Source of the DNA: Promicromonospora sukumoe
GTDB taxonomy: Bacteria > Actinomycetota > Actinomycetes > Actinomycetales > Cellulomonadaceae
Length of the DNA stretch: 64,000 nucleotides
Assembly: GCF_014137995.1 (NCBI RefSeq)
Contig: NZ_JACGWV010000003.1
Coordinates: forward strand, 496,001 to 560,000
Direction of reading: 5' to 3'
The first letter of the stretch is position 1, and every line of letters begins with the position of its first letter. The translations under genes and the position numbers were made by a program. Under the pieces are notes generated by a model that was not told the origin of the DNA, made no database searches, and was given only the letters and a program-made list of their open reading frames with translations. This document shows positions 1 through 64,000 of the stretch, in pieces.

Positions 1-304
1 TCGGTGCGCCGCGTCGCCTCCCCTGCTGTCACGGGGACCCATCCTGCCGCACCCGGGGCGCCCCGGCCGACCGGGTGGGCGCCGGTCGGCCGGGTCGAGC
101 GGGCGGCCCGGCCCAAGCGTTCCTGGGAGGGGCTCGGCCGGGTGTCGTCCGGCCGGCTGGACCGGACAAAGCTGTGAAGTAGGACATGTGACCGACTCGG
201 CGGCGCGGCTGCCCTCCGGTCCCGGCGCGGCGTCGTATTTTGGTGCCGCGGCCGTCATCGCACGTCAGGCCGTGGGTGTCACGAAGATTCTGGGGGTCGA
301 GCAG
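1..304. other. Upstream stretch without a supported gene
   Basis: High-GC sequence in which I see no convincing gene. Open frames here, including one on the minus strand, have compositions expected of antisense or shifted frames. The AT-richer bases at 230-292 may hold the promoter of the following gene. Confidence 0.4.
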
Positions 305-1111
305 GTGGTCAGTGCGCCGGAGCGGGCCGAGCAGTCCCTGGGCCGGATCGCGGTCGAGCCGCGCCCCGACGGCGGTCGGCCCCGCCGGGGACGGTTCATC
401 GCGGTGCTGGTCGTGGTGCTGCTCGGCGTGATCGGCGTCGCCGTCACCTGGCCGCAGCCCGACCCGCCGATCGCCGCGGAGAAGATCAGCCCGCCCGAGC
501 CCGTGGACCCCAACGCGGCCGCGTCGCCGTGCACGCCCGAGGACCTCGACGTCGGCCTCGCGGCTGACCGTACGGCGGTGACGCCCGGCGTGCCGGTCCG
601 GTTCACGGTGTCGGTGCGGAACACGGGCCAGGTGCAGTGCCTGGTCGACGCTCCCCGGCACGGCCTCGCCGTGACCGTCTACCAGGGCGAGGTGGGCGAG
701 CCGACGGCGGAGCGGGCCTGGTCGTCCGCCGACTGCGCCGACCAGGACGAGGAGCGGCTGCTCCTCCTCGGGCCCGGCGACGTGGACACCACCAACGTGA
801 GCTGGTCCGACGCCCGGTCGGAGCCCGGCTGCGCGGACGACCAGCCCCGGCCCAAGCCAGGCGAGTACACGGCGCAGGTCGCGCTCGCCGGCGTCGACGG
901 CGCGACCAGCGACGTCGTCCGGCTGACGTACACGGTGCCGCAGCCGTCCGCGTCACCGTCGTCCTCCGGGGACCCGTCGGGGGAGCCGTCCGGGAACGCG
1001 TCGGGCGACCCGAGCGCCGACCCCAGCGAGTCGCAGGACGGCGGCGCGGGCAAGGACGCAGGCAAGGACGCGGACTCGAAGGCGACGTCGGAGCCGGACT
1101 CGAAGGGCTAG
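305..1111 (+). CDS. Membrane-anchored extracytoplasmic protein, unknown function
   Basis: Not recognised. A short basic cytoplasmic stretch is followed by one membrane segment (about residues 31-49 from this start), an extracytoplasmic domain with four or more cysteines and beta-rich character, and a Ser/Pro/Gly/Asp-rich low-complexity tail of about 55 residues that looks like a wall-spanning linker. Start uncertain: GTG at 305 has a GGGGG stretch 8 nt upstream and AT-richer bases before it (TATTTT at 236, GATTCT at 286), so I prefer it (268 aa); an in-frame GTG at 188 would give 307 aa. The gene converges on disA, with a palindrome between the two. Confidence 0.7.
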   Translation: MVSAPERAEQSLGRIAVEPRPDGGRPRRGRFIAVLVVVLLGVIGVAVTWPQPDPPIAAEKISPPEPVDPNAAASPCTPEDLDVGLAADRTAVTPGVPVRFTVSVRNTGQVQCLVDAPRHGLAVTVYQGEVGEPTAERAWSSADCADQDEERLLLLGPGDVDTTNVSWSDARSEPGCADDQPRPKPGEYTAQVALAGVDGATSDVVRLTYTVPQPSASPSSSGDPSGEPSGNASGDPSADPSESQDGGAGKDAGKDADSKATSEPDSKG

Positions 1112-1128
1112 CCCTGACCGTTCCCGCC

Positions 1129-1174
1129 CGTGTCAGACACACAGGTCACCCGGGGGACCTGTAGGTCTGACACG
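1129..1174. repeat. Palindromic repeat family A, copy 1
   Basis: Inverted repeat starting CGTGTCAGAC and ending GTCTGACACG, with AGGTC/GACCT inner arms. It lies between the convergent ends of the 305-1111 gene and disA, where it could terminate both. Five more copies occur at 12041, 39911, 43613, 50536 and 57259. This copy has the poorest pairing in the variable part of the arms. Confidence 0.85.
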
Positions 1175-1196
1175 AGCGGGCTGGGGGACGCGCGGG

Positions 1197-2279
1197 TCAG
1201 ACGTAGCGTTCGAGGATGCTCGACTCCGCGAGCCGGGACAGGCCCTCGCGGATCGTCCGGGCGCGCTGCTCGCCCACGCCGTCGACCGACATGAGGTCGT
1301 CCACGCTCGCGGCGAGGAGCTTCTGCAGGCTGCTGAAGTGGCCCACGAGCTGCTCGATCGTGACGCTCGGCAGGCGCGGCACCTTGGACAGCAGGCGGTA
1401 GCCGTGCGGCGCGACGGCGGCGTCGAGCGCGTCCCCGCCGCCCGGCAGGTCGAGGATGCGGCCGATCTGGCTCATGTCGAGCAGCTCCTGCGACGTGAGC
1501 GCGGACAGCTCCGCCTGCACGTCGCCGAGGGTGCGGTCCTTGCGGCTCAGCACGTAGTCGCGGATCACGAACTCGCGGTCCGAGCCGACGTCGCCGATCA
1601 GCTCGTCGAGCTGCAGCGCGAGCAGCCGGCCGTCCACGCCGAGCTCGATCACGTAGCCCGCGATCTCGTCGGAGATGCGCCCCACCATCTCGAGGCGCTG
1701 CACCACGGAACACACGTCGCGCACGGTGACCAGGTCCTCGATCTCCAGCGCGGAGAGCGTGCCGGACACCTCGTCGAGGCGGGCCCGGTAGCGCTCGAGC
1801 GTGGCGAGGGCCTGGTTGGCGCGGCCGAGGATCGTGTCCGAGTCCTCCAGCACGTGCCGCTGGCCGCCAACGTAGAGGGCGACGATCCGCATGGACTGGC
1901 TCACCGAGATCACGGGGAACCCGGTCTGCTTGGCGACGCGCTCGGCGGTGCGGTGGCGCGTGCCCGACTCGGTGGTCTCTATGGTCGGGTCGGGCAGCAG
2001 CTGCACGGCGGCCTTGCGGATGCGGGTGGCGTGCCGGTCGAGCACGACGGCGCCGTCCATCTTGGAGAGCTCGCGCAGCCGGGTCGCCGAGAAGTCGACG
2101 TCGAGCGAGAACCCGCCGGAGCAGATCTGCTCGACGACCTCGTCAAGGCCGAGGACGATGAGCGCGCCGGTGCGGCCACGCAGGATGCGTTCCAGCCCGT
2201 CGCGAAGCTCGGTCCCGGGCGCGACGGCGGCCAGGGTCTCACGGAGCAGCTCGTCAGTGTGCGAGGAGGTCGTGGCCAC
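1197..2279 (-). CDS. disA: DNA integrity scanning protein / diadenylate cyclase DisA
   Basis: Makes cyclic di-AMP from two ATP and scans DNA for branched structures (family knowledge). The 360 aa length is typical. The DAC domain carries the DGA motif at residues 75-77 and the GTRHRTAER motif at 106-114, the two signatures of the active site; a linker helix region follows, and a C-terminal helix-hairpin-helix segment contains GVGEQRA. GTG start; TAGGAT lies exactly 6 nt upstream of it, which suggests a leaderless transcript even though radA lies 53 nt upstream in the same direction. The radA-disA order is common in actinobacteria. Confidence 0.97.
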
Positions 2280-2332
2280 GAAGAAATCCTACGCTGTGCC
2301 CCAGGGGCCAAGCAGTTGGTTTCATGAACCGG

Positions 2333-3766
2333 TCATCTGCCGGCCACCTCACCGTTGCCCTGACCGCCTAGGCCCTGCGCCCACTCCACGGCGTCGCGGA
2401 TGTGCGTCGCCTCGACGAGCTTGAGCCCCTCGGGCGCCTTGACCCCGGTCCCGTGCGGCACCACCGCGTGCGCGAACCCCAGCCGTGCGGCCTCGCCCAG
2501 GCGGCGGTCGAGCCCGGCGACCGGGCGCAGGTCGCCCGCCAGGCCCACCTCGCCGACGGCGACGGTGGCACCGGGCAGCGGCTTGCCGGTCCGGGCGGAC
2601 ACGAGCGCGAGGGCGGCCGCGAGGTCGGACGCGGGCTCGGTGATGCGGACGCCGCCGACCGTGGAGGCGTAGACGTCCTGGTCCGCGAGCCGCAGCCCGC
2701 CGTGCCGCTGGAGCACGGCGAGGATCATCGCCAGCCGGCTGGAGTCCACGCCGCTGGTGGCGCGGCGCGGGTTGTTCAGCGGGCTCGGCGCCACCAGGCC
2801 CTGCACCTCGACCGCGAGCGGCCGCCGTCCCTCCAGCGTGACCGTGATGCACGAGCCGGCCACCCCCGACCCGGCGTGCGACAGGAACAGCCCGGACGGG
2901 TCGGGCAGCCCCACGATCCCGTCCTCCGACAGGTCGAAGCAGCCCACCTCGTCCGTGGGGCCGTACCGGTTCTTCACCGCGCGGATCATCCGCAGGCGGG
3001 AGTGCCGGTCACCCTCGAACTGGCAGACCACGTCCACCAGGTGCTCCAGCGTGCGCGGCCCCGCGACCGAGCCGTCCTTGGTCACGTGCCCCACGAGGAT
3101 CGTGGGGATCTGCCGCTCCTTCGCCACGGCGATCAGCGCCGCGGCGACCTCCCGGACCTGCGAGACGCCGCCCGGGGCCCCGTCCACCTGCGAGGACGCG
3201 ATGGTCTGCACCGAGTCGACGATCAGCATGTCGGGCTGGTTGGCCTCCAGGTGGCCCAGCACCGTGCCGAGGTCGGTCTCCGCGGCCAGCAGCAGCGTGC
3301 GCGACAGCGCCCCGATCCGTTCGGCCCGCAGCCGGACCTGCCCGGCGGACTCCTCACCGGTCACGTAGAGCACCGTGCGGGGCGACTCGAACCCGTCCGG
3401 GCCCAGCGCGCCGTCCGCCACGTTGCTCGCGACCGCGAGCAGCAGCGTCGACTTGCCCACGCCCGGCTCGCCCGCGAGCAGGATCACGGCCCCCGGCACG
3501 AGGCCGCCGCCGAGCACCCGGTCGAACTCGCCGACGCCGGTCGGGTTGGCGCGTGCCGACTCCACGTCGATGTCCGCGATGGGCCGGGCGGGCGTGCGAG
3601 CGGGCGACACCGCCGCCGTGCGGGGGCCGGTCGCCGCCGGGCCGTCCTCGGTCACGGTGCCCCACTCCTGGCACTCGCCGCAGCGGCCGACCCACTTGAC
3701 GGTGGTCCAGCCGCACTCGGTGCACCGGTACGCGGGCCGGGCCTTCTTGGAGGTCGATGAGGTCAC
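2333..3766 (-). CDS. radA: DNA repair protein RadA (Sms)
   Basis: RecA-like ATPase that promotes branch migration during recombinational repair (family knowledge). 477 aa. N-terminal zinc finger with CxxC pairs at residues 15-18 and 29-32, Walker A GEPGVGKST at 99-107, Walker B LIVDS at 181-185, the RadA-specific KNRYG motif at 265-269 (KNRFG in most homologues), then a Lon-protease-like C-terminal domain. GTG start at 3766, with TACGGT 7 nt upstream pointing to leaderless translation. The frame stays open far upstream of this start, but that part has no RadA similarity. Confidence 0.96.
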   Translation of the reverse strand: MTSSTSKKARPAYRCTECGWTTVKWVGRCGECQEWGTVTEDGPAATGPRTAAVSPARTPARPIADIDVESARANPTGVGEFDRVLGGGLVPGAVILLAGEPGVGKSTLLLAVASNVADGALGPDGFESPRTVLYVTGEESAGQVRLRAERIGALSRTLLLAAETDLGTVLGHLEANQPDMLIVDSVQTIASSQVDGAPGGVSQVREVAAALIAVAKERQIPTILVGHVTKDGSVAGPRTLEHLVDVVCQFEGDRHSRLRMIRAVKNRYGPTDEVGCFDLSEDGIVGLPDPSGLFLSHAGSGVAGSCITVTLEGRRPLAVEVQGLVAPSPLNNPRRATSGVDSSRLAMILAVLQRHGGLRLADQDVYASTVGGVRITEPASDLAAALALVSARTGKPLPGATVAVGEVGLAGDLRPVAGLDRRLGEAARLGFAHAVVPHGTGVKAPEGLKLVEATHIRDAVEWAQGLGGQGNGEVAGR

Positions 3767-3856
3767 GAGGGGAACCGTACGTGCCGCCACTGACACCGGC
3801 CGAAGATCACCCGGGTCGAGGCCCCCGGACGGCCCTGGACGGCACCCCGGGCCAGG

Positions 3857-3862
3857 TAGTTT
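3857..3862 (+). promoter_or_regulatory. -10 box for leaderless transcript (PAP2 gene)
   Basis: TAGTTT lies exactly 6 nt before the ATG at 3869, with no Shine-Dalgarno between. The same TANNNT-N6/7-start arrangement recurs at about a dozen genes in the window. Confidence 0.5.
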
Positions 3863-3868
3863 GCATGG

Positions 3869-4852
3869 ATGCCGGCCTCCGACGGGCTCGTGGCGCCCCG
3901 TGCCGACGCGCACGCCCGCCCGGACCACCCGACGCTCCTGCACCACCCGACGCCCCCGCAGCACCCGACACCCCCGCACCGTCCCGCGGCAGGTTCCGCC
4001 GCCCGCGTCGCGGGCCTCGTGGTCGTGCTCGCCGTGGCCCTCGGCACCTGGCTGGTCTGGTGGGCGATGGTCACCACCTGGCCCGGGCAGCGCGTCGAGG
4101 AGCTGGTCTTCGTCACGGCCGACCTGTTCCAGGACGTGGTCAACCGGCCCGTGGAGCCGGTGCTGCTGCTCGGCTCGCCGCCGTGGCTCGTGACCGGCTT
4201 CCTCGCGGTGTGCGGCGTCGGGCTGCTGCGCCGGCGGTGGGGTGCCACGGCGATGGCCGCCACCGTCGTCGTCGGCTCGAACCTGACCACGCAGGTGGTC
4301 AAGGACGGCGTGCTCTACCGCACCGGGCTGGTCGGGGAGTGGAACCGCGACGTCAACACCCTGCCCAGCGGCCACGTCACCGTGGTGGCGGCCGCCTGGG
4401 CGGCGCTGCTGCTCGTGGTGCCCCGGCGCTGGCGGCCGGTCACGGCGCTCGCGGGCGCCGTCGCGACCTGTGCCATGGGCCTCGCGACGATCGCGGACCG
4501 GTGGCACCGCCCGTCGGACGTGGTCGCGGCGGTGCTCGTCGTCGTGCTGTGGACGGCGCTGGTGGGCGTGGTGGCGCCGGCCGCATGGGCGGACCGGCGC
4601 CAGGACGACCCGCGGGCCCGCACGGAGCGGCCGACGCGGCTGGTCGCCATCTTCCTCGGCGCCTTCGCCGCCCCGCTGGCCGTGCTGTCGGTCCTGGCCG
4701 CCGCCTTCGCGGAGGGGCACATCGGGTCGGGCCCGGCCTGGGACGCGGGGCTCGTCGCGTACGTGGGCGGCCACCTCGCGGCGTTCGCCGTCGCGACGGC
4801 CGCGTTCGCCGTGCTGCTCCCGCTGAGCCAGGCGGCCGTGCGGCCCCGGTAG
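3869..4852 (+). CDS. PAP2-superfamily membrane phosphatase
   Basis: Integral membrane lipid-phosphate phosphatase of the PAP2 type; the substrate (e.g. undecaprenyl diphosphate or phosphatidate) cannot be told from sequence. 327 aa: a His/Pro-rich cytoplasmic N-terminus (residues 1-45), then about six membrane segments. Signature motifs: KDGVLYR (145-151), PSGH (166-169) and DRWHRPSD (210-217) with the catalytic histidines. The extra C-terminal membrane helices exceed the minimal PAP2 core. Divergent from radA. ATG chosen for its -10 box 6 nt upstream. Confidence 0.88.
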   Translation: MPASDGLVAPRADAHARPDHPTLLHHPTPPQHPTPPHRPAAGSAARVAGLVVVLAVALGTWLVWWAMVTTWPGQRVEELVFVTADLFQDVVNRPVEPVLLLGSPPWLVTGFLAVCGVGLLRRRWGATAMAATVVVGSNLTTQVVKDGVLYRTGLVGEWNRDVNTLPSGHVTVVAAAWAALLLVVPRRWRPVTALAGAVATCAMGLATIADRWHRPSDVVAAVLVVVLWTALVGVVAPAAWADRRQDDPRARTERPTRLVAIFLGAFAAPLAVLSVLAAAFAEGHIGSGPAWDAGLVAYVGGHLAAFAVATAAFAVLLPLSQAAVRPR

Positions 4853-4988
4853 GCCTGGGCTCACCCGGTGGCCCCGGGCTCACCCTGCCCTGCCGGGCGT
4901 GCCTCCCTGCCGATGTCAGTGGCGCGACATAAGGTCTCTGCTGAGCCACCGTGACGTATCCGGTGGACCGAGCACGGGGGAGCCAGAC

Positions 4989-5642
4989 ATGACCGACCAG
5001 CGCGTGAACTCACCACGCACCGGCGCGACAGCATCGGTGAGCGGCAAGAAGGCATCGCCCGCCGTGTACCGGCGCCGTCGGTTCGTCGCGTTCGTGGGCG
5101 TGCTCGTCGTGGTGGTCGTGCTCGTCCTCCTGGCGGGCTTCGCCTGGCCCGGCTTCTGGCGCGCCGAGGCGACGCCGGAGCCCGTGCCGACCGTGACCGT
5201 CACGGCGCCGGTGCCGACCCCGACCGTCAAGGCGATGGACCGCAGCGGCGACGAGACCGCCTTCCAGAAGGCCCTCCCGTCGGCGGTGCTGCAGCTCGCG
5301 CTCGGCTCGCTCGCCGAGGCCAAGGAGCCCAAGGGCGAGGGCGCGCTGGAGGCCTGGACCGCCGAGTACTCGGACGGTGACGCCGTCGAGGTGGCGGTCG
5401 TGGCCGGGCAGTGGGCCTCGCCGGACGAGGCCGCCACCGGGGCCGCGGCCTGGACCTCGGCCGCCGGCGAGGCGGAGCGGACGGGCGACGTCAAGGTCGG
5501 CAAGGAAGTCGTCGGGCAGTACGCGTTCGTGCCGGCCAAGGGCGGCACCACCGTCGTCGTGTGGCAGAACGGGACCGCCGTGCTCCAGGCGACCGGTCCG
5601 ACGGACCTCATGGAGGACTTCTACACGGCCTTCCCCCTGTGA
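4989..5642 (+). CDS. Single-pass membrane protein, unknown function
   Basis: Not recognised. 217 aa: basic cytoplasmic N-terminus, one membrane helix (residues 32-53), a Thr/Pro/Val linker (about 60-82), and a small extracytoplasmic alpha/beta domain with no motif I know. ATG at 4989 chosen because GGGGGA lies 8 nt upstream; the frame is open further upstream but without a ribosome site. It ends 61 nt before proC, which has its own promoter-like -10 box. Confidence 0.75.
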   Translation: MTDQRVNSPRTGATASVSGKKASPAVYRRRRFVAFVGVLVVVVVLVLLAGFAWPGFWRAEATPEPVPTVTVTAPVPTPTVKAMDRSGDETAFQKALPSAVLQLALGSLAEAKEPKGEGALEAWTAEYSDGDAVEVAVVAGQWASPDEAATGAAAWTSAAGEAERTGDVKVGKEVVGQYAFVPAKGGTTVVVWQNGTAVLQATGPTDLMEDFYTAFPL

Positions 5643-5703
5643 CCGGAGCGCGGACCACGGGCGCGCGTCGCCCGGGCGGGGCGTGCCGGGAGACAATGGT
5701 GCG

Positions 5704-6507
5704 GTGAACCAGCGACTTGCAGTGCTCGGGGCCGGGAACATGGGCGAGGCGGTGCTCGCGGGCGCGCTGTCGGCGGGCTGGGCCGCGTCCGACGTCGTCG
5801 CCACCGTGCGGACCGAGGCCAAGGCGCAGCACCTGCGCGAGACCTATCAGGTAGCCACCACCAGCGACAACGTCGCCGCGGTGCAGGGCGCCGGCATCGT
5901 GCTCGTGGGCGTGAAGCCCAAGGACGTGGGCGCGCTGCTCGACGAGGTCGCGTCCGCGATCGACCCGGCCGCCGTCGTCGTCACCGTCGCGGCCGGCCAC
6001 CCCACGGAGTTCTACGAGCGGCGGCTGCCGGCCGGCGTCGCCGTGGTGCGCACCGTGCCGAACACGCCCGCGGCGATCGGCGCGGGCATCACGGCGATCG
6101 CGCCGGGCGCGGCCGCCACGGAGGCCCACCTGGCGGCGGTCGAGCACCTGCTCGCCGGCACGGGCGCGGTGGTGCGCGCCGCGGAGAAGGACCTCGACGC
6201 CGTCTCCGCGATCTCCGGCTCCGGCCCCGCGTACGTCTTCTACGTGGCCGACGCCCTCGCCGAGGCCGGCGTGCTGCTCGGCCTCACGCGCGCCGTCGCG
6301 CGTGAGCTCGCGACCCAGACGCTGCTCGGCGCCTCCCGCCTCATGGACGAGTCGGGGGAGCACCCGGTGATCCTCCGCGAGAAGGTCACCTCACCCGGCG
6401 GCACCACGGCCGCCGCCCTGCGGGCGCTCGACGACGGCGGGGTGCGCGCCTCGTTCCTCGACGCCGCCACGGCCGCGCGTGACCGCGCCCGCGCGCTGGG
6501 TGGATGA
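5704..6507 (+). CDS. proC: Pyrroline-5-carboxylate reductase
   Basis: Last step of proline synthesis: reduces 1-pyrroline-5-carboxylate with NAD(P)H. 267 aa, the normal length. Rossmann motif GAGNMG near residues 8-13, the conserved VRTVPNTPAAIGAG block, and the C-terminal family signature from ISGSGPAY through TSPGGTTAAAL to FLDAATAARDRAR. GTG start, with GACAAT exactly 6 nt upstream and no Shine-Dalgarno, so probably leaderless. Confidence 0.96.
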   Translation: MNQRLAVLGAGNMGEAVLAGALSAGWAASDVVATVRTEAKAQHLRETYQVATTSDNVAAVQGAGIVLVGVKPKDVGALLDEVASAIDPAAVVVTVAAGHPTEFYERRLPAGVAVVRTVPNTPAAIGAGITAIAPGAAATEAHLAAVEHLLAGTGAVVRAAEKDLDAVSAISGSGPAYVFYVADALAEAGVLLGLTRAVARELATQTLLGASRLMDESGEHPVILREKVTSPGGTTAAALRALDDGGVRASFLDAATAARDRARALGG

Positions 6508-6514
6508 TTCGGCC

Positions 6515-7555
6515 GTGACCATCTCTCGACCCGCGACGGCGCGGCCGCCGGCCATGGCCGACGTCGCCGCGCTCGCCGGCGTGTCCCACCAGACCGTCTC
6601 GCGGGTGCTGAACGGCCACCGGAGCGTGCGCCCGGCCACGCGCGAGCGGGTGCTGGAGGCCATCGCGGAGCTCGGCTACCGCCGCAACAGCGCGGCGCGC
6701 GCCCTGGTCACGGCGCGCTCGGCCACGGTGGGCGTGGTGACCACCGGGTCGCCGCTCTTCGGCCCGTCGAGCACGCTGATCGCCGTCGAGGAGGCCGCGC
6801 GGGAGCAGGGCTGGTACGTGAGCGTCGCGACGCTGCGGCAGTACGACGGCGCCACCCTGCACAAGGCCTTGGAACACTTCATGGACCAGGCGGTCGAGGG
6901 CATCGTGGTCATCGCGCCGCACAGCGACGTGGCCGACGCCGTGGAGTCGTTCCGGGCGCCCGTCCCCGTGGTCCTGATCGCCGCCCGGGAGCTCCAGCCC
7001 GACGTGCCGGTCATCCCGCTCGCCGTCGACCAGCGGGCCGGCACCCGGCTCGCCGTCGAGCACCTGATCGAGCTGGGGCACCGGCGCATCCTGCACGTCG
7101 CGGGCCCGCAGGACTGGCTGGACGCCGTCGAGCGCGAGGAGGCGTGGCGCGCGGTGCTCACCGAGCACGGCCTGCCGGTCCCCGACCCCGTGATCGCCGG
7201 GTGGACCGCGGACCGCGGCTACATGGTGGGCCTCGACCTGGCCCAGCGCGTCCGGGCCGGCGACGGCCCGACGGCGGTCTTCGCCGCCAACGACCAGCTC
7301 GCGCTCGGGCTGCTGCGGGCCTTCTGGGAGTGCGGCGTCTCCGTGCCCGACCACGTGTCGGTGGTCGGCTTCGACGACGTCGACGGCTCCGGCCACTTCA
7401 TCCCGCCGCTGACGACGGTGCGCCAGCCGTTCGTCGACCTCGGCCGTCGCAGCGTGGGGCTGCTCCTCGCGGCGGTGGACGGCGGCCGGCCCGCCGCGGA
7501 GCTCATCGCGCCCGAGCTGGTGGTCCGCCGGAGCGCGGCGGCCCCCCGCGCCTGA
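6515..7555 (+). CDS. LacI-family transcriptional regulator (candidate arabinose/pentose repressor)
   Basis: 346 aa. N-terminal helix-turn-helix (about residues 14-34) with recognition helix SHQTVSRVLN, then a periplasmic-binding-protein-like effector domain with the usual FAANDQLALG and VGFDDVDGS blocks. In E. coli LacI the corresponding helix is SYQTVSRVVN and binds TTGTGAGCGCTCACAA; the shared Gln and Arg make this protein the best candidate in the window for the TGTGAGCG.. operators at 12138, 17165 and 33386 (inference). GTG at 6515 chosen for GGTGGA upstream; ATG at 6554 is possible. It follows proC by 7 nt. Confidence 0.92.
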   Translation: MTISRPATARPPAMADVAALAGVSHQTVSRVLNGHRSVRPATRERVLEAIAELGYRRNSAARALVTARSATVGVVTTGSPLFGPSSTLIAVEEAAREQGWYVSVATLRQYDGATLHKALEHFMDQAVEGIVVIAPHSDVADAVESFRAPVPVVLIAARELQPDVPVIPLAVDQRAGTRLAVEHLIELGHRRILHVAGPQDWLDAVEREEAWRAVLTEHGLPVPDPVIAGWTADRGYMVGLDLAQRVRAGDGPTAVFAANDQLALGLLRAFWECGVSVPDHVSVVGFDDVDGSGHFIPPLTTVRQPFVDLGRRSVGLLLAAVDGGRPAAELIAPELVVRRSAAAPRA

Positions 7556-7626
7556 GCCCGGCGGCCCCGCGCGCCTGAGCCCGGCGGCCCCGCGCGCCTG
7601 AGCCCGGCGGCCCCGCGCGCCTGAGC
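7551..7626 (+). repeat. 23-bp tandem repeat at the 3' end of the lacI gene
   Basis: Three full copies plus a partial copy of a 23-nt unit beginning CCTGAGCCCGGCGGCC (copies at 7551, 7574, 7597, partial at 7620). The first copy contains the stop codon of the lacI gene, and each unit repeats its last codons plus stop. It fills the gap to the convergent merR gene and can also form a GC hairpin. Confidence 0.85.
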
Positions 7627-7631
7627 CGCCC

Positions 7632-8540
7632 TCAGGCCGCCTCCTCCTGGCGGGGCGCGGGGTGCACGTCGAACACGCTGACCGGCTCGCCGCCGTCCGT
7701 GGTGAACACCGAGGGGCCGTGCACGACCTGGCGTCCGGTCGGCAGGACCGGCGTGAGTCGCTCGCGCGCGATGTGCTCCTCGAAGGCGAGCGTGTGCAGG
7801 TAGCCCGCTGCCGCCTCCTCGACCGGGGTGAGCTCCCGTGCGGTCGTGGTGGTGAACGTGACCTCGACGCGTCGGGGCAGGGTTCCGGAGATCACGGCGA
7901 CCTCCTGGTCCGTGGCGGAGCGCACCCGGTCCGCGACGGTCCGGTGCGCCGCGGCCTCGAGGCCGGCGGGACGCGGGCGCGCGACGACCATCTGGCCGTA
8001 CCCGTTCCTGGTCGCGTCGGGGGCGGCGGTCCACGAGACTTCGGCCGGCCCGGCGCCCAGGTGTTCCAGCGCCTCGGCGAACGCCCGCTCGATCTCCGGC
8101 GTGACCACGGCCAGCTGGGCGAACGTACCGATCCTGCCCTCGGCGTCGTCGGGGATGTCGAGGTCGATGACCACCCCGACCCAGTCGACGGCGGGGGCGG
8201 GGGTGCTGTGCGCGGTCAGGTCCCCGAGATCGAAGGACGCCACGTGCTCGGCCACGTCGAGGTAGAAGTCCTCCATGTGCCGCTGGACCTCGACCGTCTC
8301 GCGCCACCGCTCGAACGAGAAGTCGGCTGCCGAGGCCAGCTCGGACAGCGGCACCTGGGCCCGCCGGAGCAGGTCGACGGTCATGCCGTGCCGGAGCTGG
8401 GTGCGGGAGTACACCCGGTACCCGGACACCGGGTCGATCGACGACGGCGTCACGATGTCGCGCTCCGCGTACAGCCGCAGCGCCTTCGTGGTCAGGCCGG
8501 TCATCGCCTGGAACTCCCCGGCGGTCAGTTCGTCGTTCAT
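7632..8540 (-). CDS. MerR-family transcriptional regulator with C-terminal effector domain
   Basis: 302 aa. MerR winged-helix domain at residues 5-72 (TAGEFQAMTGLTTKALRLYAERD, then GYRVYSRTQL), a helical linker with a conserved FSFERWRETVEVQR stretch, then about 170 residues with the layout of a GyrI-like ligand-binding domain. The inducer is unknown. ATG at 8540 chosen for AGGAG upstream; an upstream in-frame ATG lacks one. It is divergent from the CUT1 importer across a 322-nt gap, so it might regulate it, but the gap also holds a LacI-type palindrome. Confidence 0.88.
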   Translation of the reverse strand: MNDELTAGEFQAMTGLTTKALRLYAERDIVTPSSIDPVSGYRVYSRTQLRHGMTVDLLRRAQVPLSELASAADFSFERWRETVEVQRHMEDFYLDVAEHVASFDLGDLTAHSTPAPAVDWVGVVIDLDIPDDAEGRIGTFAQLAVVTPEIERAFAEALEHLGAGPAEVSWTAAPDATRNGYGQMVVARPRPAGLEAAAHRTVADRVRSATDQEVAVISGTLPRRVEVTFTTTTARELTPVEEAAAGYLHTLAFEEHIARERLTPVLPTGRQVVHGPSVFTTDGGEPVSVFDVHPAPRQEEAA

Positions 8541-8862
8541 CGTGCTCCTGTCGGTCGTGCGCGTCGCTGCCCCCATGGAGCAGTCGCTGTCCCCGTCGAG
8601 CATGGGGCTCGCCCCTTGGGCGAGGTCAAGACACGTCCTCCCGGTGCGCGCCTGAGCCCCGTCGGACGCGCTCCCGGACCCCCTGCATACCTATCTCAGA
8701 ACGTTGCCCAAGAGAGCGTTGACACGTTCGCGAGGCAGTGGCAGAGTCACCGCGCACGAGGATGTTTACGTTCACATTCTCGCCGCCGGGCAACGTCGTC
8801 CGGCGTGTTCCAGGACATAGCCGTCCAGGTGAGTCCGGACGACGCCGTCCGGGGAAAGGGGT
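8541..8862 (+). promoter_or_regulatory. Divergent control region between merR and the CUT1 importer
   Basis: No gene seen in these 322 nt. On the plus strand TTGACA at 8719-8724 is followed 17 nt later by CAGAGT at 8742-8747, a possible -35/-10 pair for the importer. The LacI-type palindrome at 8763-8776 would lie just downstream of the start point, placed for repression. The merR promoter should lie on the other strand near 8560-8620. Confidence 0.5.
8763..8776. promoter_or_regulatory. LacI-type operator, variant (CUT1 importer)
   Basis: TGTTTACGTTCACA; on the other strand TGTGAACGTAAACA. It resembles the TGTGAGCGCTAACA sites before araBDA and the YtfQ-type importer but differs at several positions, so binding by the same regulator is less certain. 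Confidence 0.5.
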
Positions 8863-9756
8863 GTGGCCGTGGCCGGTCGCCGCCCACCGAGCCTCCGCGT
8901 CTCCGCGGCCGGCTGGAGTTTCGTGACGCCCTTCCTGGTGGTCTTCGCGCTGTTCATCGTGACGCCGCTGGTCTACTCGATGTACCTCAGCCTGTTCCGC
9001 AACCAGCTCATGGGCGGGACCACGTTCGCGGGGTTCGACAACTACGTGACCGCCTTCACCGACCCCAAGCTCTGGGACGGCGCCGGGCGGGTCGGGCTGT
9101 TCCTGCTGGTCCAGGTGCCGATCATGCTGGGCATCGCCCTGATCGCCGCGCTCGCGATCGACAGCGGCCGCCTGCACGGCAAGAGCTTCTTCCGCGTGGC
9201 GCTGTTCCTGCCGTACGCCGTGCCCGGCGTCGTCGCGGTGCTGATGTGGGGCTTCATGTACGACGACCGGCTCGGCCTCACCGGCAGCCTGAACGACCTG
9301 GTCGGCTTCCCGCTCATCGATCCGTACACCAAGCAGTGGATCCTCACCGCGATCGGCAACATCGTGACCTGGGAGTTCGTGGGTTACAACATGCTGATCC
9401 TGTACGCGGCGCTGAAGACGGTGCCGCTCGAGATCTACGAGGCGGCGGCCATCGACGGCGCCAACCAGTTCCGGATCGTGCGGTCCATCAAGATCCCCGC
9501 CGTCCGCGGCGCGCTGGTGATCGCGACGATCTTCTCGATCCTCGGCAGCTTCCAGCTGTTCAACGAGCCGAACGTCCTCAAGGAGATCCAGCCGGCCCTG
9601 ATCTCGACCTACTACACGCCGAACATCTACGCCTACAACCTGACCTTCGTGGGCAACCAGGTGAGCTACGCCGCCACGGTCGCGATCGTGATGGGCCTGG
9701 TCACCGCGGTCGTCGCCTACGTGGTGCAGCTCCGCGGCACCCGGAGGGAGATCTGA
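8863..9756 (+). CDS. CUT1 sugar ABC transporter permease, MalF/UgpA type
   Basis: 297 aa, six membrane segments. Carries the EAA loop (YEAAAIDGANQFRIVRSIKIP, near residues 193-213) that docks the ATPase. First gene of a permease-permease-binding protein operon that contains no ATPase, so it would depend on an ATPase encoded elsewhere, as MsiK serves several CUT1 systems in Streptomyces (family knowledge; application here is inference). GTG start behind a strong GGGGAAAGGGG ribosome site. Its stop overlaps the next start (TGATG). The sugar carried is unknown. Confidence 0.9.
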   Translation: MAVAGRRPPSLRVSAAGWSFVTPFLVVFALFIVTPLVYSMYLSLFRNQLMGGTTFAGFDNYVTAFTDPKLWDGAGRVGLFLLVQVPIMLGIALIAALAIDSGRLHGKSFFRVALFLPYAVPGVVAVLMWGFMYDDRLGLTGSLNDLVGFPLIDPYTKQWILTAIGNIVTWEFVGYNMLILYAALKTVPLEIYEAAAIDGANQFRIVRSIKIPAVRGALVIATIFSILGSFQLFNEPNVLKEIQPALISTYYTPNIYAYNLTFVGNQVSYAATVAIVMGLVTAVVAYVVQLRGTRREI

Positions 9757-10619
9757 TGGCCGGCTACTCGTACGACCGACCGCGCAAGTCGATCACCCTG
9801 ACCGTCCTGCTGGGCGCGCTGCTGATCTACTCGATCCTGCCGCTGGTCTGGATGCTGTTCAGCGTCACCAAGACCCAGCCCGAGCTGCTCAGCTCGTTCG
9901 GGCTGTGGTTCTCCGGGCCCTTCTCCTTCTTCGACAACGTGCAGGCCGTCGTCACGCGCGACGACGGCGTCTTCCTGAAGTGGTTCGCCAACACGCTGGT
10001 GTACGTGGTCGTGGGCGCCGGCGGCGCCACGGTCCTCGCGACCGCCGCCGGGTACGGCCTGGCCAAGTACCGGTTCCGCGGCCGCAACGCGGTGTTCGCC
10101 GTCATCCTCGGGGCGATCGCCGTGCCCGGCACCGCCCTCGCGGTGCCCACGTTCCTGCTGTTCAGCCAGTGGGGCCTGACCAACACCATGTGGGCGGTGA
10201 TCCTGCCGTCGCTCGTCTCGCCGTTCGGGCTCTACCTCATGTGGGTGTTCTCCGCGGAGGCGGTGCCCACCGAGATCCTGGAGGCCGCCCGGGTCGACGG
10301 CTCGGGCGAGTGGCGCACCTTCTTCACGATCTCGCTGCGCCTCCTGGCGCCCGGCATCGTGACGGTGGCGCTGTTCGCGATCGTCGCCACGTGGAACAAC
10401 TACTTCCTGCCGCTGATCATGCTCAACGACCCGAACCTGTACCCCCTCGTGCTCGGGCTGTACCAGTGGCTCGCGGACGCGTCCGGCATCGGCGCGCAGC
10501 CGGTGTTCAACCTGGTCATCACGGGCTCGTTCCTGACGATCCTGCCGATCGTCGTCGTGTTCCTGGTGCTCCAGCGCTACTGGCAGTCCGGCCTGAACGC
10601 GGGCAGCGTCAAGGCCTGA
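9756..10619 (+). CDS. CUT1 sugar ABC transporter permease, MalG/UgpE type
   Basis: 287 aa, six membrane segments. EAA loop LEAARVDGSGEWRTFFTISLRLLAPG near residues 175-200, then the QRYWQSGLNAGSVKA tail typical of MalG-type permeases. Start ATG overlaps the stop of the upstream permease by one base, so the two are translationally coupled. It would pair with that permease to form the membrane channel. Confidence 0.9.
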   Translation: MAGYSYDRPRKSITLTVLLGALLIYSILPLVWMLFSVTKTQPELLSSFGLWFSGPFSFFDNVQAVVTRDDGVFLKWFANTLVYVVVGAGGATVLATAAGYGLAKYRFRGRNAVFAVILGAIAVPGTALAVPTFLLFSQWGLTNTMWAVILPSLVSPFGLYLMWVFSAEAVPTEILEAARVDGSGEWRTFFTISLRLLAPGIVTVALFAIVATWNNYFLPLIMLNDPNLYPLVLGLYQWLADASGIGAQPVFNLVITGSFLTILPIVVVFLVLQRYWQSGLNAGSVKA

Positions 10620-10680
10620 CCGACGTCGGCCCGGCCGGCACCGAGACCTGAACTACAACGATGTGGAAGAAGGAAGACCA

Positions 10681-12027
10681 ATGACCATCACCCGTAACCG
10701 CCGGGTCGCGCTCGGCGCCCTGGCCGCTCTGATGGCAGCCTCGCTCACCGCCTGCTCGGGTGGCGGGGACGACGGCGGCAGCGGCACCACCGAAGGCGCC
10801 GGCGCGGACGAGATCGAGGCCGCGCTCCAGGAGGGCGGCAGCATGACCTACTGGACCTGGACGCCCCAGGCCGAGACGCAGGTCGCCGCCTTCGAGAAGG
10901 CGTACCCGAACGTCGACGTGACCCTCGTGGACACGGTGGGCGCGGGCGACGCCAACACCAAGCTGCAGAACGCGCTCGCGGCCGGCGACGGTGTGCCCGA
11001 CGTCGTCCAGATCGAGTACCAGTCCATCCCGCAGTTCCAGCTCCCGGGCCAGCTCGTGGACCTCACCGCGTTCGGGTTCGCCGACCTGCAGGACCTGTAC
11101 ACGCCGTCCACCTGGGGCGCCGTCTCGCAGCAGGGCATCTGGGGCCTGCCGCAGGACTCCGGCCCGATGGCGTTCTTCTACAACCAGGAGGTGTTCGACG
11201 CCGCGGGCGTCGAGGTGCCGACCACCTGGGACGAGTACATCGACGCAGCCCGGAAGATCAAGGAGCACGACCCCAAGACCTGCATCGGCAACGACACGGG
11301 CGACGCGGGCTTCACCACCAGCATGATCTGGCAGGCCGGCGGCACCCCGTTCCAGACCGAGAACGGCGCCGTCACCATCGACCTGGCCGACGAGGGCACC
11401 ACCAAGTGGGCCGACATGTACCAGCCGCTCATCGACGACGAGCTGCTGTGCCAGCTCCCGGGCTGGAGCGACCAGTGGTACGGCGCCCTCAACGACGGCA
11501 CCATCGGCTCGGTGGCGCTGGGCGCGTGGATGCCCGGCATCCTCGAGGACGGCGTGCCCGACGGCAAGGGCAAGTGGCGCGTGGCCCCGATGCCGACCTA
11601 CGACGGCACCCCGGTCAACGCCGAGAACGGCGGCAGCGCCGAGGCGATCCCGGGCGCGGCGGAGAACAAGCTGCTCGCGGCCGGCTTCCTGAAGTGGCTC
11701 AACTCGAGCGACGAGTCGATCGAGGAGTTCATGGCGACCGGCGGCTTCCCCGCCACCGTCAAGCAGCTCGAGTCCCCGGAGTTCCTGGGCTACGAGTCCG
11801 AGTACTTCGGCGGGCAGAAGATCAACGAGGTGCTCGCCGCGGGCGCGTCCGACGTCAACGAGGGCTGGCAGTACCTGCCGTGGCAGTCGTACGCGAACAG
11901 CATCTTCGCGGACACCGTGGGCCAGTCCTACCTCGACAAGTCCTCGCTGCTGGACGGCCTCGCCGCCTGGCAGGACGAGAACGTGTCCTACGGCACGGAG
12001 CAGGGCTTCGAGGTCAACGGCGGCTGA
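10681..12027 (+). CDS. CUT1 sugar-binding lipoprotein
   Basis: 448 aa. Lipoprotein signal peptide with lipobox LTAC and lipidated Cys25, a Gly/Asp/Thr spacer, then a type-I solute-binding protein of the CUT1 group (blocks WTPQAETQVAAFEKAYPNV, GVPDVVQIEY, VEVPTTWDEY, IPGAAENK). The ligand is unknown; the setting suggests an arabinose-containing oligosaccharide. ATG 10681 has AAGGAA upstream. The binding-protein gene comes last in this operon, whereas CUT1 operons usually begin with it. A family A palindrome follows. Confidence 0.92.
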   Translation: MTITRNRRVALGALAALMAASLTACSGGGDDGGSGTTEGAGADEIEAALQEGGSMTYWTWTPQAETQVAAFEKAYPNVDVTLVDTVGAGDANTKLQNALAAGDGVPDVVQIEYQSIPQFQLPGQLVDLTAFGFADLQDLYTPSTWGAVSQQGIWGLPQDSGPMAFFYNQEVFDAAGVEVPTTWDEYIDAARKIKEHDPKTCIGNDTGDAGFTTSMIWQAGGTPFQTENGAVTIDLADEGTTKWADMYQPLIDDELLCQLPGWSDQWYGALNDGTIGSVALGAWMPGILEDGVPDGKGKWRVAPMPTYDGTPVNAENGGSAEAIPGAAENKLLAAGFLKWLNSSDESIEEFMATGGFPATVKQLESPEFLGYESEYFGGQKINEVLAAGASDVNEGWQYLPWQSYANSIFADTVGQSYLDKSSLLDGLAAWQDENVSYGTEQGFEVNGG

Positions 12028-12040
12028 CAGCCGCGCCGCA

Positions 12041-12086
12041 CGTGTCAGACCCCCAGGTCCCTCGGGTGACCTGGGGGTCTGACACG
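12041..12086. repeat. Palindromic repeat family A, copy 2
   Basis: CGTGTCAGAC..GTCTGACACG palindrome directly after the CUT1 operon. The variable part reads CCCCAGG on the left and CCTGGGG on the right, fully paired, where other copies pair GCACAGG with CCTGTGC. Probable terminator or 3'-end stabiliser. Confidence 0.88.
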
Positions 12087-12109
12087 CTTGCCGTGGTCCG
12101 GGGACCGGC

Positions 12110-12138
12110 TTGGGTGCAGCGTTGTCGGCAGGTATCGT
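12110..12138 (+). promoter_or_regulatory. Candidate araBDA promoter
   Basis: TTGGGT at 12110-12115 and TATCGT at 12133-12138 are 17 nt apart and resemble -35 and -10 boxes. The predicted start point near 12145 falls inside the operator at 12138-12151, as expected for steric repression. The mRNA leader would be about 100 nt. Confidence 0.5.
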
Positions 12139-12151
12139 GTGAGCGCTAACA
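12138..12151. promoter_or_regulatory. lac-like operator of araBDA
   Basis: TGTGAGCGCTAACA, a near-perfect palindrome, identical in all 14 bases to the site at 17165 before the YtfQ-type importer and close to the ideal E. coli lac operator. Expected binding site of the LacI protein at 6515 (inference). Confidence 0.75.
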
Positions 12152-12247
12152 TCGCCGAGGCGGTGAGCGGGTCGCCCTGCGGGTGGCCCGACGACGGAGA
12201 CACGAGCTACGCCTCGCGACGGTGCGGGCAGGACGGAGCGGTCCACG

Positions 12248-13912
12248 ATGGTGGAGCGGCAGGACGAAGGGGCGGCGCGGCTCGCGGACCACCGGGAGGC
12301 GATCGAGCAGGGGCGGACCGCCCTCGGCATCGAGCTCGGCTCCACCCGGATCAAGGCGTGCCTGGTCGGACCGGACAACGCGCCGCTCGCGAGCGGCAGC
12401 CACGACTGGGAGAACCAGCTCGTCGACGACGTGTGGACCTACTCGCTGGAGGCCGTCTGGTCCGGCCTGCGGGGGGCGGTCGCGGCGCTGCTGGCCGACG
12501 TCGAGGAGCAGTACGGCGTGCGGCCCGCCACGTTCGGCGCCCTCGGCGTCTCGGCGATGATGCACGGCTACCTCGCGTTCGACGCCGACGACGAGCTGCT
12601 GGTCCCGTTCCGGACCTGGCGGAACACGAGCACCGAGCGGGCGGCCACGGAGCTGACCGGCCTGTTCGGCCACAACGTGCCGCTGCGCTGGTCGGTCGCG
12701 CACCTGTACCAGGCGATCCTCGACGAGGAGGCGCACGTGCCGCAGGTGCGGCACGTCACGACGCTCGCCGGGTACGTGCACTGGCGGCTCACCGGGCAGC
12801 AGGTGCTCGGCGTGGGCGACGCCTCGGGCATGTTCCCGATCGACGCTGCGACCCGGGAGTACGACCCGCGGATGCTGGCGCAGTTCGACGAGGCGGCCGC
12901 CGGCCGCGGCTTCGGCCGCGGCATCGCGGACCTGCTGCCCGGTGTCCTGCCGGCCGGCGCGGACGCCGGTGCGCTCACCGAGGAGGGTGCGGCCCTGCTG
13001 GACCCGTCGGGCACGCTCCGGCCGGGCATCCCGTTCTGCCCGCCCGAGGGCGACGCCGGCACCGGCATGGTCGCGACCAACTCGGTGGCGCCGCGCACAG
13101 GCAACGTCAGCGCCGGGACCAGCATCTTCGCGATGGTCGTCCTGGAGAAGCCGCTGGAGCGCGTGCACGAGGAGCTGGACGTCGTCACCACCCCCGCGGG
13201 CGACCTCGTGGCGATGGTGCACTGCAACAACGGGGCCAGCGAGCTGGGCGTCTGGGCCGAGGTCTTCGGCCAGTTCGCGGCGGCCCTGGGGCAGCCCGCC
13301 GAGCCGGGCGCCGTCTTCGAGGCGTTCCTGCGGTCCGCCCTGGACGGGGACGCCGACGGCGGCGGCCTGCTCGCCTACAACTACCTGTCGGGCGAGCCGA
13401 TCACCGGCCTGGAGGCCGGGCGCCCGCTGTTCACGCGCACCCCGGACAGCCGGCTCACGCTCGCCAACTTCGCCCGCACCCAGGTGTACAGCGCGTTCGG
13501 TACCCTGAGCCTGGGCATGCGCGTGCTCGCGCAGGAGCAGGTCGAGCTGGACGCGATGTTCGCGCACGGCGGCATGTTCAAGACCGCGGGCGTGGCCCAG
13601 CGCCTGCTGGCCGCGGCGCTCGGCGCGCCGGTGGCCGTGGGCCGCACGGCCGGCGAGGGCGGGGCCTGGGGCATCGCGGTGCTGGCCGCCTACCGGGCCT
13701 CGGCGCGGGGCGCCGAGCTGCCCGGGCAGAGCCTGGGCGAGTACCTGGGCGCCGAAGTGTTCGCGGACGCCGCGCTCGACGTCGTCGAGCCCGACGCCGC
13801 CGACGTGGCGGGCTTCGCCGCCTTCCTGGAGCGCTACAGCGCGGGCCTGGCGGTCGAGCGCGCCGCCGTCGCCGCGCTGCGGAACCGAGACACGACGCAG
13901 GAGATCCACTGA
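12248..13912 (+). CDS. araB: FGGY-family kinase, probable L-ribulokinase
   Basis: Phosphorylates L-ribulose to L-ribulose 5-phosphate, second step of L-arabinose breakdown (role inferred from araD and araA next door). 554 aa; FGGY N-domain with phosphate loop [10 protein letters not shown] (28-37), C-domain with [10 protein letters not shown] and [10 protein letters not shown] blocks. The sequence looks more like the xylulokinase branch of the FGGY family than like enteric AraB, so xylulose could also be a substrate. ATG with GGAGCGG upstream. First gene of araB-araD-araA; stop overlaps the araD start. Confidence 0.88.
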
Positions 13913-14652
13913 TGAGCAAGACACTGACCGACTACTCGCAGGCGGTCCAGGAGGAGGTGGCGCGCGTCCGCGCCGTCGTCTCGGACCTGCACGCCGAGCT
14001 GCCGCGCTGGGACCTGGTGGTCTGGACCGCGGGCAACGTGTCGCAGCGGGTGCCGAACATCGACGTGCCGGACGGCAGCGCCGACCTGTTCGTCATCAAG
14101 CCGTCGGGTGTCTCGTACGACGACCTCACCCCGGCCGACATGGTGGTCTGCGACCTCGACGGGACCCTCGTCGACGGTACGCGGGCGCCGTCGTCGGACA
14201 CCGCGGCGCACGCCTACGTGTACACGCACATGCCCGAGGTGGGCGGCGTCGTGCACACGCACTCGACGTACGCGACGGCGTGGGCCGCGCGTGGCGAGGA
14301 GGTGCCCTGCGTGCTGACGATGATGGCCGACGAGTTCGGCGGGCCGGTCCCGGTGGGCCCGTTCGCGATCATCGGCGACGACTCGATCGGCCGGGGCATC
14401 GTCGAGACGCTGAGCGGCCACCGCAGCCCCGCCGTGCTGATGCAGAACCACGGCCCGTTCACCATCGGCAAGGACGCGCGCGCAGCCGTGAAGGCCGCCG
14501 TCATGGTCGAGGAGGTGGCCCGCACGGTGCACGTCGCGCGCCAGCTCGGCGACCCCCTGCCCATCGAGCAGCAGCACATCGACGCCCTCTACGACCGCTA
14601 CCAGAACGTCTACGGCCAGCAGGCCGCGACCACCACGGAAGGACAGGCATGA
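13912..14652 (+). CDS. araD: L-ribulose-5-phosphate 4-epimerase
   Basis: Converts L-ribulose 5-phosphate to D-xylulose 5-phosphate for entry into the pentose phosphate pathway. 246 aa, class II aldolase/epimerase fold. The zinc site is seen in [13 protein letters not shown] (H115 and H117) and the substrate loop in [11 protein letters not shown]. Start ATG overlaps the araB stop (TGATG), with CAGGAG upstream; its stop overlaps the araA start (ATGA). Third step of the arabinose pathway. Confidence 0.94.
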
Positions 14653-16163
14653 GCACCAAGCCCTACGCGGACCGTGAGGTCTGGTTCCTCACCGGGAGCC
14701 AGGACCTCTATGGCGAGGAGACGCTCGCCCAGGTCGCGGAGCAGTCGCAGGAGGTCGCCCGCGTGCTGGGCGAGTCCTCCGACGTGCCGGTCAAGGTCGT
14801 GTGGAAGCCCGTCCTGAAGGACTCGTCGGCCATCCGCCGCGCCATGCTGGACGCGAACGGTGACGACAAGGTGCTGGGCGTCATCACCTGGATGCACACG
14901 TTCAGCCCCGCCAAGATGTGGATCGCGGGCCTGGACGCGCTGCGCAAGCCGCTGCTGCACCTGCACACGCAGGCGAACGTCGAGCTCCCCTGGGACGACA
15001 TCGACATGGACTTCATGAACCTCAACCAGGCCGCGCACGGTGACCGCGAGTACGCGTACATCGCCACGCGGCTCGGCGTCGCGCGGACCACGGTGGTGGG
15101 GCACGTCTCCAACCCGGCCGTGACCCGCCGGGTGGGCACCTGGGTGCGCGGCGCGGCCGGCTGGGCCGCCACGCACGAGCTCAAGCTGGTCCGGTTCGGC
15201 GACAACATGCGCAACGTCGCGGTCACCGAGGGCGACAAGACCGAGGCCGAGCTGCGGTTCGGCGTCTCGGTGAACACCTGGGGCGTGAACGAGCTGGTCG
15301 CGGCGGTCGACGCCGTCGAGGAGACCGCGATCGACGCGCTCGTCGCGGAGTACGAGGCGAGGTACGACGTCGCCCCCGAACTGCGGGCCGGCGCCGAGCG
15401 GCACGACTCGCTGCGCTACGCCGCGCGCCAGGAGATCGCCCTGGAGGGCTTCCTGGAGGCGGCCGGCGCCAAGGCGTTCACGACCAACTTCGAGGACCTC
15501 GGCGCCCTGCGCCAGCTCCCCGGCCTCGCGGTGCAGCGCCTGATGGAGAAGGGCTACGGCTTCGGCGCCGAGGGCGACTGGAAGACGGCGGTGCTCGTGC
15601 GCGCGGCCAAGGTCATGGGCGAGGGGCTCCCGGGCGGCGCCTCCCTGATGGAGGACTACACCTACGACCTCACCCCGGGCTCCGAGCTGATCCTCGGCGC
15701 GCACATGCTGGAGGTCTGCCCGTCGCTGACCACCTCGACGCCGCGCATCGAGGTGCACCCGCTGGGTATCGGCGGCAAGGAGGACCCGGTCCGCATGGTG
15801 TTCTCCGCGGACGCCGTCGAGGGCGCCGTCGTCGTGTCGCTCGCCGACATGCGCGACCGGTTCCGCCTGACGGCGAACGTGGTCGACGTCGTCACGCCGC
15901 CGCGCGACCTGCCGAACCTGCCCGTGGCCCGCGCCATGTGGGCGCCCCGGCCGTCGTTCGAGGTCTCCGCCGAGTCGTGGCTGACGGCGGGCGGCGCGCA
16001 CCACACCGTCATGTCGACGGCCGCCGGCATCGAGGCGTTCGAGGTGTTCGCGGACATCGCGCGCACCGAGCTGCTGGTCATCGACGAGGACACGACGCGC
16101 CGCGGCTTCGCCGACCAGGTGCGGCACAACCAGGCGTACTACCGCCTGGCCCAGGGCTTCTGA
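14649..16163 (+). CDS. araA: L-arabinose isomerase
   Basis: Isomerises L-arabinose to L-ribulose with Mn2+. 504 aa, typical length. N-terminal [17 protein letters not shown] block, the [17 protein letters not shown] segment, and the catalytic region with [19 protein letters not shown] and [12 protein letters not shown], which hold the acidic and histidine metal ligands of the family. Translationally coupled to araD. The operon ends about here: a family B palindrome separates it from the convergent GPP34 gene. Confidence 0.97.
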
Positions 16164-16169
16164 CCCCTA

Positions 16170-16253
16170 CCGCTGGTCGAGCTTGTCGAGACCCGGGTCT
16201 CGACAGGCTCGAGGTCTCGACAGGCTCGAGGTCTCGACAGGCTCGACCAGCGG
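16170..16253. repeat. Palindromic repeat family B, copy 1, with triplicated arm
   Basis: Begins CCGCTGGTCGAGCTTGTCGA and ends with the complementary GGTCTCGACAGGCTCGACC-type arm. The right arm is triplicated: three 17-nt units GTCTCGACAGGCTCGAG at 16197, 16214 and 16231. It lies between the convergent ends of araA and the GPP34 gene and probably terminates both. Confidence 0.85.
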
Positions 16254-16259
16254 TACTCG

Positions 16260-16949
16260 TCAGGTGGTGCCCGCCGTGGTCGCGGCCGTCGACGAGGCCA
16301 TGACCGCGATCATCACCGCGTTGAGGTCGTCGATCGCCCGCTTCACCGCGGCGCCCGCCCACTCCGACTCCGCGATCTCCTTGGCGCGCCGCTTCAGCTC
16401 GCGCCGGTCCTGGTCCGGGTAGATCTTGCGGGTCAGGTCGGTCGCGAGCAGCAGCGAGACGAGGGCCGCCGTCCGCTCGTCGGGCGCCGTGTCGCCGGTC
16501 AGCGCCGCCAGCACGCGCTCGCGGACGGCGGCCTCCGGCGCGGGGTCGTGCGCGGGCCACGTGGTGCTGGGGAACAGCCCGAGCACCTTGACCTGCTCCT
16601 CCCGCAGCACGCCCCGCGCGGCCAGCCCCTGCAGCAGCGCGTCGCGCAGCGTCCGGGCGACCCTGCCCTGCCCGACCTTCCCGATCGCGTCCTTGGGCCG
16701 CCGGCCGTCCAGGAGCCCGAGGATCTCGCGCTGCACCGGGTCCGACGGCGTGGACCGGCCGGTCACCCGGAACCGGCCCTTCTGACCGCCGTCGGCGCCG
16801 TCGGAGACGTCGAGGGCGCCGTCCAGCGTGAGCTGGGCGACCGACGCCCCGGTCAGCGCGAGCTGCAGGTGCTGCGTGCTGAGCAGCGGCCGGCCCGAGG
16901 CGTCGTCGAGCGCGAGGAGCAGGTACTCCTCGGCGAGGCCGATCTCCAT
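16260..16949 (-). CDS. GPP34 (GOLPH3-like) family protein
   Basis: 229 aa. The N-terminal IGLAEEYLLLALDD, the LTGASVAQLTLDGAL block and the C-terminal acidic/basic helices match the GPP34 family, which in eukaryotes (GOLPH3/Vps74) binds PI4P and glycosyltransferase tails. The bacterial role is unknown. ATG at 16949 chosen for GGGAGGGA upstream; the frame continues upstream without a ribosome site. It lies inside the arabinose island but has no obvious link to it. Confidence 0.85.
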   Translation of the reverse strand: MEIGLAEEYLLLALDDASGRPLLSTQHLQLALTGASVAQLTLDGALDVSDGADGGQKGRFRVTGRSTPSDPVQREILGLLDGRRPKDAIGKVGQGRVARTLRDALLQGLAARGVLREEQVKVLGLFPSTTWPAHDPAPEAAVRERVLAALTGDTAPDERTAALVSLLLATDLTRKIYPDQDRRELKRRAKEIAESEWAGAAVKRAIDDLNAVMIAVMASSTAATTAGTT

Positions 16950-17150
16950 GGTGGTCCCTCCCGGTCGTCGTGGCTGTGGGTTCCAGCAGACCACGCCGCG
17001 CGCGGCCGCGAGATCCCCCGCGCGGAGGAACCCGGCACCCCCACGGGGCGGAGACGAGCGGCGCATGCCTGTTTCGCCGGATTTGGCGAATCCCCTGCTC
17101 GGAGTGGGGCAAACCCGACAGACTCGTTACTCGAATGTGACGTGGCCCAC

Positions 17151-17178
17151 TTTCGGAGCCAATTTGTGAGCGCTAACA
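17151..17178 (+). promoter_or_regulatory. Promoter and lac-like operator of the YtfQ-type importer
   Basis: Operator TGTGAGCGCTAACA at 17165-17178, identical to the araBDA site. A -35-like TTTCGG at 17151-17156 and a -10-like TAACAT at 17174-17179 stand 17 nt apart, so the operator overlaps the -10 box. Shared repression of uptake and catabolism of L-arabinose is the natural reading. The rest of the 292-nt gap (16950-17241) shows nothing else. Confidence 0.7.
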
Positions 17179-17241
17179 TTCGAACCGGGCAAACTGCCGC
17201 TAGCACTCGCACGATGCCGTGCGGGATCTCAAGGAGGAGAC

Positions 17242-18246
17242 ATGGCACGCACGACCCTGACCCGTACCGTCCTGGCCGCAGTATCGGCAGCAGCACTGTT
17301 CGCGCTCGGCGCGTGCAGCTCGGACGCCGGCACCCAGACCGGCGGTGGCGGTGAGACCAACGCCGCCGACGACGGCGTCATCACCCTCGGGTTCTCCCAG
17401 GTGGGCGCCGAGTCCGGGTGGCGCGCCGCCAACACGAAGTCCATCCAGGACACGCTCACCGCGGAGAACGGCTTCGACCTCAAGTTCTCCGACGCGCAGC
17501 AGAAGCAGGAGAACCAGATCCAGGCGATCCGCTCCTACATCGCGCAGCAGGTGGACGTCATCGCGTTCTCCCCGGTGGTCGAGACCGGCTGGGACGCCGT
17601 CCTGCAGGAGGCCAAGGACGCCGGCATCCCCGTGATCCTCACGGACCGCGCCGTCGACTCCAGCGACGAGACCCTCTACGAGTCGTTCATCGGCTCCGAC
17701 TTCGTGCTCGAGGGCGAGATGGCCGGCCAGTGGGCGGCCGAGCAGTACGACGGCGAGGGCTACCAGGCCGTCGAGCTCCAGGGCACCACGGGCGCCGCCC
17801 CGGCGATCGACCGCAAGGACGGCTTCGAGTCGGCCATCGCGGGCTCCGACATCGAGATCATCGACAGCCAGACCGGCAACTTCACGCGGGCCGAGGGCAA
17901 GACCGTCATGGAGGGCTTCCTCAACGCCCACGACGACATCGACCTCGTGTTCGCGCACAACGACGACATGGGGCTCGGCGCCATCGAGGCCATCGAGGCC
18001 GCCGGCATGACGCCGGGCGAGGACATCAAGATCATCACGATCGACGCCGTCAAGGACGGCATGCAGGCGCTCGCCGACGGCAAGATCAACTACATCGTCG
18101 AGTGCAACCCGCTGCTCGGCCCGGACCTGGCGGACATCACCAAGAAGGTCCTCGCCGGCGAGGAGGTCGAGAAGCGCATCGTCGTCAAGGACGAGGCGTT
18201 CGACCAGGCGGCGGCCAAGGAAGCGCTGCCCACCCGCGAGTACTGA
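17242..18246 (+). CDS. CUT2 sugar-binding lipoprotein, YtfQ-like
   Basis: 334 aa. Lipobox ALGAC with Cys25, then a type-I (ribose/galactose-like) binding protein. Long stretches match the YtfQ group: LGFSQVGAESGWRAANT, QQKQENQIQAIRSYIAQQVD, FSPVVETGWDAVLQEAKDAGIP, VELQGTTGAAPAIDRKDGF and FAHNDDMGLGAIEAI. YtfQ of E. coli binds galactofuranose; YtfQ-like systems in Shewanella serve L-arabinose. The operator shared with araBDA favours arabinose here (inference). Strong AAGGAGGAG ribosome site. First gene of a four-gene operon. Confidence 0.93.
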   Translation: MARTTLTRTVLAAVSAAALFALGACSSDAGTQTGGGGETNAADDGVITLGFSQVGAESGWRAANTKSIQDTLTAENGFDLKFSDAQQKQENQIQAIRSYIAQQVDVIAFSPVVETGWDAVLQEAKDAGIPVILTDRAVDSSDETLYESFIGSDFVLEGEMAGQWAAEQYDGEGYQAVELQGTTGAAPAIDRKDGFESAIAGSDIEIIDSQTGNFTRAEGKTVMEGFLNAHDDIDLVFAHNDDMGLGAIEAIEAAGMTPGEDIKIITIDAVKDGMQALADGKINYIVECNPLLGPDLADITKKVLAGEEVEKRIVVKDEAFDQAAAKEALPTREY

Positions 18247-18283
18247 CGCCCCTGCCGCCAACCCCCGCGCTCGTGAGCCGCGT

Positions 18284-18333
18284 CCGCCGGTCGAGCTTGC
18301 CGAGACCCAGGTCTCGACAAGCTCGACCAGCGG
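18284..18333. repeat. Palindromic repeat family B, copy 2 (intra-operon)
   Basis: 24-nt arms (CCGCCGGTCGAGCTTG..) around a 2-nt centre, between the binding-protein and ATPase genes of the importer. A stable hairpin here could limit read-through or protect the upstream mRNA, giving more binding protein than transporter. Confidence 0.85.
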
Positions 18334-18372
18334 GTGGGTCCGCAACCCGGGGGCCACGTAAGAAGGTCGAGG

Positions 18373-19899
18373 ATGACCCAGCAGACAGCACCACCCGTCG
18401 TCGAGCTGACGGGCATCAGCGTCGAGTTCCCGCCGGTCAAGGCCCTTGACGGCGTCGACTTCAGCCTGCACCCCGGCGAGATCCACGCCCTCATGGGCGA
18501 GAACGGCGCCGGCAAGTCCACCCTGATCAAGGCCCTGACGGGCATCCACTCGCCGACGGCGGGGACCATCCGCGTCGACGGCGTCGAGCGCCGGTTCTCC
18601 GGACCGGCCGACGCCCGCGCGCACGGCGTCAGCACCGTGTACCAGGAGGTCAACCTCTGCGAGAACCTCACGGTCGCGGAGAACATCATGCTCGGCGCGG
18701 AGCCGCGCGTGCTGGGCGGCCTGAACTGGCGGGCGATCCGCCGGCAGGCGGCCACGCACCTGCGGCGGATGGGCCTGGACATCGACCCGTCGTCGTCCCT
18801 CGGGTCGCACTCGCTGGCGGTGCAGCAGCTCGTCGCGATCTGCCGCGCCACGGTGGGCGACTGCAAGGTGCTGATCCTCGACGAGCCGACCTCCAGCCTG
18901 GACACCGACGAGGTGGCGCACCTGTTCACCGTCATGCGCGGCCTGCGTGACGAGGGCGTCGCCATCCTGTTCGTCAGCCACTTCCTGGACCAGGTCTACG
19001 AGGTGTCCGACCGCATGACGGTGCTGCGCAACGGCACCCTCGTGGGGGAGTACGTGACCGCCGACCTGCCGGCCGCCGAGCTGGTGCAGCACATGATCGG
19101 CCGCTCGATGGACGTCCTGGAGGCCGCCGAGGAGGTGCTGGAGCAGGCGGAGCGACCGGCCGGCGCCACCCCGTTGCTGGGGGTCGTGGGCCTGGGCCGC
19201 AAGGGTTCGGTGCAGCCGTTCGACCTCGACCTCTACGAGGGCGAGGTGGTCGGCCTGGCCGGGCTGCTCGGGTCGGGCCGCACGGAGCTGGCGCGCCTGC
19301 TCACGGGCGCGGACCGGGCCGACGTCGGACAGGCCCGCGTGGCCGGGCGGCCGACGCGGCTGCGCAACCCGCGCGCGGCGATGCGGCACCGCATCGCGTA
19401 CACGTCCGAGGACCGCAAGGGCGAGGGCGTCGTCGACGGCCTCACCGTGCGGGAGAACATCGTGCTCGCCCTCCAGGCGGAGCGCGGCTGGATGCGGCCG
19501 CTGCCCCGCAAGCAGGTGGACGAGCTGGTCGCGAGGTACATCCAGCAGCTCGGCATCCGGCCCGCCGACCCGGAGGCGCTGCTGCGCAACCTGTCCGGCG
19601 GCAACCAGCAGAAGGTGGTGCTCGCGCGGTGGCTCGCCACCGCCCCGCGGCTGCTCGTGCTCGACGAGCCGACGCGCGGCATCGACGTGGGCGCCAAGGC
19701 GGAGATCCAGAAGCTCGTGGCCGAGCTGGCCGCCGACGGCATGTCCGTCGTCTTCATCTCGGCGGAGCTGGAGGAGGTGCTGCGCATCTCGCACCGCATC
19801 GCGGTGCTGCGCGACCGCCGCAAGGTGGCGGAGATCGACGGGAACGGAGCCACGATGGACCAGGTGGTCGACCTCATCGCGGGAGGTGGGGCGGCATGA
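18373..19899 (+). CDS. CUT2 sugar ABC transporter ATPase (two ABC domains), YtfR-like
   Basis: 508 aa with two nucleotide-binding domains, as in RbsA/MglA/YtfR. Domain 1: Walker [10 protein letters not shown] (42-50) and Walker B LILDEPTSSLD; its signature region is degenerate (HSLAVQQLVAI). Domain 2: weak Walker A GLLGSGRTE, consensus signature LSGGNQQKV, Walker [13 protein letters not shown]. Such asymmetry is normal in this family. ATG with AGAAGG upstream; stop overlaps the permease start (ATGA). Confidence 0.94.
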   Translation: MTQQTAPPVVELTGISVEFPPVKALDGVDFSLHPGEIHALMGENGAGKSTLIKALTGIHSPTAGTIRVDGVERRFSGPADARAHGVSTVYQEVNLCENLTVAENIMLGAEPRVLGGLNWRAIRRQAATHLRRMGLDIDPSSSLGSHSLAVQQLVAICRATVGDCKVLILDEPTSSLDTDEVAHLFTVMRGLRDEGVAILFVSHFLDQVYEVSDRMTVLRNGTLVGEYVTADLPAAELVQHMIGRSMDVLEAAEEVLEQAERPAGATPLLGVVGLGRKGSVQPFDLDLYEGEVVGLAGLLGSGRTELARLLTGADRADVGQARVAGRPTRLRNPRAAMRHRIAYTSEDRKGEGVVDGLTVRENIVLALQAERGWMRPLPRKQVDELVARYIQQLGIRPADPEALLRNLSGGNQQKVVLARWLATAPRLLVLDEPTRGIDVGAKAEIQKLVAELAADGMSVVFISAELEEVLRISHRIAVLRDRRKVAEIDGNGATMDQVVDLIAGGGAA

Positions 19900-20990
19900 G
19901 GGACGTCCTGCGCCACCACCTGTTCTGGCCCGTGGCCGCGCTCGTCGTGCTGCTGGTCGCCAACACGATCGCGAGGCCCGGCTTCCTGGCGGTCACCGTC
20001 CGGGACGGCCACCTGTTCGGCGCCCCGGTCGACATCCTGCGGACGACGGCGCCCCTGCTGCTCGTCGCGCTCGGCATGACCCTGGTGATCGCGACGCGCG
20101 GCATCGACCTCTCGGTCGGCGCGGTGGTCGCGGTCTCGGGGGCGGTCGCGCTGTCGCACATCGCGTCGTCGCCGAACCCCGACTCGCCCGTCACGGTGCT
20201 CACCGCCATCGCGCTCGCACTGGTGCTGTGCCTGCTGCTCGGCGTGTGGAACGGGTTCCTGGTGTCCGTGCTCGGCATCCAGCCGATCATCGCGACGCTC
20301 ATCCTGATGACGGCGGGCCGCGGCGTCGCGATGCTCATCACCAACGGCATGATCACCACGGTCAACAGCACGCCCTTCAAGGTGCTGGGCTCCGGGTTCT
20401 GGCTCGGCCTGCCCGCGGCGGCCGTGCTCGCGTTCGGCGTGTTCGCCGTCGTCGCCTTCGTGGTGCGGCGCACCGCGCTCGGCATGCTGCTGGAGGCCAC
20501 GGGCATCAACCCCGCCGCGAGCCGGCTGTCCGGTGTCCGGTCCCGGACGCTGACCTGGACCGTCTACACGGCGTCGGGCCTGTTCGCGGGCCTGGCGGGC
20601 CTGCTGATCAGCGCCGACACGATGGCGGCAGACGCCAACAACGCCGGCCTGTTCATCGAGCTCGACGCGATCCTCGCGGTGGTGATCGGCGGGACGGCGC
20701 TCTCGGGCGGCAAGTTCAGCCTGTCGGGCACCCTCGTCGGCGCGCTGGTCATCGCCACCCTTGAGCGGACCGTCACCGTGCTCGGCATCTCGCCCCTGGT
20801 CACGCCGCTGTTCATGGCGCTCGTCGTCATCGCGGTGACGCTGCTCCAGTCGCCCCGGATGCGGGAGCGGCTCACGGCCCGGCGCCGCCAGGTCGCGACG
20901 CCGCCCGGGTCGCGGCCCGCCGCGGGTCCGGGTCCGACCCCGGGCTCGACCACCGACCCGACCACCGACCCGACGGAGGTGAAGGCCTGA
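19896..20990 (+). CDS. CUT2 sugar ABC transporter permease 1, YtfT-like
   Basis: 364 aa, 8-10 membrane segments. RbsC-family permease with the RGIDLSVGAVVAVSGAVALS and GGTALSGGKFSLSGTLVGAL blocks. A Pro/Gly/Thr-rich tail (about 25 residues) follows the last helix and is unusual for the family. Overlaps the ATPase gene upstream and the second permease downstream (TGATG), so all three are coupled. Confidence 0.92.
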   Translation: MRDVLRHHLFWPVAALVVLLVANTIARPGFLAVTVRDGHLFGAPVDILRTTAPLLLVALGMTLVIATRGIDLSVGAVVAVSGAVALSHIASSPNPDSPVTVLTAIALALVLCLLLGVWNGFLVSVLGIQPIIATLILMTAGRGVAMLITNGMITTVNSTPFKVLGSGFWLGLPAAAVLAFGVFAVVAFVVRRTALGMLLEATGINPAASRLSGVRSRTLTWTVYTASGLFAGLAGLLISADTMAADANNAGLFIELDAILAVVIGGTALSGGKFSLSGTLVGALVIATLERTVTVLGISPLVTPLFMALVVIAVTLLQSPRMRERLTARRRQVATPPGSRPAAGPGPTPGSTTDPTTDPTEVKA

Positions 20991-21997
20991 TGGCGACGTC
21001 GGCCCCCGCCCGTACCCCGCGCGCCCGGCGCGGGCTGCGGCTCCCGACCCGGCTGGACCGGCGCTACCTGCCGGTGCTGGGCACGTTCGTGGTGCTCGCC
21101 CTCATGCTCGTCGTGGGCGGCACCCGGTACGAGAACTTCCTGACGCCCGCCGTGATCTCGAACCTGTTCATCAACAACGCGCACCTCATCGTGCTCGCGG
21201 TGGGCATGACGTTCGTGATCCTCACGGGCGGCATCGACCTGTCGGTCGGGTCGGTCCTGGCGCTGTCCACGGTGATCACCGCGGCGCTGCTCCAGGCGGG
21301 GCTCCCCGTGGCCGTGGTGATCCCGCTCGCCGTGCTCGCCGGGACGGTGATCGGCCTGGCGCACGGCGTGATGATCCACTACTTCCAGGTGCAGCCGTTC
21401 GTCGCGACCCTCGCGGGCATGTTCCTCGCGCGGGGGCTGTGCTTCCTCATCGCGCCGGAGTCCATCGGGATCGCCGACCCGGCGTTCATCGAGCTGGCCA
21501 CCTGGGTGCAGATCTTCGGGCAGTGGCGCATGACGTCCAGCGTGCTGATCGCGCTGATCGTGGTGGGCCTCGGCTTCCTGGTGCTGCACTTCACGCGGTT
21601 CGGCCGCACCGTCTACGCGATCGGCGGCGGCGAGCAGTCCGCGCTGCTCATGGGTCTGCCCGTGGCGCGCACCAAGGTGCTTGCCTACGTCGTCAGCGGC
21701 ACGTTCGCCGGGCTCGGCGGCCTGCTGTTCGCGATGTTCTCCCGGTCCGGGTACTCGCTGACCGGCGTCGGCATGGAGCTCGACGCCATCGCCGCCGTCG
21801 TCATCGGCGGCACGCTGCTCACGGGCGGCACCGGGTTCGTGCTCGGCTCCGTGCTGGGCGTGCTCGTGCTCGGTCTGATCCAGACCATCATCACGTTCGA
21901 GGGCACCCTCAGCTCCTGGTGGACCAAGATCGTGATCGGCGTGCTGCTGCTGATCTTCGTGCTGCTCCAGCGCGTCCTGAGCCTCCGCCGTACGTAA
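20990..21997 (+). CDS. CUT2 sugar ABC transporter permease 2, YjfF-like
   Basis: 335 aa. Second RbsC-type permease ([59 protein letters not shown]). Two different permeases per system are a hallmark of the YtfQRT-YjfF group, which supports that assignment for the operon. Last gene of the operon; a strong hairpin follows 13 nt after the stop. Confidence 0.92.
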   Translation: MATSAPARTPRARRGLRLPTRLDRRYLPVLGTFVVLALMLVVGGTRYENFLTPAVISNLFINNAHLIVLAVGMTFVILTGGIDLSVGSVLALSTVITAALLQAGLPVAVVIPLAVLAGTVIGLAHGVMIHYFQVQPFVATLAGMFLARGLCFLIAPESIGIADPAFIELATWVQIFGQWRMTSSVLIALIVVGLGFLVLHFTRFGRTVYAIGGGEQSALLMGLPVARTKVLAYVVSGTFAGLGGLLFAMFSRSGYSLTGVGMELDAIAAVVIGGTLLTGGTGFVLGSVLGVLVLGLIQTIITFEGTLSSWWTKIVIGVLLLIFVLLQRVLSLRRT

Positions 21998-22010
21998 CCC
22001 TCGTACCCCA

Positions 22011-22047
22011 CCCCTGACTCGCCGCACCGTCCGCGGCGAGTCAGGGG
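22011..22047 (+). terminator. Hairpin terminator after the YtfQ-type operon
   Basis: Perfect 15-bp stem CCCCTGACTCGCCGC / GCGGCGAGTCAGGGG with a 7-nt loop and no T-tract. Confidence 0.8.
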
Positions 22048-22096
22048 CGTAGTCCCATCCGAAAGCCACGACGACGTGACGAAACGGAGTACAACG

Positions 22097-25000
22097 ATGA
22101 AGAGATCCACCAGACGCAGGACCTCCCTCGTGGCGGCAGCACTGAGCCTGGGGCTGGTCGTCCCCGGGGTGGCGGCAGCCACGACCCCGGCGGGACCGGC
22201 CGCCCCGCCGTCGGGCACCGCCACGGGTGCCTATTTCTTCCCCTACTTCACCGGCGAGTCCACCGCCGACGGCGAGACCATCTCGTTCGCCGTCTCGGAC
22301 GGCCCCGACCCGCTGGAGTGGACCACGCTGAACGGCGGCGAGCCCGTGCTCACCTCCGACCTCGGGACGAGGGGCCTGCGCGACCCGTTCCTGATCCGCG
22401 GCGGCGACGGCACGTACTACCTGCTCGCCACCGACCTGCAGATCTACGGCGGCGGCAACTTCGGCGACGCCCAGGAGACCGGCAGCCGCTCGATCATGGT
22501 CTGGGAGTCGACCGACCTGGTGGACTGGGGCGAGCAGCGCGAGATCGAGCTGGCCCCCGAGAACGCCGGCAACCTGTGGGCCCCCGAGGCGTACTGGGAC
22601 GAGGCTGCGGGGGAGTTCGTCGTCTACTGGGCCTCGGCGCTCTACCCCGACGACGTCCCGCCCGCCGAGCGCGACATCCGCGACTCCTACCAGCGCATGC
22701 TGTACGCGACCACCACCGACTTCGAGACCTTCTCGGAGCCGCGGCCGTGGATCGACGAGCCGCAGGGCGACGGCCTGGGCATGATCGACTCCACCGTCCA
22801 GGAGGAGGGCGGCGTCTACTACCGCCTCACCAAGGACGAGTCGTACATGGGGATGCGGCAGGAGTCGTCCACCGACCTGCGCCGCACCCAGGGTGTGTCC
22901 GACGGCGACGGCTGGGACCTCATCAAGGAGCGCGTCGGGTTCGGGCAGCCCAACCCGTGGGGCGGCACGTTCACCGGCGGCGAGGGGCCCACGCTGTTCC
23001 CGTCGCTCACCGACGACCGCTGGTTCCTGCTCCAGGACCAGCCGAGCTACCACGGCGGCCAGGGCTACATGCTCTTCGAGACCGACGACCTGAGCAGCGG
23101 CGAGTGGACCGCCAACCTCGACGCGATCCTGCCCGCCAGCCCCCGGCACGGCACCGTGCTGCCGATCACCGCCGAGGAGCGGGAGCGCCTGCTCGCCGCG
23201 TACCCGCCGGCCGAGACCCCGGTCCAGGAGCACACCCTGGAGGTCGACGCCGCGGCCGCCGGCACGCAGATGAGCGACGACCTGTACGGCGTCTTCTACG
23301 AGGACATCAACTACGCGGCCGACGGCGGCCTGTACGCCGAGCTGGTGCGCAACAGGTCCTTCGAGTTCGCCGCCACCGACAACGCGAGCTTCACCGGGAT
23401 GACCGGCTGGGACGTGGTGCAACGCCGCGGGTCCACCGGCACCGCCGTCGTCGGGTCCGAGCGCGGCGAGTGGCTCAACGCGTCGAACCGGGCCTCTCTG
23501 ACGATCCAGGCAGACGGCCCCGGCGTCGGCGTGCGGAACGCGGGCTTCAACGATGGGCTCGCGATCGAGAAGCGGAAGAAGTACGACTTCTCGGTCTTCG
23601 CCCGCGCCGAGCGCGGGCAGCGCCTCGCCGTCAGCCTGGAGTCGCCCGACGGCGGCACCACCTACGCCTCGACGACGGTGCAGGTCAACGGCTCCGACCG
23701 CTGGAGGAAGCACACGGCCACCCTCACCGCGAACCGCACCGTGACCGATGCGCGGCTCGTCGTGACGGGCGGCGCTCGCGGCACGCTGCGCCTCGACATG
23801 GTCTCCCTGTTCCCGCGCGACACCTGGGTGGGTCCGGTCAACGGCCGCTCGGCGCTGCGCGCGGACCTCGCCCAGAAGGTCGCCGAGCTGGAGCCGTCGT
23901 TCCTGCGCTTCCCCGGCGGGTGCGTCACCAACGTGGGCACCTTCGACACGTACCTGGAGTCCGACGGCGCCGACCGTCGTCGGACCTACCAGTGGAAGGA
24001 GACCATCGGGCCGGTCGAGGAGCGGCCCACGAACTGGAACTTCTGGGGCTACAACCAGACCTACGGCCTGGGCTACCTGGAGTACTTCGAGTTCGCGGAG
24101 GACCTGGGCGCGACGCCGCTCCCCGTCCTGTCGGTGGGCGCCAACGGCTGCGGCAGCACCATCCCCGAGATGACCGACGACGTCCGCATCGACCGCTGGG
24201 TGCAGGACACCGTGGACCTCATCGAGTTCGCCAACGGCTCCGTGCGCACGAAGTGGGGCAAGGTGCGGGCGTCGCTCGGGCACCCCGAGCCGTTCGGCCT
24301 CCGGTACATCGGGCTGGGCAACGAGGAGAACACCGACACCTTCCAGGCCAACTTCCCGCGGTTCCGGGACGCCGTCGAGGCGGCGCACCCGGAGGTCACC
24401 GTGATCTCGAACTCCGGCCCGGACGACGCCGGCGCCCGGTTCGACGAGCTGTGGGAGTTCAACCGCGAGCAGGGCGTCGCGATGGTCGACGAGCACTACT
24501 ACAACGACCCGTCGTGGTTCCTGTCGAACACCGAGCGGTACGACTCCTACGACCGCGAGGGCCCGCACGTGTTCCTCGGCGAGTACGCCTCGCGGGGCAA
24601 CGCGTGGTCCAACGCGCTGTCCGAGGCCGCGTACATGACCGGGATCGAGCGCAACGCCGACCTGGTCGAGCTCGCCTCGTACGCGCCGATGTTCGCCAAC
24701 GAGGACCACGTGCAGTGGTCCCCGGACATGATGTGGTTCGACAACGACGAGTCGTGGGGCTCGACGTCGTACTGGACGCAGAAGATGTTCATGACGAACA
24801 CGGGCGACGAGGTTGTCCCGTCCACGCACGACGGCCCGGAGGAGACCCCGGCCGACCTCTCGGGCGGCGTCTTCCTGTCCACGTGGAACACCCGGGCGGC
24901 GTACGACGACGTCGTGGTCACCGACAACGCGTCCGGCGACGTGCTGTTCTCGGACTCGTTCGACGACGCGTCGGGCTGGGACCCGCAGTCCGGCTCGTGG

Positions 25001-25687
25001 GCCGTGGCCGACGGCGAGTACGTGCAGTCGGCGGGGAACGTCACCGACGCCCGCTCGATCATCACCGACGCCTACGCCAAGGACTGGGACAACTACACCC
25101 TGGAGCTCGACGCCCGGAAGCTGGGCGGCAGCGAGGCGTTCCTGATCGGCTTCGCCGCCGGCGGCCGGGACGACTTCTACTGGTGGAACCTCGGCGGCTG
25201 GAACAACACCCGGCAGGCGCTGCAGCGGGCCGACAACAGCTCCGCGAACGAGGTGGCGGCCGTGGAGGGGCACGCGATGCAGACGGGCCGGGACTACCAC
25301 GTCAAGATCGTGGTCTCGGGCCGCACCATCAGGCTCTACCTCGACGGCGCGCTGCAGATGACCTATACCGAGCCGGCCACCGAGTCGCTGTACCAGGTGG
25401 TCACGCGGGACGAGCGGACGGGTGACCTGGTGCTCAAGGTGGTCAACCCGTACGAGTCGGTCGCGCGGACGTCGGTCTCGGTCGCCGGTGCCGAGGTGCG
25501 GTCCCGGGTCGAGGTGACCGAGATGGCCGGGGCGCCGTCGGCCCGGAACACGAAGACGCAGCCCGAACGGGTGGTCCCCGTGGAGGGACGGACGAGGCTC
25601 GACGTGTCCCGCTCCGGCGGCGGCTCGGCGTTCACGTACGACTTCCCGGCGCACTCGGTCACGTTCCTTCGTCTTCAGGAGAGATAG
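22097..25687 (+). CDS. Secreted GH43-like / GH51 fusion arabinanase-arabinofuranosidase
   Basis: 1,196 aa. Signal peptide (basic start, hydrophobic core 10-28, cleavage after AAA). Residues about 40-375: GH43-type beta-propeller with RDPF (D96), WAPE (161-164) and IDST (230-233). Residues about 380-1190: GH51 arabinofuranosidase of the extracellular type, containing a CBM4_9-like domain (about 430-570), the acid/base Glu743 in GLGNEE and the nucleophile Glu829 in FLGEYAS. A lectin-like domain (about 940-1090) interrupts the GH51 C-terminal part. Expected to trim arabinan or arabinoxylan outside the cell. ATG with GGAG 7 nt upstream. Confidence 0.88.
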   Translation: MKRSTRRRTSLVAAALSLGLVVPGVAAATTPAGPAAPPSGTATGAYFFPYFTGESTADGETISFAVSDGPDPLEWTTLNGGEPVLTSDLGTRGLRDPFLIRGGDGTYYLLATDLQIYGGGNFGDAQETGSRSIMVWESTDLVDWGEQREIELAPENAGNLWAPEAYWDEAAGEFVVYWASALYPDDVPPAERDIRDSYQRMLYATTTDFETFSEPRPWIDEPQGDGLGMIDSTVQEEGGVYYRLTKDESYMGMRQESSTDLRRTQGVSDGDGWDLIKERVGFGQPNPWGGTFTGGEGPTLFPSLTDDRWFLLQDQPSYHGGQGYMLFETDDLSSGEWTANLDAILPASPRHGTVLPITAEERERLLAAYPPAETPVQEHTLEVDAAAAGTQMSDDLYGVFYEDINYAADGGLYAELVRNRSFEFAATDNASFTGMTGWDVVQRRGSTGTAVVGSERGEWLNASNRASLTIQADGPGVGVRNAGFNDGLAIEKRKKYDFSVFARAERGQRLAVSLESPDGGTTYASTTVQVNGSDRWRKHTATLTANRTVTDARLVVTGGARGTLRLDMVSLFPRDTWVGPVNGRSALRADLAQKVAELEPSFLRFPGGCVTNVGTFDTYLESDGADRRRTYQWKETIGPVEERPTNWNFWGYNQTYGLGYLEYFEFAEDLGATPLPVLSVGANGCGSTIPEMTDDVRIDRWVQDTVDLIEFANGSVRTKWGKVRASLGHPEPFGLRYIGLGNEENTDTFQANFPRFRDAVEAAHPEVTVISNSGPDDAGARFDELWEFNREQGVAMVDEHYYNDPSWFLSNTERYDSYDREGPHVFLGEYASRGNAWSNALSEAAYMTGIERNADLVELASYAPMFANEDHVQWSPDMMWFDNDESWGSTSYWTQKMFMTNTGDEVVPSTHDGPEETPADLSGGVFLSTWNTRAAYDDVVVTDNASGDVLFSDSFDDASGWDPQSGSWAVADGEYVQSAGNVTDARSIITDAYAKDWDNYTLELDARKLGGSEAFLIGFAAGGRDDFYWWNLGGWNNTRQALQRADNSSANEVAAVEGHAMQTGRDYHVKIVVSGRTIRLYLDGALQMTYTEPATESLYQVVTRDERTGDLVLKVVNPYESVARTSVSVAGAEVRSRVEVTEMAGAPSARNTKTQPERVVPVEGRTRLDVSRSGGGSAFTYDFPAHSVTFLRLQER

Positions 25688-25721
25688 CGGATTTCACGCC
25701 CACGGGACCACCGTCAACCCG

Positions 25722-25727
25722 TACGGT
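25722..25727 (+). promoter_or_regulatory. -10 box for leaderless transcript (alarmone synthetase)
   Basis: TACGGT exactly 6 nt before the GTG at 25734, with no Shine-Dalgarno. It separates this gene from the secreted glycosidase 46 nt upstream. Confidence 0.5.
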
Positions 25728-25733
25728 GGTCCC

Positions 25734-26513
25734 GTGAGCAAGCTGCCCGAGGACGTCCGGGAACGCCCCATGCCTGATCCTGCCGAGCTGCGTCAGCTGG
25801 TCGCCGACCTCCGCCGCCTGGTGCTGACCTACAAGTTCGGCATCGACGAGGTCATGACCAAGATCTCGATCCTCCGGGACGAGTTCCGGCACATGCAGAA
25901 CTACAACCCCGTGGAGCACGTGGGGTCGCGGCTCAAGTCGTTCGAGTCGATCGTCGCGAAGTGCCGGCGCAAGGGCATCCCGCTGACGCCCGACGGCGTG
26001 CGGGGCCAGATGTTCGACATCGCCGGGGTGCGGATCACCTGCAGCTTCGTCAACGACATCTACCTGGTGCGCGACATGCTGCTCCAGCAGGCGGACCTGA
26101 CGCTGCTCGAGGAGCGCGACTACATCAAGCACCCGAAGGCGACCGGGTACAAGTCGCTGCACCTCATCGTGCAGATCCCCGTCTACCTGTCCGACCGGGT
26201 GGAGAAGGTCATCGTCGAGATCCAGCTGCGGACCATCGCGATGGACTTCTGGGCGAGCCTGGAGCACAAGATCTACTACAAGTACGACGGCGACGTACCC
26301 CGGCACCTGACGGACTCGCTCAAGCTGGCCGCCGACGTCGCGTGGTCGCTCGACACCTCGATGGAACGCATCCACGACGAGGTCAAGGCGATCTCGGGCG
26401 ACGAGGAACCGGTCGCGAGCCGGCACAACCTGCACACCCCGGAGGAGATGCTGCGCGACTTCTGGCGCGCGGCGGAGGCCGACGGCGGCTTCGGCTTCGA
26501 CAGCGAGTCCTGA
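25734..26513 (+). CDS. Small alarmone synthetase, RelA/SpoT domain (RelQ-like)
   Basis: 259 aa, a stand-alone (p)ppGpp synthetase domain with no hydrolase, TGS or ACT domains. Motifs: FDIAGVRITCSFVNDIYLVRDML (about 95-117), DYIKHPKATGYKSLHLIV (130-147), VEIQLRTIAMDFWASLEHKIYYK (161-183). It would make pppGpp, ppGpp or pGpp from GTP/GDP/GMP and ATP (family knowledge). GTG start just behind a -10 box. Converges on abfA. It splits the arabinose island with no evident metabolic link. Confidence 0.92.
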   Translation: MSKLPEDVRERPMPDPAELRQLVADLRRLVLTYKFGIDEVMTKISILRDEFRHMQNYNPVEHVGSRLKSFESIVAKCRRKGIPLTPDGVRGQMFDIAGVRITCSFVNDIYLVRDMLLQQADLTLLEERDYIKHPKATGYKSLHLIVQIPVYLSDRVEKVIVEIQLRTIAMDFWASLEHKIYYKYDGDVPRHLTDSLKLAADVAWSLDTSMERIHDEVKAISGDEEPVASRHNLHTPEEMLRDFWRAAEADGGFGFDSES

Positions 26514-26520
26514 CTCTCTC

Positions 26521-26659
26521 CGCCGAGGTAGAACCGCAGCGAAGTAGAACCAGGGCGAGATAGAACCGCAGCGAGATAGAACTCGGCGACAGCTGGAGTT
26601 CTATCTCGCTGCGGTTCTACTTCGCTGCGGTTCTATCTCGCCAGGGTTCTACTTCGCCG
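26521..26659. repeat. Palindromic repeat family C, copy 1 (16-nt units)
   Basis: Four direct 16-nt units GARRTAGAACCRSRGC at 26525, 26541, 26557 and 26573, followed by reverse-complement units, giving a long cruciform between the convergent alarmone synthetase and abfA. The right end overlaps the last codons and stop of abfA, since each unit carries a TAG. Likely a two-way terminator. A second copy is at 37604. Confidence 0.85.
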
Positions 26660-28184
26660 ACGTGAGGGTGCCCGCCAGGGCCGTCCAGGACTCCGGCGGC
26701 AGCGTCACCGTCGTGGTCGTCCCGTCGCCCGCGGCGACCCGGCCCGCGACGTCGAAGGCGCCCCAGTGGTCCTGCGCCACCTTCTCGGCGTGCGCGGGGC
26801 CGGCGACGGCGGGTTCGTGGTCCGCCGTCATCGACCAGCCGTCGGTGACCTCCAGGGCCGCACCCAGGTGCGCCACCTCGATCTCGACCGGCTCCGGGGA
26901 GCGGTTGGTCAGGAACAGGGCCACGGCGCCGTCCGCCAGGGTGGCCGCCGCCGTCACGGACGGCACCTCGCCGTGCGCCTTGGTCGTGATGGTCGGCGTC
27001 GTCACGCGCAGGTCGAGGGCCTCGCCCTGGGCGAGCCGCGCCGTCGTCGCGAACGGGTGGAACGTGGGCTGCCGCCAGGCCTCGCCGCCCGGCTCGGTCA
27101 TGATGGGCGCGATCACGTTGACGAGCTGCGCGAGGCACGCCACCGGCACGCGGTCGGCGTGGTTCAGCAGCGTGACCAGCAGGTCGCCCACCACCACGGC
27201 GTCGAGCCCCGAGTAGACGTCCTCGATGATGTGCGGCGCGTCCCGCTGGATCGGCAGGTTCTCCTCGCCCGGGAACCGGGTCGTCAGGTACCAGACGTTC
27301 CACTCGTCGAAGCTGACGGTGATCTTCTTGTCCGAGCGGCGCTGCGCCCCCACGGCGTCGGCGGACGACACCACCCGCTCGATGAACCGGTCCATCGCGG
27401 TGCCCGAGCCGAGGAACGAGGCGCGATCGCCGTCGACCTCCTCGTAGTAGGCGTGCATCGAGATGTGGTCCACCAGGTCGTAGGTGTACTCCAGGACGGT
27501 GCGCTCCCACTCGCCGAACGTCGTCATCTGCATCGACGAGGAGCCGCAGGCCACGAGCTCGATCGACGGGTCCACGAGCTTCATCGCGGCGCCGGCGTTG
27601 CGGGCGAGCTTGCCGTACTCGTGCGCGTCCTTGTGGCCGATCTGCCACGGGCCGTCCATCTCGTTGCCCAGGCACCAGAGCTTGACCCCGTAGGGCTTCT
27701 CGCGGCCGTTCGCGATGCGCAGGTCGGCCCACCGGGTGCCGGCCTCGCCGTTGCAGTACTCCAGGAGTGCCACGGCCTCCTCGACGCCACGGGTGCCGAG
27801 GTTGACCGCCATCATCGGCTGGATGCCCTCGCGCTCGGCCCACTGCAGGAACTCGTCGGTGCCCACCAGGTTGGGCTCGACGGTGCGCCAGGCCAGGTCG
27901 AGGAACGGCTTGCGCTGGTCCACCGGCCCGACGGCGTCCTCCCAGCGGTAGTTCGACACGAAGTTGCCGCCGGGGTAGCGCACGGTCGTGACGCCCAGCT
28001 CGCGGGTCAGGTCGGCGACGTCACGGCGGAACCCGTGCTCGTCCGACGTCGGGTGGCCGGGTTCGTGGATGCCCGTGTAGACCGCGCGGCCCAGGTGCTC
28101 CACGAAGGAGCCGAAGAGGCGGCGGTCGACGGTGCCGACGGTGAAGTCGGGGTGCAGCAGGACGCGGGTGCGGGAGGTCGTCAT
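26649..28184 (-). CDS. abfA: Intracellular alpha-L-arabinofuranosidase, GH51
   Basis: 511 aa, no signal peptide. (beta/alpha)8 barrel plus C-terminal beta domain. The acid/base Glu175 in CLGNEMDG and nucleophile Glu294 in SFDEWNVWY have the same numbers as in the well-studied Geobacillus AbfA. Splits arabinofuranosyl oligosaccharides after uptake. ATG with GAGGA 5 nt upstream; an in-frame ATG 42 nt upstream lacks a ribosome site. Divergent from the second lacI gene, with a shared operator between them. Confidence 0.95.
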   Translation of the reverse strand: MTTSRTRVLLHPDFTVGTVDRRLFGSFVEHLGRAVYTGIHEPGHPTSDEHGFRRDVADLTRELGVTTVRYPGGNFVSNYRWEDAVGPVDQRKPFLDLAWRTVEPNLVGTDEFLQWAEREGIQPMMAVNLGTRGVEEAVALLEYCNGEAGTRWADLRIANGREKPYGVKLWCLGNEMDGPWQIGHKDAHEYGKLARNAGAAMKLVDPSIELVACGSSSMQMTTFGEWERTVLEYTYDLVDHISMHAYYEEVDGDRASFLGSGTAMDRFIERVVSSADAVGAQRRSDKKITVSFDEWNVWYLTTRFPGEENLPIQRDAPHIIEDVYSGLDAVVVGDLLVTLLNHADRVPVACLAQLVNVIAPIMTEPGGEAWRQPTFHPFATTARLAQGEALDLRVTTPTITTKAHGEVPSVTAAATLADGAVALFLTNRSPEPVEIEVAHLGAALEVTDGWSMTADHEPAVAGPAHAEKVAQDHWGAFDVAGRVAAGDGTTTTVTLPPESWTALAGTLTSAK

Positions 28185-28210
28185 TGTTCCTCGCTGATCG
28201 GTCGGCGGTT

Positions 28211-28228
28211 CTACAACGTTGCACACTA
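28211..28228. promoter_or_regulatory. Operator CAACGTTG between abfA and lacI, with abfA -10
   Basis: Palindrome TACAACGTTGCA centred on CAACGTTG (28214-28221). On the minus strand TAGTGT (28228-28223) looks like the abfA -10 box, so the operator covers the start point. The lacI gene has a -10-like TACCCT at 28263. The same CAACGTTG core recurs at 29901 before the second CUT1 importer. Confidence 0.65.
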
Positions 28229-28300
28229 GCCGATGGACGGCGCGGCAGCGATGCCCGTCCTCTACCCTGTGGAAAAACTCGCCGACCGGAGGCTGGCAGC

Positions 28301-29377
28301 GTGGCCGTGACGATGCACGACGTGGCGCAACGCGCCGGCGTCTCGATCAAGACCGTGTCGAACGTGGTGAACGGCTATCCGTACATCCGCGCCGCCACCA
28401 AGGAGCGCGTCGAGGCGGCGATCGAGGAGCTCGGCTACCGCGTCAACATGTCCGCGCGGAACCTGCGCACGCGGCGCACCGGGCTGATCACTCTCGCGGT
28501 CCCCGAGCTGTCGCTCCCGTACTTCGCGGAGCTCGCCGACGCCGTCATCTCCGCCGCCGACGCCGCCGGCTGGACCGTGCTCATCGAGCAGACCAGCGCG
28601 AGCCGCGAGCGGGAGACGGAGGTCCTCTCGGGCCGCCGCCGGCACCTCACCGACGGGCTGATCTTCTCGCCACTGGCGCTCGGCCCCGACGACATCGGCC
28701 TGTTCACCGTGGACTTCCCGCTGGTGATCCTCGGCGAGCGCGTGTTCGGGGCGCCCGCCGACCACGTGACCATGAACAACGTGGCCGCCGCCAAGGCGGC
28801 GACCCTCCACCTGGCGTCGCTGGGCCGACGCCGGATCGCGGTCATCGGGGCGCACGAGGGGGAGCAGGTCGGTTCCGCGGCGCTGCGGACCGAGGGGTAC
28901 CGCGAGGGGTTGGCCGAGGCCGGGCTGCCGTTCGACCCCGCGCTCGTCGGCGAGGCCGGCCTGTGGCACCGCTCGACCGGCGCCGAGACGATGAGCCGCA
29001 TGCTCGACGACGGCGTGGAGATCGACGCCGTCTTCGCGCTCAACGACGCGCTGGCCCTCGGTGCGCTGCACGCCCTGCACGCCCACCGCATCGACGTGCC
29101 GGGCCAGGTGGCGCTCATCGGTTTCGACGACGTCGACGACGCGCGCTACTCCGTGCCCGCGCTCTCGTCCGTGGACCCGGGGCGCGACCAGATCGCGCAC
29201 ACGGCCGTCGAGCTGCTGCTGGAGCGCATCGGCGCGACCGGTGACCCCGCGCCGTTCCGCCGGGTGGTGCCGGACTCGCGGATCGTGGGCCGGGAGTCCA
29301 CGGGCGAGGACGGCGAGGTCGTCGGCGTCCAGCAGGGCGGCACGGAACAGGTGGCCGTCGACATGACCTGGGCCTGA
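28301..29377 (+). CDS. LacI-family transcriptional regulator (abfA/CUT1 regulator)
   Basis: 358 aa. Helix-turn-helix with recognition helix SIKTVSNVVN (residues 15-24), clearly different from the SHQTVSRVLN of the LacI at 6515, so it should read a different operator; the nearby CAACGTTG palindromes are the obvious candidates. Effector domain with FALNDALALG and IGFDDVDDA blocks. GTG at 28301 chosen for GGAGG 8 nt upstream. Likely self-regulated with abfA from the shared intergenic region (inference). Confidence 0.92.
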   Translation: MAVTMHDVAQRAGVSIKTVSNVVNGYPYIRAATKERVEAAIEELGYRVNMSARNLRTRRTGLITLAVPELSLPYFAELADAVISAADAAGWTVLIEQTSASRERETEVLSGRRRHLTDGLIFSPLALGPDDIGLFTVDFPLVILGERVFGAPADHVTMNNVAAAKAATLHLASLGRRRIAVIGAHEGEQVGSAALRTEGYREGLAEAGLPFDPALVGEAGLWHRSTGAETMSRMLDDGVEIDAVFALNDALALGALHALHAHRIDVPGQVALIGFDDVDDARYSVPALSSVDPGRDQIAHTAVELLLERIGATGDPAPFRRVVPDSRIVGRESTGEDGEVVGVQQGGTEQVAVDMTWA

Positions 29378-29390
29378 CGTGGGTAGGAGT

Positions 29391-29735
29391 ATGCCTCGCA
29401 CCTGGTTTCGACGGGGGCTGGTCGCGCTGCTCGCGGCCGTCGCCGTCTGGGGATACGGGATCGCCGGGAGCTTCGGGATCAACGAGCTTGACGAGACGTG
29501 CCAGCAGGTCCACGGGCAGCCGTACGACGGGGACTACCGGCACCGCGAGTGGAGCGGGCCGCCGCCGTTGTACCCGCTTCACAACATGTGCAACGAGCAC
29601 TATGACCTGATTCCGGGCTGGATCAACCCGACGATCGCCGTCCTGGCCGTGTCCGGCGGCGGCATGGCGGTCTTCGCCGCCGTGAGCTGGACGTCGGACG
29701 TCGTCGGCCGCCGGATCCGGAGTGCCGGGGCCTGA
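29391..29735 (+). CDS. Small membrane protein, unknown function
   Basis: Not recognised. About 114 aa: N-terminal membrane helix (residues 7-27), a loop of about 50 residues containing two cysteines, and a second membrane helix (about 82-100). ATG at 29391 has AGGAG only 1 nt upstream, too close to be ideal; GTG at 29379 in the same frame is the alternative. It follows the second lacI by 13 nt and could be co-transcribed. Confidence 0.6.
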   Translation: MPRTWFRRGLVALLAAVAVWGYGIAGSFGINELDETCQQVHGQPYDGDYRHREWSGPPPLYPLHNMCNEHYDLIPGWINPTIAVLAVSGGGMAVFAAVSWTSDVVGRRIRSAGA

Positions 29736-29772
29736 CCGGCACCTCGCCCGGCCCTGCGCTGGCTCCCGCCCG

Positions 29773-29840
29773 GGTGATCGGTAGTTCGTCAGGTGATCGG
29801 TACCTCGGACTGCCGATCACCTGACGAACTGCCGATCACC
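29773..29840. repeat. Long palindrome (30-nt arms)
   Basis: Arms GGTGATCGGTAGTTCGTCAG.. and its complement pair over 30 nt with two mismatches around an 8-nt centre. GGTGATCGG also occurs as a direct repeat within each arm. Single-copy in this window; probable terminator before the next operon. Confidence 0.8.
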
Positions 29841-29852
29841 GCAAACAAACTC

Positions 29853-29909
29853 TTGCCACGGCGGCATGGTTGCCGGTAGAACGGTGCCCGGCGTTTCCTA
29901 CAACGTTGA
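29853..29909 (+). promoter_or_regulatory. Promoter and CAACGTTG operator of the second CUT1 importer
   Basis: TTGCCA (29853-29858) and TAGAAC (29877-29882) are 18 nt apart. The palindrome TACAACGTTGA (core CAACGTTG 29901-29908) lies about 12 nt past the expected start point. It shares its core with the abfA/lacI operator, which places this importer in the same regulon. Confidence 0.65.
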
Positions 29910-29981
29910 AAAGTGACCCGGTGACGACGCCGGGAGCGCCGTGGTCCCCGACCGCGGAGCACCGAATCAAGGAGGACTCGG

Positions 29982-31340
29982 ATGCGTACTTCTGCCCGAC
30001 GCCGAGGCGTGGCTGCCGCAGCCGCCGTAGCCGTCTCCGCCATCGGCCTCACGGCCTGCTCCGGCGGGGGCGGAGGCGGGAGCGCCGCGGAGGCGACCTG
30101 CACCAACGAGATCAAGCAGCCGGACGCCGCCCAGGTGACCGTGTGGGCGTGGTACCCGGCGTTCGAGTCCGTCGTGGACAACTTCAACGAGACCCACACG
30201 GACCTGCAGGTCTGCTGGACCAACGCGGGCCAGGGCGCGGACGAGTACAACAAGTTCCAGACCGCGATCGAGGCCGGCACCGGCGCGCCCGACGTCATCA
30301 TGCTCGAGGCCGAGGTGCTGCCCACCTTCACGATCCTCGAGTCCCTCGTGGACCTGTCCGAGTACGGCGCCGGCGAGCTGGAGGGCGACTACACGCCGGG
30401 TTCCTGGTCCGACGTCTCCAACGGTGACGCGGTGTACGCGATCCCCGTGGACGGCGGCCCCATGGGCATGCTCTACCGCGCCGACATCTTCGAGGAGTAC
30501 GGCGTCGAGGTGCCGACCACCTGGGACGAGTTCGCGACCGCCGCCCAGGACCTGCGCGACGCCGGCTTCGAGGGGCACATCACCGACTTCCCGACCAACG
30601 GCAACGCGCTCAACTACGCGCTGTTCGCGCAGAACGGCTGGGAGCCGTTCCAGTACGACGCCGCCAAGCCCACCGAGGTGGGCATCACGGTCGACAGCCC
30701 GGAGGCCGAGGAGGTCCTGAGCTACTGGAAGGGCCTGGTCGACGACGACCTGGTGGCCACCGAGGACGCCTTCACCACCGACTACAACGCGGCGCTCGTC
30801 GACGGCACCTACGCCGTCTACCTCGCGGCCGCCTGGGGCCCCGGCTACCTGCAGGGCCTGTCGGAGGCGGACGCCGACGCCGAGTGGCGCGCGGCCCCGC
30901 TGCCGCAGTGGGACCCGGAGAACCCGGTGCAGGTGAACTGGGGCGGCTCGACCTTCGCGGTGACCGCGCAGTCCGAGCAGCCGGAGGCCGCCGCGACCGT
31001 GGCCAAGGAGCTGTTCGACACCGACGAGGCGTGGCGGCTCGGCGTCGAGGAGGCGGCCCTGTGGCCGCAGTGGAAGCCGATGCTCGAGTCGGACTGGTTC
31101 ACGGGTCTCGAGGCGCCGTTCTTCGGCGGGCAGAAGATCAACGAGGAGGTGTTCCTCGACGCGGCCAACGGGTACGAGGGCTTCTCGTTCAGCCCGTTCC
31201 AGGTCTACGCCTACGACCAGCAGACCCAGGCCCTGTACGACATGGTCCAGAACGGCACCGACGCGGCCACGGCGCTCGGCACCGTCCAGGACGGGCTGGT
31301 GCGGTACGCCACCGAGCAGGGCTTCACGGTCTCCGAATGA
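29982..31340 (+). CDS. CUT1 sugar-binding lipoprotein 2
   Basis: 452 aa. Lipobox LTAC, Gly-rich spacer, then a CUT1 solute-binding protein (VTVWAWYPAFESVVDNFNETH, GAPDVIMLEAEVLPTF, VEVPTTWDEFATAAQ, WGGSTFAVTAQSEQPEAA). The shared operator with abfA suggests arabinofuranosyl oligosaccharides as ligand (inference). Strong AAGGAGGA ribosome site. Stop overlaps the next start (ATGA). No ATPase gene in the operon. Confidence 0.93.
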   Translation: MRTSARRRGVAAAAAVAVSAIGLTACSGGGGGGSAAEATCTNEIKQPDAAQVTVWAWYPAFESVVDNFNETHTDLQVCWTNAGQGADEYNKFQTAIEAGTGAPDVIMLEAEVLPTFTILESLVDLSEYGAGELEGDYTPGSWSDVSNGDAVYAIPVDGGPMGMLYRADIFEEYGVEVPTTWDEFATAAQDLRDAGFEGHITDFPTNGNALNYALFAQNGWEPFQYDAAKPTEVGITVDSPEAEEVLSYWKGLVDDDLVATEDAFTTDYNAALVDGTYAVYLAAAWGPGYLQGLSEADADAEWRAAPLPQWDPENPVQVNWGGSTFAVTAQSEQPEAAATVAKELFDTDEAWRLGVEEAALWPQWKPMLESDWFTGLEAPFFGGQKINEEVFLDAANGYEGFSFSPFQVYAYDQQTQALYDMVQNGTDAATALGTVQDGLVRYATEQGFTVSE

Positions 31341-32284
31341 GCTCACGAACGAGCGTGGGCAAGAGCGCCGCCGCGCCGTCCGCGACCCGCCCCACCAGCA
31401 AGATCGCCAGCCGGCGGCAGCGCTGGGGATACGTCTACGTGGCGCCGTTCGCCGCGGTGTTCGCCGTGTTCCTGGTGCTGCCGCTGGGCTACGCGCTGTG
31501 GATGAGCCTGCACAACAAGGGCATCGCCACGGCCGGGCGCAGCGTGTTCGTGGGCGCCGACAACTACGTCAAGGCGTTCACGGACCCGGTGTTCCTGGAG
31601 GGCCTGTGGCGGGTGCTCCGGTTCGTGCTGGTCATGGTGCCGGTGCAGATCGTGGTCGCGCTCGTCGCGGCGCTCCTGCTCGACACCCTCGCCACCCGCC
31701 TGAGCCGGGCCACGCGGCTGCTGATCTTCGTGCCGTACGCGATCCCGGCGGTCATCGGGGCGCTCATGTGGGGCTTCCTGTACAGCCCGCGGTTCGGCCC
31801 GGCGCAGGACGTGTTCGGGCTGGTGGGCCTGGCGGCGCCGGACTTCCTCAGCTCCGCCAACATCTTCGGGTCGCTGGTCAACATCGTGACCTGGCAGTGG
31901 GTGGGCTACTACATGATCATCATCTACGCCGCGCTGCGGTCGATCGACCCGTCGGTCTACGAGGCCGCGGTGCTCGACGGCGCGGACGGCCGGCAGATCG
32001 CGCTGCGCATCAAGGTGCCGATGATCTCGTCGTCGATGGTGATGATCGTGGTCTTCGCCCTGATCGGCACCCTGCAATTCTTCACGGAGCCGCAGGTCCT
32101 GCGGTCCTCCGCGCAGGGCGCCATCCCGTCCGACTACACCCCGAACATGTACGCGTTCGCCACGGCGTTCAACTACAGCCAGTTCAACTACGCCTCGACG
32201 CTGGCGTTCTCCCTCGGGTTCCTCGTGTTCGTGGGCTCGTACGTGTTCCTGTTCCTGACGCGCAAGCAGAGCGGGCTCAAGTGA
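31337..32284 (+). CDS. CUT1 sugar ABC transporter permease, MalF type (2)
   Basis: 315 aa, six membrane segments after a basic, Ser/Thr-rich cytoplasmic N-terminus of about 35 residues. EAA loop YEAAVLDGADGRQIALRIKVP. Related to the permease at 8863 but clearly a separate lineage. Coupled to the binding-protein gene by a 4-nt overlap and to the next permease by TGATG. Confidence 0.92.
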   Translation: MSSRTSVGKSAAAPSATRPTSKIASRRQRWGYVYVAPFAAVFAVFLVLPLGYALWMSLHNKGIATAGRSVFVGADNYVKAFTDPVFLEGLWRVLRFVLVMVPVQIVVALVAALLLDTLATRLSRATRLLIFVPYAIPAVIGALMWGFLYSPRFGPAQDVFGLVGLAAPDFLSSANIFGSLVNIVTWQWVGYYMIIIYAALRSIDPSVYEAAVLDGADGRQIALRIKVPMISSSMVMIVVFALIGTLQFFTEPQVLRSSAQGAIPSDYTPNMYAFATAFNYSQFNYASTLAFSLGFLVFVGSYVFLFLTRKQSGLK

Positions 32285-33195
32285 TGGCGACCTCCACCCT
32301 TCTCTCCAGGTCCCGTACTGACCGTGCGGCACGCGAGACCTCGGCCCCCGTGGGCCAGGGGCGGCGCCTCGGCTCGCACGTGGTGCTCGTGCTGCTCGCG
32401 ATCTACTTCGTGGTGCCGCTCTGGTGGCTCGCCGTGGCGTCCACCAAGACCAACGCCGGCCTGTTCGCCGGGGACGCGCTCTGGTTCGGCTCGGACTTCG
32501 CGCTCTGGGACAACGTCACGGGGCTGTTCACCCACCAGGGCGGCATCTACTGGACCTGGTTCCGCAACTCGTTCGTGTACGCGATCGCGGGCGGGGTGGG
32601 CGCGACGGCGCTCTCGGTGCTCGCGGGCTACGGCCTCGCCAAGTACCGGTTCCGGGGGCGGTCCGCGTTCTTCGCGCTGCTGCTCGGCTCGGTCATGGTG
32701 CCCATGACGGCGCTTGTGATCCCCACCTTCGTGCTGCTGAGCGGGATGGGTCTGCTCAACACCATGTGGGCGGTGATCCTGCCGTCGCTGCTGAGCCCGG
32801 TCGGCGTCTACCTCGTGCGGGTCTACGCCCAGGACGCGGTGCCGGAGGAGGTGCTCGACGCCGGCCGGGTCGACGGAGCGGGTGAACTTCGTCTCTTCTT
32901 CCAGGTGGTGCTGCCCCTGCTGCGGCCGGCGATCGTGACCGTCCTGCTCCTCACAACGGTCGCGACATGGAACAACTTCTTCCTCCCGCTGGCGGTCCTG
33001 AGGGACCCCAACCTGCTGCCCGTGACGGTCGGCATCTACAACTGGCAGGCCCTCTCGAACGCCGGAGCGGGCGGCGAGCAGGTGTGGAACCTGATCGTCA
33101 CGGGCTCCTTCCTGTCCGTGGTTCCGCTGGTCGCGGCGTTTCTCTCGTTGCAGAGGTACTGGCAGGGCGGGCTGTCGCTCGGCAGCGTCCGGTGA
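32284..33195 (+). CDS. CUT1 sugar ABC transporter permease, MalG type (2)
   Basis: 303 aa, six membrane segments. EAA loop LDAGRVDGAGELRLFFQVVLPLLRP and the C-terminal QRYWQGGLSLGSVR tail. Forms the channel with the preceding permease; an ATPase must come from elsewhere in the genome. Last gene of the operon; a GC hairpin follows. Confidence 0.92.
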   Translation: MATSTLLSRSRTDRAARETSAPVGQGRRLGSHVVLVLLAIYFVVPLWWLAVASTKTNAGLFAGDALWFGSDFALWDNVTGLFTHQGGIYWTWFRNSFVYAIAGGVGATALSVLAGYGLAKYRFRGRSAFFALLLGSVMVPMTALVIPTFVLLSGMGLLNTMWAVILPSLLSPVGVYLVRVYAQDAVPEEVLDAGRVDGAGELRLFFQVVLPLLRPAIVTVLLLTTVATWNNFFLPLAVLRDPNLLPVTVGIYNWQALSNAGAGGEQVWNLIVTGSFLSVVPLVAAFLSLQRYWQGGLSLGSVR

Positions 33196-33200
33196 GGCCC

Positions 33201-33226
33201 GGCCGGCCCGCGCGTCGGGCCGGCCG
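33201..33226 (+). terminator. GC-rich hairpin after the second CUT1 operon
   Basis: GGCCGGCCCG / CGGGCCGGCC, a 10-bp perfect stem around 6 nt, starting 6 nt after the stop codon. No T-tract. Confidence 0.6.
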
Positions 33227-33372
33227 AGCCCCGGACTTCCTTGACACATGTCTTGAACGGTTGACGGTCTCGATGCCGTAACCATTCAAGAAGTGTTCCT
33301 AACTTTTCCCGGACCACGGCTACCGTGAACCCCGTCACCGAACGGTCGTGGCGGGGTTCAGCCGGCGCGACT

Positions 33373-33417
33373 TTGACCAATGGGCTTGTGAGCGTTCACA
33401 ATCTGTTGCGTTCACAA
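33373..33417 (+). promoter_or_regulatory. Promoter and tandem lac-like operators of the ChvE/GguAB-type importer
   Basis: TTGTGAGCGTTCACAA at 33386-33401 differs at one base from the ideal E. coli lac operator. A second, shorter site TGTTGCGTTCACAA follows at 33404-33417. TTGACC (33373-33378) and CACAAT (33397-33402) are 18 nt apart and fit a promoter overlapped by the first operator. Confidence 0.7.
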
Positions 33418-33475
33418 AGTGAAGTCGGCCGGGTTGCAGAGACGTTGCCCGGGGAACACTCGAAGAGGAGAAGTC

Positions 33476-34645
33476 ATGGCAAGGAAGCTGTGGGCTACGC
33501 GTGGTCTGGCCGCGCTGGCGACGGGCGCGATGGCCGTCTCGCTGACCGCGTGCGGTGGCGGCGGTGCCGGTGGTGGCGCTGGTGGCGGCGCCGGCGATGG
33601 TGAAGAGGGCGGCCTTGTGGGTGTGGCCATGCCCACCGAGACGTACGAGCGGTGGATCGCGGACGGCGACGCCGTGAAGACCGGGCTCGAGGAAGCCGGC
33701 TACGAGGTCGACCTGCAGTTCGCGGGTGACAACATCCCGACCCAGCAGCAGCAGATCGACGCGATGATCAACAAGGGTGCCGAGGCGCTCATCATCGCCT
33801 CGATCGACGGCACCGCGCTGGGCAGCCAGCTCGAGGCCGCCGCTGCCGCTGACATCCCGGTCATCTCGTACGACCGCCTGATCCGCGACTCGGAGAACGT
33901 CGACTTCTACGTCACCTTCGACAACTACGAGGTCGGCGTGCAGCAGGGTACCTCGCTGCTGACCGGCCTGGGCATCCTCGACGAGAACGGCGAGGAGGCC
34001 GCTGACGCGTCCGAGGGCCCGTTCAATGTCGAGCTGTTCGCCGGCTCGCCCGACGACAACAACGCCGGATTCTTCTTCGACGGCGCCATGTCCGTGCTCC
34101 AGCCGTACATCGACGACGAGACGCTCGTCGTCCCGTCGGGGCAGACCGACTTCGGCACCGTCGCCATCCAGCGCTGGGAGCAGGAGCGTGCGCAGAGCCG
34201 CATGGAGGATCTGCTGACCTCCACGTACACCAAGGGTGACGTGAACGTCGACGGCGTGCTGGCCCCGGCCGACGTGATCTCGCGCGGCATCATTACAGCC
34301 CTGCAGAACTCCGGCTACGGCAAGGGTGACCTGGCGATGCCCGTCATCACCGGCCAGGACGCCGAGGCGGCGTCGGCCAAGCTGATCGTCGACGGTGACC
34401 AGTACTCGACGATCTTCAAGGACACGCGTCTGCTGGCCGAGCAGGCCGTCACGGCCGCCACGGCCTACCTCGAGGGCAACGAGCCCGAGGCGAACGACAC
34501 CGAGACGTACGACAACGGCCCCATCGTCGTGCCGTCGTACCTCCTGCCCACGGTGATCGTGACCGCGGACAACCTGCAGGCCGAGCTGGTCGACTCCGGC
34601 TACCTCACCGAGGAAGAGGTCGCCTCGGGTCAGGTCGACGAGTAG
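33476..34645 (+). CDS. CUT2 multiple-sugar-binding lipoprotein, ChvE-like
   Basis: 389 aa. Lipobox LTAC, a long Gly/Ala spacer, then a periplasmic-binding domain of the ChvE/XylF type ([87 protein letters not shown]). Such proteins bind xylose, arabinose, galactose or glucose. GAGGAG ribosome site. First gene of the operon. Codon use is slightly less GC-extreme than its neighbours, as often seen in highly expressed binding proteins. Confidence 0.93.
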
Positions 34646-34692
34646 GTCCGACCGACCTCCTCGCGAACACCGGCTCGACACCGCTGAGACGT

Positions 34693-34760
34693 GGTGGCCG
34701 ATCGGTGGTCGGGCTTGTCGAGACCCAGGTCTCGACAAGCCCGACCGCCGATCGGCCACC
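34693..34760. repeat. Palindromic repeat family B, copy 3, long-armed (intra-operon)
   Basis: 33-nt arms with one mismatch around a 2-nt centre: the core GGTCGGGCTTGTCGAGACC is extended outward by GGTGGCCGATCGG. It lies between the binding-protein and ATPase genes, the same position as copy 2 in the YtfQ-type operon. Confidence 0.88.
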
Positions 34761-34835
34761 GTGACCGAATCGTCGGGCGGACGGGCCGGGTCTCGCACCC
34801 TCTCTATTGGCGACAAGTACGCGACAAGGACTGGC

Positions 34836-36416
34836 ATGGCCGATTCGGCGCCGACCGACATCCTCGAGATGCGCGGCATCACCAAGACATTTCCTGGGGT
34901 CAAGGCACTCCAGGACGTCAACCTCACCGTCCGCCGGGGCGAGATCCACGCGATCTGCGGCGAGAACGGGGCGGGCAAGTCCACCCTCATGAAGGTGCTG
35001 TCGGGCGTCTACCCGCACGGCACCTACGAGGGCGACATCGTGCTCGACGGCGAGACCGCCCAGTTCGGCACCATCAACGACTCCGAGGCGCTGGGCGTGG
35101 TGATCATCCACCAGGAGCTCGCCCTCGTCCCGTACCTGTCGATCGCCGAGAACATCTTCCTCGGGAACGAGCGCCTCCGGGCCGGCGGCGCCATCGACTG
35201 GAACAGGACCAACGCCGAGGCGGCCGAGCTGCTCGCGCGGGTCGGCCTGAGCGAGTCGCCGACGACGCCGATCTCCGCGCTGGGCGTGGGCAAGCAGCAG
35301 CTCGTGGAGATCGCGAAGGCGATCTCCAAGGACGTGCGCCTGCTCATCCTCGACGAGCCGACGGCGGCGCTGAACGACAACGACTCCGAGCACCTGCTCG
35401 GCCTGCTCCGGCAGTTCAAGGAGCAGGGGATCACCTCGATCATGATCTCCCACAAGCTGGCCGAGATCGCCGAGATCGCGGACCGCACCACGATCATCCG
35501 TGACGGCCGGTCCATCGAGACCTTCGACATGGCCACCGCGGGTGCGTCGTCCGAGGCGGTCCAGAACCGCATCATCCGCGGCATGGTGGGGCGTGACCTC
35601 GACAACCGCTACCCCGACCGGGTCTCGAACCCCGGCGAGGAGGTGCTCCGCGTCGAGGACTGGACGGTCTACCACCCGACCCAGCCCGGGCGCGTCATCG
35701 TCGAGAAGGCGAACCTGAACGTCCGCGCCGGCGAGGTGGTCGGCATCGCCGGCCTCATGGGCGCCGGACGCACCGAGCTCGCGATGTCGCTGTTCGGCCG
35801 CTCCTACGGCCGTGACATCAGCGGCACGGCGTACATCCACGGTCAGCAGGTCGACGTGCACAACGTGCCGGACGCCATCAAGGCGGGCATCGCCTACGTG
35901 TCGGAGGACCGTAAGCAGTACGGGCTCAACCTCATCGAGGACATCCGCCGGAACATCTCGGCGGCGGGCCTCGGCAAGCTGGCGAAGAACGGCTTCGTGG
36001 ACGAGAACGAGGAGCTCAAGGTCGCGGAGGAGTACCGCGCGTCCATGAACATCCGCACCCCCAACGTGCTGACGGAGGTGGGCAAGCTCTCGGGCGGCAA
36101 CCAGCAGAAGGTCGTGCTGTCCAAGTGGCTGTACACCGCCCCTGAGGTGCTGATCCTCGACGAGCCCACCCGCGGCATCGACGTCGGCGCCAAGTACGAG
36201 ATCTACACCATCATCAACGAGCTGGTCGCGGCAGGGAAGGCCGTGCTGGTCATCTCGTCGGAGCTTCCCGAGCTCCTCGGGATCTGCGACCGCATCTACA
36301 CCCTGGCCTTCGGCCGCATCACTGGCGAGGTCGACGTGCCCTCCGCCACCCAGGAAGGACTCATGGCTCTCATGACGCAGGAGACCACGCAGGAGACGCA
36401 GGAGGCGACGGCATGA
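34836..36416 (+). CDS. CUT2 sugar ABC transporter ATPase (two ABC domains), GguA/XylG-like
   Basis: 526 aa. Domain 1: Walker [10 protein letters not shown], Walker [12 protein letters not shown]; domain 2: weak Walker [10 protein letters not shown], signature LSGGNQQKV, Walker [12 protein letters not shown], with SEDRKQYGL between. Closest in style to MmsA/GguA/XylG. ATG at 34836 has AAGGA 6 nt upstream; an upstream in-frame start lies inside the palindrome. Overlaps the permease start (ATGA). Confidence 0.94.
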
Positions 36417-37594
36417 CCGGCATCGCCAACATCCGGGACCTGCTCACCCGGAACATCCGCACCAGCGGTATCTACATCGCGTTCGTGCTGATCATCGTGC
36501 TGTTCTCGGTGCTGACCGACGGACTGCTGCTCAGCTCGCGCAACCTCACCAGCCTCGTGCTGCAGTTCTCGTACATCCTGATCCTCGCCATCGGCATGGT
36601 GATCATCATCATCGGCGGGCACATCGACCTGTCGGTGGGTTCGGTGGTCGCGCTCACCGGCGCCATCGCCGCCGTCGTCATCGTCCGGAACGGCATGCCC
36701 TGGTGGGTCGGCGTGCTCGCGGCGCTCGGCACGGGACTGCTGGTCGGGGCCTGGCAAGGGTTCTGGGTCGCGTACGTAGGGATCCCAGCGTTCATCGTGA
36801 CGTTGGCAGGCATGCTCCTGTTCCGCGGCCTCACGCTCCAGGTGCTGAACAACGTCTCGCTCTCGCCGTTCCCGAGCGAGTACACGAGCATCGCCACGGG
36901 CTTCTTCAACGGCCTGCTCGGCGGCTACGGCTACGACACCTTCACGCTCGTCATCTTCGCGATCGGCGTGCTCGGCTTCGCGTACAACTCGTGGCGCACC
37001 CGCCGCGCCCGGATCGCCTACAACCAGGCGGTCGAGGCTCCGGTGCTGTTCGTGCTGAAGCTGGTCGTGGTCGCCGCCGTCGTCATGTGGTTCGCGTACA
37101 ACCTCGCCACGTACCGCGGCCTGCCCGCGGTGCTGATCATCCTGGCCGTGCTGGTCCTGGCCTACACGCTGGTCACCAAGCACAGCGTGTTCGGCCGCCA
37201 CGTCTACGCCATCGGCGGCAACCTCGCCGCGGCGCAGCTCTCCGGCGTCCGGGTCAAGCGCGTGAACTTCTGGATGTTCGTGAACATGGGCTTCCTGGCC
37301 TCGATCGCGGGCATCGTGTTCTCGGCCCGCTCCAGCGCCGCCCAGCCGGGTGCCGGCAACATGTTCGAGCTCGACGCCATCGCGGCGTGCTTCATCGGTG
37401 GCGCCGCCGTGACCGGCGGCATCGGCACCGTGACCGGCGCGATGGTCGGCGGTCTGATCATGGCCGTCATGTCGAACGGCATGTCGCTCATGGGCGTCGA
37501 CCAGTCGACGCAGCAGATCGTCAAGGGCATCGTGCTGCTCCTGGCTGTCGCGTTCGACGTGTGGAACAAGAAGCGGGCGTCCGCCACCCGCTGA
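36413..37594 (+). CDS. CUT2 sugar ABC transporter permease, GguB/XylH-like
   Basis: 393 aa, about ten membrane segments, longer than RbsC because of an inserted loop (about 195-220), as in the XylH/GguB/MmsB group. [20 protein letters not shown] and [20 protein letters not shown] blocks. Single permease, unlike the YtfQ-type operon. Completes a three-gene importer for a monosaccharide such as xylose or arabinose. Confidence 0.93.
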
Positions 37595-37603
37595 CACTCG
37601 TCC

Positions 37604-37696
37604 CGCCGAGGTAGAACTGTGGCGAGGTAGGACCGCAGCACAGGGCTGCGGTCCTACCTCGCCACAGTTCTACCTCGCTGTGGTTCTACTTCGGCG
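37604..37696. repeat. Palindromic repeat family C, copy 2
   Basis: Two direct 16-nt units (GAGGTAGAACTGTGGC at 37608, GAGGTAGGACCGCAGC at 37624), a short centre ACAGGG, then complementary units. Starts 9 nt after the permease stop. Units differ in sequence from copy 1, but the arms within this copy match each other. Confidence 0.85.
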
Positions 37697-37736
37697 TGCT
37701 CCGGGCTCGACGGCGGGGGTGGGCGAGAATGGCGGG

Positions 37737-38363
37737 ATGGCCGAACCCGCACCCGTGTCCCGCCGCGGCCGCCGTCCCGCCGGGCAGGACGCCCGCGCCG
37801 AGATCCTGGCCGCCGCCCGCGACGAGTTCGTGGAGAACGGGTACCAGGCGGCCTCCCTCCGCGCCGTCGCGCGGCGGGCCGGCGTGGACCCCGGCACGGT
37901 GCGGCACTGGTTCCCCGACAAGGCGCGCCTCCTGACGGCGACCCTCGGGGTCGCGGGGATCGAGCCCGACCGGGTGGTCGAGCGCGTGTCGGCCGGCCCC
38001 GTGGAGTCGCTGGGGGAGCGCCTCGCGGAGGCGGTGATCGGCATCTGGGACTTCGACGGCGGGGACACCGTCCGCGTGGTCATCCCGGCCGTCATGTCCG
38101 ACGCCGAGCTGCGCGGCCTGCTGCCGCAGTTCATCGGCGCGGCGATCCTGGCGCCCGTGATGCGCGCCCTCGACGTACCCGACGCCCCGCTGCGCACCGC
38201 GCTCGTCGCCTCCCAGATGTCGGGGGTGCTGCTCACCCGGTACCTGATCCCCGTGGACCCGCTCGCCTCGCTCGCCCCGGCCGACGTCGCCCGCCTCGTG
38301 GGCCCCACCCTGCAGCGCTACCTCACCGGCCCCCTGCCCGACGCCGGGGGTCTTGCGCGGTAG
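37737..38363 (+). CDS. TetR-family transcriptional regulator
   Basis: 208 aa. Helix-turn-helix at about residues 22-66 (ILAAARDEFVENGYQAASLRAVARRAGVDPGTVRHWFPDK); the C-terminal helical domain resembles the TetR_C_33 type. Expected to repress the ABC exporter downstream; a 16-nt palindrome covers that exporter's start codon. ATG with GAGAAT 6 nt upstream, hence probably leaderless; the frame is open upstream into the family C repeat. Confidence 0.9.
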   Translation: MAEPAPVSRRGRRPAGQDARAEILAAARDEFVENGYQAASLRAVARRAGVDPGTVRHWFPDKARLLTATLGVAGIEPDRVVERVSAGPVESLGERLAEAVIGIWDFDGGDTVRVVIPAVMSDAELRGLLPQFIGAAILAPVMRALDVPDAPLRTALVASQMSGVLLTRYLIPVDPLASLAPADVARLVGPTLQRYLTGPLPDAGGLAR

Positions 38364-38380
38364 ACGCCGCAGGAGCACAA

Positions 38381-38396
38381 TTCCTCACATGAGGAA
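38381..38396. promoter_or_regulatory. Candidate TetR operator over the exporter start codon
   Basis: TTCCTCA-CA-TGAGGAA, a perfect 7+7 palindrome spanning the ATG at 38389. CACAAT at 38376-38381 looks like the -10 box of a leaderless transcript, so a bound repressor would cover the start point. Confidence 0.5.
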
Positions 38397-39180
38397 AAAC
38401 GCGGTCGTCATCCGGGACCTGCGGGTCGTCCGCGGCGGCAGGCCGATCATCGACGGGCTCGACCTCGACGTGCCCGCGGGTTCGGTCGTCGGGCTCCTCG
38501 GCCCCTCCGGCTCCGGCAAGACGACGCTCATGCGGACCGTCGTCGGCGTCCAGGACAAGGTCACCGGCACCGTCCATGTGCTCGACGCCGCCGCCGGCAG
38601 CCCCGCCCTGCGCCGCAAGGTCGGCTACATGACCCAGGACGCCAGCGTCTACACCGACCTCACCGTCGCCCAGAACCTGCGGTACTTCGCGGCGCTCGCG
38701 GGCGTCCCTGCCCCGGCGAAGGCCGTCGCCTCGGCCGTGGCGACCGTCGACCTCGGCGGGCACGAGAAGCAGCGCGTCGGCACGCTGTCCGGCGGCGAGC
38801 GGTCGCGCGTCTCGCTGGCCGCTGCGCTGGTCAGCGACCCCGAGCTGCTCGTCCTCGACGAGCCGACCGTCGGCCTCGACCCCGTCCTGCGCCGCGACCT
38901 GTGGACCGTCTTCCGGCGGCTCGCGGCCGACGGCCGCACGCTCCTCGTCTCCAGCCACGTGATGGACGAGGCCACGCAGTGCGACCGCCTGCTCCTCATG
39001 CGGGCCGGGAGCCTCGTCGCGGACACCACCCCCGACGAGCTGCTCACCAGCACCGGGGCGCCCGACGCCGAGCGGGCGTTCCTCGCCCTGATCGACGCGG
39101 CCGACGTCGCCGCCGCCGCTGACTCCGGCGGCCGGCCCGGTGCCCCCGCCACCCCGACGCACGAGGAGACCGCGCGATGA
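38389..39180 (+). CDS. ABC-2 type exporter, ATPase
   Basis: 263 aa. Walker A GPSGSGKTT (38-46), Q-loop near YMTQDASVYTDLTV, signature LSGGERSRVSLA, Walker B LLVLDEPTVGLDP, H-loop SSHVMDEA. Daunorubicin/DrrA-like export ATPase; substrate unknown, and multidrug efflux is the usual annotation. Coupled by a 4-nt overlap to the permease. ATG chosen for the -10 box 7 nt upstream. Confidence 0.93.
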   Translation: MRKNAVVIRDLRVVRGGRPIIDGLDLDVPAGSVVGLLGPSGSGKTTLMRTVVGVQDKVTGTVHVLDAAAGSPALRRKVGYMTQDASVYTDLTVAQNLRYFAALAGVPAPAKAVASAVATVDLGGHEKQRVGTLSGGERSRVSLAAALVSDPELLVLDEPTVGLDPVLRRDLWTVFRRLAADGRTLLVSSHVMDEATQCDRLLLMRAGSLVADTTPDELLTSTGAPDAERAFLALIDAADVAAAADSGGRPGAPATPTHEETAR

Positions 39181-39902
39181 CCCTGACCCTCGCCACCACC
39201 GGCCGCGTGCTGTCCCAGCTCCGCGGCGACCACCGCACGGTGGCGCTGATCCTGTTGCTGCCCTGCCTGCTCATCGGGCTCATCGCCTGGATGTTCCACG
39301 ACCAGCCCCAGGTGCTCGACCAGTTCGGCCCCATGCTCGTTGGCCTGTTCCCGCTGATCGTGATGTTCCTGGTCACGAGCGTCGCGACGCTGCGCGAGCG
39401 GCAGTCCGGCACGCTGGAGCGGCTCATGACGACGCCGATCCGCAAGGGCGACTTCGTGGCCGGCTACGGGCTCGCGTTCGCCACGCTCGCGCTCGTGCAG
39501 GCGGGCGTCGTCGTCGGCTTCGCCGTGCTGGTCGGCATGGACGTGGCCGGTCCGCTGTGGCTCGTCGTCGTGGTGGCGCTGCTCGACGCGATCCTCGGCT
39601 GCACCCTCGGCCTGGCCGCCTCCGCGCTGGCCCGCAGCGAGTTCCAGGCGGTGCAGATGATGCCCGCCATCCTGTTCCCGCAGCTCATCACCTGCGGCCT
39701 GCTCATGCCGCGCGACCAGATGCCCGAGGTCCTGGAGTGGCTGTCCCGGGCCTTCCCGCTCACCTATGCCATCGAGGCGATGACGTCGCTCGCCGCGGGC
39801 GAGGACTGGTCGGGCGTGCGCGGCGCCGTCGGGGTGATCGCCCTGTTCATCGTGGGTGCGGTCGTGCTGGGAGTAGCCACGCTCCGCCGTCGGACGGCGT
39901 GA
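39177..39902 (+). CDS. ABC-2 type exporter, permease
   Basis: 241 aa, six membrane segments. ABC2_membrane family: TLERLMTTPIRKGDFVAGYGLAF coupling segment and LITCGLLMPRDQMPEVLEWLSRAFPLTYAIEAM loop near the C-terminus, as in DrrB-like permeases. Works with the preceding ATPase. A family A palindrome follows before the convergent deacetylase gene. Confidence 0.93.
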   Translation: MTLTLATTGRVLSQLRGDHRTVALILLLPCLLIGLIAWMFHDQPQVLDQFGPMLVGLFPLIVMFLVTSVATLRERQSGTLERLMTTPIRKGDFVAGYGLAFATLALVQAGVVVGFAVLVGMDVAGPLWLVVVVALLDAILGCTLGLAASALARSEFQAVQMMPAILFPQLITCGLLMPRDQMPEVLEWLSRAFPLTYAIEAMTSLAAGEDWSGVRGAVGVIALFIVGAVVLGVATLRRRTA

Positions 39903-39910
39903 GCCCACTA

Positions 39911-39956
39911 CGTGTCAGACGCACAGGTCACCGGGGGGACCTGTGCGTCTGACACG
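39911..39956. repeat. Palindromic repeat family A, copy 3
   Basis: CGTGTCAGACGCACAGGTC and its complement around a short centre, between convergent operon ends. Variable arm GCACAGG/CCTGTGC. Confidence 0.88.
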
Positions 39957-39974
39957 TGATCGGCTTGGCGCCGG

Positions 39975-41150
39975 TCAGTCGAGCAGCGGGTCCAGGCCCC
40001 AGAGGGGGAAGACCGCGCGCCGGGTCGCCTGGACCGCGCGGTCGACGGCGTCCGCGGGGTCGTAGCCCTCGCGCCAGCTCCGGAACGGGACCTCGGCCGT
40101 GCCGAGCGTGTGCGCGGCCTCCAGGTCCAGGGCCTCGACGGCGTCGCGCCACGAGGCGGGCAGCTCGGCCCCGCGCTCCAGGGGTGCGTGCGCGGCCTCG
40201 GCCACGAGCGCCGTCCAGGCCAGCGGGACGACGTCGGACACGGCGTAGCCGCCGCCGCCCAGGGCGAGCCAGCGGCCGTCGGCGTGCTCGTGCGCGAGTG
40301 CGTGCGCCCACTGCTGCGCGGTGGTCTGCGCGTCCACGGAGACGTTCAGGTTGGAGAGCGGGTCGCGCCCGTGGGCGTCGCAGCCGTGCTGGGAGACGAT
40401 CGCCTGCGGGCGGTGCTCCCGCACCAGCGCGGGCACGACGGCGTCGATGGCCCGCAGCCACGCCGCGCCCCTGGTGCGCGCCGGGACCGGGATGTTGACG
40501 GCGGTGCCCTCGGCCGGGCCGGGCATGCCGACGTCGGACGAGGCGCCCGTGCCGGGGAAGAGGGTGCGACCGTCCTCGTGGATCGAGACGGTCAGGACGC
40601 GCGGGTCGTCCCAGAAAATCGCCTCGACGCCGTCGCCGTGGTGCGCGTCGAAGTCCAGGTAGGCGACCCGCTCCGCGCCGAGGTCGAGGAGGCGCCGGAT
40701 CGCCGCGGCCGCGTCGTTGTAGACGCAGAAGCCCGACGCCGCGCCCGGCATCGCGTGGTGCATGCCGCCCGCGACGTTCACGCCGTGCGTGATCTCGCCG
40801 CGCCACAGGGCGTCGGCCAGCGCGACGGACCCGCCGAGCTGCCGCGCCGCGGCCTCGTGCATGCCGAGGAACAGCGGGTCGTCGTCGGTGCCCAGGCCGC
40901 GCATCAGGTCGGGTTCCAGCGTGGTCCCCGCGTGCCGGACGGCGGCCACGTACTCGGGGTCGTGCACCGTCTCGATGACGTCGTCGGTCGCCGGCTCGGC
41001 GTCGACCACCTCCAGCTCGGGCCGGTCGAGCAGGCCGAGCGTCTCGATGAGCCGCATCGTCAGGTCGAGGCGGGCGGGCGACATGGGGTGCCCGGGGCCG
41101 AAGTCGTACTCGAGGAGTCGCGGACTCCAGACCAGCCGGGCGAGGTGCAC
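39975..41150 (-). CDS. acuC: Histone-deacetylase-family / AcuC-type deacetylase
   Basis: 391 aa. Zinc deacetylase acting on acetyl-lysine or an acetylated small molecule; in Bacillus AcuC deacetylates acetyl-CoA synthetase. Catalytic HH in GGMHHAMPGAASGFC (H131, H132), zinc ligands in DFDAHHGDG (D168, H170) and CDAHGRDPL, and the GGGGY loop. GTG at 41150 chosen because TACCGT lies exactly 6 nt upstream (leaderless); the frame is open for 26 more codons upstream. Confidence 0.9.
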   Translation of the reverse strand: MHLARLVWSPRLLEYDFGPGHPMSPARLDLTMRLIETLGLLDRPELEVVDAEPATDDVIETVHDPEYVAAVRHAGTTLEPDLMRGLGTDDDPLFLGMHEAAARQLGGSVALADALWRGEITHGVNVAGGMHHAMPGAASGFCVYNDAAAAIRRLLDLGAERVAYLDFDAHHGDGVEAIFWDDPRVLTVSIHEDGRTLFPGTGASSDVGMPGPAEGTAVNIPVPARTRGAAWLRAIDAVVPALVREHRPQAIVSQHGCDAHGRDPLSNLNVSVDAQTTAQQWAHALAHEHADGRWLALGGGGYAVSDVVPLAWTALVAEAAHAPLERGAELPASWRDAVEALDLEAAHTLGTAEVPFRSWREGYDPADAVDRAVQATRRAVFPLWGLDPLLD

Positions 41151-41211
41151 CCGCCCACGGTAACGGACCTGGCCGGGCCGGGTCGCCGTGGCCCAGAACG
41201 GGTGCGGGCGG

Positions 41212-41292
41212 TACCCTGGAGGCGCCACCCCCTGCGGGGGGACAGGAAGTGAAGCCGGGAACTCCCGCCGGACGACGGGATCCCGGCTTTCG
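41212..41292 (+). ncRNA. Candidate small RNA with two hairpins and terminator
   Basis: TACCCT at 41212-41217 resembles a -10 box. The following 70 nt form hairpin CCCCC-TGC-GGGGG (41228-41240) and a long hairpin GCCGGGA..TCCCGGC (41254-41287) followed by TTT. No gene lies downstream on this strand for 800 nt. It recalls actinobacterial two-hairpin RNAs such as 6C, but I cannot confirm a family. Alternatively part of it terminates the minus-strand gene ending at 41334. Confidence 0.4.
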
Positions 41293-41333
41293 CGTACCCG
41301 GGCGCTCTTGAGCGCTCGGAGGTTCCCGCGTGC

Positions 41334-41939
41334 TCAGAGCGGGATGTCGATCTCGTCGATCCCGTGACCGAGCGTCTCGCGGACGTCGAGGGCGGCCCCT
41401 CGGCGCGCCTGCCCGACCGCCCCGGCGACGGCATCGGCTACCCAGAGCATCGGTTCGTCGGTCGGCAGCGCGAAGTCGATGTGGAGATCGGTGGGCATCA
41501 CGTGCTTGGCGTGCAGCGCCGCGAACATCCGCCTGTCGCGCTCGTTCAGGGACTGGGTGCGGGACTCGAGCCAGACCTGCGAGACGGCCAGGGCATCCAG
41601 CTCGAAGACGAGCCGCTCCAGGCACTGGCGGCGAGCGCGTTCCTGCCGCTTCGGGTCGATCGGCGTCCCGACCACCACGACGTGCACCAGGTCATGGGTC
41701 GCGATGGTGGCCGCGATCTTGGCGCGGCGCGGCCCGGACTCGTCCCGCCAGTGGAGCCGTCGCGTTCCCTTGAGCAGCAGGTCGCACAGGTCTGCGCGCA
41801 TGGGGTCGCAGGCCGCGGGGCTGGCGACCGCCGCCGCCAGCAGGTAGAGGCCGGCTCGTTGCTGGCTCGGCATCTGCATCGACTCGTCCACCCAGGCGTG
41901 CAGCACGAACTCGTCGGCCTGGCGGTGCTCCTCTTTCAC
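41334..41939 (-). CDS. DUF3800-like protein
   Basis: 201 aa. N-terminal HAWVDESMQ near the start, strands and helices between, and a C-terminal PTDEPMLWVADAVAGAVGQARRG block. This layout fits DUF3800 (an RNase H-like fold often found in accessory regions). It is less GC-rich in third positions than its neighbours, which may mean later acquisition. No operon partner. A short hairpin (CGTTGC..GCAACG, 41985-42002) sits upstream with TTATAC in its loop. Confidence 0.65.
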   Translation of the reverse strand: MKEEHRQADEFVLHAWVDESMQMPSQQRAGLYLLAAAVASPAACDPMRADLCDLLLKGTRRLHWRDESGPRRAKIAATIATHDLVHVVVVGTPIDPKRQERARRQCLERLVFELDALAVSQVWLESRTQSLNERDRRMFAALHAKHVMPTDLHIDFALPTDEPMLWVADAVAGAVGQARRGAALDVRETLGHGIDEIDIPL

Positions 41940-42114
41940 CGGTGGATCATGCCGCAGCGAACACGATCATGCGCGCTCAGATCGCGTTGCTTATACGCAA
42001 CGGACATCCTGAGGGTGAGTACCGCGTCACGAGAGGGTTTCTGACCGGCGTGGGTCCCCAGGCGTGGCAGAGTAAGGCGTCGATCATCGGGACGCAGCGG
42101 AGGGAGCAGGTCGG

Positions 42115-43515
42115 ATGCCGCCGATCTTCCGGCACAGGCTGTTCGGCCTCCGGGAGCTGGTGGACGAGCTGGCGTTCCGTGCCCCGGCGCGCCTGGCCGT
42201 CACCGTCTTCGCGGGTGTCATCGGGCTGTTCGCGATCCTGCTGCTGGTGCCGTTCGCGACCGCCGACGGCGAGGGCGCGAGCTTCGTCGACGCGCTGTTC
42301 ACCGCGGTCTCCGCCGTCTGCGTGACGGGGCTCGTGGTCCAGGACACGGCGACGTACTGGTCGTTCTACGGCCAGGTCGTCATCCTCGCGGGCATCAAGG
42401 TGGGCGGCTTCGGCATCATGACCGTCGCCTCGCTGCTCGGCATGATGGTGTCGCGCAAGATCGGGCTCACGCAGAAGCTGCTCACCGCGTCGGAGACCAA
42501 GACGAGCCGGCTGGGCGACGTCGGCTCCCTGGTCCGCGTCATCATCATCACCGCGACCACGCTCGAGCTGTCGATCGCGCTGCTGCTCTTCCCGCGCTTC
42601 CTGATCCTCGAGGACAACGTGGGCACGGCGGCCTGGCACTCCCTGTTCTACGGGATCTCCGCCTTCAACAACGCGGGGTTCGTGCCGACGGAGGACGGCC
42701 TGATGCCGCACGTCGGCGACTGGTCGCTCCTGCTGCCCATCGCGCTCGGCGTCTTCATCGGCGCGCTCGGGTTCCCCGTGATCCTCAACCTGCAGCGGGC
42801 GCTGCCCCGGCCGGGCCACCGCTGGCGCGGCTGGACCAAGCGGCTCTCGCTGCACAGCAAGCTGACGCTCGTGACCAGCGCCGCACTACTCGTCGCGGGC
42901 GCGCTGCTGCTGCTGGTCCTAGAGTGGACCAACCCCAGGACCTTCGGCCCGCTGAGCCTGGGGGACAAGCTGCTGGCCGGCCTGTTCGCCGGGATCATGC
43001 CGCGCTCGGGCGGGTTCAGCACCGTGGACATCGGCGCGATGCACGAGTCGAGCTGGCTCATCACGGACGCGCTGATGTTCGTGGGCGGCGGCTCGGCGTC
43101 GACGGCCGGCGGTATCAAGGTGACGACCCTCGCCGTCATGCTGCTGGCGATCATCGCCGAGGCGCGGGGCGACCGGGACATCGAGGCGTTCGGCCGCCGG
43201 ATCCCGCGCGACGTGCTGCGGCTCTCGATCGCGGTCGTGTTCACGGGCGCGAGCATCGTGCTGGTCTCGTGCGTCGCGCTGCTGCAGCTCACCGACCTCC
43301 CCCTGTCCAAGGTGCTGTTCGAGGTGCTGTCGGCGTTCGCGACGGTCGGCCTCACGACCGGCATCACGTACGACCTGCCCGACGCCGGGAAGTACGTGCT
43401 GGCCGCCCTGATGTTCGTGGGGCGCACCGGCGCCGTGACCGTCGTCGCGGTGCTGGCCCTGCGCGACCGGCGGCGCATCATAAGGTTCCCGGAGGAACGC
43501 CCCATCATCGGGTGA
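42115..43515 (+). CDS. ktrB: Potassium uptake channel subunit, KtrB/TrkH family
   Basis: 466 aa, four MPM repeats. Filter glycines seen in VSAVCVTGL, ISAFNNAGF, MPRSGGFST and SAFATVGLTTG; the gating-loop-like GGGSASTAGGIKV follows. K+ (and Na+) translocation across the membrane, gated by the KtrA ring. ATG with GGAGGGAG upstream. The 175 nt upstream contain no riboswitch that I recognise. KtrA follows after 161 nt that include a family A palindrome. Confidence 0.94.
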   Translation: MPPIFRHRLFGLRELVDELAFRAPARLAVTVFAGVIGLFAILLLVPFATADGEGASFVDALFTAVSAVCVTGLVVQDTATYWSFYGQVVILAGIKVGGFGIMTVASLLGMMVSRKIGLTQKLLTASETKTSRLGDVGSLVRVIIITATTLELSIALLLFPRFLILEDNVGTAAWHSLFYGISAFNNAGFVPTEDGLMPHVGDWSLLLPIALGVFIGALGFPVILNLQRALPRPGHRWRGWTKRLSLHSKLTLVTSAALLVAGALLLLVLEWTNPRTFGPLSLGDKLLAGLFAGIMPRSGGFSTVDIGAMHESSWLITDALMFVGGGSASTAGGIKVTTLAVMLLAIIAEARGDRDIEAFGRRIPRDVLRLSIAVVFTGASIVLVSCVALLQLTDLPLSKVLFEVLSAFATVGLTTGITYDLPDAGKYVLAALMFVGRTGAVTVVAVLALRDRRRIIRFPEERPIIG

Positions 43516-43612
43516 GGCCGGAGTGCAGTGCAGGGTGGGGGCCGAGGAACGAGGCACGCGCCCGGAACGGAACGCAGGTCTCACGCGACAGACAACATCG
43601 GCTGACAGCCCG

Positions 43613-43660
43613 ACGTGTCAGACGCACAGGTCACTATGGTGATCTGTGCGTCTGACACGT
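43613..43660. repeat. Palindromic repeat family A, copy 4 (between ktrB and ktrA)
   Basis: ACGTGTCAGACGCACAGGTC and complement, with a TATG-containing centre; one G-T pair in the inner arm. Unlike most copies it lies between two genes of one functional unit, 17 nt before the ktrA start codon. Confidence 0.85.
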
Positions 43661-43676
43661 GGAAGAGAGGACTACC

Positions 43677-44345
43677 GTGCCGGAGAAGAAACCCGAGCGG
43701 GACGCGGGTGTGCTCGTGATCGGCCTGGGCAGGTTCGGGTCGGCGATCGGCGCGACCCTGGACCGGCTGGGCCAGGACGTGCTCGCCGTCGAGCAGGACC
43801 CCACGCTGGTGGCCCAGTGGTCGGGGCGCCTGCCGCTGGTCGAGGCCGACGCGTCCAACCCGGACGCGCTGGAGCAGCTCGGCGCCAAGGACTTCGGCGT
43901 CGCGGTCGTGGGCGTCGGCTCCTCGCTGGAGGCGTCCGTGCTGATCACCGGCAACCTGGTGGACCTCGGCACGCCCCAGATCTGGGCCAAGGCGATCTCC
44001 GCCGAGCACGGCCGCATACTGACCCGCATCGGCGCCCACCACGTCGTCTTCCCCGAGGCCGACGCCGGTTCGCGCGTCGCCCACCTCGTGAGCGGCAAGC
44101 TGCTCGACTACATCGAGGTCGAGGACGGCTTCACCATCGTGAAGATGCGCCCGCCCCGGGAGGCGCAGGGCTTCACGCTCGCGCAGTCGAACATCCGCAA
44201 GCGGTACGGCATCACCGTGATCGGCGTGAAGTCGCCCGGCGTGGACTTCGTCTACGCGACGCCGGAGACCCGCGTCTCCGCCAACGACCTGCTCGTCTGC
44301 TCGGGCCACGCCGACCTGCTGGAGCGCTTCGCGGCCAGGCCGTGA
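43677..44345 (+). CDS. ktrA: Potassium uptake regulatory subunit, KtrA/TrkA family
   Basis: 222 aa. RCK_N Rossmann domain with GLGRFG (16-21) and the acidic end of the second strand (AVEQD), which bind ATP/ADP or NAD; then an RCK_C domain (about 140-220). In Firmicutes RCK_C domains bind c-di-AMP, the product of DisA, also encoded here; whether that holds in this organism is untested. GTG at 43677 chosen for GAGAGG 6 nt upstream; a GTG at 43659 lies in the palindrome. Confidence 0.93.
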   Translation: MPEKKPERDAGVLVIGLGRFGSAIGATLDRLGQDVLAVEQDPTLVAQWSGRLPLVEADASNPDALEQLGAKDFGVAVVGVGSSLEASVLITGNLVDLGTPQIWAKAISAEHGRILTRIGAHHVVFPEADAGSRVAHLVSGKLLDYIEVEDGFTIVKMRPPREAQGFTLAQSNIRKRYGITVIGVKSPGVDFVYATPETRVSANDLLVCSGHADLLERFAARP

Positions 44346-44425
44346 CCGGGTGCGCCGGGCCGGCCCGGCGGCCGTTCCGGCGCACCTCACACCCCCGTCG
44401 ATTACGGGCGGCGCGGGAGAACAGG

Positions 44426-44567
44426 TAGCCTAGGTAGCGGACTCCTTTTCGTGTTGGTCGGCCATCGTCACTATGGCGTCACTGTCCCGGACCAACCGTG
44501 GACCATTTCGCCGCGCGGCCCGTCGTCGGGCCGCCGCCGACCGACCGACCGAACATTGTGAGGACCT
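44426..44567 (+). promoter_or_regulatory. Structured leader of the bS22 gene
   Basis: TAGCCT at 44426-44431 may be the -10 box, leaving a leader of about 130 nt. It contains nested hairpins: GTTGGTC (44453) with GACCAAC (44490), and inside it GCCAT (44461) with ATGGC (44473). Confidence 0.4.
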
Positions 44568-44666
44568 ATGGGCTCCGTCATCAAGAAGCGCCGCAAGCGC
44601 ATGGCCAAGAAGAAGCACCGCAAGCTGCTTCGCAAGACGCGCCACCAGCGCCGCAACAAGAAGTGA
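44568..44666 (+). CDS. Ribosomal protein bS22 (AURKAIP1/COX24 domain), 32 aa
   Basis: 32-residue, very basic protein: starts [19 protein letters not shown] and is rich in Lys/Arg throughout. It matches the mycobacterial bS22 found in the small subunit of the M. smegmatis ribosome and the AURKAIP1/COX24 family of mitochondria. ATG with GAGGA about 4 nt upstream. Followed by a textbook terminator. Stand-alone gene with a long leader. Confidence 0.93.
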
Positions 44667-44695
44667 CGCGCGCGCCGTCGGGCGCGTGACGAGCA

Positions 44696-44720
44696 GGCCC
44701 GGCCCCTCGGGGGCCGGGCC
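44696..44720 (+). terminator. Rho-independent terminator after bS22
   Basis: GGCCCGGCCCC-TCG-GGGGCCGGGCC, an 11-bp perfect stem followed by TTCTTC. The most classical terminator in the window. Confidence 0.85.
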
Positions 44721-44730
44721 TTCTTCGTCG

Positions 44731-44771
44731 GAGGGATATGCCTTGACAGGCATATTCCTCCGAGGGAATAT
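44731..44771 (+). promoter_or_regulatory. Promoter and ArsR operator before the arsR/SRPBCC pair
   Basis: GAGGGATATGCC (44731-44742) and GGCATATTCCTC (44749-44760) form a palindrome with one mismatch; its centre TTGACA is a perfect -35 box. A third half-site GAGGGAATAT at 44763 overlaps the expected -10 position. Well placed for self-repression by the ArsR protein. Confidence 0.65.
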
Positions 44772-44777
44772 GGGGTC

Positions 44778-45104
44778 ATGGCTGATGGCTTCACCGTGCT
44801 CGCCGACTCGTCGCGGCGCCAGATCCTCGACCTCCTGCTGGAGGGCGAGCAGGGCGTGAACGAGCTGGTCGGTGACCTCGGGATGGCGCAGCCCAACGTG
44901 TCCAAGCACCTGCGGGTGCTGCGGGAGGCGGGCCTGGTCGACGTCCGGATCGAGGGCGCACGACGTGTCTACCGCCTCACCAACGCACCCCTCGCCGACG
45001 TCGAGGCCTGGCTGGCACCCCACCGCGCGCGGTGGGGCAGCGCGCTCGACGCCCTCGAACGGCACCTCGACGCCACGGCACCCACCACGGAGGACGACTC
45101 ATGA
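44778..45104 (+). CDS. ArsR-family winged-helix regulator
   Basis: 108 aa. Winged helix with LADSSRRQILDLLLEGEQGVNELVGDLGMAQPNVSKHLRVLREAGLVDVR; no cysteine metal site, so probably not a metal sensor. ArsR proteins of this type are commonly paired with SRPBCC proteins, as here: its stop overlaps the start of the next gene (ATGA). Confidence 0.92.
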   Translation: MADGFTVLADSSRRQILDLLLEGEQGVNELVGDLGMAQPNVSKHLRVLREAGLVDVRIEGARRVYRLTNAPLADVEAWLAPHRARWGSALDALERHLDATAPTTEDDS

Positions 45105-45619
45105 GCGACAACCTGCCCGAGCACCCCGTCGACGCTTCCCTCGCCCCGGACGGGGACGCGTACGTGCTCACGATGGAGCGGGAGCTGGCCCATCCCGTCG
45201 AGGGGGTGTGGGCGGCCCTGACCCGGCCCGCCGACGTCGTGCACTGGGCGCCGTACCGGCCCGACCGCGAGCTGACCGCCGTAGGCCCGGTGGTGCTCGC
45301 GGACAACGGCGACGACACGGAGGAGCCCGAGCCCGCGCGGGTGGTCCGGGTCGAGCCGCCCCACCTGCTCGTGCTCGACTGGGGCGGCCAGGAGCTCACC
45401 TACCGCCTCGCGGCCACCGAGGCCGGGACCCTGCTGCACTTCACGCACCGCTTCGACGACCGCAACCCGGCCCCCTCCTACGGCGCGGGCTGGCACCTGT
45501 GCTGGTCGGCGCTGATGATGCTCCTGGACGGCGACACACCCCCGCGCCTGCACGGCGGCGACGCCGAGCGGCACGGCTGGGCCGGGTACCGCGAGCAGTA
45601 CGAGGCCCTGCTCGGCTAG
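45101..45619 (+). CDS. SRPBCC (AHSA1-like) family protein
   Basis: 172 aa. START/Bet v1-type helix-grip fold: begins with a VLTMERELAHPVEGVWAALTRPADVVHWAPYRP block and ends with GWAGYREQYEALLG. Binds an unknown hydrophobic ligand; members of this family are often controlled by the ArsR protein next to them. Converges with the HAD phosphatase gene, their ends overlapping by 4 nt. Confidence 0.88.
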   Translation: MSDNLPEHPVDASLAPDGDAYVLTMERELAHPVEGVWAALTRPADVVHWAPYRPDRELTAVGPVVLADNGDDTEEPEPARVVRVEPPHLLVLDWGGQELTYRLAATEAGTLLHFTHRFDDRNPAPSYGAGWHLCWSALMMLLDGDTPPRLHGGDAERHGWAGYREQYEALLG

Positions 45620-46410
45620 TGGCCCCGCAGGCGCCGTCGGGCCGCGCGGAGGACCAGGCCGAGCACCCAGGCCGCCCCCGCCCACGACGCCGTCCGCACC
45701 CCGCGACCGGCCGCGCGCTGCGACCGCCCGCGGAACTCGCGGATGGGCCAGCCGACCTCCTGCGCGTGCCGGCGCAGCCGCAGGTCCGGGTTGATGGGGC
45801 AGGGGTGCCCCACGGACCGCATCATCGGCAGGTCGTTGAGCGAGTCGCCGTAGGCGTAGCTCTCGTCCAGGTCGATGTCCTGGACCTCCGCGAGCGCCAC
45901 GATGGCGTCGGCCTTGGCCTGGCCGTGCATCAGGTCGCCCTTGAGCCGGCCGGTGTAGAAGCCGTCCTTGTGCTCGGCGACGGTGCCGAGCCCGCCCGTG
46001 GCGCCGAGGCGGCGGGCGATGAGCTGTGCGATCTCGACGGGCGTGGCGGTCACCAGCCACACCTGGTGGCCGGCGGCGATGTGCTCGTCGAGCAGGCGGC
46101 GGGTACCGGGGTAGATCCGCAGGGACAGGACGGCGTCCCACACCTCCTCGCCGAGGGTGGCGATCTCCGCGACGCTGCGGCCGGCGATGAGCGAGAGGGC
46201 TCGGTCGCGCACCTGGTCGATCTCCTCCCGGTTCTCGCCCCAGAGCAGGTAGCGCGCCTGGATCAGGGCGAACCGGAGGATGTCCCGCGTACCGAAGAAC
46301 TTGCGCTGGTACGCCGACTTGGCCAGGTGAAAGGCGCTCGCACCGCGGATGATCGTGTTGTCGACGTCGAAGAACGCCGCGGTGGCGGACGAGGGGTGCG
46401 TCGACGGCAT
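45616..46410 (-). CDS. HAD-superfamily (subfamily IB) hydrolase
   Basis: 264 aa. Motif I FFDVDNT (D15, D17), motif II TATPVE, motif IV GDSLND. The IB group includes phosphoserine phosphatases and lysophosphatidate-type phosphatases; actinobacterial homologues with a hydrophobic C-terminal helix (about 240-258 here) are common. ATG 46410 with TAGAGT 7 nt upstream (leaderless); GTG at 46419 is an alternative. Confidence 0.9.
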   Translation of the reverse strand: MPSTHPSSATAAFFDVDNTIIRGASAFHLAKSAYQRKFFGTRDILRFALIQARYLLWGENREEIDQVRDRALSLIAGRSVAEIATLGEEVWDAVLSLRIYPGTRRLLDEHIAAGHQVWLVTATPVEIAQLIARRLGATGGLGTVAEHKDGFYTGRLKGDLMHGQAKADAIVALAEVQDIDLDESYAYGDSLNDLPMMRSVGHPCPINPDLRLRRHAQEVGWPIREFRGRSQRAAGRGVRTASWAGAAWVLGLVLRAARRRLRGH

Positions 46411-46476
46411 GGAGGTCACTCTATCCGCGTGCCAGGGGACGCAAGTCCTCGTCGGGCACCGGGGCGGAACCGCTGG

Positions 46477-46482
46477 TAGAAC
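46477..46482 (+). promoter_or_regulatory. -10-like box for leaderless transcript (Pr6Pr gene)
   Basis: TAGAAC exactly 6 nt before the GTG at 46489; no Shine-Dalgarno at a usable distance. Confidence 0.45.
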
Positions 46483-46488
46483 CGGGGA

Positions 46489-47160
46489 GTGACGCAGAAC
46501 ATCCGGCTCTCCGAGGGCGCCACGCTCGCCCGGTTCCTGCACCTGCTGGTCGCCGTGCTGGCCCTCGGCGGCTTCGGTATCGAGCTGGTGGTGGCCATCA
46601 CGGGAGGCGCCGGTACCGCGCCCACCCACGCCGAGCGGATCGTCCGGCTCTTCAGCTACTTCACGATCCAGTCGAACCTGCTGATCGGTGGGGTGTCGCT
46701 GGCGCTGGCGCTGGACCCGCGCCGGGACGGGCCGGTGTTCCGGGTGCTGCGCCTGGACGCGCTGCTCTGCATCGCGGTGACCGGAATCGTCTACAACACG
46801 GTGCTGCGCGGGCTGGTGGAGCTGACGGGTGCGGGGATGGTGTCGAACGTGATGCTGCACGTCCTGGCGCCGGTGTTCGCCGTCGTCGCCTGGCTGCTCG
46901 TCGGCCCGCGGCCCCGGGTGACGGGGTCGACGGTGTGGTGGTCGGTCGTCTACCCGATAGCGTGGCTGGTCTACACGTTCGTCCGGGGCGCCGTGACGGG
47001 CTGGTACCCGTACCCGTTCCTGGACGTGACCGAGCTCGGCTACGCCGGCGCGGTGACCAACTCCGCGGTCGTCGCGGTCGTCTTCCTGCTCCTGGCCTGG
47101 GGCGTGCGGTGGGCGGACGGGCGGCTGCCGGACACCAAGCGTCCGGTGCCCCGCGCGTGA
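46489..47160 (+). CDS. Pr6Pr-family membrane protein
   Basis: 223 aa, six membrane segments with the family's LFSYFTIQSNLL and YPIAWLVYTFVRGAVTGWYPYPFLDV blocks. Function unknown; related to the FAR-17a/AIG1-type membrane fold. It ends 14 nt before the glutaredoxin-like gene, which nevertheless has its own -10 box. Confidence 0.85.
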   Translation: MTQNIRLSEGATLARFLHLLVAVLALGGFGIELVVAITGGAGTAPTHAERIVRLFSYFTIQSNLLIGGVSLALALDPRRDGPVFRVLRLDALLCIAVTGIVYNTVLRGLVELTGAGMVSNVMLHVLAPVFAVVAWLLVGPRPRVTGSTVWWSVVYPIAWLVYTFVRGAVTGWYPYPFLDVTELGYAGAVTNSAVVAVVFLLLAWGVRWADGRLPDTKRPVPRA

Positions 47161-47174
47161 CGTAACCTCGGGGC

Positions 47175-47423
47175 GTGACCACTGCCGCCGACACCCGGGT
47201 CGTTCTCTACACGCGCGACGCGTGCCACCTGTGCGAGGACGCACGTGCCGTGGTCGTGCAGGTGTGCGAGAGTTCGGGGGCTCGGTGGCAAGAGGTGGAC
47301 ATCGACAGTGCGCCCGCGCTGCGCGAGAAGTACGGGGAGTACGTCCCCGTGCTGGAGGTGGACGGGGTCCAGCAGGGTTTCTGGCGCGTGGACGGTGCGC
47401 GCCTGGCCCGCCTGCTGGCATGA
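47175..47423 (+). CDS. Glutaredoxin-like protein
   Basis: 82 aa, thioredoxin fold (DUF836/glutaredoxin 2 type). CHLC redox pair (C17, C20) near the N-terminus and the cis-Pro in YVPVLEVDG. Disulphide exchange in the cytosol. GTG with TAACCT exactly 6 nt upstream. In many actinobacteria such a gene sits next to rex, as here. Confidence 0.9.
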   Translation: MTTAADTRVVLYTRDACHLCEDARAVVVQVCESSGARWQEVDIDSAPALREKYGEYVPVLEVDGVQQGFWRVDGARLARLLA

Positions 47424-47483
47424 TCGTCCAGGCAGTGTGTGCGTACGCCCGCGACACAGTGGTCGCGGGGAGGGGAGCAGCAC

Positions 47484-48131
47484 GTGGTCGAGCTCAGTGA
47501 CGGGACAGTCCCGGCAGCAACCGTAGGGAGGCTGCCGTACTACCTGCGCGCCCTGCGCGACCTGGCGGCCGAGGGCGTGGACCTCACGTCATCGACGGAG
47601 CTCGCCGAGCGGTCGGGCGTGAGCTCGGCGCAGCTGCGCAAGGATCTCTCGTACCTGGGTTCGTTCGGCACGCGCGGCGTCGGGTACGACGTCGAGTCGC
47701 TCGCCTCGTACATCACGGTCGCCCTGGGCCTCGAGACGGAGCACCGGCTGGCGATCGTCGGCATCGGCAACCTCGGGCACGCGCTCGCGAACTACTCGGG
47801 GTACGCGACGCGCGGCTTCCAGGTCGTCGCGCTGCTGGACGCCTCGCCCGACGTCGTCGGCACGCGGGTGGCCGGCGTGATGGTGGAGCACGTGCGCGAG
47901 GTGGCCGAGGTCATCGAGCGCGAGCGGGTCTCCATGGTCGTGCTCGCCCTGCCGGGCCACGGCGCCCAGGACGTGGCCGACGCCGTGGTGGGCTCGGGCG
48001 TCCGCGAGATCCTGAACTTCGCGCCGATCGCGCTCCAGGTGCCGGACGACGTGGTGGTGCGCTCGGTCGACGTCGGCGGCGAGCTGCAGATCCTGGCCTT
48101 CCACGCGGCGACACGCGCTGCGGCCCTCTGA
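47484..48131 (+). CDS. rex: Redox-sensing transcriptional repressor Rex
   Basis: Senses NADH/NAD+ and represses fermentative and respiratory genes. 215 aa: winged-helix domain (about 1-80, with LRKDLSYLGSFGTRGVGYDV) and Rossmann domain with GIGNLG (93-98). GTG at 47484 preceded by GGGAGGGGAG. The hemA-type genes that follow rex in Streptomyces are absent here. Confidence 0.96.
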   Translation: MVELSDGTVPAATVGRLPYYLRALRDLAAEGVDLTSSTELAERSGVSSAQLRKDLSYLGSFGTRGVGYDVESLASYITVALGLETEHRLAIVGIGNLGHALANYSGYATRGFQVVALLDASPDVVGTRVAGVMVEHVREVAEVIERERVSMVVLALPGHGAQDVADAVVGSGVREILNFAPIALQVPDDVVVRSVDVGGELQILAFHAATRAAAL

Positions 48132-48157
48132 CCCGGACCCGGCTGGGGGAGGTCGGC

Positions 48158-49132
48158 TTGGCCACCGAATGGCACCCGACGATCGTGCGAAGAACGCTGT
48201 CCGGCGCCTCCGCGTCCAGCCTCTCCGCCGTGGGGGGCTGGTTCCTGGGCATCGGCATGGGGTGCCTCGTGGTGGGTCTGGTGCTGTTGTGGGTTGCCGA
48301 CGAGCCGGTCCTTGCCGCCGTCGTCGCCCTGCCCGGAGCGCTCGGGGTGCTGGCAGGACGCGTTCTGGACACGATGTCCGGGACACGGGCGGCCAGGGAG
48401 CACGCGGCCGGGTACGCCACGCTCCTCCCGGGAACGGGCCCGGCCGACGTCGAGCACGTGGACCATCGGACGGGCCGGCTGGTCAGCTTCGCGGGCGAGG
48501 ACCTGACCCGCGCGGACCGGCGGGCACGCGTCGCTGCGATCCGTGCCGACGCCCGCCTCGGAGCGGGTCAGCCGGACCCTGTCCTGGCCGCGAGCGGCGG
48601 CGGCTCGCCGGACCACACGGACGAGGAGCTCTTCGCGGGGAGGTCCCGTACCTTCGTCACGCTGCCGTGGGGGCTCCGCAACGGCGTCACGTGGGGCGCG
48701 GCCGTCGTCGGCCTGGCACCCCTCGGGTTCATCGTCTTCGGCATGCTCCATGGCGACCCGGCGACGCGATCCGCTGCCCGGGTGATCCTGACCGTCGTGG
48801 TGGCGTCGGGCGTGGTCGCCGGCGTCGGGCTCGTCATCGCCCTGCGGCGAGCGGACCGGTTCGCGCCGGACCCCGGGCCCGGCGGGAGCTCCTGGAGCCG
48901 GGGGGTGGTGCTCGGCCTGTGGTGCGGGGCCTTGGCCGTCGCGGTGATCGTCGCCGTCCTGCTCGTCCTCGCGACCGTCGACGTCGGGGGCGTCGCGAGG
49001 TTCGTCTCGGCGGCCGGCCTGGACCTCGCGGCGATGTTGTCCGCCGTCTGGGCCGTTCCGTGGTTCGTGGCCTGGATCGTGCTGGTGCTCCGTGTGCCTC
49101 CTGCTCCTGAAGACAGTTCAGCAGGCCCCTGA
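48158..49132 (+). CDS. Multi-pass membrane protein, unknown function
   Basis: Not recognised. 324 aa: two membrane segments at about 25-65, a soluble loop of about 100 residues with many Arg/Asp, then four more segments (about 176-300). TTG start with GGGGGAGGT 6 nt upstream; no better start nearby. Its last nine codons lie inside the left arm of a 26-bp perfect inverted repeat. Confidence 0.7.
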   Translation: MATEWHPTIVRRTLSGASASSLSAVGGWFLGIGMGCLVVGLVLLWVADEPVLAAVVALPGALGVLAGRVLDTMSGTRAAREHAAGYATLLPGTGPADVEHVDHRTGRLVSFAGEDLTRADRRARVAAIRADARLGAGQPDPVLAASGGGSPDHTDEELFAGRSRTFVTLPWGLRNGVTWGAAVVGLAPLGFIVFGMLHGDPATRSAARVILTVVVASGVVAGVGLVIALRRADRFAPDPGPGGSSWSRGVVLGLWCGALAVAVIVAVLLVLATVDVGGVARFVSAAGLDLAAMLSAVWAVPWFVAWIVLVLRVPPAPEDSSAGP

Positions 49133-49188
49133 CGGCCGTCATCCGGGTGGATGTGGTCGGTAGGGGCCTGCTGAACTGTCTTCAGGAG
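49104..49188. terminator. 26-bp perfect inverted repeat, two-way terminator
   Basis: CTCCTGAAGACAGTTCAGCA.. (49104-49129) pairs perfectly with 49163-49188 over 26 bp around a 33-nt loop. It lies between the convergent membrane-protein gene and yceI, and overlaps the 3' end of the former. Confidence 0.8.
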
Positions 49189-49222
49189 CGCCGCCTGTGC
49201 GGCGACGAGGGTGGGGCGGAGC

Positions 49223-49774
49223 TCAGCCCTTGGCGATCGCGCTGACGTCCAGCGTGATCTTGACCTTGTCGCCCACCAGGAAGCCACCGGTCTCCAGCGT
49301 GGCGTTCCACGTGAGGCCGAAGTCCTTGCGGTTGACCTCGAGGTTGGCCTCGAAGCCGGCGCGGTTGTTGCCGAACGGGTCCTTGGCGGTGCCGGTGAAC
49401 TCGGTCTCGAGCTCGACGCCCTTGGTGATCCCGTTGATGGTCAGGTCGCCCAGGATGACGTAGTCGTCACCGTCGGCCTTGATGCTCGTCGAGGAGAAGG
49501 TCCAGGTCGGCTTCTCGTCGGCGTGCCAGAAGTCGGCGCTCTTCAGGTGGCCGTCACGACCGGCGTCGCCGGTGCTCACGGAGGCCGCGTCCAGCTCGGC
49601 GGTGACGCTCGACGACTCCAGGTCCTCGCCCACCGTGATGGTGCCCGAGGTGACGGTGATGCTGCCGCGCACCTTCGCGATCCCGGCGTGGCGGACGGAG
49701 AAGGAGGCAGCGGTGTGCGAGGGGTCGATGTCGTAGGCGCCGGCGGTGAGACCTGCGGGAAGCGGGGTGGCCAT
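49223..49774 (-). CDS. YceI-family protein
   Basis: 183 aa, lipocalin-like barrel that binds isoprenoid or other long lipids (family knowledge): YDIDPSHTAASFSVRHAGIAKVRG and KSADFWHADEKPTWTF blocks. No signal peptide, so cytoplasmic, unlike many YceI proteins. Divergent from a marR gene with a palindromic operator 39-56 nt upstream of its start. Confidence 0.93.
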   Translation of the reverse strand: MATPLPAGLTAGAYDIDPSHTAASFSVRHAGIAKVRGSITVTSGTITVGEDLESSSVTAELDAASVSTGDAGRDGHLKSADFWHADEKPTWTFSSTSIKADGDDYVILGDLTINGITKGVELETEFTGTAKDPFGNNRAGFEANLEVNRKDFGLTWNATLETGGFLVGDKVKITLDVSAIAKG

Positions 49775-49812
49775 GAGGGTGGACTCCTTGTGGGTGCGGC
49801 GGTTGAGGTAGA

Positions 49813-49830
49813 TAGTTGAGGGATCAACTA
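49813..49830. promoter_or_regulatory. MarR-type operator between yceI and marR
   Basis: TAGTTGA-GGGA-TCAACTA, a perfect 7+7 palindrome of the TTGA-N4-TCAA type favoured by many MarR proteins, in the 5' region of yceI. Confidence 0.7.
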
Positions 49831-49974
49831 GATCTGATGCGTTCCAACATAACGGGTCCCGTAACGTATTCCTAGAGGGCGCCCGGAGCGTCGCAGATCA
49901 CATCGGGGTCGGGGAGCGACAACGGCACCGGGGTGCCGGACCGCCCTCACGGCAGCTCGGCGAGGACGAAGGCG

Positions 49975-50496
49975 GTGGGCGAAGTGGCAGCGGAGACGAT
50001 CCAGGGAACCGACGTCTGGCTGACCGAGGAGCAACAGGGCTCCTGGCGGCACTATCTCGAGGGGACCGCTCGGTTCGTGGAGGCGCTGGGCGCCGTGCAC
50101 GACCGGACCCTCGACCTGTCGCTCGGTGAGTACAGCCTGCTGGTGCAGCTCTCGGAGGCGCCCGAGCGCACGATGCGGATGTCGACGCTGGCGGACGGCC
50201 TGGTGCTGTCGCGCAGCCGGCTGACGCACACCGTCGCGCGGATGGAGGCGCGCGGGCTCGTGGAGCGGCGCGCGGCCGAGGGCGACCGTCGCGGGGTGAA
50301 CTGCACCATGACCGACGCGGGCTACGCGGCGCTCGAGGTCTCGGCGCCGGGGCACGTCGCAGCCGTGCGCCGCATCCTGGTGGACGCGCTCGAACCCGAG
50401 GAGTTCGAGGTCCTCGGCCGCATCATGGCCAAGGTCGCGGCGTCCTCGAAGGTGTCGGGCGGCACCGAGGAAGGCCTCACGGCCCTCTGCGACTGA
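49975..50496 (+). CDS. MarR-family transcriptional regulator
   Basis: 173 aa. Winged helix with GEYSLLVQLSEAPERTMRMSTLADGLVLSRSRLTHTVARMEARGLVERRAAEGDRRGVNCTMT. Probable regulator of yceI and itself through the palindrome at 49813. GTG at 49975 chosen for AGGA 8 nt upstream; GTG at 49933 in frame would add 14 residues. Confidence 0.9.
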   Translation: MGEVAAETIQGTDVWLTEEQQGSWRHYLEGTARFVEALGAVHDRTLDLSLGEYSLLVQLSEAPERTMRMSTLADGLVLSRSRLTHTVARMEARGLVERRAAEGDRRGVNCTMTDAGYAALEVSAPGHVAAVRRILVDALEPEEFEVLGRIMAKVAASSKVSGGTEEGLTALCD

Positions 50497-50535
50497 GCGC
50501 GCGCCGCGCGCGGAGCGCCCGCGGCGCGCGCGGCG

Positions 50536-50581
50536 CGTGTCAGACGCACAGGTCCCTCGGGTGACCTGTGCGTCTGACACG
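50536..50581. repeat. Palindromic repeat family A, copy 5
   Basis: CGTGTCAGACGCACAGGTC and complement, between the convergent marR and aquaporin genes. Preceded by a run of GCGCGC. Confidence 0.88.
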
Positions 50582-50605
50582 TGGGTGGTGGGGATAGCTG
50601 TCGCC

Positions 50606-51355
50606 CTACTCGGTCAGCACGCGGCTGAACATCGGGCGGTACGCGAGCCCGGCGAGCACCGCGCCCAGGACCGGGAACACGAGGAAGACCCAGAGCTGCC
50701 CCCACGCCCAGCCGCCGGCGTAGATCGCCGTCGCGATCGAGCGGGCGGGGTTCACGGACGTGTTGGTGACCGGGATCGAGACCAGATGGATCAGCGTGAG
50801 GGTCAGGCCGATCGCCAGCGGCGCGAACCCGGGGGCGGCGATCCGCGCCGTCGTGCCGAGGATGACGAACAGGAAGACTCCGGTCAGCACGGTCTCGGTG
50901 AGCATCGCCGAGCCCAGGCCGAACCCGTCCGGTGAGTGTTCGCCGAATCCGTTGGCCGCGAAGCCGGACTCCTGGGCCGCCGCGAAGTAGCCGCTCGGCC
51001 CGCCGAGCGCGATCAGCGCCAGCACGCTGGACCCGAGCACACCGCCGACGACCTGCGCCACGACGTAGCCGCCGACGTCGCTCCACGAGAACCGGCCCGC
51101 CGCCGCGAGGCCGAGGGTCACGGCGGGGTTGAAGTGCCCGCCGGAGATCGGGCCCAGCGCGAACGCGCCGACCACGACCGTGAGGCCGAAGGCCAGTGCG
51201 ACCCCGAGGAACCCCACACCCACGGTGTTGGTCTCGGCGTCGGGGAAGTTGGCCGCGAACACCGCGGTGCCGCAGCCGCCCAGCACGAGCACGAACGTGC
51301 CGAGCGCCTCCGCGGCCAGACGGGCATACATGGCCGGCGATGCAGTCTCACTCAT
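50606..51355 (-). CDS. aqpZ: Aquaporin Z-type water channel
   Basis: 249 aa, six membrane helices, two NPA motifs: GGHFNPAVT (76-78) and SVNPARS (202-204). The residues in the second half ([21 protein letters not shown] context) fit a water-selective aquaporin rather than GlpF. ATG with GGGGG upstream. Monocistronic. Confidence 0.94.
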
Positions 51356-51502
51356 CTGAAGCCCCCTTACTGATGCGAGAAGGTCTCGTGAAGAAACCTT
51401 TCCGCTGAATGTAGATCCGCGAAACCGGATCGGCGCGAGATGACGTAATGCACACTGGCTGGAGGTCACGGGCACCCAGGGTCGGATGGGAGACTGTGGG
51501 TC

Positions 51503-52150
51503 ATGGTTTCCACGACGGTTCACCTGCTGCGTCACGGCGAGGTGTACAACCCCGACGGCCTGTTGTACGGGCGCCTGCCCGGATACGGGCTGTCCGACCG
51601 TGGCCAGGCGATGGCCAAGATCGTCGCCGACCACCTCACGAGCACCGGCCGGGACGTGACCCGCGTGGTCGCCTCCCCGCTGCAGCGCGCACAGGAGACG
51701 GCGGCCCCCGTGGCCCAGGGCTTCGGCCTGGAGCTCACCACCGACGACCGCATCATCGAGGCCGCCAACCGGTTCGAGGGCCTCGTGGTCGCGGGTTCGG
51801 GCAGCGGTTCGCTGAAGAGCCCGCGCAACTGGCCCCACATGTGGAACCCGTTTCGCCCGTCGTGGGGCGAGCCCTACACGGAGCAGGTCGAGCGCATGCG
51901 CCTGGCCGTCGAGGATGCGCGCCGCGCCGCCGAGGGCCACGAGATCGTGCTGGTCAGCCACCAGCTCCCGATCTGGCTCACGCGCCGCGCCCTGGAGGGC
52001 GGGACGCTCTGGCACGACCCGCGCAACCGGCAGTGCAACCTCGCGTCCCTGACGTCCCTGCACTTCGAGGACGACCGCTTCGTCGGTCTGCACTACACGG
52101 AGCCCGCCGCGGAGCTCTACGACGGCGCGAGCAAGGTCGCCGGCGCGTGA
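51503..52150 (+). CDS. Histidine phosphatase family protein (phosphoglycerate-mutase-like)
   Basis: 215 aa. RHGEV motif with catalytic H11, [10 protein letters not shown] and the second histidine in LVSHQLP. Substrate unknown. In many actinobacteria this gene starts the cytochrome c system II operon, as here; its stop overlaps the tlpA start (TGATG). It may be needed for nothing more than co-transcription. Confidence 0.9.
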
Positions 52151-52746
52151 TGCGGGGCAAGACCGTCAAGGCGGTCCAGTGGGTAGTGGTCGTCGGCATC
52201 GTGCTCGGCCTGGTCGCCTCGCTCGCCGCGTGCAGTCCCGAGGACTCGGGCGCGGGCGACGTCGTCGGGCAGGGGTACGTCTCCGGTGACGGTTCCGTCC
52301 AGACGTACGACGTCGGGGAGCGCAAGGGCCCCGTCGCGATCACGGGCACCGACTTCGAGGGCAACGACGTCGACACCGCCGGCTGGGCCGGCGACGTCGT
52401 GGTCGTGAACACCTGGTACGCCTCCTGCGCGCCCTGCCGCGCCGAGGCGCCCGACCTGGTGGGCCTCGCCGAGTCGAAGGACGGCGTGCAGTTCCTCGGC
52501 ATCAACACCGAGGACGACGCCGGCGCCGCCCAGGCGTTCGAGCGCACCTTCGAGGTGCCGTACCCCAGCATCGAGGACCGCACCGGCAAGGTGATCGCGG
52601 GCCTGTCCGGCGTCGTGCCGCTGCAGGCCGTGCCGTCCACCGTGGTGCTGGACCAGGAGGGCAACGTGGCCGCGCGCGTCATCGGCCAGGTCGAGGGGTC
52701 CACCCTGGAGGCCCTCATCGACGAGGTCCTGGCGGAGGCCGCCTGA
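52150..52746 (+). CDS. resA: TlpA/ResA-like thiol-disulphide lipoprotein
   Basis: 198 aa. Lipobox SLAAC with Cys28; thioredoxin fold with CAPC (C93, C96) after VVVNTWYAS. Extracytoplasmic thioredoxin that keeps apocytochrome c haem-binding cysteines reduced; it is recharged by the CcdA protein encoded next. Overlaps both neighbours by one base. Confidence 0.93.
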
Positions 52747-53549
52747 TGCTCGCCGGCTCGATCGCGACCGCCGTCGGCGGCGGCTTCGCGAGCACCGCGT
52801 TCAGCGGGTCCCTGCTGCTGGCGGTGCCCGTCGCGCTGCTCGCCGGCTTCGTCTCCTTCGCCTCGCCCTGCGTGCTGCCGCTCGTGCCCGGGTACGTCGG
52901 GTACGTGAGCAGCATGGCCGCCGCCTCGGCCGGCACCACCCCCGGGATCGTGAGCACCCGCACCAAGCCCGCCCGCGGCCGCGTGGTCGGCGGGGTCGCC
53001 CTGTTCGTGCTCGGCTTCACCGCCGTGTTCGTCTCGTTCGGCGCCGCGTTCGGCGGCCTGGGCGCCTACCTGGTGCGCTGGGAGGACGTGATCATCCGCG
53101 TGCTCGGCGCCGTGGTGATCCTGCTCGGCCTCGGGTTCCTCGGGGCCGTCCCGTTCCTGCAGCGCGAGGCCCGGTTCCACCTGACGCCGCGCGCCGGACT
53201 GTGGGGCGCGCCGCTGCTCGGCATCGTCTTCGGGCTGGGCTGGACGCCCTGCATCGGCCCGACCCTCGCCGCCGTGCAGGCGCTCGCGATCGACGAGGCC
53301 TCTGCGGGCCGTGGCGCGCTGCTCGGCGTCGCCTACTGCATCGGCCTGGGCGTGCCCTTCCTGCTCGTCGCCCTCGGGCTGCAGAGCTCGGAGCGCATGC
53401 TGGACTTCCTGCGCAAGCACCGCCTCGCGGCGCTGCGCATCGGCGGCGGCATGCTCGTGCTGGTCGGGCTCCTGCTGGTCACCGGGCTGTGGACCAAGAT
53501 CACCGGGGCCATGCAGCTCTGGATCGGTGGATTCGAGACGGTGATCTGA
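52746..53549 (+). CDS. ccdA: Cytochrome c biogenesis protein CcdA
   Basis: 267 aa, six membrane segments. The redox cysteines are in FASPCVLPLVPGY (C42) and GWTPCIGPTLAA (C169). Carries electrons from cytosolic thioredoxin to the TlpA/ResA-like protein outside. ATG overlaps the tlpA stop; its stop overlaps the resB start. Confidence 0.95.
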   Translation: MLAGSIATAVGGGFASTAFSGSLLLAVPVALLAGFVSFASPCVLPLVPGYVGYVSSMAAASAGTTPGIVSTRTKPARGRVVGGVALFVLGFTAVFVSFGAAFGGLGAYLVRWEDVIIRVLGAVVILLGLGFLGAVPFLQREARFHLTPRAGLWGAPLLGIVFGLGWTPCIGPTLAAVQALAIDEASAGRGALLGVAYCIGLGVPFLLVALGLQSSERMLDFLRKHRLAALRIGGGMLVLVGLLLVTGLWTKITGAMQLWIGGFETVI

Positions 53550-55342
53550 TGGCCGGCCGCACGCGCAGCAGCGACAGCAGGGAAGGCACCTACGTCCCCG
53601 AGGGCATCGCGGACGAGTTCACCCAGGGTGAGCCGAACGAGCAGGCGTCCGGCGCGCCGTCGTCGGACAACAAGGGGCAGCGCCCCAACGCGCCCGCGCT
53701 CGGCCTGGTCGGGACGCTGCGCTGGATGTGGCGCCAGCTCACCTCCATGCGCGTCGCGCTCATGCTGCTGATGCTGCTCGCCGTCGCCGCCGTGCCCGGG
53801 TCGGTGCTCCCGCAGCGCAACCAGGACGCGGCGGGCGTCATCGAGTACCTCGCCGACCACCCGACGGCGGGGGACTGGCTCGACAAGGCCGGCTTCTTCG
53901 ACGTCTACTCGTCGGTCTGGTTCTCCGCGATCTACATCCTGCTGTTCGTCTCGCTCGTGGGCTGCATCCTGCCGCGGTCTGCGGCGCACTACCGCGCGCT
54001 GCGCGGCCGCCCGCCGCGCGTGCCGTCCCGGTTCAACAGGTTCCCGGCCAAGGCCACCGCGACCAGCACCGCCTCGCCCGAGGAGGCGGCCGACGCCGTC
54101 GCCGCCCGCCTGCGCGGCCGGTTCTCCTGGCTGCCCACGTTCCGGGTGGACCGGGGTGCGGAGGCCGCCCGCGGCGTCCGCCCGGCGTCGGCCACCGTGA
54201 GCGCAGAGCGCGGCTACCTGCGCGAGAGCGGCAACCTCGTGTTCCACCTGGCCCTCGTGGGCCTGCTCGTCTCCGTGGCGACGGGCCAGATGCTGCACTA
54301 CCGCGGCCAGGCGATCGTCACCGAGGGCCGCGGCTTCGCCAACGCCGTCGTCGACTACGACACCTTCGAGAAGGGCTCGTGGTTCCGCCCCGAGTCCCTG
54401 GTCCCGTTCTCGATGACGCTCGACCGGTTCGAGTCGGAGTTCGCGAGCGACACCGTGGCCTTCGCCCAGGCCCGCGACTTCACGGCGCACGTGACGGTGG
54501 CCGAGCCGTCCGGCGACGAGCGGCCCGAGCAGATCAAGGTGAACCACCCGATCGTCGTCGACGGCGCCAAGATCTACCTGCAGGGCAACGGCTTCGCCCC
54601 CGAGATCACCGTGCACGACGCCGAGGGCGAGGTCGCCTTCTCCGGACGCGTCACGTTCATCCCCGAGGACACGATGTACACGTCCCGCGGCGTGGTGAAG
54701 GTGCCGGACGTGTCGCCCGGGCTGGACCAGATCGGGCTCGTCGGCTACTTCCTGCCCACCGCGGAGGTGAACGAGGACGGGTCGGCCCGCTCCGCGTTCC
54801 CGCAGCCCGTCGACCCCCTGCTCGTGCTGGAGGTCTACACGGGCGACCTGGGCCTCGACGACGGCTCGCCGCAGAACGTGTACGAGCTGGACACCGCGTC
54901 GCTCACCCCGGCCCTGCAGGACACGGGCGAGCGCGTCAAGGTGCTGGCCCGTCCCGGCGAGACCGTGGACCTGCCGGACGGGCTCGGCACGCTGACCCTC
55001 GGCGAGGACCTTCCGCGCTACGTCGCGCTCGACCTGCGGCACGACCCGTCGCTGGCGTTCGTGCTCGTCTTCTCGCTGCTCGCGCTCGCCGGGCTCACCG
55101 TCTCGCTCTTCACGCCCCGGCGCCGCGTCTGGGCCCGGGCGTACACCGGGCCGGACGACGCTACGGTGGTCGAGGTGGCGGGACTCGCCCGGGGTGACGA
55201 CGCCGGCCTCCAGGCCGAGGTCGACCGCGCGCTGGCCGCCGTGCCGGGGGCGGCCGACGTGCCCGAGGCGGGGCCCGCACCGGGGGCCGCCCGCCGAGAA
55301 GCTCAGGAACCGCGCATCGAGACCGGATCGGAAAAGGACTGA
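53549..55342 (+). CDS. resB: Cytochrome c biogenesis protein ResB
   Basis: 597 aa. Cytoplasmic N-terminus, membrane helices near 70-90, 126-146 and 222-243, a large extracytoplasmic domain, and a last helix near 497-518, followed by an acidic/Ala-rich tail. Blocks LTSMRVALMLLMLLAVAAVPGSVLPQRNQ and GNLVFHLALVGLLVSVATGQ are typical of actinobacterial ResB. Partner of CcsB in haem transport and attachment (system II). Confidence 0.94.
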   Translation: MAGRTRSSDSREGTYVPEGIADEFTQGEPNEQASGAPSSDNKGQRPNAPALGLVGTLRWMWRQLTSMRVALMLLMLLAVAAVPGSVLPQRNQDAAGVIEYLADHPTAGDWLDKAGFFDVYSSVWFSAIYILLFVSLVGCILPRSAAHYRALRGRPPRVPSRFNRFPAKATATSTASPEEAADAVAARLRGRFSWLPTFRVDRGAEAARGVRPASATVSAERGYLRESGNLVFHLALVGLLVSVATGQMLHYRGQAIVTEGRGFANAVVDYDTFEKGSWFRPESLVPFSMTLDRFESEFASDTVAFAQARDFTAHVTVAEPSGDERPEQIKVNHPIVVDGAKIYLQGNGFAPEITVHDAEGEVAFSGRVTFIPEDTMYTSRGVVKVPDVSPGLDQIGLVGYFLPTAEVNEDGSARSAFPQPVDPLLVLEVYTGDLGLDDGSPQNVYELDTASLTPALQDTGERVKVLARPGETVDLPDGLGTLTLGEDLPRYVALDLRHDPSLAFVLVFSLLALAGLTVSLFTPRRRVWARAYTGPDDATVVEVAGLARGDDAGLQAEVDRALAAVPGAADVPEAGPAPGAARREAQEPRIETGSEKD

Positions 55343-55344
55343 AC

Positions 55345-56331
55345 ATGGAGCTGGCAAACCTGAGCGTGCTGCTCGTCTGGGGCGCGGCGACGGCCCTCGC
55401 CATCGCGCTCATCGCGTTCGCCGTGGACCTGTCGCGCCTGTCCGGCGCGAAGGTCGACGCGCGGGACGCCGCCCGGACCAAGGAACGCGTGGGCGTCGCC
55501 GCGGGCGGGCCGGGCGACGTGCCCGGCCTGGTCGACGGTGCCGACGCGCCCGCCGCCGTCCCCGGGCCCGTGAGCCGCAAGCTCGCCGGGATCGGCATGT
55601 CGCTGAGCTGGCTGGCGGCCGCGCTGCTGCTGGTCGCGATCGTGCTGCGCGGTATCGCCGCAGGCCGCACGCCGTGGGCCAACATGTACGAGTTCGCCCT
55701 GGTGGGCACGTTCGTGGCCGTCGCGGTGTTCGTGGGCGTCAACACGCGCCGCGACGTCCGGTTCCTCGGCGCGTTCGTGTCCGGGCTGAGCGTGCTGTTC
55801 CTGGTGCTGGCGCAGGAGAAGTTCTTCGTCGAGGCCATGGGCGTGCAGCCCGCGCTGCAGAAGTACTGGCTCGTGCTCCACGTCGGCGTCGCGATCGTGG
55901 CGACCGGCATCTTCACCGTCGCGTTCGTGACGTCGGTGCTGCAGCTCCTGCGGGACTCCCGGGACAACGGCTCGGCCGTGCTCGGCAGCAGGCACTGGGG
56001 CTGGCTGGACCACACCCCGACGCCGTCGTCCCTGGAGTCGCTGTCGTTCCGCCTCAACTCCGTGGCGTTCGTGCTGTGGACCTTCACGCTCATCGGCGGC
56101 GCCATCTGGGCCGAGGACGCCTGGGGCCGCTACTGGGGCTGGGACCCCAAGGAGGTCTGGAGCTTCATCGTCTGGGTGGTCTACGCGGCCTACCTGCACG
56201 CGCGCACCACGCGCGGCTGGTCCGGGTCCCGCGCGGCCTGGTTCGTCGTGGCGGGCTACGCCTGTGTGCTGTTCAACTTCACCGGCGTGAACCTGATCTT
56301 CAACGGGAAGCACTCCTACTCGGGGCTGTGA
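55345..56331 (+). CDS. ccsB: Cytochrome c synthase CcsB/CcsA family
   Basis: 328 aa, eight or so membrane segments. Haem-handling motif WGRYWGWDPKE at 260-270 and flanking histidines (VLHVGVAIVATGIF, YLHARTTRGWSG). Delivers haem to apocytochrome c with ResB. Last gene of the five-gene operon; starts 2 nt after the resB stop. A 24-bp palindrome follows. Confidence 0.95.
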   Translation: MELANLSVLLVWGAATALAIALIAFAVDLSRLSGAKVDARDAARTKERVGVAAGGPGDVPGLVDGADAPAAVPGPVSRKLAGIGMSLSWLAAALLLVAIVLRGIAAGRTPWANMYEFALVGTFVAVAVFVGVNTRRDVRFLGAFVSGLSVLFLVLAQEKFFVEAMGVQPALQKYWLVLHVGVAIVATGIFTVAFVTSVLQLLRDSRDNGSAVLGSRHWGWLDHTPTPSSLESLSFRLNSVAFVLWTFTLIGGAIWAEDAWGRYWGWDPKEVWSFIVWVVYAAYLHARTTRGWSGSRAAWFVVAGYACVLFNFTGVNLIFNGKHSYSGL

Positions 56332-56381
56332 CCTGGGGCCTGTGACCGGGGGCGCGGCTACCTGACCGGGTCCGCCGCACA

Positions 56382-56430
56382 CAACGACGTCGGGCACCGA
56401 ATCCACTGGATTCGGTGCCCGACGTCGTTG
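56382..56430. terminator. 24-bp perfect palindrome between ccsB and the PLDc_N gene
   Basis: CAACGACGTCGGGCACCGAA.. pairs with its complement over 24 bp around one central base. It lies between convergent genes; probable two-way terminator. Confidence 0.8.
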
Positions 56431-56451
56431 CTCTGACCGGTGCGGTCGGCG

Positions 56452-56841
56452 TCAGCTGCTCTCGGTGCTGTCGTCGTCCTTGGCCTCTTGGCGGCCGCGG
56501 GCCTCGCGCTCCCGCTTGCGCTTCTCCTGCTCCAGCAGCCAGAGGAACTCCGGGTCGTCGTCCGGGGCCACCGGGCCGGAGGGGCGGCGCGGGCCGGGCC
56601 GCGTGGGCGGCTTCGGGCGGCTGCCGCCGGAGCCGGGGCCCGAGGCGGGGCCGGCGCCGGAGCGGCGGCTGACCCGCACCACGATCCACGAGATCGGACC
56701 GAGCAGGGGCAGGAGGACGATCAGAAGCACCCAGAGCCACCGGGGCAGACCTGCGCGTTCGTCCTCGTCCGCGCCCCAGACATCGGCCAGGGCGTAGGCC
56801 ATCAGTCCGACGATCACCAAGATCAGGAGTACGCGCGACAT
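56452..56841 (-). CDS. PLDc_N-domain membrane protein
   Basis: 129 aa. Two membrane helices (about 3-20 and 35-55) in the PLDc_N arrangement (WLWVLLIVLLPLLGPISWIVV), then a Pro/Arg/Gly-rich region and a charged coil (WLLEQEKRKREREARGRQEAKDDD). It lacks the phospholipase D domain, as many stand-alone PLDc_N proteins do. Function unknown. Confidence 0.85.
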   Translation of the reverse strand: MSRVLLILVIVGLMAYALADVWGADEDERAGLPRWLWVLLIVLLPLLGPISWIVVRVSRRSGAGPASGPGSGGSRPKPPTRPGPRRPSGPVAPDDDPEFLWLLEQEKRKREREARGRQEAKDDDSTESS

Positions 56842-56962
56842 ACCCCCAGCCTACGGGCGGTTGGCGTGGGCGGGGCAGCCCCTGACGTGACGTTCGCCCC
56901 GTTCTCGCCCCACCGGCCGCCGTGGTGCCGGCGGCGACCGGGCCCCGGCCTACCATGGGTGG

Positions 56963-57244
56963 GTGCCCCTCGTGATCTACACCCTGCTCCGTATCGCGCT
57001 CGTCGGCGCGGCACTCGGCGTGCTGTACCTGGTCGGCCTGCGCGGCTGGCTGCTGCCGGTCGTCGCCGTGGTGGTCGCCCTGGCCGTGTCGTACCTGACC
57101 CTGGGCAGGCCGCGCGACGCCGCGACGCAGTGGATGGCGGGCCGCGCCGAGCAGCGCGCCGCCCGGCGGGCGGCCACGCCGAAGATCGACGCCGACGCCG
57201 CCCACGAGGACGCGCAGGTCGACGAGAAGCTGCGCGCGGACTGA
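56963..57244 (+). CDS. DUF4229 membrane protein
   Basis: 93 aa. Two membrane helices (about 5-24, 29-46), then the family's SYLTLGRPRDAATQWMAGRAEQR segment and an acidic tail. Function unknown; in actinobacteria it is commonly next to menaquinone genes, as here. GTG with TACCAT exactly 6 nt upstream (leaderless). Confidence 0.88.
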   Translation: MPLVIYTLLRIALVGAALGVLYLVGLRGWLLPVVAVVVALAVSYLTLGRPRDAATQWMAGRAEQRAARRAATPKIDADAAHEDAQVDEKLRAD

Positions 57245-57258
57245 CCCCCACCTCCCGT

Positions 57259-57306
57259 ACGTGTCAGACGCTCAGGTCCCCCGGGGGACCTGAGCGTCTG
57301 ACACGT
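57259..57306. repeat. Palindromic repeat family A, copy 6
   Basis: ACGTGTCAGACGCTCAGGTC and complement, between the convergent DUF4229 and menA genes. Variable arm GCTCAGG/CCTGAGC: both sides changed relative to the GCACAGG/CCTGTGC copies. Confidence 0.88.
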
Positions 57307-57322
57307 CGGGGTGGGTGGGGAG

Positions 57323-58192
57323 CTAGAGGGACAGGCCGAACCAGAGCAGCAGGCCGTAGCCCAGCTCGTACAGGCCCGTGCCGGCCAGGACCGGGATCAG
57401 CAGCTTGCCGCGTGCCCCGGCGAGAATGGGGATCGACAGCAGCGCCGCCGGGCCGAGCAGCAGCAGCACGATGAGCGACCACGGCGCCCAGAACACGCAC
57501 AGCGCGCCCAGCATCACCGGCGTCCAGATCATCGCGATGTACGCGCGGCGCGCGCGGTAGTCGCCCAGCCGCACGGCGAGGGTGCGCTTGCCGGCCAGGA
57601 CGTCCGTGGGGATGTCGCGCAGGTTGTTCACCATGAGCAGCGCGCACGCGATCAGGCCCACGCCGACGGCGCCCAGCACCGAGGGCCAGGTGATGCGGTC
57701 GGCCTGCGTGTACGTGGTGCCGAGCACCGCGACCAGGCCGAAGAACACGAACACGGCGATCTCGCCCAGGCCCCGGTACCCGTACGGCGTCTTGCCGCCC
57801 GTGTAGTACCAGGCCGCGGCGACGCTCACCGCGCCGACCGCGAGCAGCCACCAGTGCCCCGAGACCGCGCACAGCACCAGGCCCAGGACCGCCGCGACGC
57901 CGAACGCGGCGAAGGCCGCGCGCTTGACCGCGGCGGGCGGCGCGGCCCCCGACGCGGTCAGCCGCATCGGGCCGACGCGGTCGAGGTCGGTACCGCGCAC
58001 GCCGTCGGAGTAGTCGTTGGCGAAGTTGACGCCCACCTGCAGCGCGAGCGCGACGCCCAGCGCGAGCAGCGCCGGCAGCCACGCGGAGGAGTCCACCTGC
58101 GCGGCCGCGCCGGTGCCCACCATGACGGGGGCCGCCGCCGCCGGCAGCGTGCGGGGCCGCGCCCCGGAGATCCACTCGGCGGCAGTGGCCAT
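57323..58192 (-). CDS. menA: 1,4-dihydroxy-2-naphthoate polyprenyltransferase
   Basis: Attaches the polyprenyl chain to DHNA in menaquinone synthesis. 289 aa, eight or nine membrane segments, UbiA family: first Asp-rich motif NFANDYSDG (57-64), second in NNLRDIPTDVLAGKRTLAVRLG. ATG at 58192 fits the usual N-terminus WISGARPRTLPAA. menE lies upstream on the same strand, 85 nt away. Confidence 0.95.
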   Translation of the reverse strand: MATAAEWISGARPRTLPAAAAPVMVGTGAAAQVDSSAWLPALLALGVALALQVGVNFANDYSDGVRGTDLDRVGPMRLTASGAAPPAAVKRAAFAAFGVAAVLGLVLCAVSGHWWLLAVGAVSVAAAWYYTGGKTPYGYRGLGEIAVFVFFGLVAVLGTTYTQADRITWPSVLGAVGVGLIACALLMVNNLRDIPTDVLAGKRTLAVRLGDYRARRAYIAMIWTPVMLGALCVFWAPWSLIVLLLLGPAALLSIPILAGARGKLLIPVLAGTGLYELGYGLLLWFGLSL

Positions 58193-58277
58193 CAGTGCGT
58201 CCTTCGTTCGTGGGGTGTGCCTGGGTTCTCGCAAGCCGGGCACCGGGCCGGAGCCCGGTCCTGGCGGAGGAACGAAG

Positions 58278-59603
58278 TCATGGTCGCACGGGTTCCCGGT
58301 CAAGTTTTCGTTCGGCCTGGACGACGGCGTCCCGCACCGCCCGGCGGTCCGTCTTGCCCGGTCCGCGGGTCGGCAGAGACGCTGTGACGTACACCCGGCG
58401 CGGCGCCGCGGGCGCCCCCAGCCGCTGCCCGACGGCGGCGCGCAGGCCGGCGAGTAGCTCGCCCTCGGCGTCGGCCAGGGGGAGGGGGTCGTGCGGCTCT
58501 CCCTGCTCCTTCACGTCTGCTTGGTCCGGCAGGACGACGACGGCGACCACGGCCTGGCCCCACTCGTCGTCCGGCACCCCGACGACGCACGCCTCGCCCG
58601 GCGTGCCCAGCCCCGCCAGGTGCTCGGCGATCGCGTCCTCGACGGCGGCCGGGGCGACGTTGACGCCCCCGGTGAGGACGACGTCGTCGGCGCGGCCCAG
58701 GATCGTGAGCCTGCCGTCGTCGAGACGGCCCAGGTCGGAGGTGCGGAACCAGCGGGTGCCGTCGGGGTCGGTGCGGAACGCGGCGGCCGTCGCGTCGGGG
58801 TCGCCCACGTAGCCCTCGGCGAGCACGGGCCCGGAGAGCTCGACGACGCCGGTGCGGGCGGGGCCGTCCGGGGCGCCGTTCTCGGCGTCGGCCGGGGTGC
58901 TGCCCCCGGCGTCGGCCAGCCGGACCCGGACACCGGCCAGCGGGACGCCGTCGTACACGCAGCCGCCGCTGGTCTCGGACATGCCGTACGTGGTGACGAC
59001 GCGGACCCCCGCGGCCCGCGCGCGGGCCAGCAGGGGTGCGGGCGTCGCGGCGCCGCCGACCAGCACGGCGTCGAACCGCGCGAGCTGCGCGAGGCCGTCG
59101 TCGGACGGGTCGCTGCCCGCTCCGCCGTCGGCTGCCCCGCCGTCGGCCGCGGCGACCAGCCGGTGCAGCTGGGTGGGCACGATCGACACATAGGCGCGGC
59201 CGCCCGGGCCTCCGCCGCCCGGGGCGTCGAGGAAGTCCCGGGCCAGGGCGGCGAACGCCTCCGGCGTGAACGGGGCCAGGTCGCCCACGCGGACCTCGGT
59301 GCCCGCGACGACCGTCCGGTTGATGACCTGGACCCCCGCGACGTGCGTGGGCGGCAGCACCAGCAGCCAGCGGCCGGGCCCGCCGAGTCGCTCGTGGGTG
59401 GCCTCGGCGGAGGCCCGCAGGGCCGCCGCGCCGAGGGCGACCTCGCGGGGGTCTCCTGTGGAACCGGAGGTCCGCAGCACGAGCGCGGTCCCGGGCGGGA
59501 CGGCGGCGTCGGACAGGCGGGGCTGCGGGGCGTAGGCCGGGCCGCCGGACAGGGCATTCCGGACGGAGCGCACCACGGCGCCCGCGGGGTCGGTCGAGGT
59601 CAC
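58278..59603 (-). CDS. menE: o-Succinylbenzoate-CoA ligase
   Basis: AMP-forming ligase that activates o-succinylbenzoate for menaquinone synthesis. 441 aa: P-loop RTSGSTGDPREV (44-55), YGMSETSGG, the WFRTSDLG hinge and the catalytic lysine region RGPGKTDRR near the C-terminus. Several Ala/Gly/Asp-rich insertions. GTG at 59603 has TACGCT exactly 6 nt upstream, so AGGAG directly touching the start need not act as a ribosome site. Confidence 0.93.
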   Translation of the reverse strand: MTSTDPAGAVVRSVRNALSGGPAYAPQPRLSDAAVPPGTALVLRTSGSTGDPREVALGAAALRASAEATHERLGGPGRWLLVLPPTHVAGVQVINRTVVAGTEVRVGDLAPFTPEAFAALARDFLDAPGGGGPGGRAYVSIVPTQLHRLVAAADGGAADGGAGSDPSDDGLAQLARFDAVLVGGAATPAPLLARARAAGVRVVTTYGMSETSGGCVYDGVPLAGVRVRLADAGGSTPADAENGAPDGPARTGVVELSGPVLAEGYVGDPDATAAAFRTDPDGTRWFRTSDLGRLDDGRLTILGRADDVVLTGGVNVAPAAVEDAIAEHLAGLGTPGEACVVGVPDDEWGQAVVAVVVLPDQADVKEQGEPHDPLPLADAEGELLAGLRAAVGQRLGAPAAPRRVYVTASLPTRGPGKTDRRAVRDAVVQAERKLDREPVRP

Positions 59604-59712
59604 CTCCTGAGCGTAAGCGCGCCCGGGGGGGCCGGGCCTCCGGCGGATCTGTAAGGTGTGCGCCACACGGACCCCTTGGGGCTCGGCACCGAACGCTCGC
59701 GGAGGAGTACCG

Positions 59713-60792
59713 ATGACCACGCGTTGGACGACGGCGGTTCGTGCCACAGGTACGGCCCTGGTGACAGCACTCGCGCTGACCGGCTGCAGCGCCGGCAGCC
59801 CCGCGGAAGCCCTCGTGACGCCCACCGCGACGGTCGCGGCGCAGGTCGAGGGCGACCGGACCGGGCCCCCGGACCCCGACGTGCCCCTGGTGTGGCCGCT
59901 GACCGGCGTGCCGGCCAAGGTGGTCAAGGCGCGTCCCGCGGTGTCGGTGAAGATCGAGAACGCGACGGCGGCCCGGCCGCAGCGCGGGCTGAACCAGGCG
60001 GACATCGTGTGGGAGGAGGTCGTCGAGGGCGGGATCACCCGGTTCGTCGCGACGTACCACTCGAACATCCCGGACGTCGTCGAGCCGGTGCGCTCCGTGC
60101 GGCCGATGGACGCCGCGATCGTCGCCCCGCTCGACGGCATCCTGGTGTTCTCCGGAGGGCAGGGGCCGTTCATCTCGGCGGTCCAGCGGCTGGGCACCCA
60201 GACGATCATCATGGACGACGGCGACCCCGGCTTCCGGCGTGATCCCGGCCGGACCGCGCCGCACAACGTGATCGGCACCATGTCGACGTTCGTCAAGCAG
60301 GCCGACGCGGAGCGGACGAGCCCGCCGCCCGCCCAGTTCGACTACGCGAGCAAGCTCGGCCAGGGCACGGCGCGGCAGTCCGGCAAGCCCGCGCGCTCGG
60401 CCGACGTGAAGCTGTCGGCGGTGCAGCGCACCGGCTGGACGTGGGACCGGGACAGCAAGCGGTACCTGCGGAGCGAGGGCGCGTCGCCGTCGATGGCCGC
60501 CAACGGCATGCGGCACGCCGCGCGGAACGTCCTCGTGCTGTCCACCGAGGTGTTCAACACCAAGTGGGTGGACCCGACGGGTGCCCCCGTGCCGGAGCAC
60601 CGGCTCGCCCGCAGCGGCGGCAAGGGCACCCTGCTCTCGATGGGGCACAGCGTGTCGGTGCGCTGGTCGAAGAAGAGCCTCAAGGCGCCGATCGTGCTCA
60701 CGACCCCCGGCGGCAAGAGCGTGGAGCTCGAGCCCGGCAACACCTGGATCGAGCTCGTGCCGAGGGGCAAGGGGAGCTGGCAGGTGGGCTGA
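59713..60792 (+). CDS. DUF3048-domain lipoprotein (YerB-like)
   Basis: 359 aa. Lipobox LTGC with Cys25, then the DUF3048 N-domain (SVKIENATAARPQRGLNQADIVWEEVVEGGITRFVA, VRSVRPMD) and C-domain (GNTWIELVPRG). Found in many Gram-positives on the outer face of the membrane; function unknown. GGAGGAG ribosome site. Divergent from menE. Confidence 0.9.
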   Translation: MTTRWTTAVRATGTALVTALALTGCSAGSPAEALVTPTATVAAQVEGDRTGPPDPDVPLVWPLTGVPAKVVKARPAVSVKIENATAARPQRGLNQADIVWEEVVEGGITRFVATYHSNIPDVVEPVRSVRPMDAAIVAPLDGILVFSGGQGPFISAVQRLGTQTIIMDDGDPGFRRDPGRTAPHNVIGTMSTFVKQADAERTSPPPAQFDYASKLGQGTARQSGKPARSADVKLSAVQRTGWTWDRDSKRYLRSEGASPSMAANGMRHAARNVLVLSTEVFNTKWVDPTGAPVPEHRLARSGGKGTLLSMGHSVSVRWSKKSLKAPIVLTTPGGKSVELEPGNTWIELVPRGKGSWQVG

Positions 60793-60815
60793 TCCGGAGC
60801 CGTCCCCGGCCCGGG

Positions 60816-60956
60816 TATTCTTCCCGCACGGCGACGGCGTACGGCCGTCGTGGCTGATGAGAAAGCCTTCATCCGGGTCTCATCACGAGTTCATGGCGGG
60901 CTTGTCGAATAACGACGTCGCACCATCGCGTCCCTCGACAAGAAAGCGTGGCCGCC
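60816..60956 (+). promoter_or_regulatory. Structured leader before the P-loop/ABC-like pair
   Basis: TATTCT at 60816-60821 resembles a -10 box. The following 135 nt contain two inverted repeats: TGATGAG (60855) with CTCATCA (60879), and CTTGTCGA (60901) with TCGACAAG (60935). A 37-codon reading frame (60857-60970; Ser/His/Arg-rich, no clear ribosome site) runs through both and overlaps the next start; I do not claim it as a gene. Confidence 0.4.
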
Positions 60957-62168
60957 ATGAGCATCCTTGACACGTCCCCGGAGCTGCACGGGCTCGACGC
61001 GCGTCCCGTCGCGCGTCCCGTCGCGACCCCGCTGCGGCTCGACGCCGGGCCCGCGACGGTGCGGCTGCCGGACGCGGCGGCCCGTCGCGTGCTGCGCGCC
61101 AAGAAGGCCTACTCCACCCGGTTCGTCGCCGCGGCGATCGAGCGGGACCCCGCCGCCTTCGGCCTGGTCACCGACCTGGCCGGGGCGCCGCGCCCCGGTG
61201 ACGTCGTGCTGGCGCGGGTCGTCACGATCGGCCAGCACCGCCGGCTCGAGTCGCCGGCCTCCCGCCGGCAGACCCTGTTCGAGGGCGACGAGATCGTCGT
61301 CGCCTACGGGTCGCGGTACGCCGCCGACCAGTTCCTCGCCCTGCTCCCCGAGGACCTCGGCCCGTGCCACCTCGCCGCCGCCGGCGGGCTCGCGTCGCGG
61401 GTCGTCGATCAGCACGCCGCGATCAAGGACGCCACGGTCATCGAGCCGCTCGGGCTGCTCTCGTCGGGCGGCTCGGTCGTGAACCTCGCCGACCACGCGC
61501 CCTACCCGCTGCGCGCGGCGGAGAACCTGGCCGGGAACGCCACGCGCGTCCCGGTGGTCGCGGTGATCGGCACCTCGATGAACTCCGGCAAGTCGACCAC
61601 CCTCGCGTGCCTCGCCCACGGCCTCACCGCCGCGGGGCTCACGGTCCACGCGGGCAAGGCGACCGGCACGGGCGCGGGCAACGACGCGCTCCACTTCGTC
61701 GACGCGGGCGCCGAGCACGTCGTCGACTTCACCGACTTCGGCCTGCCGAGCACCTTCGGCCTGCCGTTCGAGGACGTCCGCGACGTGTTCGCCACGATGG
61801 CCGACGTGCTCGCCTCCCCGGCCCGGCCGGGCGGCCCGGTGCCCGACGTCGTGCTGATCGAGATCGCCGACGGCGTCTACCAGGGCGAGACCGGCCGCCT
61901 CCTGGTCGACGACGCGTTCCGTTCCGTGGTCGACCGCGTCGTGTTCGCCGCCGGCGACGCCCTCGGGGCGAGCGGCGGCGTCGCGGCCCTGCGCGCCCTC
62001 GGCTGCGACCCATCGCTCGTGTCGGGCGTGCTCACGGCCTCGCCGCTCGCGACGGCCGAGGCCCGCCGGGCGCTCGACGTCGACGTCGTGCCCACCTACG
62101 ACCTGTGCCAGCCGGACGTCGCGTGGGCCGCCGCGGGACTCCAGGCCACGGGCCATGCGGTTGCCTGA
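60957..62168 (+). CDS. P-loop NTPase of unknown function (DUF1611/dethiobiotin-synthase-like fold)
   Basis: 403 aa. An N-terminal domain of about 195 residues contains a beta-rich part (GDVVLARVVTIGQHRRLE, then LFEGDEIVVAYGSRY). The C-terminal NTPase domain has intact Walker A GTSMNSGKST (205-214), a GKATGTGAGND loop (233-243) and Walker B-like DVVLIEIADG (297-306). Its layout resembles the DUF1611 C-domain and BioD/MobB enzymes rather than ABC ATPases. I do not recognise a specific function. ATG 60957 or GTG 60948. Its last 14 nt overlap the next gene, an ABC-like protein with a dead ATPase domain. Confidence 0.8.
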   Translation: MSILDTSPELHGLDARPVARPVATPLRLDAGPATVRLPDAAARRVLRAKKAYSTRFVAAAIERDPAAFGLVTDLAGAPRPGDVVLARVVTIGQHRRLESPASRRQTLFEGDEIVVAYGSRYAADQFLALLPEDLGPCHLAAAGGLASRVVDQHAAIKDATVIEPLGLLSSGGSVVNLADHAPYPLRAAENLAGNATRVPVVAVIGTSMNSGKSTTLACLAHGLTAAGLTVHAGKATGTGAGNDALHFVDAGAEHVVDFTDFGLPSTFGLPFEDVRDVFATMADVLASPARPGGPVPDVVLIEIADGVYQGETGRLLVDDAFRSVVDRVVFAAGDALGASGGVAALRALGCDPSLVSGVLTASPLATAEARRALDVDVVPTYDLCQPDVAWAAAGLQATGHAVA

Positions 62169-63930
62169 GTCGGGCGGGGCCTCGGCCGGGCTGGTCGGGC
62201 CCGCTGAGCCGGGCGGGCCGGCCGTTGCTCCCGAGCCGGCCGAGGCGTCGTCCGAGGCGTCGTCCGAACCGGACGCAGCGGGCGGGCTGCCGCGGATCGT
62301 CGTCGGCACGCGGCGTCGCTGGGTCGTCGGGCTCGCCGCGCTCGGCCTCGGCCAGGGTGCGCTCGGCGCGGTGGGCGCCTGGGCACTGACGCAGCTCCGT
62401 CCGGAGCTGTGGCCGCTCGTCGTAGCGGTGCTGAGCATCGTGGCGACGGCGGTGGCCGTCGGCGGGCTGCGCGTCGAGGAGCGGATCGTCGCGGAGCGGC
62501 TCGGCCAGGACTACGTGCGCGACCTGCGCCGGGAGCTGGTCGAGTCCGAGCTGACGCCGGGCGGCAGCACCCATCTCGGCATCACGGTGGCCCGGACCAC
62601 CAACGACCTCGCGAGCGTCCGCAACTGGGTGTCGCAGGGGATCGGCCCGCTGGCGGCGGGCATCCCGCTGATCGCCGGGTCCGCCGTCGGGCTCACGGTG
62701 CTCGACCCGTTCCTCGGCATCGGGTTCCTGCTGCCGCTCGCCGTGCTCGCCGCCGTCATGGTGCCGTGGGCGCGCACCGCGTACCTGAAGTCGCGGCGGC
62801 TGCGCCGCGCCCGCGGGCGCATGGCCACGCGGATCGCTGACACCGTCGGGGCCTCGGAGGGGATCATCGCGGCGCGCGGCGCCGGCCGCGAGCTCGACCA
62901 CATCGACTCCGCGTCCGCCGACGTCGTGGACCGTGCCGTCGACCGCTCGGTGACGGTCGGCGCGCTGCGCGCCGGAGGCACGGTCGCGGCGCTGCTGGCG
63001 ACGCTCGCCGTCGCCGCCGTCGGCGTGGTGCGGGGCCTCGACCCGACCGTCACCGTGGCCGCGATGGCCATGGCCGGGCTGGCCTCGACGCCCATCGTCG
63101 ACCTGGGGCGCATCGTCGATTACCGGCAGACCTTCCTGGCGGCCCGCGCGGTGCTCGTCCCCGCGCTCGCCGACGCCGCCCGGCGGCGGGCCGAGCACGA
63201 CCGCGCGAGCAGCGCGGCGGCGTCGGCCGACCTGCCCGACGGCGCCGACGTTCCCGGCCGCGTGCACCTCGTGCTTCCCGGGCTGGTCCCGGACGGCGCG
63301 CCGCTGAGCGCGGGCCCTGGCGCGCGCATCCGCCTCGTCGGCGACGACACCGGCGACGGCGCGGGGGCGCCGCTGCGCCTGATGCGCCGCGTCGTGGGCC
63401 TCGACCTCGCGCCGGCCGGCACGACCGACGAGATCTGGGTGGCCGGGCAGAACCTGCGCGCGGTCGCGCCGTCGGACGGCCGTGCCCTCGTGGGGCTCGC
63501 GACCCGGGGCACCGTGTTCGAGCGCGGGACCCTGCGGCGCGCGCTCCGGTACCGCCGCCCCGACCTGGACGACGCCACGGCCGACGCGGTGTTCGAGGCC
63601 GTGGGTCTCGACGTCGGCCGGTTCCCGGACGGGCCCCGCACCGTGCTGCGCGCCGGCGGGGAGCCCCTGACCGTCGACGAGCGGGCCCGGCTCGCGCTCG
63701 CCCGCGCGGTCTACGGGGAGCCGCCGCTGCTGCTGGTCGCCGACCTGGACCGCGACCTGGACGAGGAGGGGCGCGACCGGCTCGCGGCCCTGCTGGCGGC
63801 GTACCCGGGGGCGGTCGCGTTCACCGGGTCCGACGAGCTGGCACGGGTGCTGGACGCGGAGGAGCTCCGCCTGGCGTCCGCCCCGGTCCCGGTCACCCCA
63901 GACGGCCGCACCCCGGACGCCGACGATTGA
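62155..63930 (+). CDS. ABC-exporter-like membrane protein with degenerate nucleotide-binding domain
   Basis: 591 aa. Residues 1-50 Ala/Glu-rich, 55-330 a type I exporter membrane domain (five or six helices), 365-585 a domain that aligns with ABC ATPases but has lost the key residues. Where Walker A should be there is LVGDDTGDGAGAPL (394-407), without GxxGxGK[ST]. The signature LSGGQ is replaced by LTVDE (505-509), though RLALARAVYG follows. Walker B reads LLLVADLD without Glu, and the H-loop histidine is missing (AFTGSDEL). The frame is long and intact, so this looks like a preserved pseudo-ATPase. Confidence 0.82.
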   Translation: MRLPESGGASAGLVGPAEPGGPAVAPEPAEASSEASSEPDAAGGLPRIVVGTRRRWVVGLAALGLGQGALGAVGAWALTQLRPELWPLVVAVLSIVATAVAVGGLRVEERIVAERLGQDYVRDLRRELVESELTPGGSTHLGITVARTTNDLASVRNWVSQGIGPLAAGIPLIAGSAVGLTVLDPFLGIGFLLPLAVLAAVMVPWARTAYLKSRRLRRARGRMATRIADTVGASEGIIAARGAGRELDHIDSASADVVDRAVDRSVTVGALRAGGTVAALLATLAVAAVGVVRGLDPTVTVAAMAMAGLASTPIVDLGRIVDYRQTFLAARAVLVPALADAARRRAEHDRASSAAASADLPDGADVPGRVHLVLPGLVPDGAPLSAGPGARIRLVGDDTGDGAGAPLRLMRRVVGLDLAPAGTTDEIWVAGQNLRAVAPSDGRALVGLATRGTVFERGTLRRALRYRRPDLDDATADAVFEAVGLDVGRFPDGPRTVLRAGGEPLTVDERARLALARAVYGEPPLLLVADLDRDLDEEGRDRLAALLAAYPGAVAFTGSDELARVLDAEELRLASAPVPVTPDGRTPDADD

Positions 63931-63984
63931 CTTCCGCTGGCTGACCGACTCCCGCTGGTCGTGCCCTCGCCGGTCGACCCACCC

Positions 63985-64000
63985 CCGCCGGTCGAGCTTG
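63985..64000. repeat. Palindromic repeat family B, copy 4 (cut by window end)
   Basis: CCGCCGGTCGAGCTTG, the left arm of the family, 54 nt after the stop of the ABC-like gene. The rest lies outside the window. It suggests the operon ends here. Confidence 0.6.

Follow-up and report, generated by a model that had tools for sequence, protein, structure and literature searches.

Two overlapping genes of Promicromonospora sukumoe encode a P-loop protein (gene 1) and an ABC exporter-derived membrane protein that has lost its ATPase motifs (gene 2). Judged from its sequence, gene 2 is descended from an ATP-driven type IV exporter, with the residues that bind and hydrolyze ATP lost, and it is under purifying selection. 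The reading favored here, held tentatively and at slightly less than even confidence, is that the two form a conserved module, composed of an ATP-dependent enzyme of the BioD/CTP synthase/DUF1611 class and an ATP-independent, ABC-derived membrane partner that has kept a pseudo-nucleotide-binding domain (pseudo-NBD). An actinobacterial exporter body that selection has kept without its motor may show a pump working without ATP.

Organization of the gene pair

The pair lies on the forward strand of the window, a stretch of 64,000 nucleotides from the 6.5-Mb P. sukumoe genome (G000:C3:496001-560000), and its features are listed in Table 1. The 14-nt overlap claimed in the original prediction agrees with the gene coordinates. 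The closest protein matches of gene 1 (97%) and gene 2 (93%) are from P. sukumoe. A DUF3048 gene is located upstream of the pair, and an enoyl-CoA hydratase-type gene follows downstream in convergent orientation. No structured RNA was detected at gathering score in positions 58000-64000 of the window. Against PADLOC, gene 1 had no match at E up to 0.01, and gene 2 had a single weak one (mad3, 15.1 bits, E 0.003, 43 residues). The pair does not appear in the titles and abstract openings of the open-access papers listed, which is not proof of its being unpublished.

Table 1. Features of the gene pair, with positions in the window
Feature	Residues	Position	Strand	Remarks
Gene 1, two domains	403 aa	60957..62168	+	ORF
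Gene 1 N-terminal domain, beta-rich	about 38-190
Gene 1 SIMIBI/BioD-like P-loop domain	196-401
Gene 1 deviant P-loop GTSMNSGKST	205-214	61569..61598	+
Gene 1 Lys234, KxTGT motif	234	61656..61658	+	Invariant, 61/61
Gene 1 Glu302, EIADG motif	302	61860..61862	+	Invariant, 61/61
Overlap of gene 1 3' end and gene 2 start, 14 nt		62155..62168	+
Gene 2, ABC exporter-derived, without ATPase motifs	591 aa	62155..63930	+	ORF, fold, homologues
Gene 2 transmembrane domain and intracellular helices	51-356	62305..63222	+	Helix pattern of the model
Gene 2 pseudo-NBD	about 365-578	63247..63888	+
Gene 2 lost Walker A site		63337..63381	+	Lys: 0/47 dead clade, 14/14 intact
Gene 2 lost signature (LSGGQ) site, here LTVDE		63667..63681	+	Second Gly: 0/47 dead clade, 14/14 intact
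Gene 2 Walker B Asp-Glu site, here Ala-Asp		63739..63744	+	Catalytic Glu: 1/47 dead clade, 14/14 intact
Gene 2 H-loop His site, here Ser	559	63829..63831	+	His: 0/47 dead clade, 14/14 intact

Gene 2 is an exporter fold without ATPase motifs

The structure predicted for gene 2 is that of a full type IV ABC exporter with a transmembrane domain (TMD) and an NBD (pLDDT 90), and the best structural matches of the model are the heterodimers TmrAB and CydDC. Its ABC_membrane Pfam score is 23 bits, under the cut-off of 28. The elements taken to define an active ATPase, namely Walker A, the signature, the catalytic glutamate, and the H-loop, are all missing from the protein in the window. The predicted fold and the alignment thus confirm the claim of an exporter fold whose ATPase motifs are gone while the frame stays open over 591 codons. 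Among the 120 gene 2 homologues listed, of 126 found, 119 are without the GxxGxGK[ST] pattern, and the only one with it, the ordinary ABC transporter P0120, is the exception. An open reading frame arising by chance or read in the wrong frame was also considered for gene 2 and is ruled out by the fold and the homologues.

At least two losses of the ATPase motifs

The phylogeny of gene 2 was examined in an alignment and tree of 75 rows, for which 14 rows of an earlier 82-row tree were dropped, mostly near-duplicates and two long branches, and 7 were added. The motif-less form is represented by 47 rows that were picked as near full length, some of them nearly identical to each other. In a tree built from the TMD only, these 47 rows form a single clade (100/100), the dead clade, which is nested among relatives with intact motifs. 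Dead and intact forms together lie on one side of a branch (100/99) that separates them from 12 other exporters, four of which also adjoin a gene 1 homologue. Of these 12, all have the Walker A lysine and the second glycine of the signature, and 10 each have the catalytic glutamate and the H-loop histidine. Intact relatives of gene 2 are found beside gene 1 in 14 loci (L063, L065, L068-L072, L105, L107, L122, L132, L140, L141, and L161), and the nine of them included in alignment A2 are 24-30% identical to gene 2 of the window. The idea that the motifs might be missing throughout therefore holds for the large dead clade and not for these 14 loci. Conversely, intact homologues had been taken in advance as a sign of gene decay; such relatives exist, yet that interpretation fails, since the dead forms make up a deep clade by themselves.

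Locus L066 represents a separate loss: constraining it to group with the main clade lowers the log-likelihood by 105.6 units (AU p about 6e-46). In L162, the Walker A lysine is replaced by arginine and the H-loop histidine by proline, and the Asp-Glu pair is retained. This protein is placed elsewhere in the tree than the main dead clade, and branch support suggests a third independent loss. Because the AU test leaves a grouping of L162 with the main dead clade unrejected (p 0.154 for a single clade), just two losses, in the main clade and in L066, are firm, and there were perhaps three. The repeated loss of the motifs while the pair stayed together indicates that the exporter can do without hydrolyzing ATP.

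The intact relatives deviate as well. The Q-loop glutamine is found in none of the 14, 13 of which have proline, versus 9 of the 12 other exporters. Judging from these present-day relatives, a change in the coupling site of the gene 2 family probably preceded the loss of the ATP site. The dead forms also share family-specific residues with the intact ones; for example, two glutamates, Glu-114 and Glu-246 in the numbering of the window protein, are present in 100% of both the dead and the intact group and in at most a quarter of the 12 other exporters. Since the dead forms fall into one TMD group with the intact forms and keep these family-specific residues, the job of the TMD looks unchanged in them.

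Gene 2 is under purifying selection

Ratios of dN/dS were calculated by the Nei-Gojobori method for eight Promicromonospora sequences (28 pairs). The median for gene 2 was 0.26 for the whole protein, 0.19 for the TMD, and 0.26 for the NBD, and gene 1 gave 0.26 for the whole protein and 0.16 for its P-loop domain. The dN/dS check proposed along with the original prediction thus came out as purifying, at about 0.26. Four intact relatives from family f23 had a whole-protein ratio of 0.39 (6 pairs).

Column conservation in the dead clade versus the intact relatives is 0.41 versus 0.87 at Walker A, 0.50 versus 0.96 at the signature, and 0.34 versus 0.93 at the H-loop, whereas the columns just upstream of the signature are more conserved in the dead clade (0.87 versus 0.68). 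Residues newly fixed in this clade are an ERG sequence in the Q-loop region (Glu 99%, Arg 91%, Gly 99%) and GG.PL before the signature. The X-loop region, just before the signature, and the Q-loop are parts of an NBD that contact the TMD.

Gene 1 resembles enzymes of the BioD and DUF1611 class

The intact P-loop of non-ABC type ascribed to gene 1 was confirmed, its pattern being kept in 62 of 64 loci, with Lys-212 and Thr-214 invariant in all 61 aligned proteins. In a profile comparison with Mycobacterium tuberculosis BioD (E 0.0023), Lys-234 aligns with the lysine of the BioD motif KPVQTG. Glu-302 is presumably a metal-binding or catalytic acid, by analogy with BioD. Matches of the P-loop domain include DUF1611, BioD, and CTP synthase, and also SRP-type GTPases. 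The amidoligase domains of BioD and CTP synthase are akin to it in fold class; BioD is not known to have an N-terminal domain of the gene 1 type.

Gene 1 has the P-loop domain fold of the solved DUF1611 members (PDB 2g0t and 2obn) and shares this fold and a deviant P-loop with DUF1611 proteins, including DgcN. It differs in that its Pfam match to DUF1611 (PF07755) is sub-threshold at 21.1 bits, below the gathering score of 25; 50 of the 61 members of alignment A1 match DUF1611 at E up to 0.01. DgcN, a member of DUF1611, is an N-acetyltransferase. A DgcN-DgcA route is named in PMC10845958.

Distribution of the pair and its neighboring genes

Sixty-four loci, each counted once, were fetched through gene 1 or gene 2 hits and are thus a non-random sample; nine are from Promicromonospora, comprising that of the window (L018) and eight more. 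The expected co-occurrence was seen in this sample, the gene 2 family being located beside gene 1 on the same strand in 38 of the 64 loci. The family member is motif-less in 24 loci and intact in 14, one of the 24 (L013) having only a partial gene 2 without an NBD to judge. ABC proteins of other lineages adjoin gene 1 in four loci and group as L124/L125 and L123/L164. In 22 loci, gene 1 has no directly adjacent ABC exporter-type gene, scored at 120 bits or more; among these are six distant homologues (L126-L131), a further distant one (L067), and two damaged copies (L108 and L109). Thirteen genomes that have gene 1 but no adjacent family ABC were searched for a family member elsewhere, L159, L160, and L163 being three further genomes of this kind; none was found among the candidates scored, the best of which reached 168-197 bits versus 658 for gene 2 of the window.

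In samples that overlap and differ in threshold, gene 1 is present in 14 of 297 genomes at the level of the order, 20 of 394 at that of the class, and 11 of 246 at that of the phylum (five solely as distant homologues). By family, it is found in 6 of 120 (f23), 2 of 39 (f69), and 12 of 100 genomes (f46), and in one of four genomes of the order of G024. A gene 2 hit was obtained in 22 genomes of the class. In six of them (G000, G164, G232, G121, G244, and G024), its location next to gene 1 assigns the hit to the family; the remaining 16 score 57-84 bits and have Walker A. The main groups agree between the gene 1 and gene 2 trees.

The neighboring genes vary. An M20 deacylase gene precedes each of the distant homologues L126-L131 (Pfam matches in L126 and L129, similarity in all six), and a flavin reductase was identified by Pfam in L126 and L129, the two loci checked. 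The gene 1 homologue of L067 lies in a cluster with PEP mutase, phosphonopyruvate decarboxylase, and ATP-grasp-like genes. An M55 D-aminopeptidase is found in L123 and a RimK-type ATP-grasp gene in L132. The theme common to these neighbors may be amino-acid amide or carboxylate chemistry. In L017, L124, and L125, the ABC gene is followed by genes for an HTTM protein and a small partner.

A proposed module of an enzyme and an ATP-independent membrane partner

It is more likely that gene 1 is an enzyme making a product handled by gene 2 than a replacement motor, because it occurs without an ABC of the gene 2 family as well as beside other ABC lineages, and because its P-loop domain resembles DUF1611, BioD, and CTP synthase. 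According to the favored reading, gene 1 would use NTP to activate or join a small carboxylate or amino-acid-like metabolite. Gene 2 would then carry this product or a related compound through the membrane without ABC-type ATP hydrolysis, candidate drives being a proton gradient, passive or facilitated flow, or the pull from synthesis. The pseudo-NBD could serve as a folded platform, sealing the cytoplasmic side and perhaps docking gene 1. A docking or gating role is likely, because the body of the NBD is kept in the gene 2 family, unlike in SbmA.

Gene 2 shares the TMD and NBD fold of type IV exporters such as TmrAB, CydDC, and MsbA, but its clade differs in having none of the Walker A lysine, the second glycine of the signature, and the H-loop histidine, and the catalytic glutamate in a single row. 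The closest precedent is provided by the SLiPTs SbmA and BacA, in which a type IV ABC TMD lineage has, as proposed for gene 2, left ATP; PMC13316013 describes SbmA-like transporters as having arisen from type IV ABC transporters and as running on protons. In SLiPTs, the NBD and the coupling helices have disappeared and TM0 and a glutamate ladder have been acquired, whereas gene 2 retains a pseudo-NBD and the coupling-helix regions and so falls outside a group marked by absence of both. According to PMC7756269, a D-loop mutation turned TAP into a nucleotide-gated facilitator. Published work on LmrA and MsbA appears to point in the same direction.

The gene 2 family amounts to a natural experiment in which the motor of an exporter was lost and its whole body kept, with motor-bearing relatives beside the same neighbor gene. 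The series is graded, from the Q-loop proline of intact relatives through the partial loss in L162 to the full loss in L066 and the main clade, and makes the exit of an ABC transporter from ATP testable, whereas SbmA shows the end point only. An uncharacterized BioD-like protein family also gains a membrane context.

Alternative explanations

Gene 2 might no longer transport and instead act as a sensor or scaffold that perceives a membrane ligand and passes the signal on to gene 1 or a two-component system; SUR, for comparison, is a channel-regulating ABC protein. The intact body of the pseudo-NBD is compatible with this. In addition, 14 of 54 loci encode a histidine kinase no more than 6 kb away from gene 1; these kinases belong to a single HMM group (488 bits or more), and the figure is a raw count obtained with an HMM built from 12 of the 14 positive loci. 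These 14 loci span seven family codes, an OmpR-type regulator accompanies the kinase in 12 of them, and in the f23 loci the kinase lies upstream of gene 1 on the same strand in five of six. However, the kinase does not track the dead form, since it also occurs beside gene 1 without an ABC (L064) and beside intact ABCs, and the surroundings of the pair in the Promicromonospora loci (L009-L016 and that of the window) yielded no such kinase. We consider a sensor unlikely.

The original prediction had suggested that the NTPase supplies energy or control to the transporter. As a motor in trans, gene 1 would dock on the pseudo-NBD and drive or gate gene 2 by its NTP cycle, for which the driving of ArsB by ArsA is a precedent. 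A P-loop kept in gene 1 and lost in gene 2 fits this picture, as do two substitutions in gene 1. Residue 213, in the P-loop, is serine in 19/19 rows with a dead partner versus threonine in 13/14 with an intact partner (T213S), and residue 267 is phenylalanine in 17/19 versus tyrosine in 13/14 (Y267F), with phenylalanine also in the motif-poor L066 and L162; this comparison covers 19 of the 24 motif-less loci, with ten positions picked post hoc and shared ancestry left in. However, residue 213 is unchanged in L066 and L162, and serine also occurs in the intact L161. Among eight gene 1 copies without an ABC, residue 267 is phenylalanine in three and histidine in four. The energy part of the suggestion is weakened further by the presence of gene 1 beside ATP-competent exporters (14 + 4 loci) and in the 22 loci without an adjacent ABC exporter-type gene, in all of which it is not needed as a motor, and by the enzymes among its nearest folds; an ArsA profile is absent from the three Pfam hits of gene 1 at E up to 1. 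A motor in trans is therefore judged distinctly improbable. Its specific form, a split and re-motored transporter in which a BioD-class NTPase energizes a dead ABC through the pseudo-NBD as docking port, is less probable again.

Ranking behind these is synthesis-coupled extrusion, which we regard as doubtful: gene 1 would polymerize or ligate at the membrane and gene 2 would be the conduit, resembling PgsB, which acts with PgsC and CapA in poly-gamma-glutamate synthesis. The operon runs on into a gene for a CapA-type PGA_cap protein in L066 (186.9 bits) and L072 (188.2 bits), and the amino-acid amide-related neighbors in L123, L132, and L126-L131 would suit such a function. Yet CapA was found in only these two of the 64 loci, the two being sister lineages in the gene 1 and gene 2 trees alike, and is not found beside any Promicromonospora pair, including that of the window.

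It is very improbable that gene 2 is one half of a heterodimer whose ABC half-transporter partner is encoded elsewhere. Each ATP site of an ABC transporter is composed of Walker A from one half and the signature from the other half. With both elements missing from gene 2, neither composite site could be completed, and no second ABC half is encoded beside the pair among the neighboring genes checked. TmrAB, TAP, and TM287/288 tolerate degenerate NBD motifs, as gene 2 does, but keep one complete ATP site. On the other side stand the fold matches to TmrAB and CydDC, the other ABC exporters in the genome, and the common occurrence of heterodimeric type IV exporters in which a single site is degenerate (PMC7756269).

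Finally, decay of gene 2 into a gene without function, the least probable reading, could draw on the motif loss itself and on signs that modules can decay, such as the partial gene 2 of L013 and the gene 1 of G367, which is missing residues 288-336 and where no family gene 2 was found, but it is rejected by dN/dS values of 0.19-0.26, the high-confidence predicted fold, the family-wide motif loss, and the intact frames in all 47 aligned rows, picked as near full length, of the deep dead clade.

Q-loop of the intact relatives and damaged copies of gene 1

The ABC exporters that lie beside gene 1 and keep Walker A, the signature, the catalytic glutamate and the H-loop were scored for the Q-loop. 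The Q-loop glutamine is missing from all 14 of these intact relatives, and in 13 of them a proline occupies the position.

Some copies of gene 1 are damaged. In L109, a locus of genome G367, gene 1 lacks residues 288-336, among them the otherwise invariant Glu302, and a search of the G367 genome for a family gene 2 found none; gene 1 and gene 2 seem to have been lost jointly. In L017, on an Arthrobacter MAG contig, gene 1 is broken and the P-loop missing, while the ABC gene behind it, which lacks the ATPase motifs, is whole; the break is either an assembly fault or a real loss. The copy in L108 is broken as well.

Neighboring genes

Of 54 loci, 14 have a recurrent histidine kinase close to gene 1, mostly accompanied by an OmpR-type regulator; L064, where there is no ABC gene, is one of them. 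The two loci with a CapA-type gene are divergent sisters, the ABC being without ATPase motifs in L066 and intact in L072. The small conserved partner proteins of the HTTM-type genes in L017 and L125 are 44% identical.

Features near gene 1 and the ABC gene, with their loci and coordinates
Feature	Setting	Locus	Coordinates
CapA-type (PGA_cap) gene	3' of gene 1-ABC pair	L066	10037-11167
CapA-type (PGA_cap) gene	3' of gene 1-ABC pair	L072	5980-7083
HTTM-type gene with small conserved partner	3' of ABC	L017	4616-6159
HTTM-type gene with small conserved partner	3' of ABC	L124	8046-8966
HTTM-type gene with small conserved partner	3' of ABC	L125	4989-6373
Histidine kinase	near gene 1, upstream, same strand	L069, L070, L105, L107, L141	
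Histidine kinase	near gene 1	L056-L061, L063, L064, L132	
Broken gene 1		L017	2154-2891
Gene 1 homologue cluster		L067	5356-13493

Gene 1 homologues in other settings

Nine genomes that share a genus code (L097-L104, L108) have gene 1 behind the DNA ligase gene ligA, with no ABC gene beside it. A distant DUF1611-like homologue follows an M20 deacylase gene in L126-L131, itself preceded by a flavin reductase gene in the two loci scanned (L126 and L129). The L067 cluster resembles one for phosphonate biosynthesis; besides a gene 1 homologue it holds genes for PEP mutase, a phosphonopyruvate decarboxylase-like protein and an aldehyde dehydrogenase, together with two ATP-grasp-like genes. Two distant genomes (L123 and L164) share a row made up of a gene 1 homologue, a gene for an unnamed protein and an ABC exporter gene from a different lineage. 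The unnamed protein of L123 has 374 aa and carries an HEAGH motif, and an M55 D-aminopeptidase gene adjoins the L123 copy.
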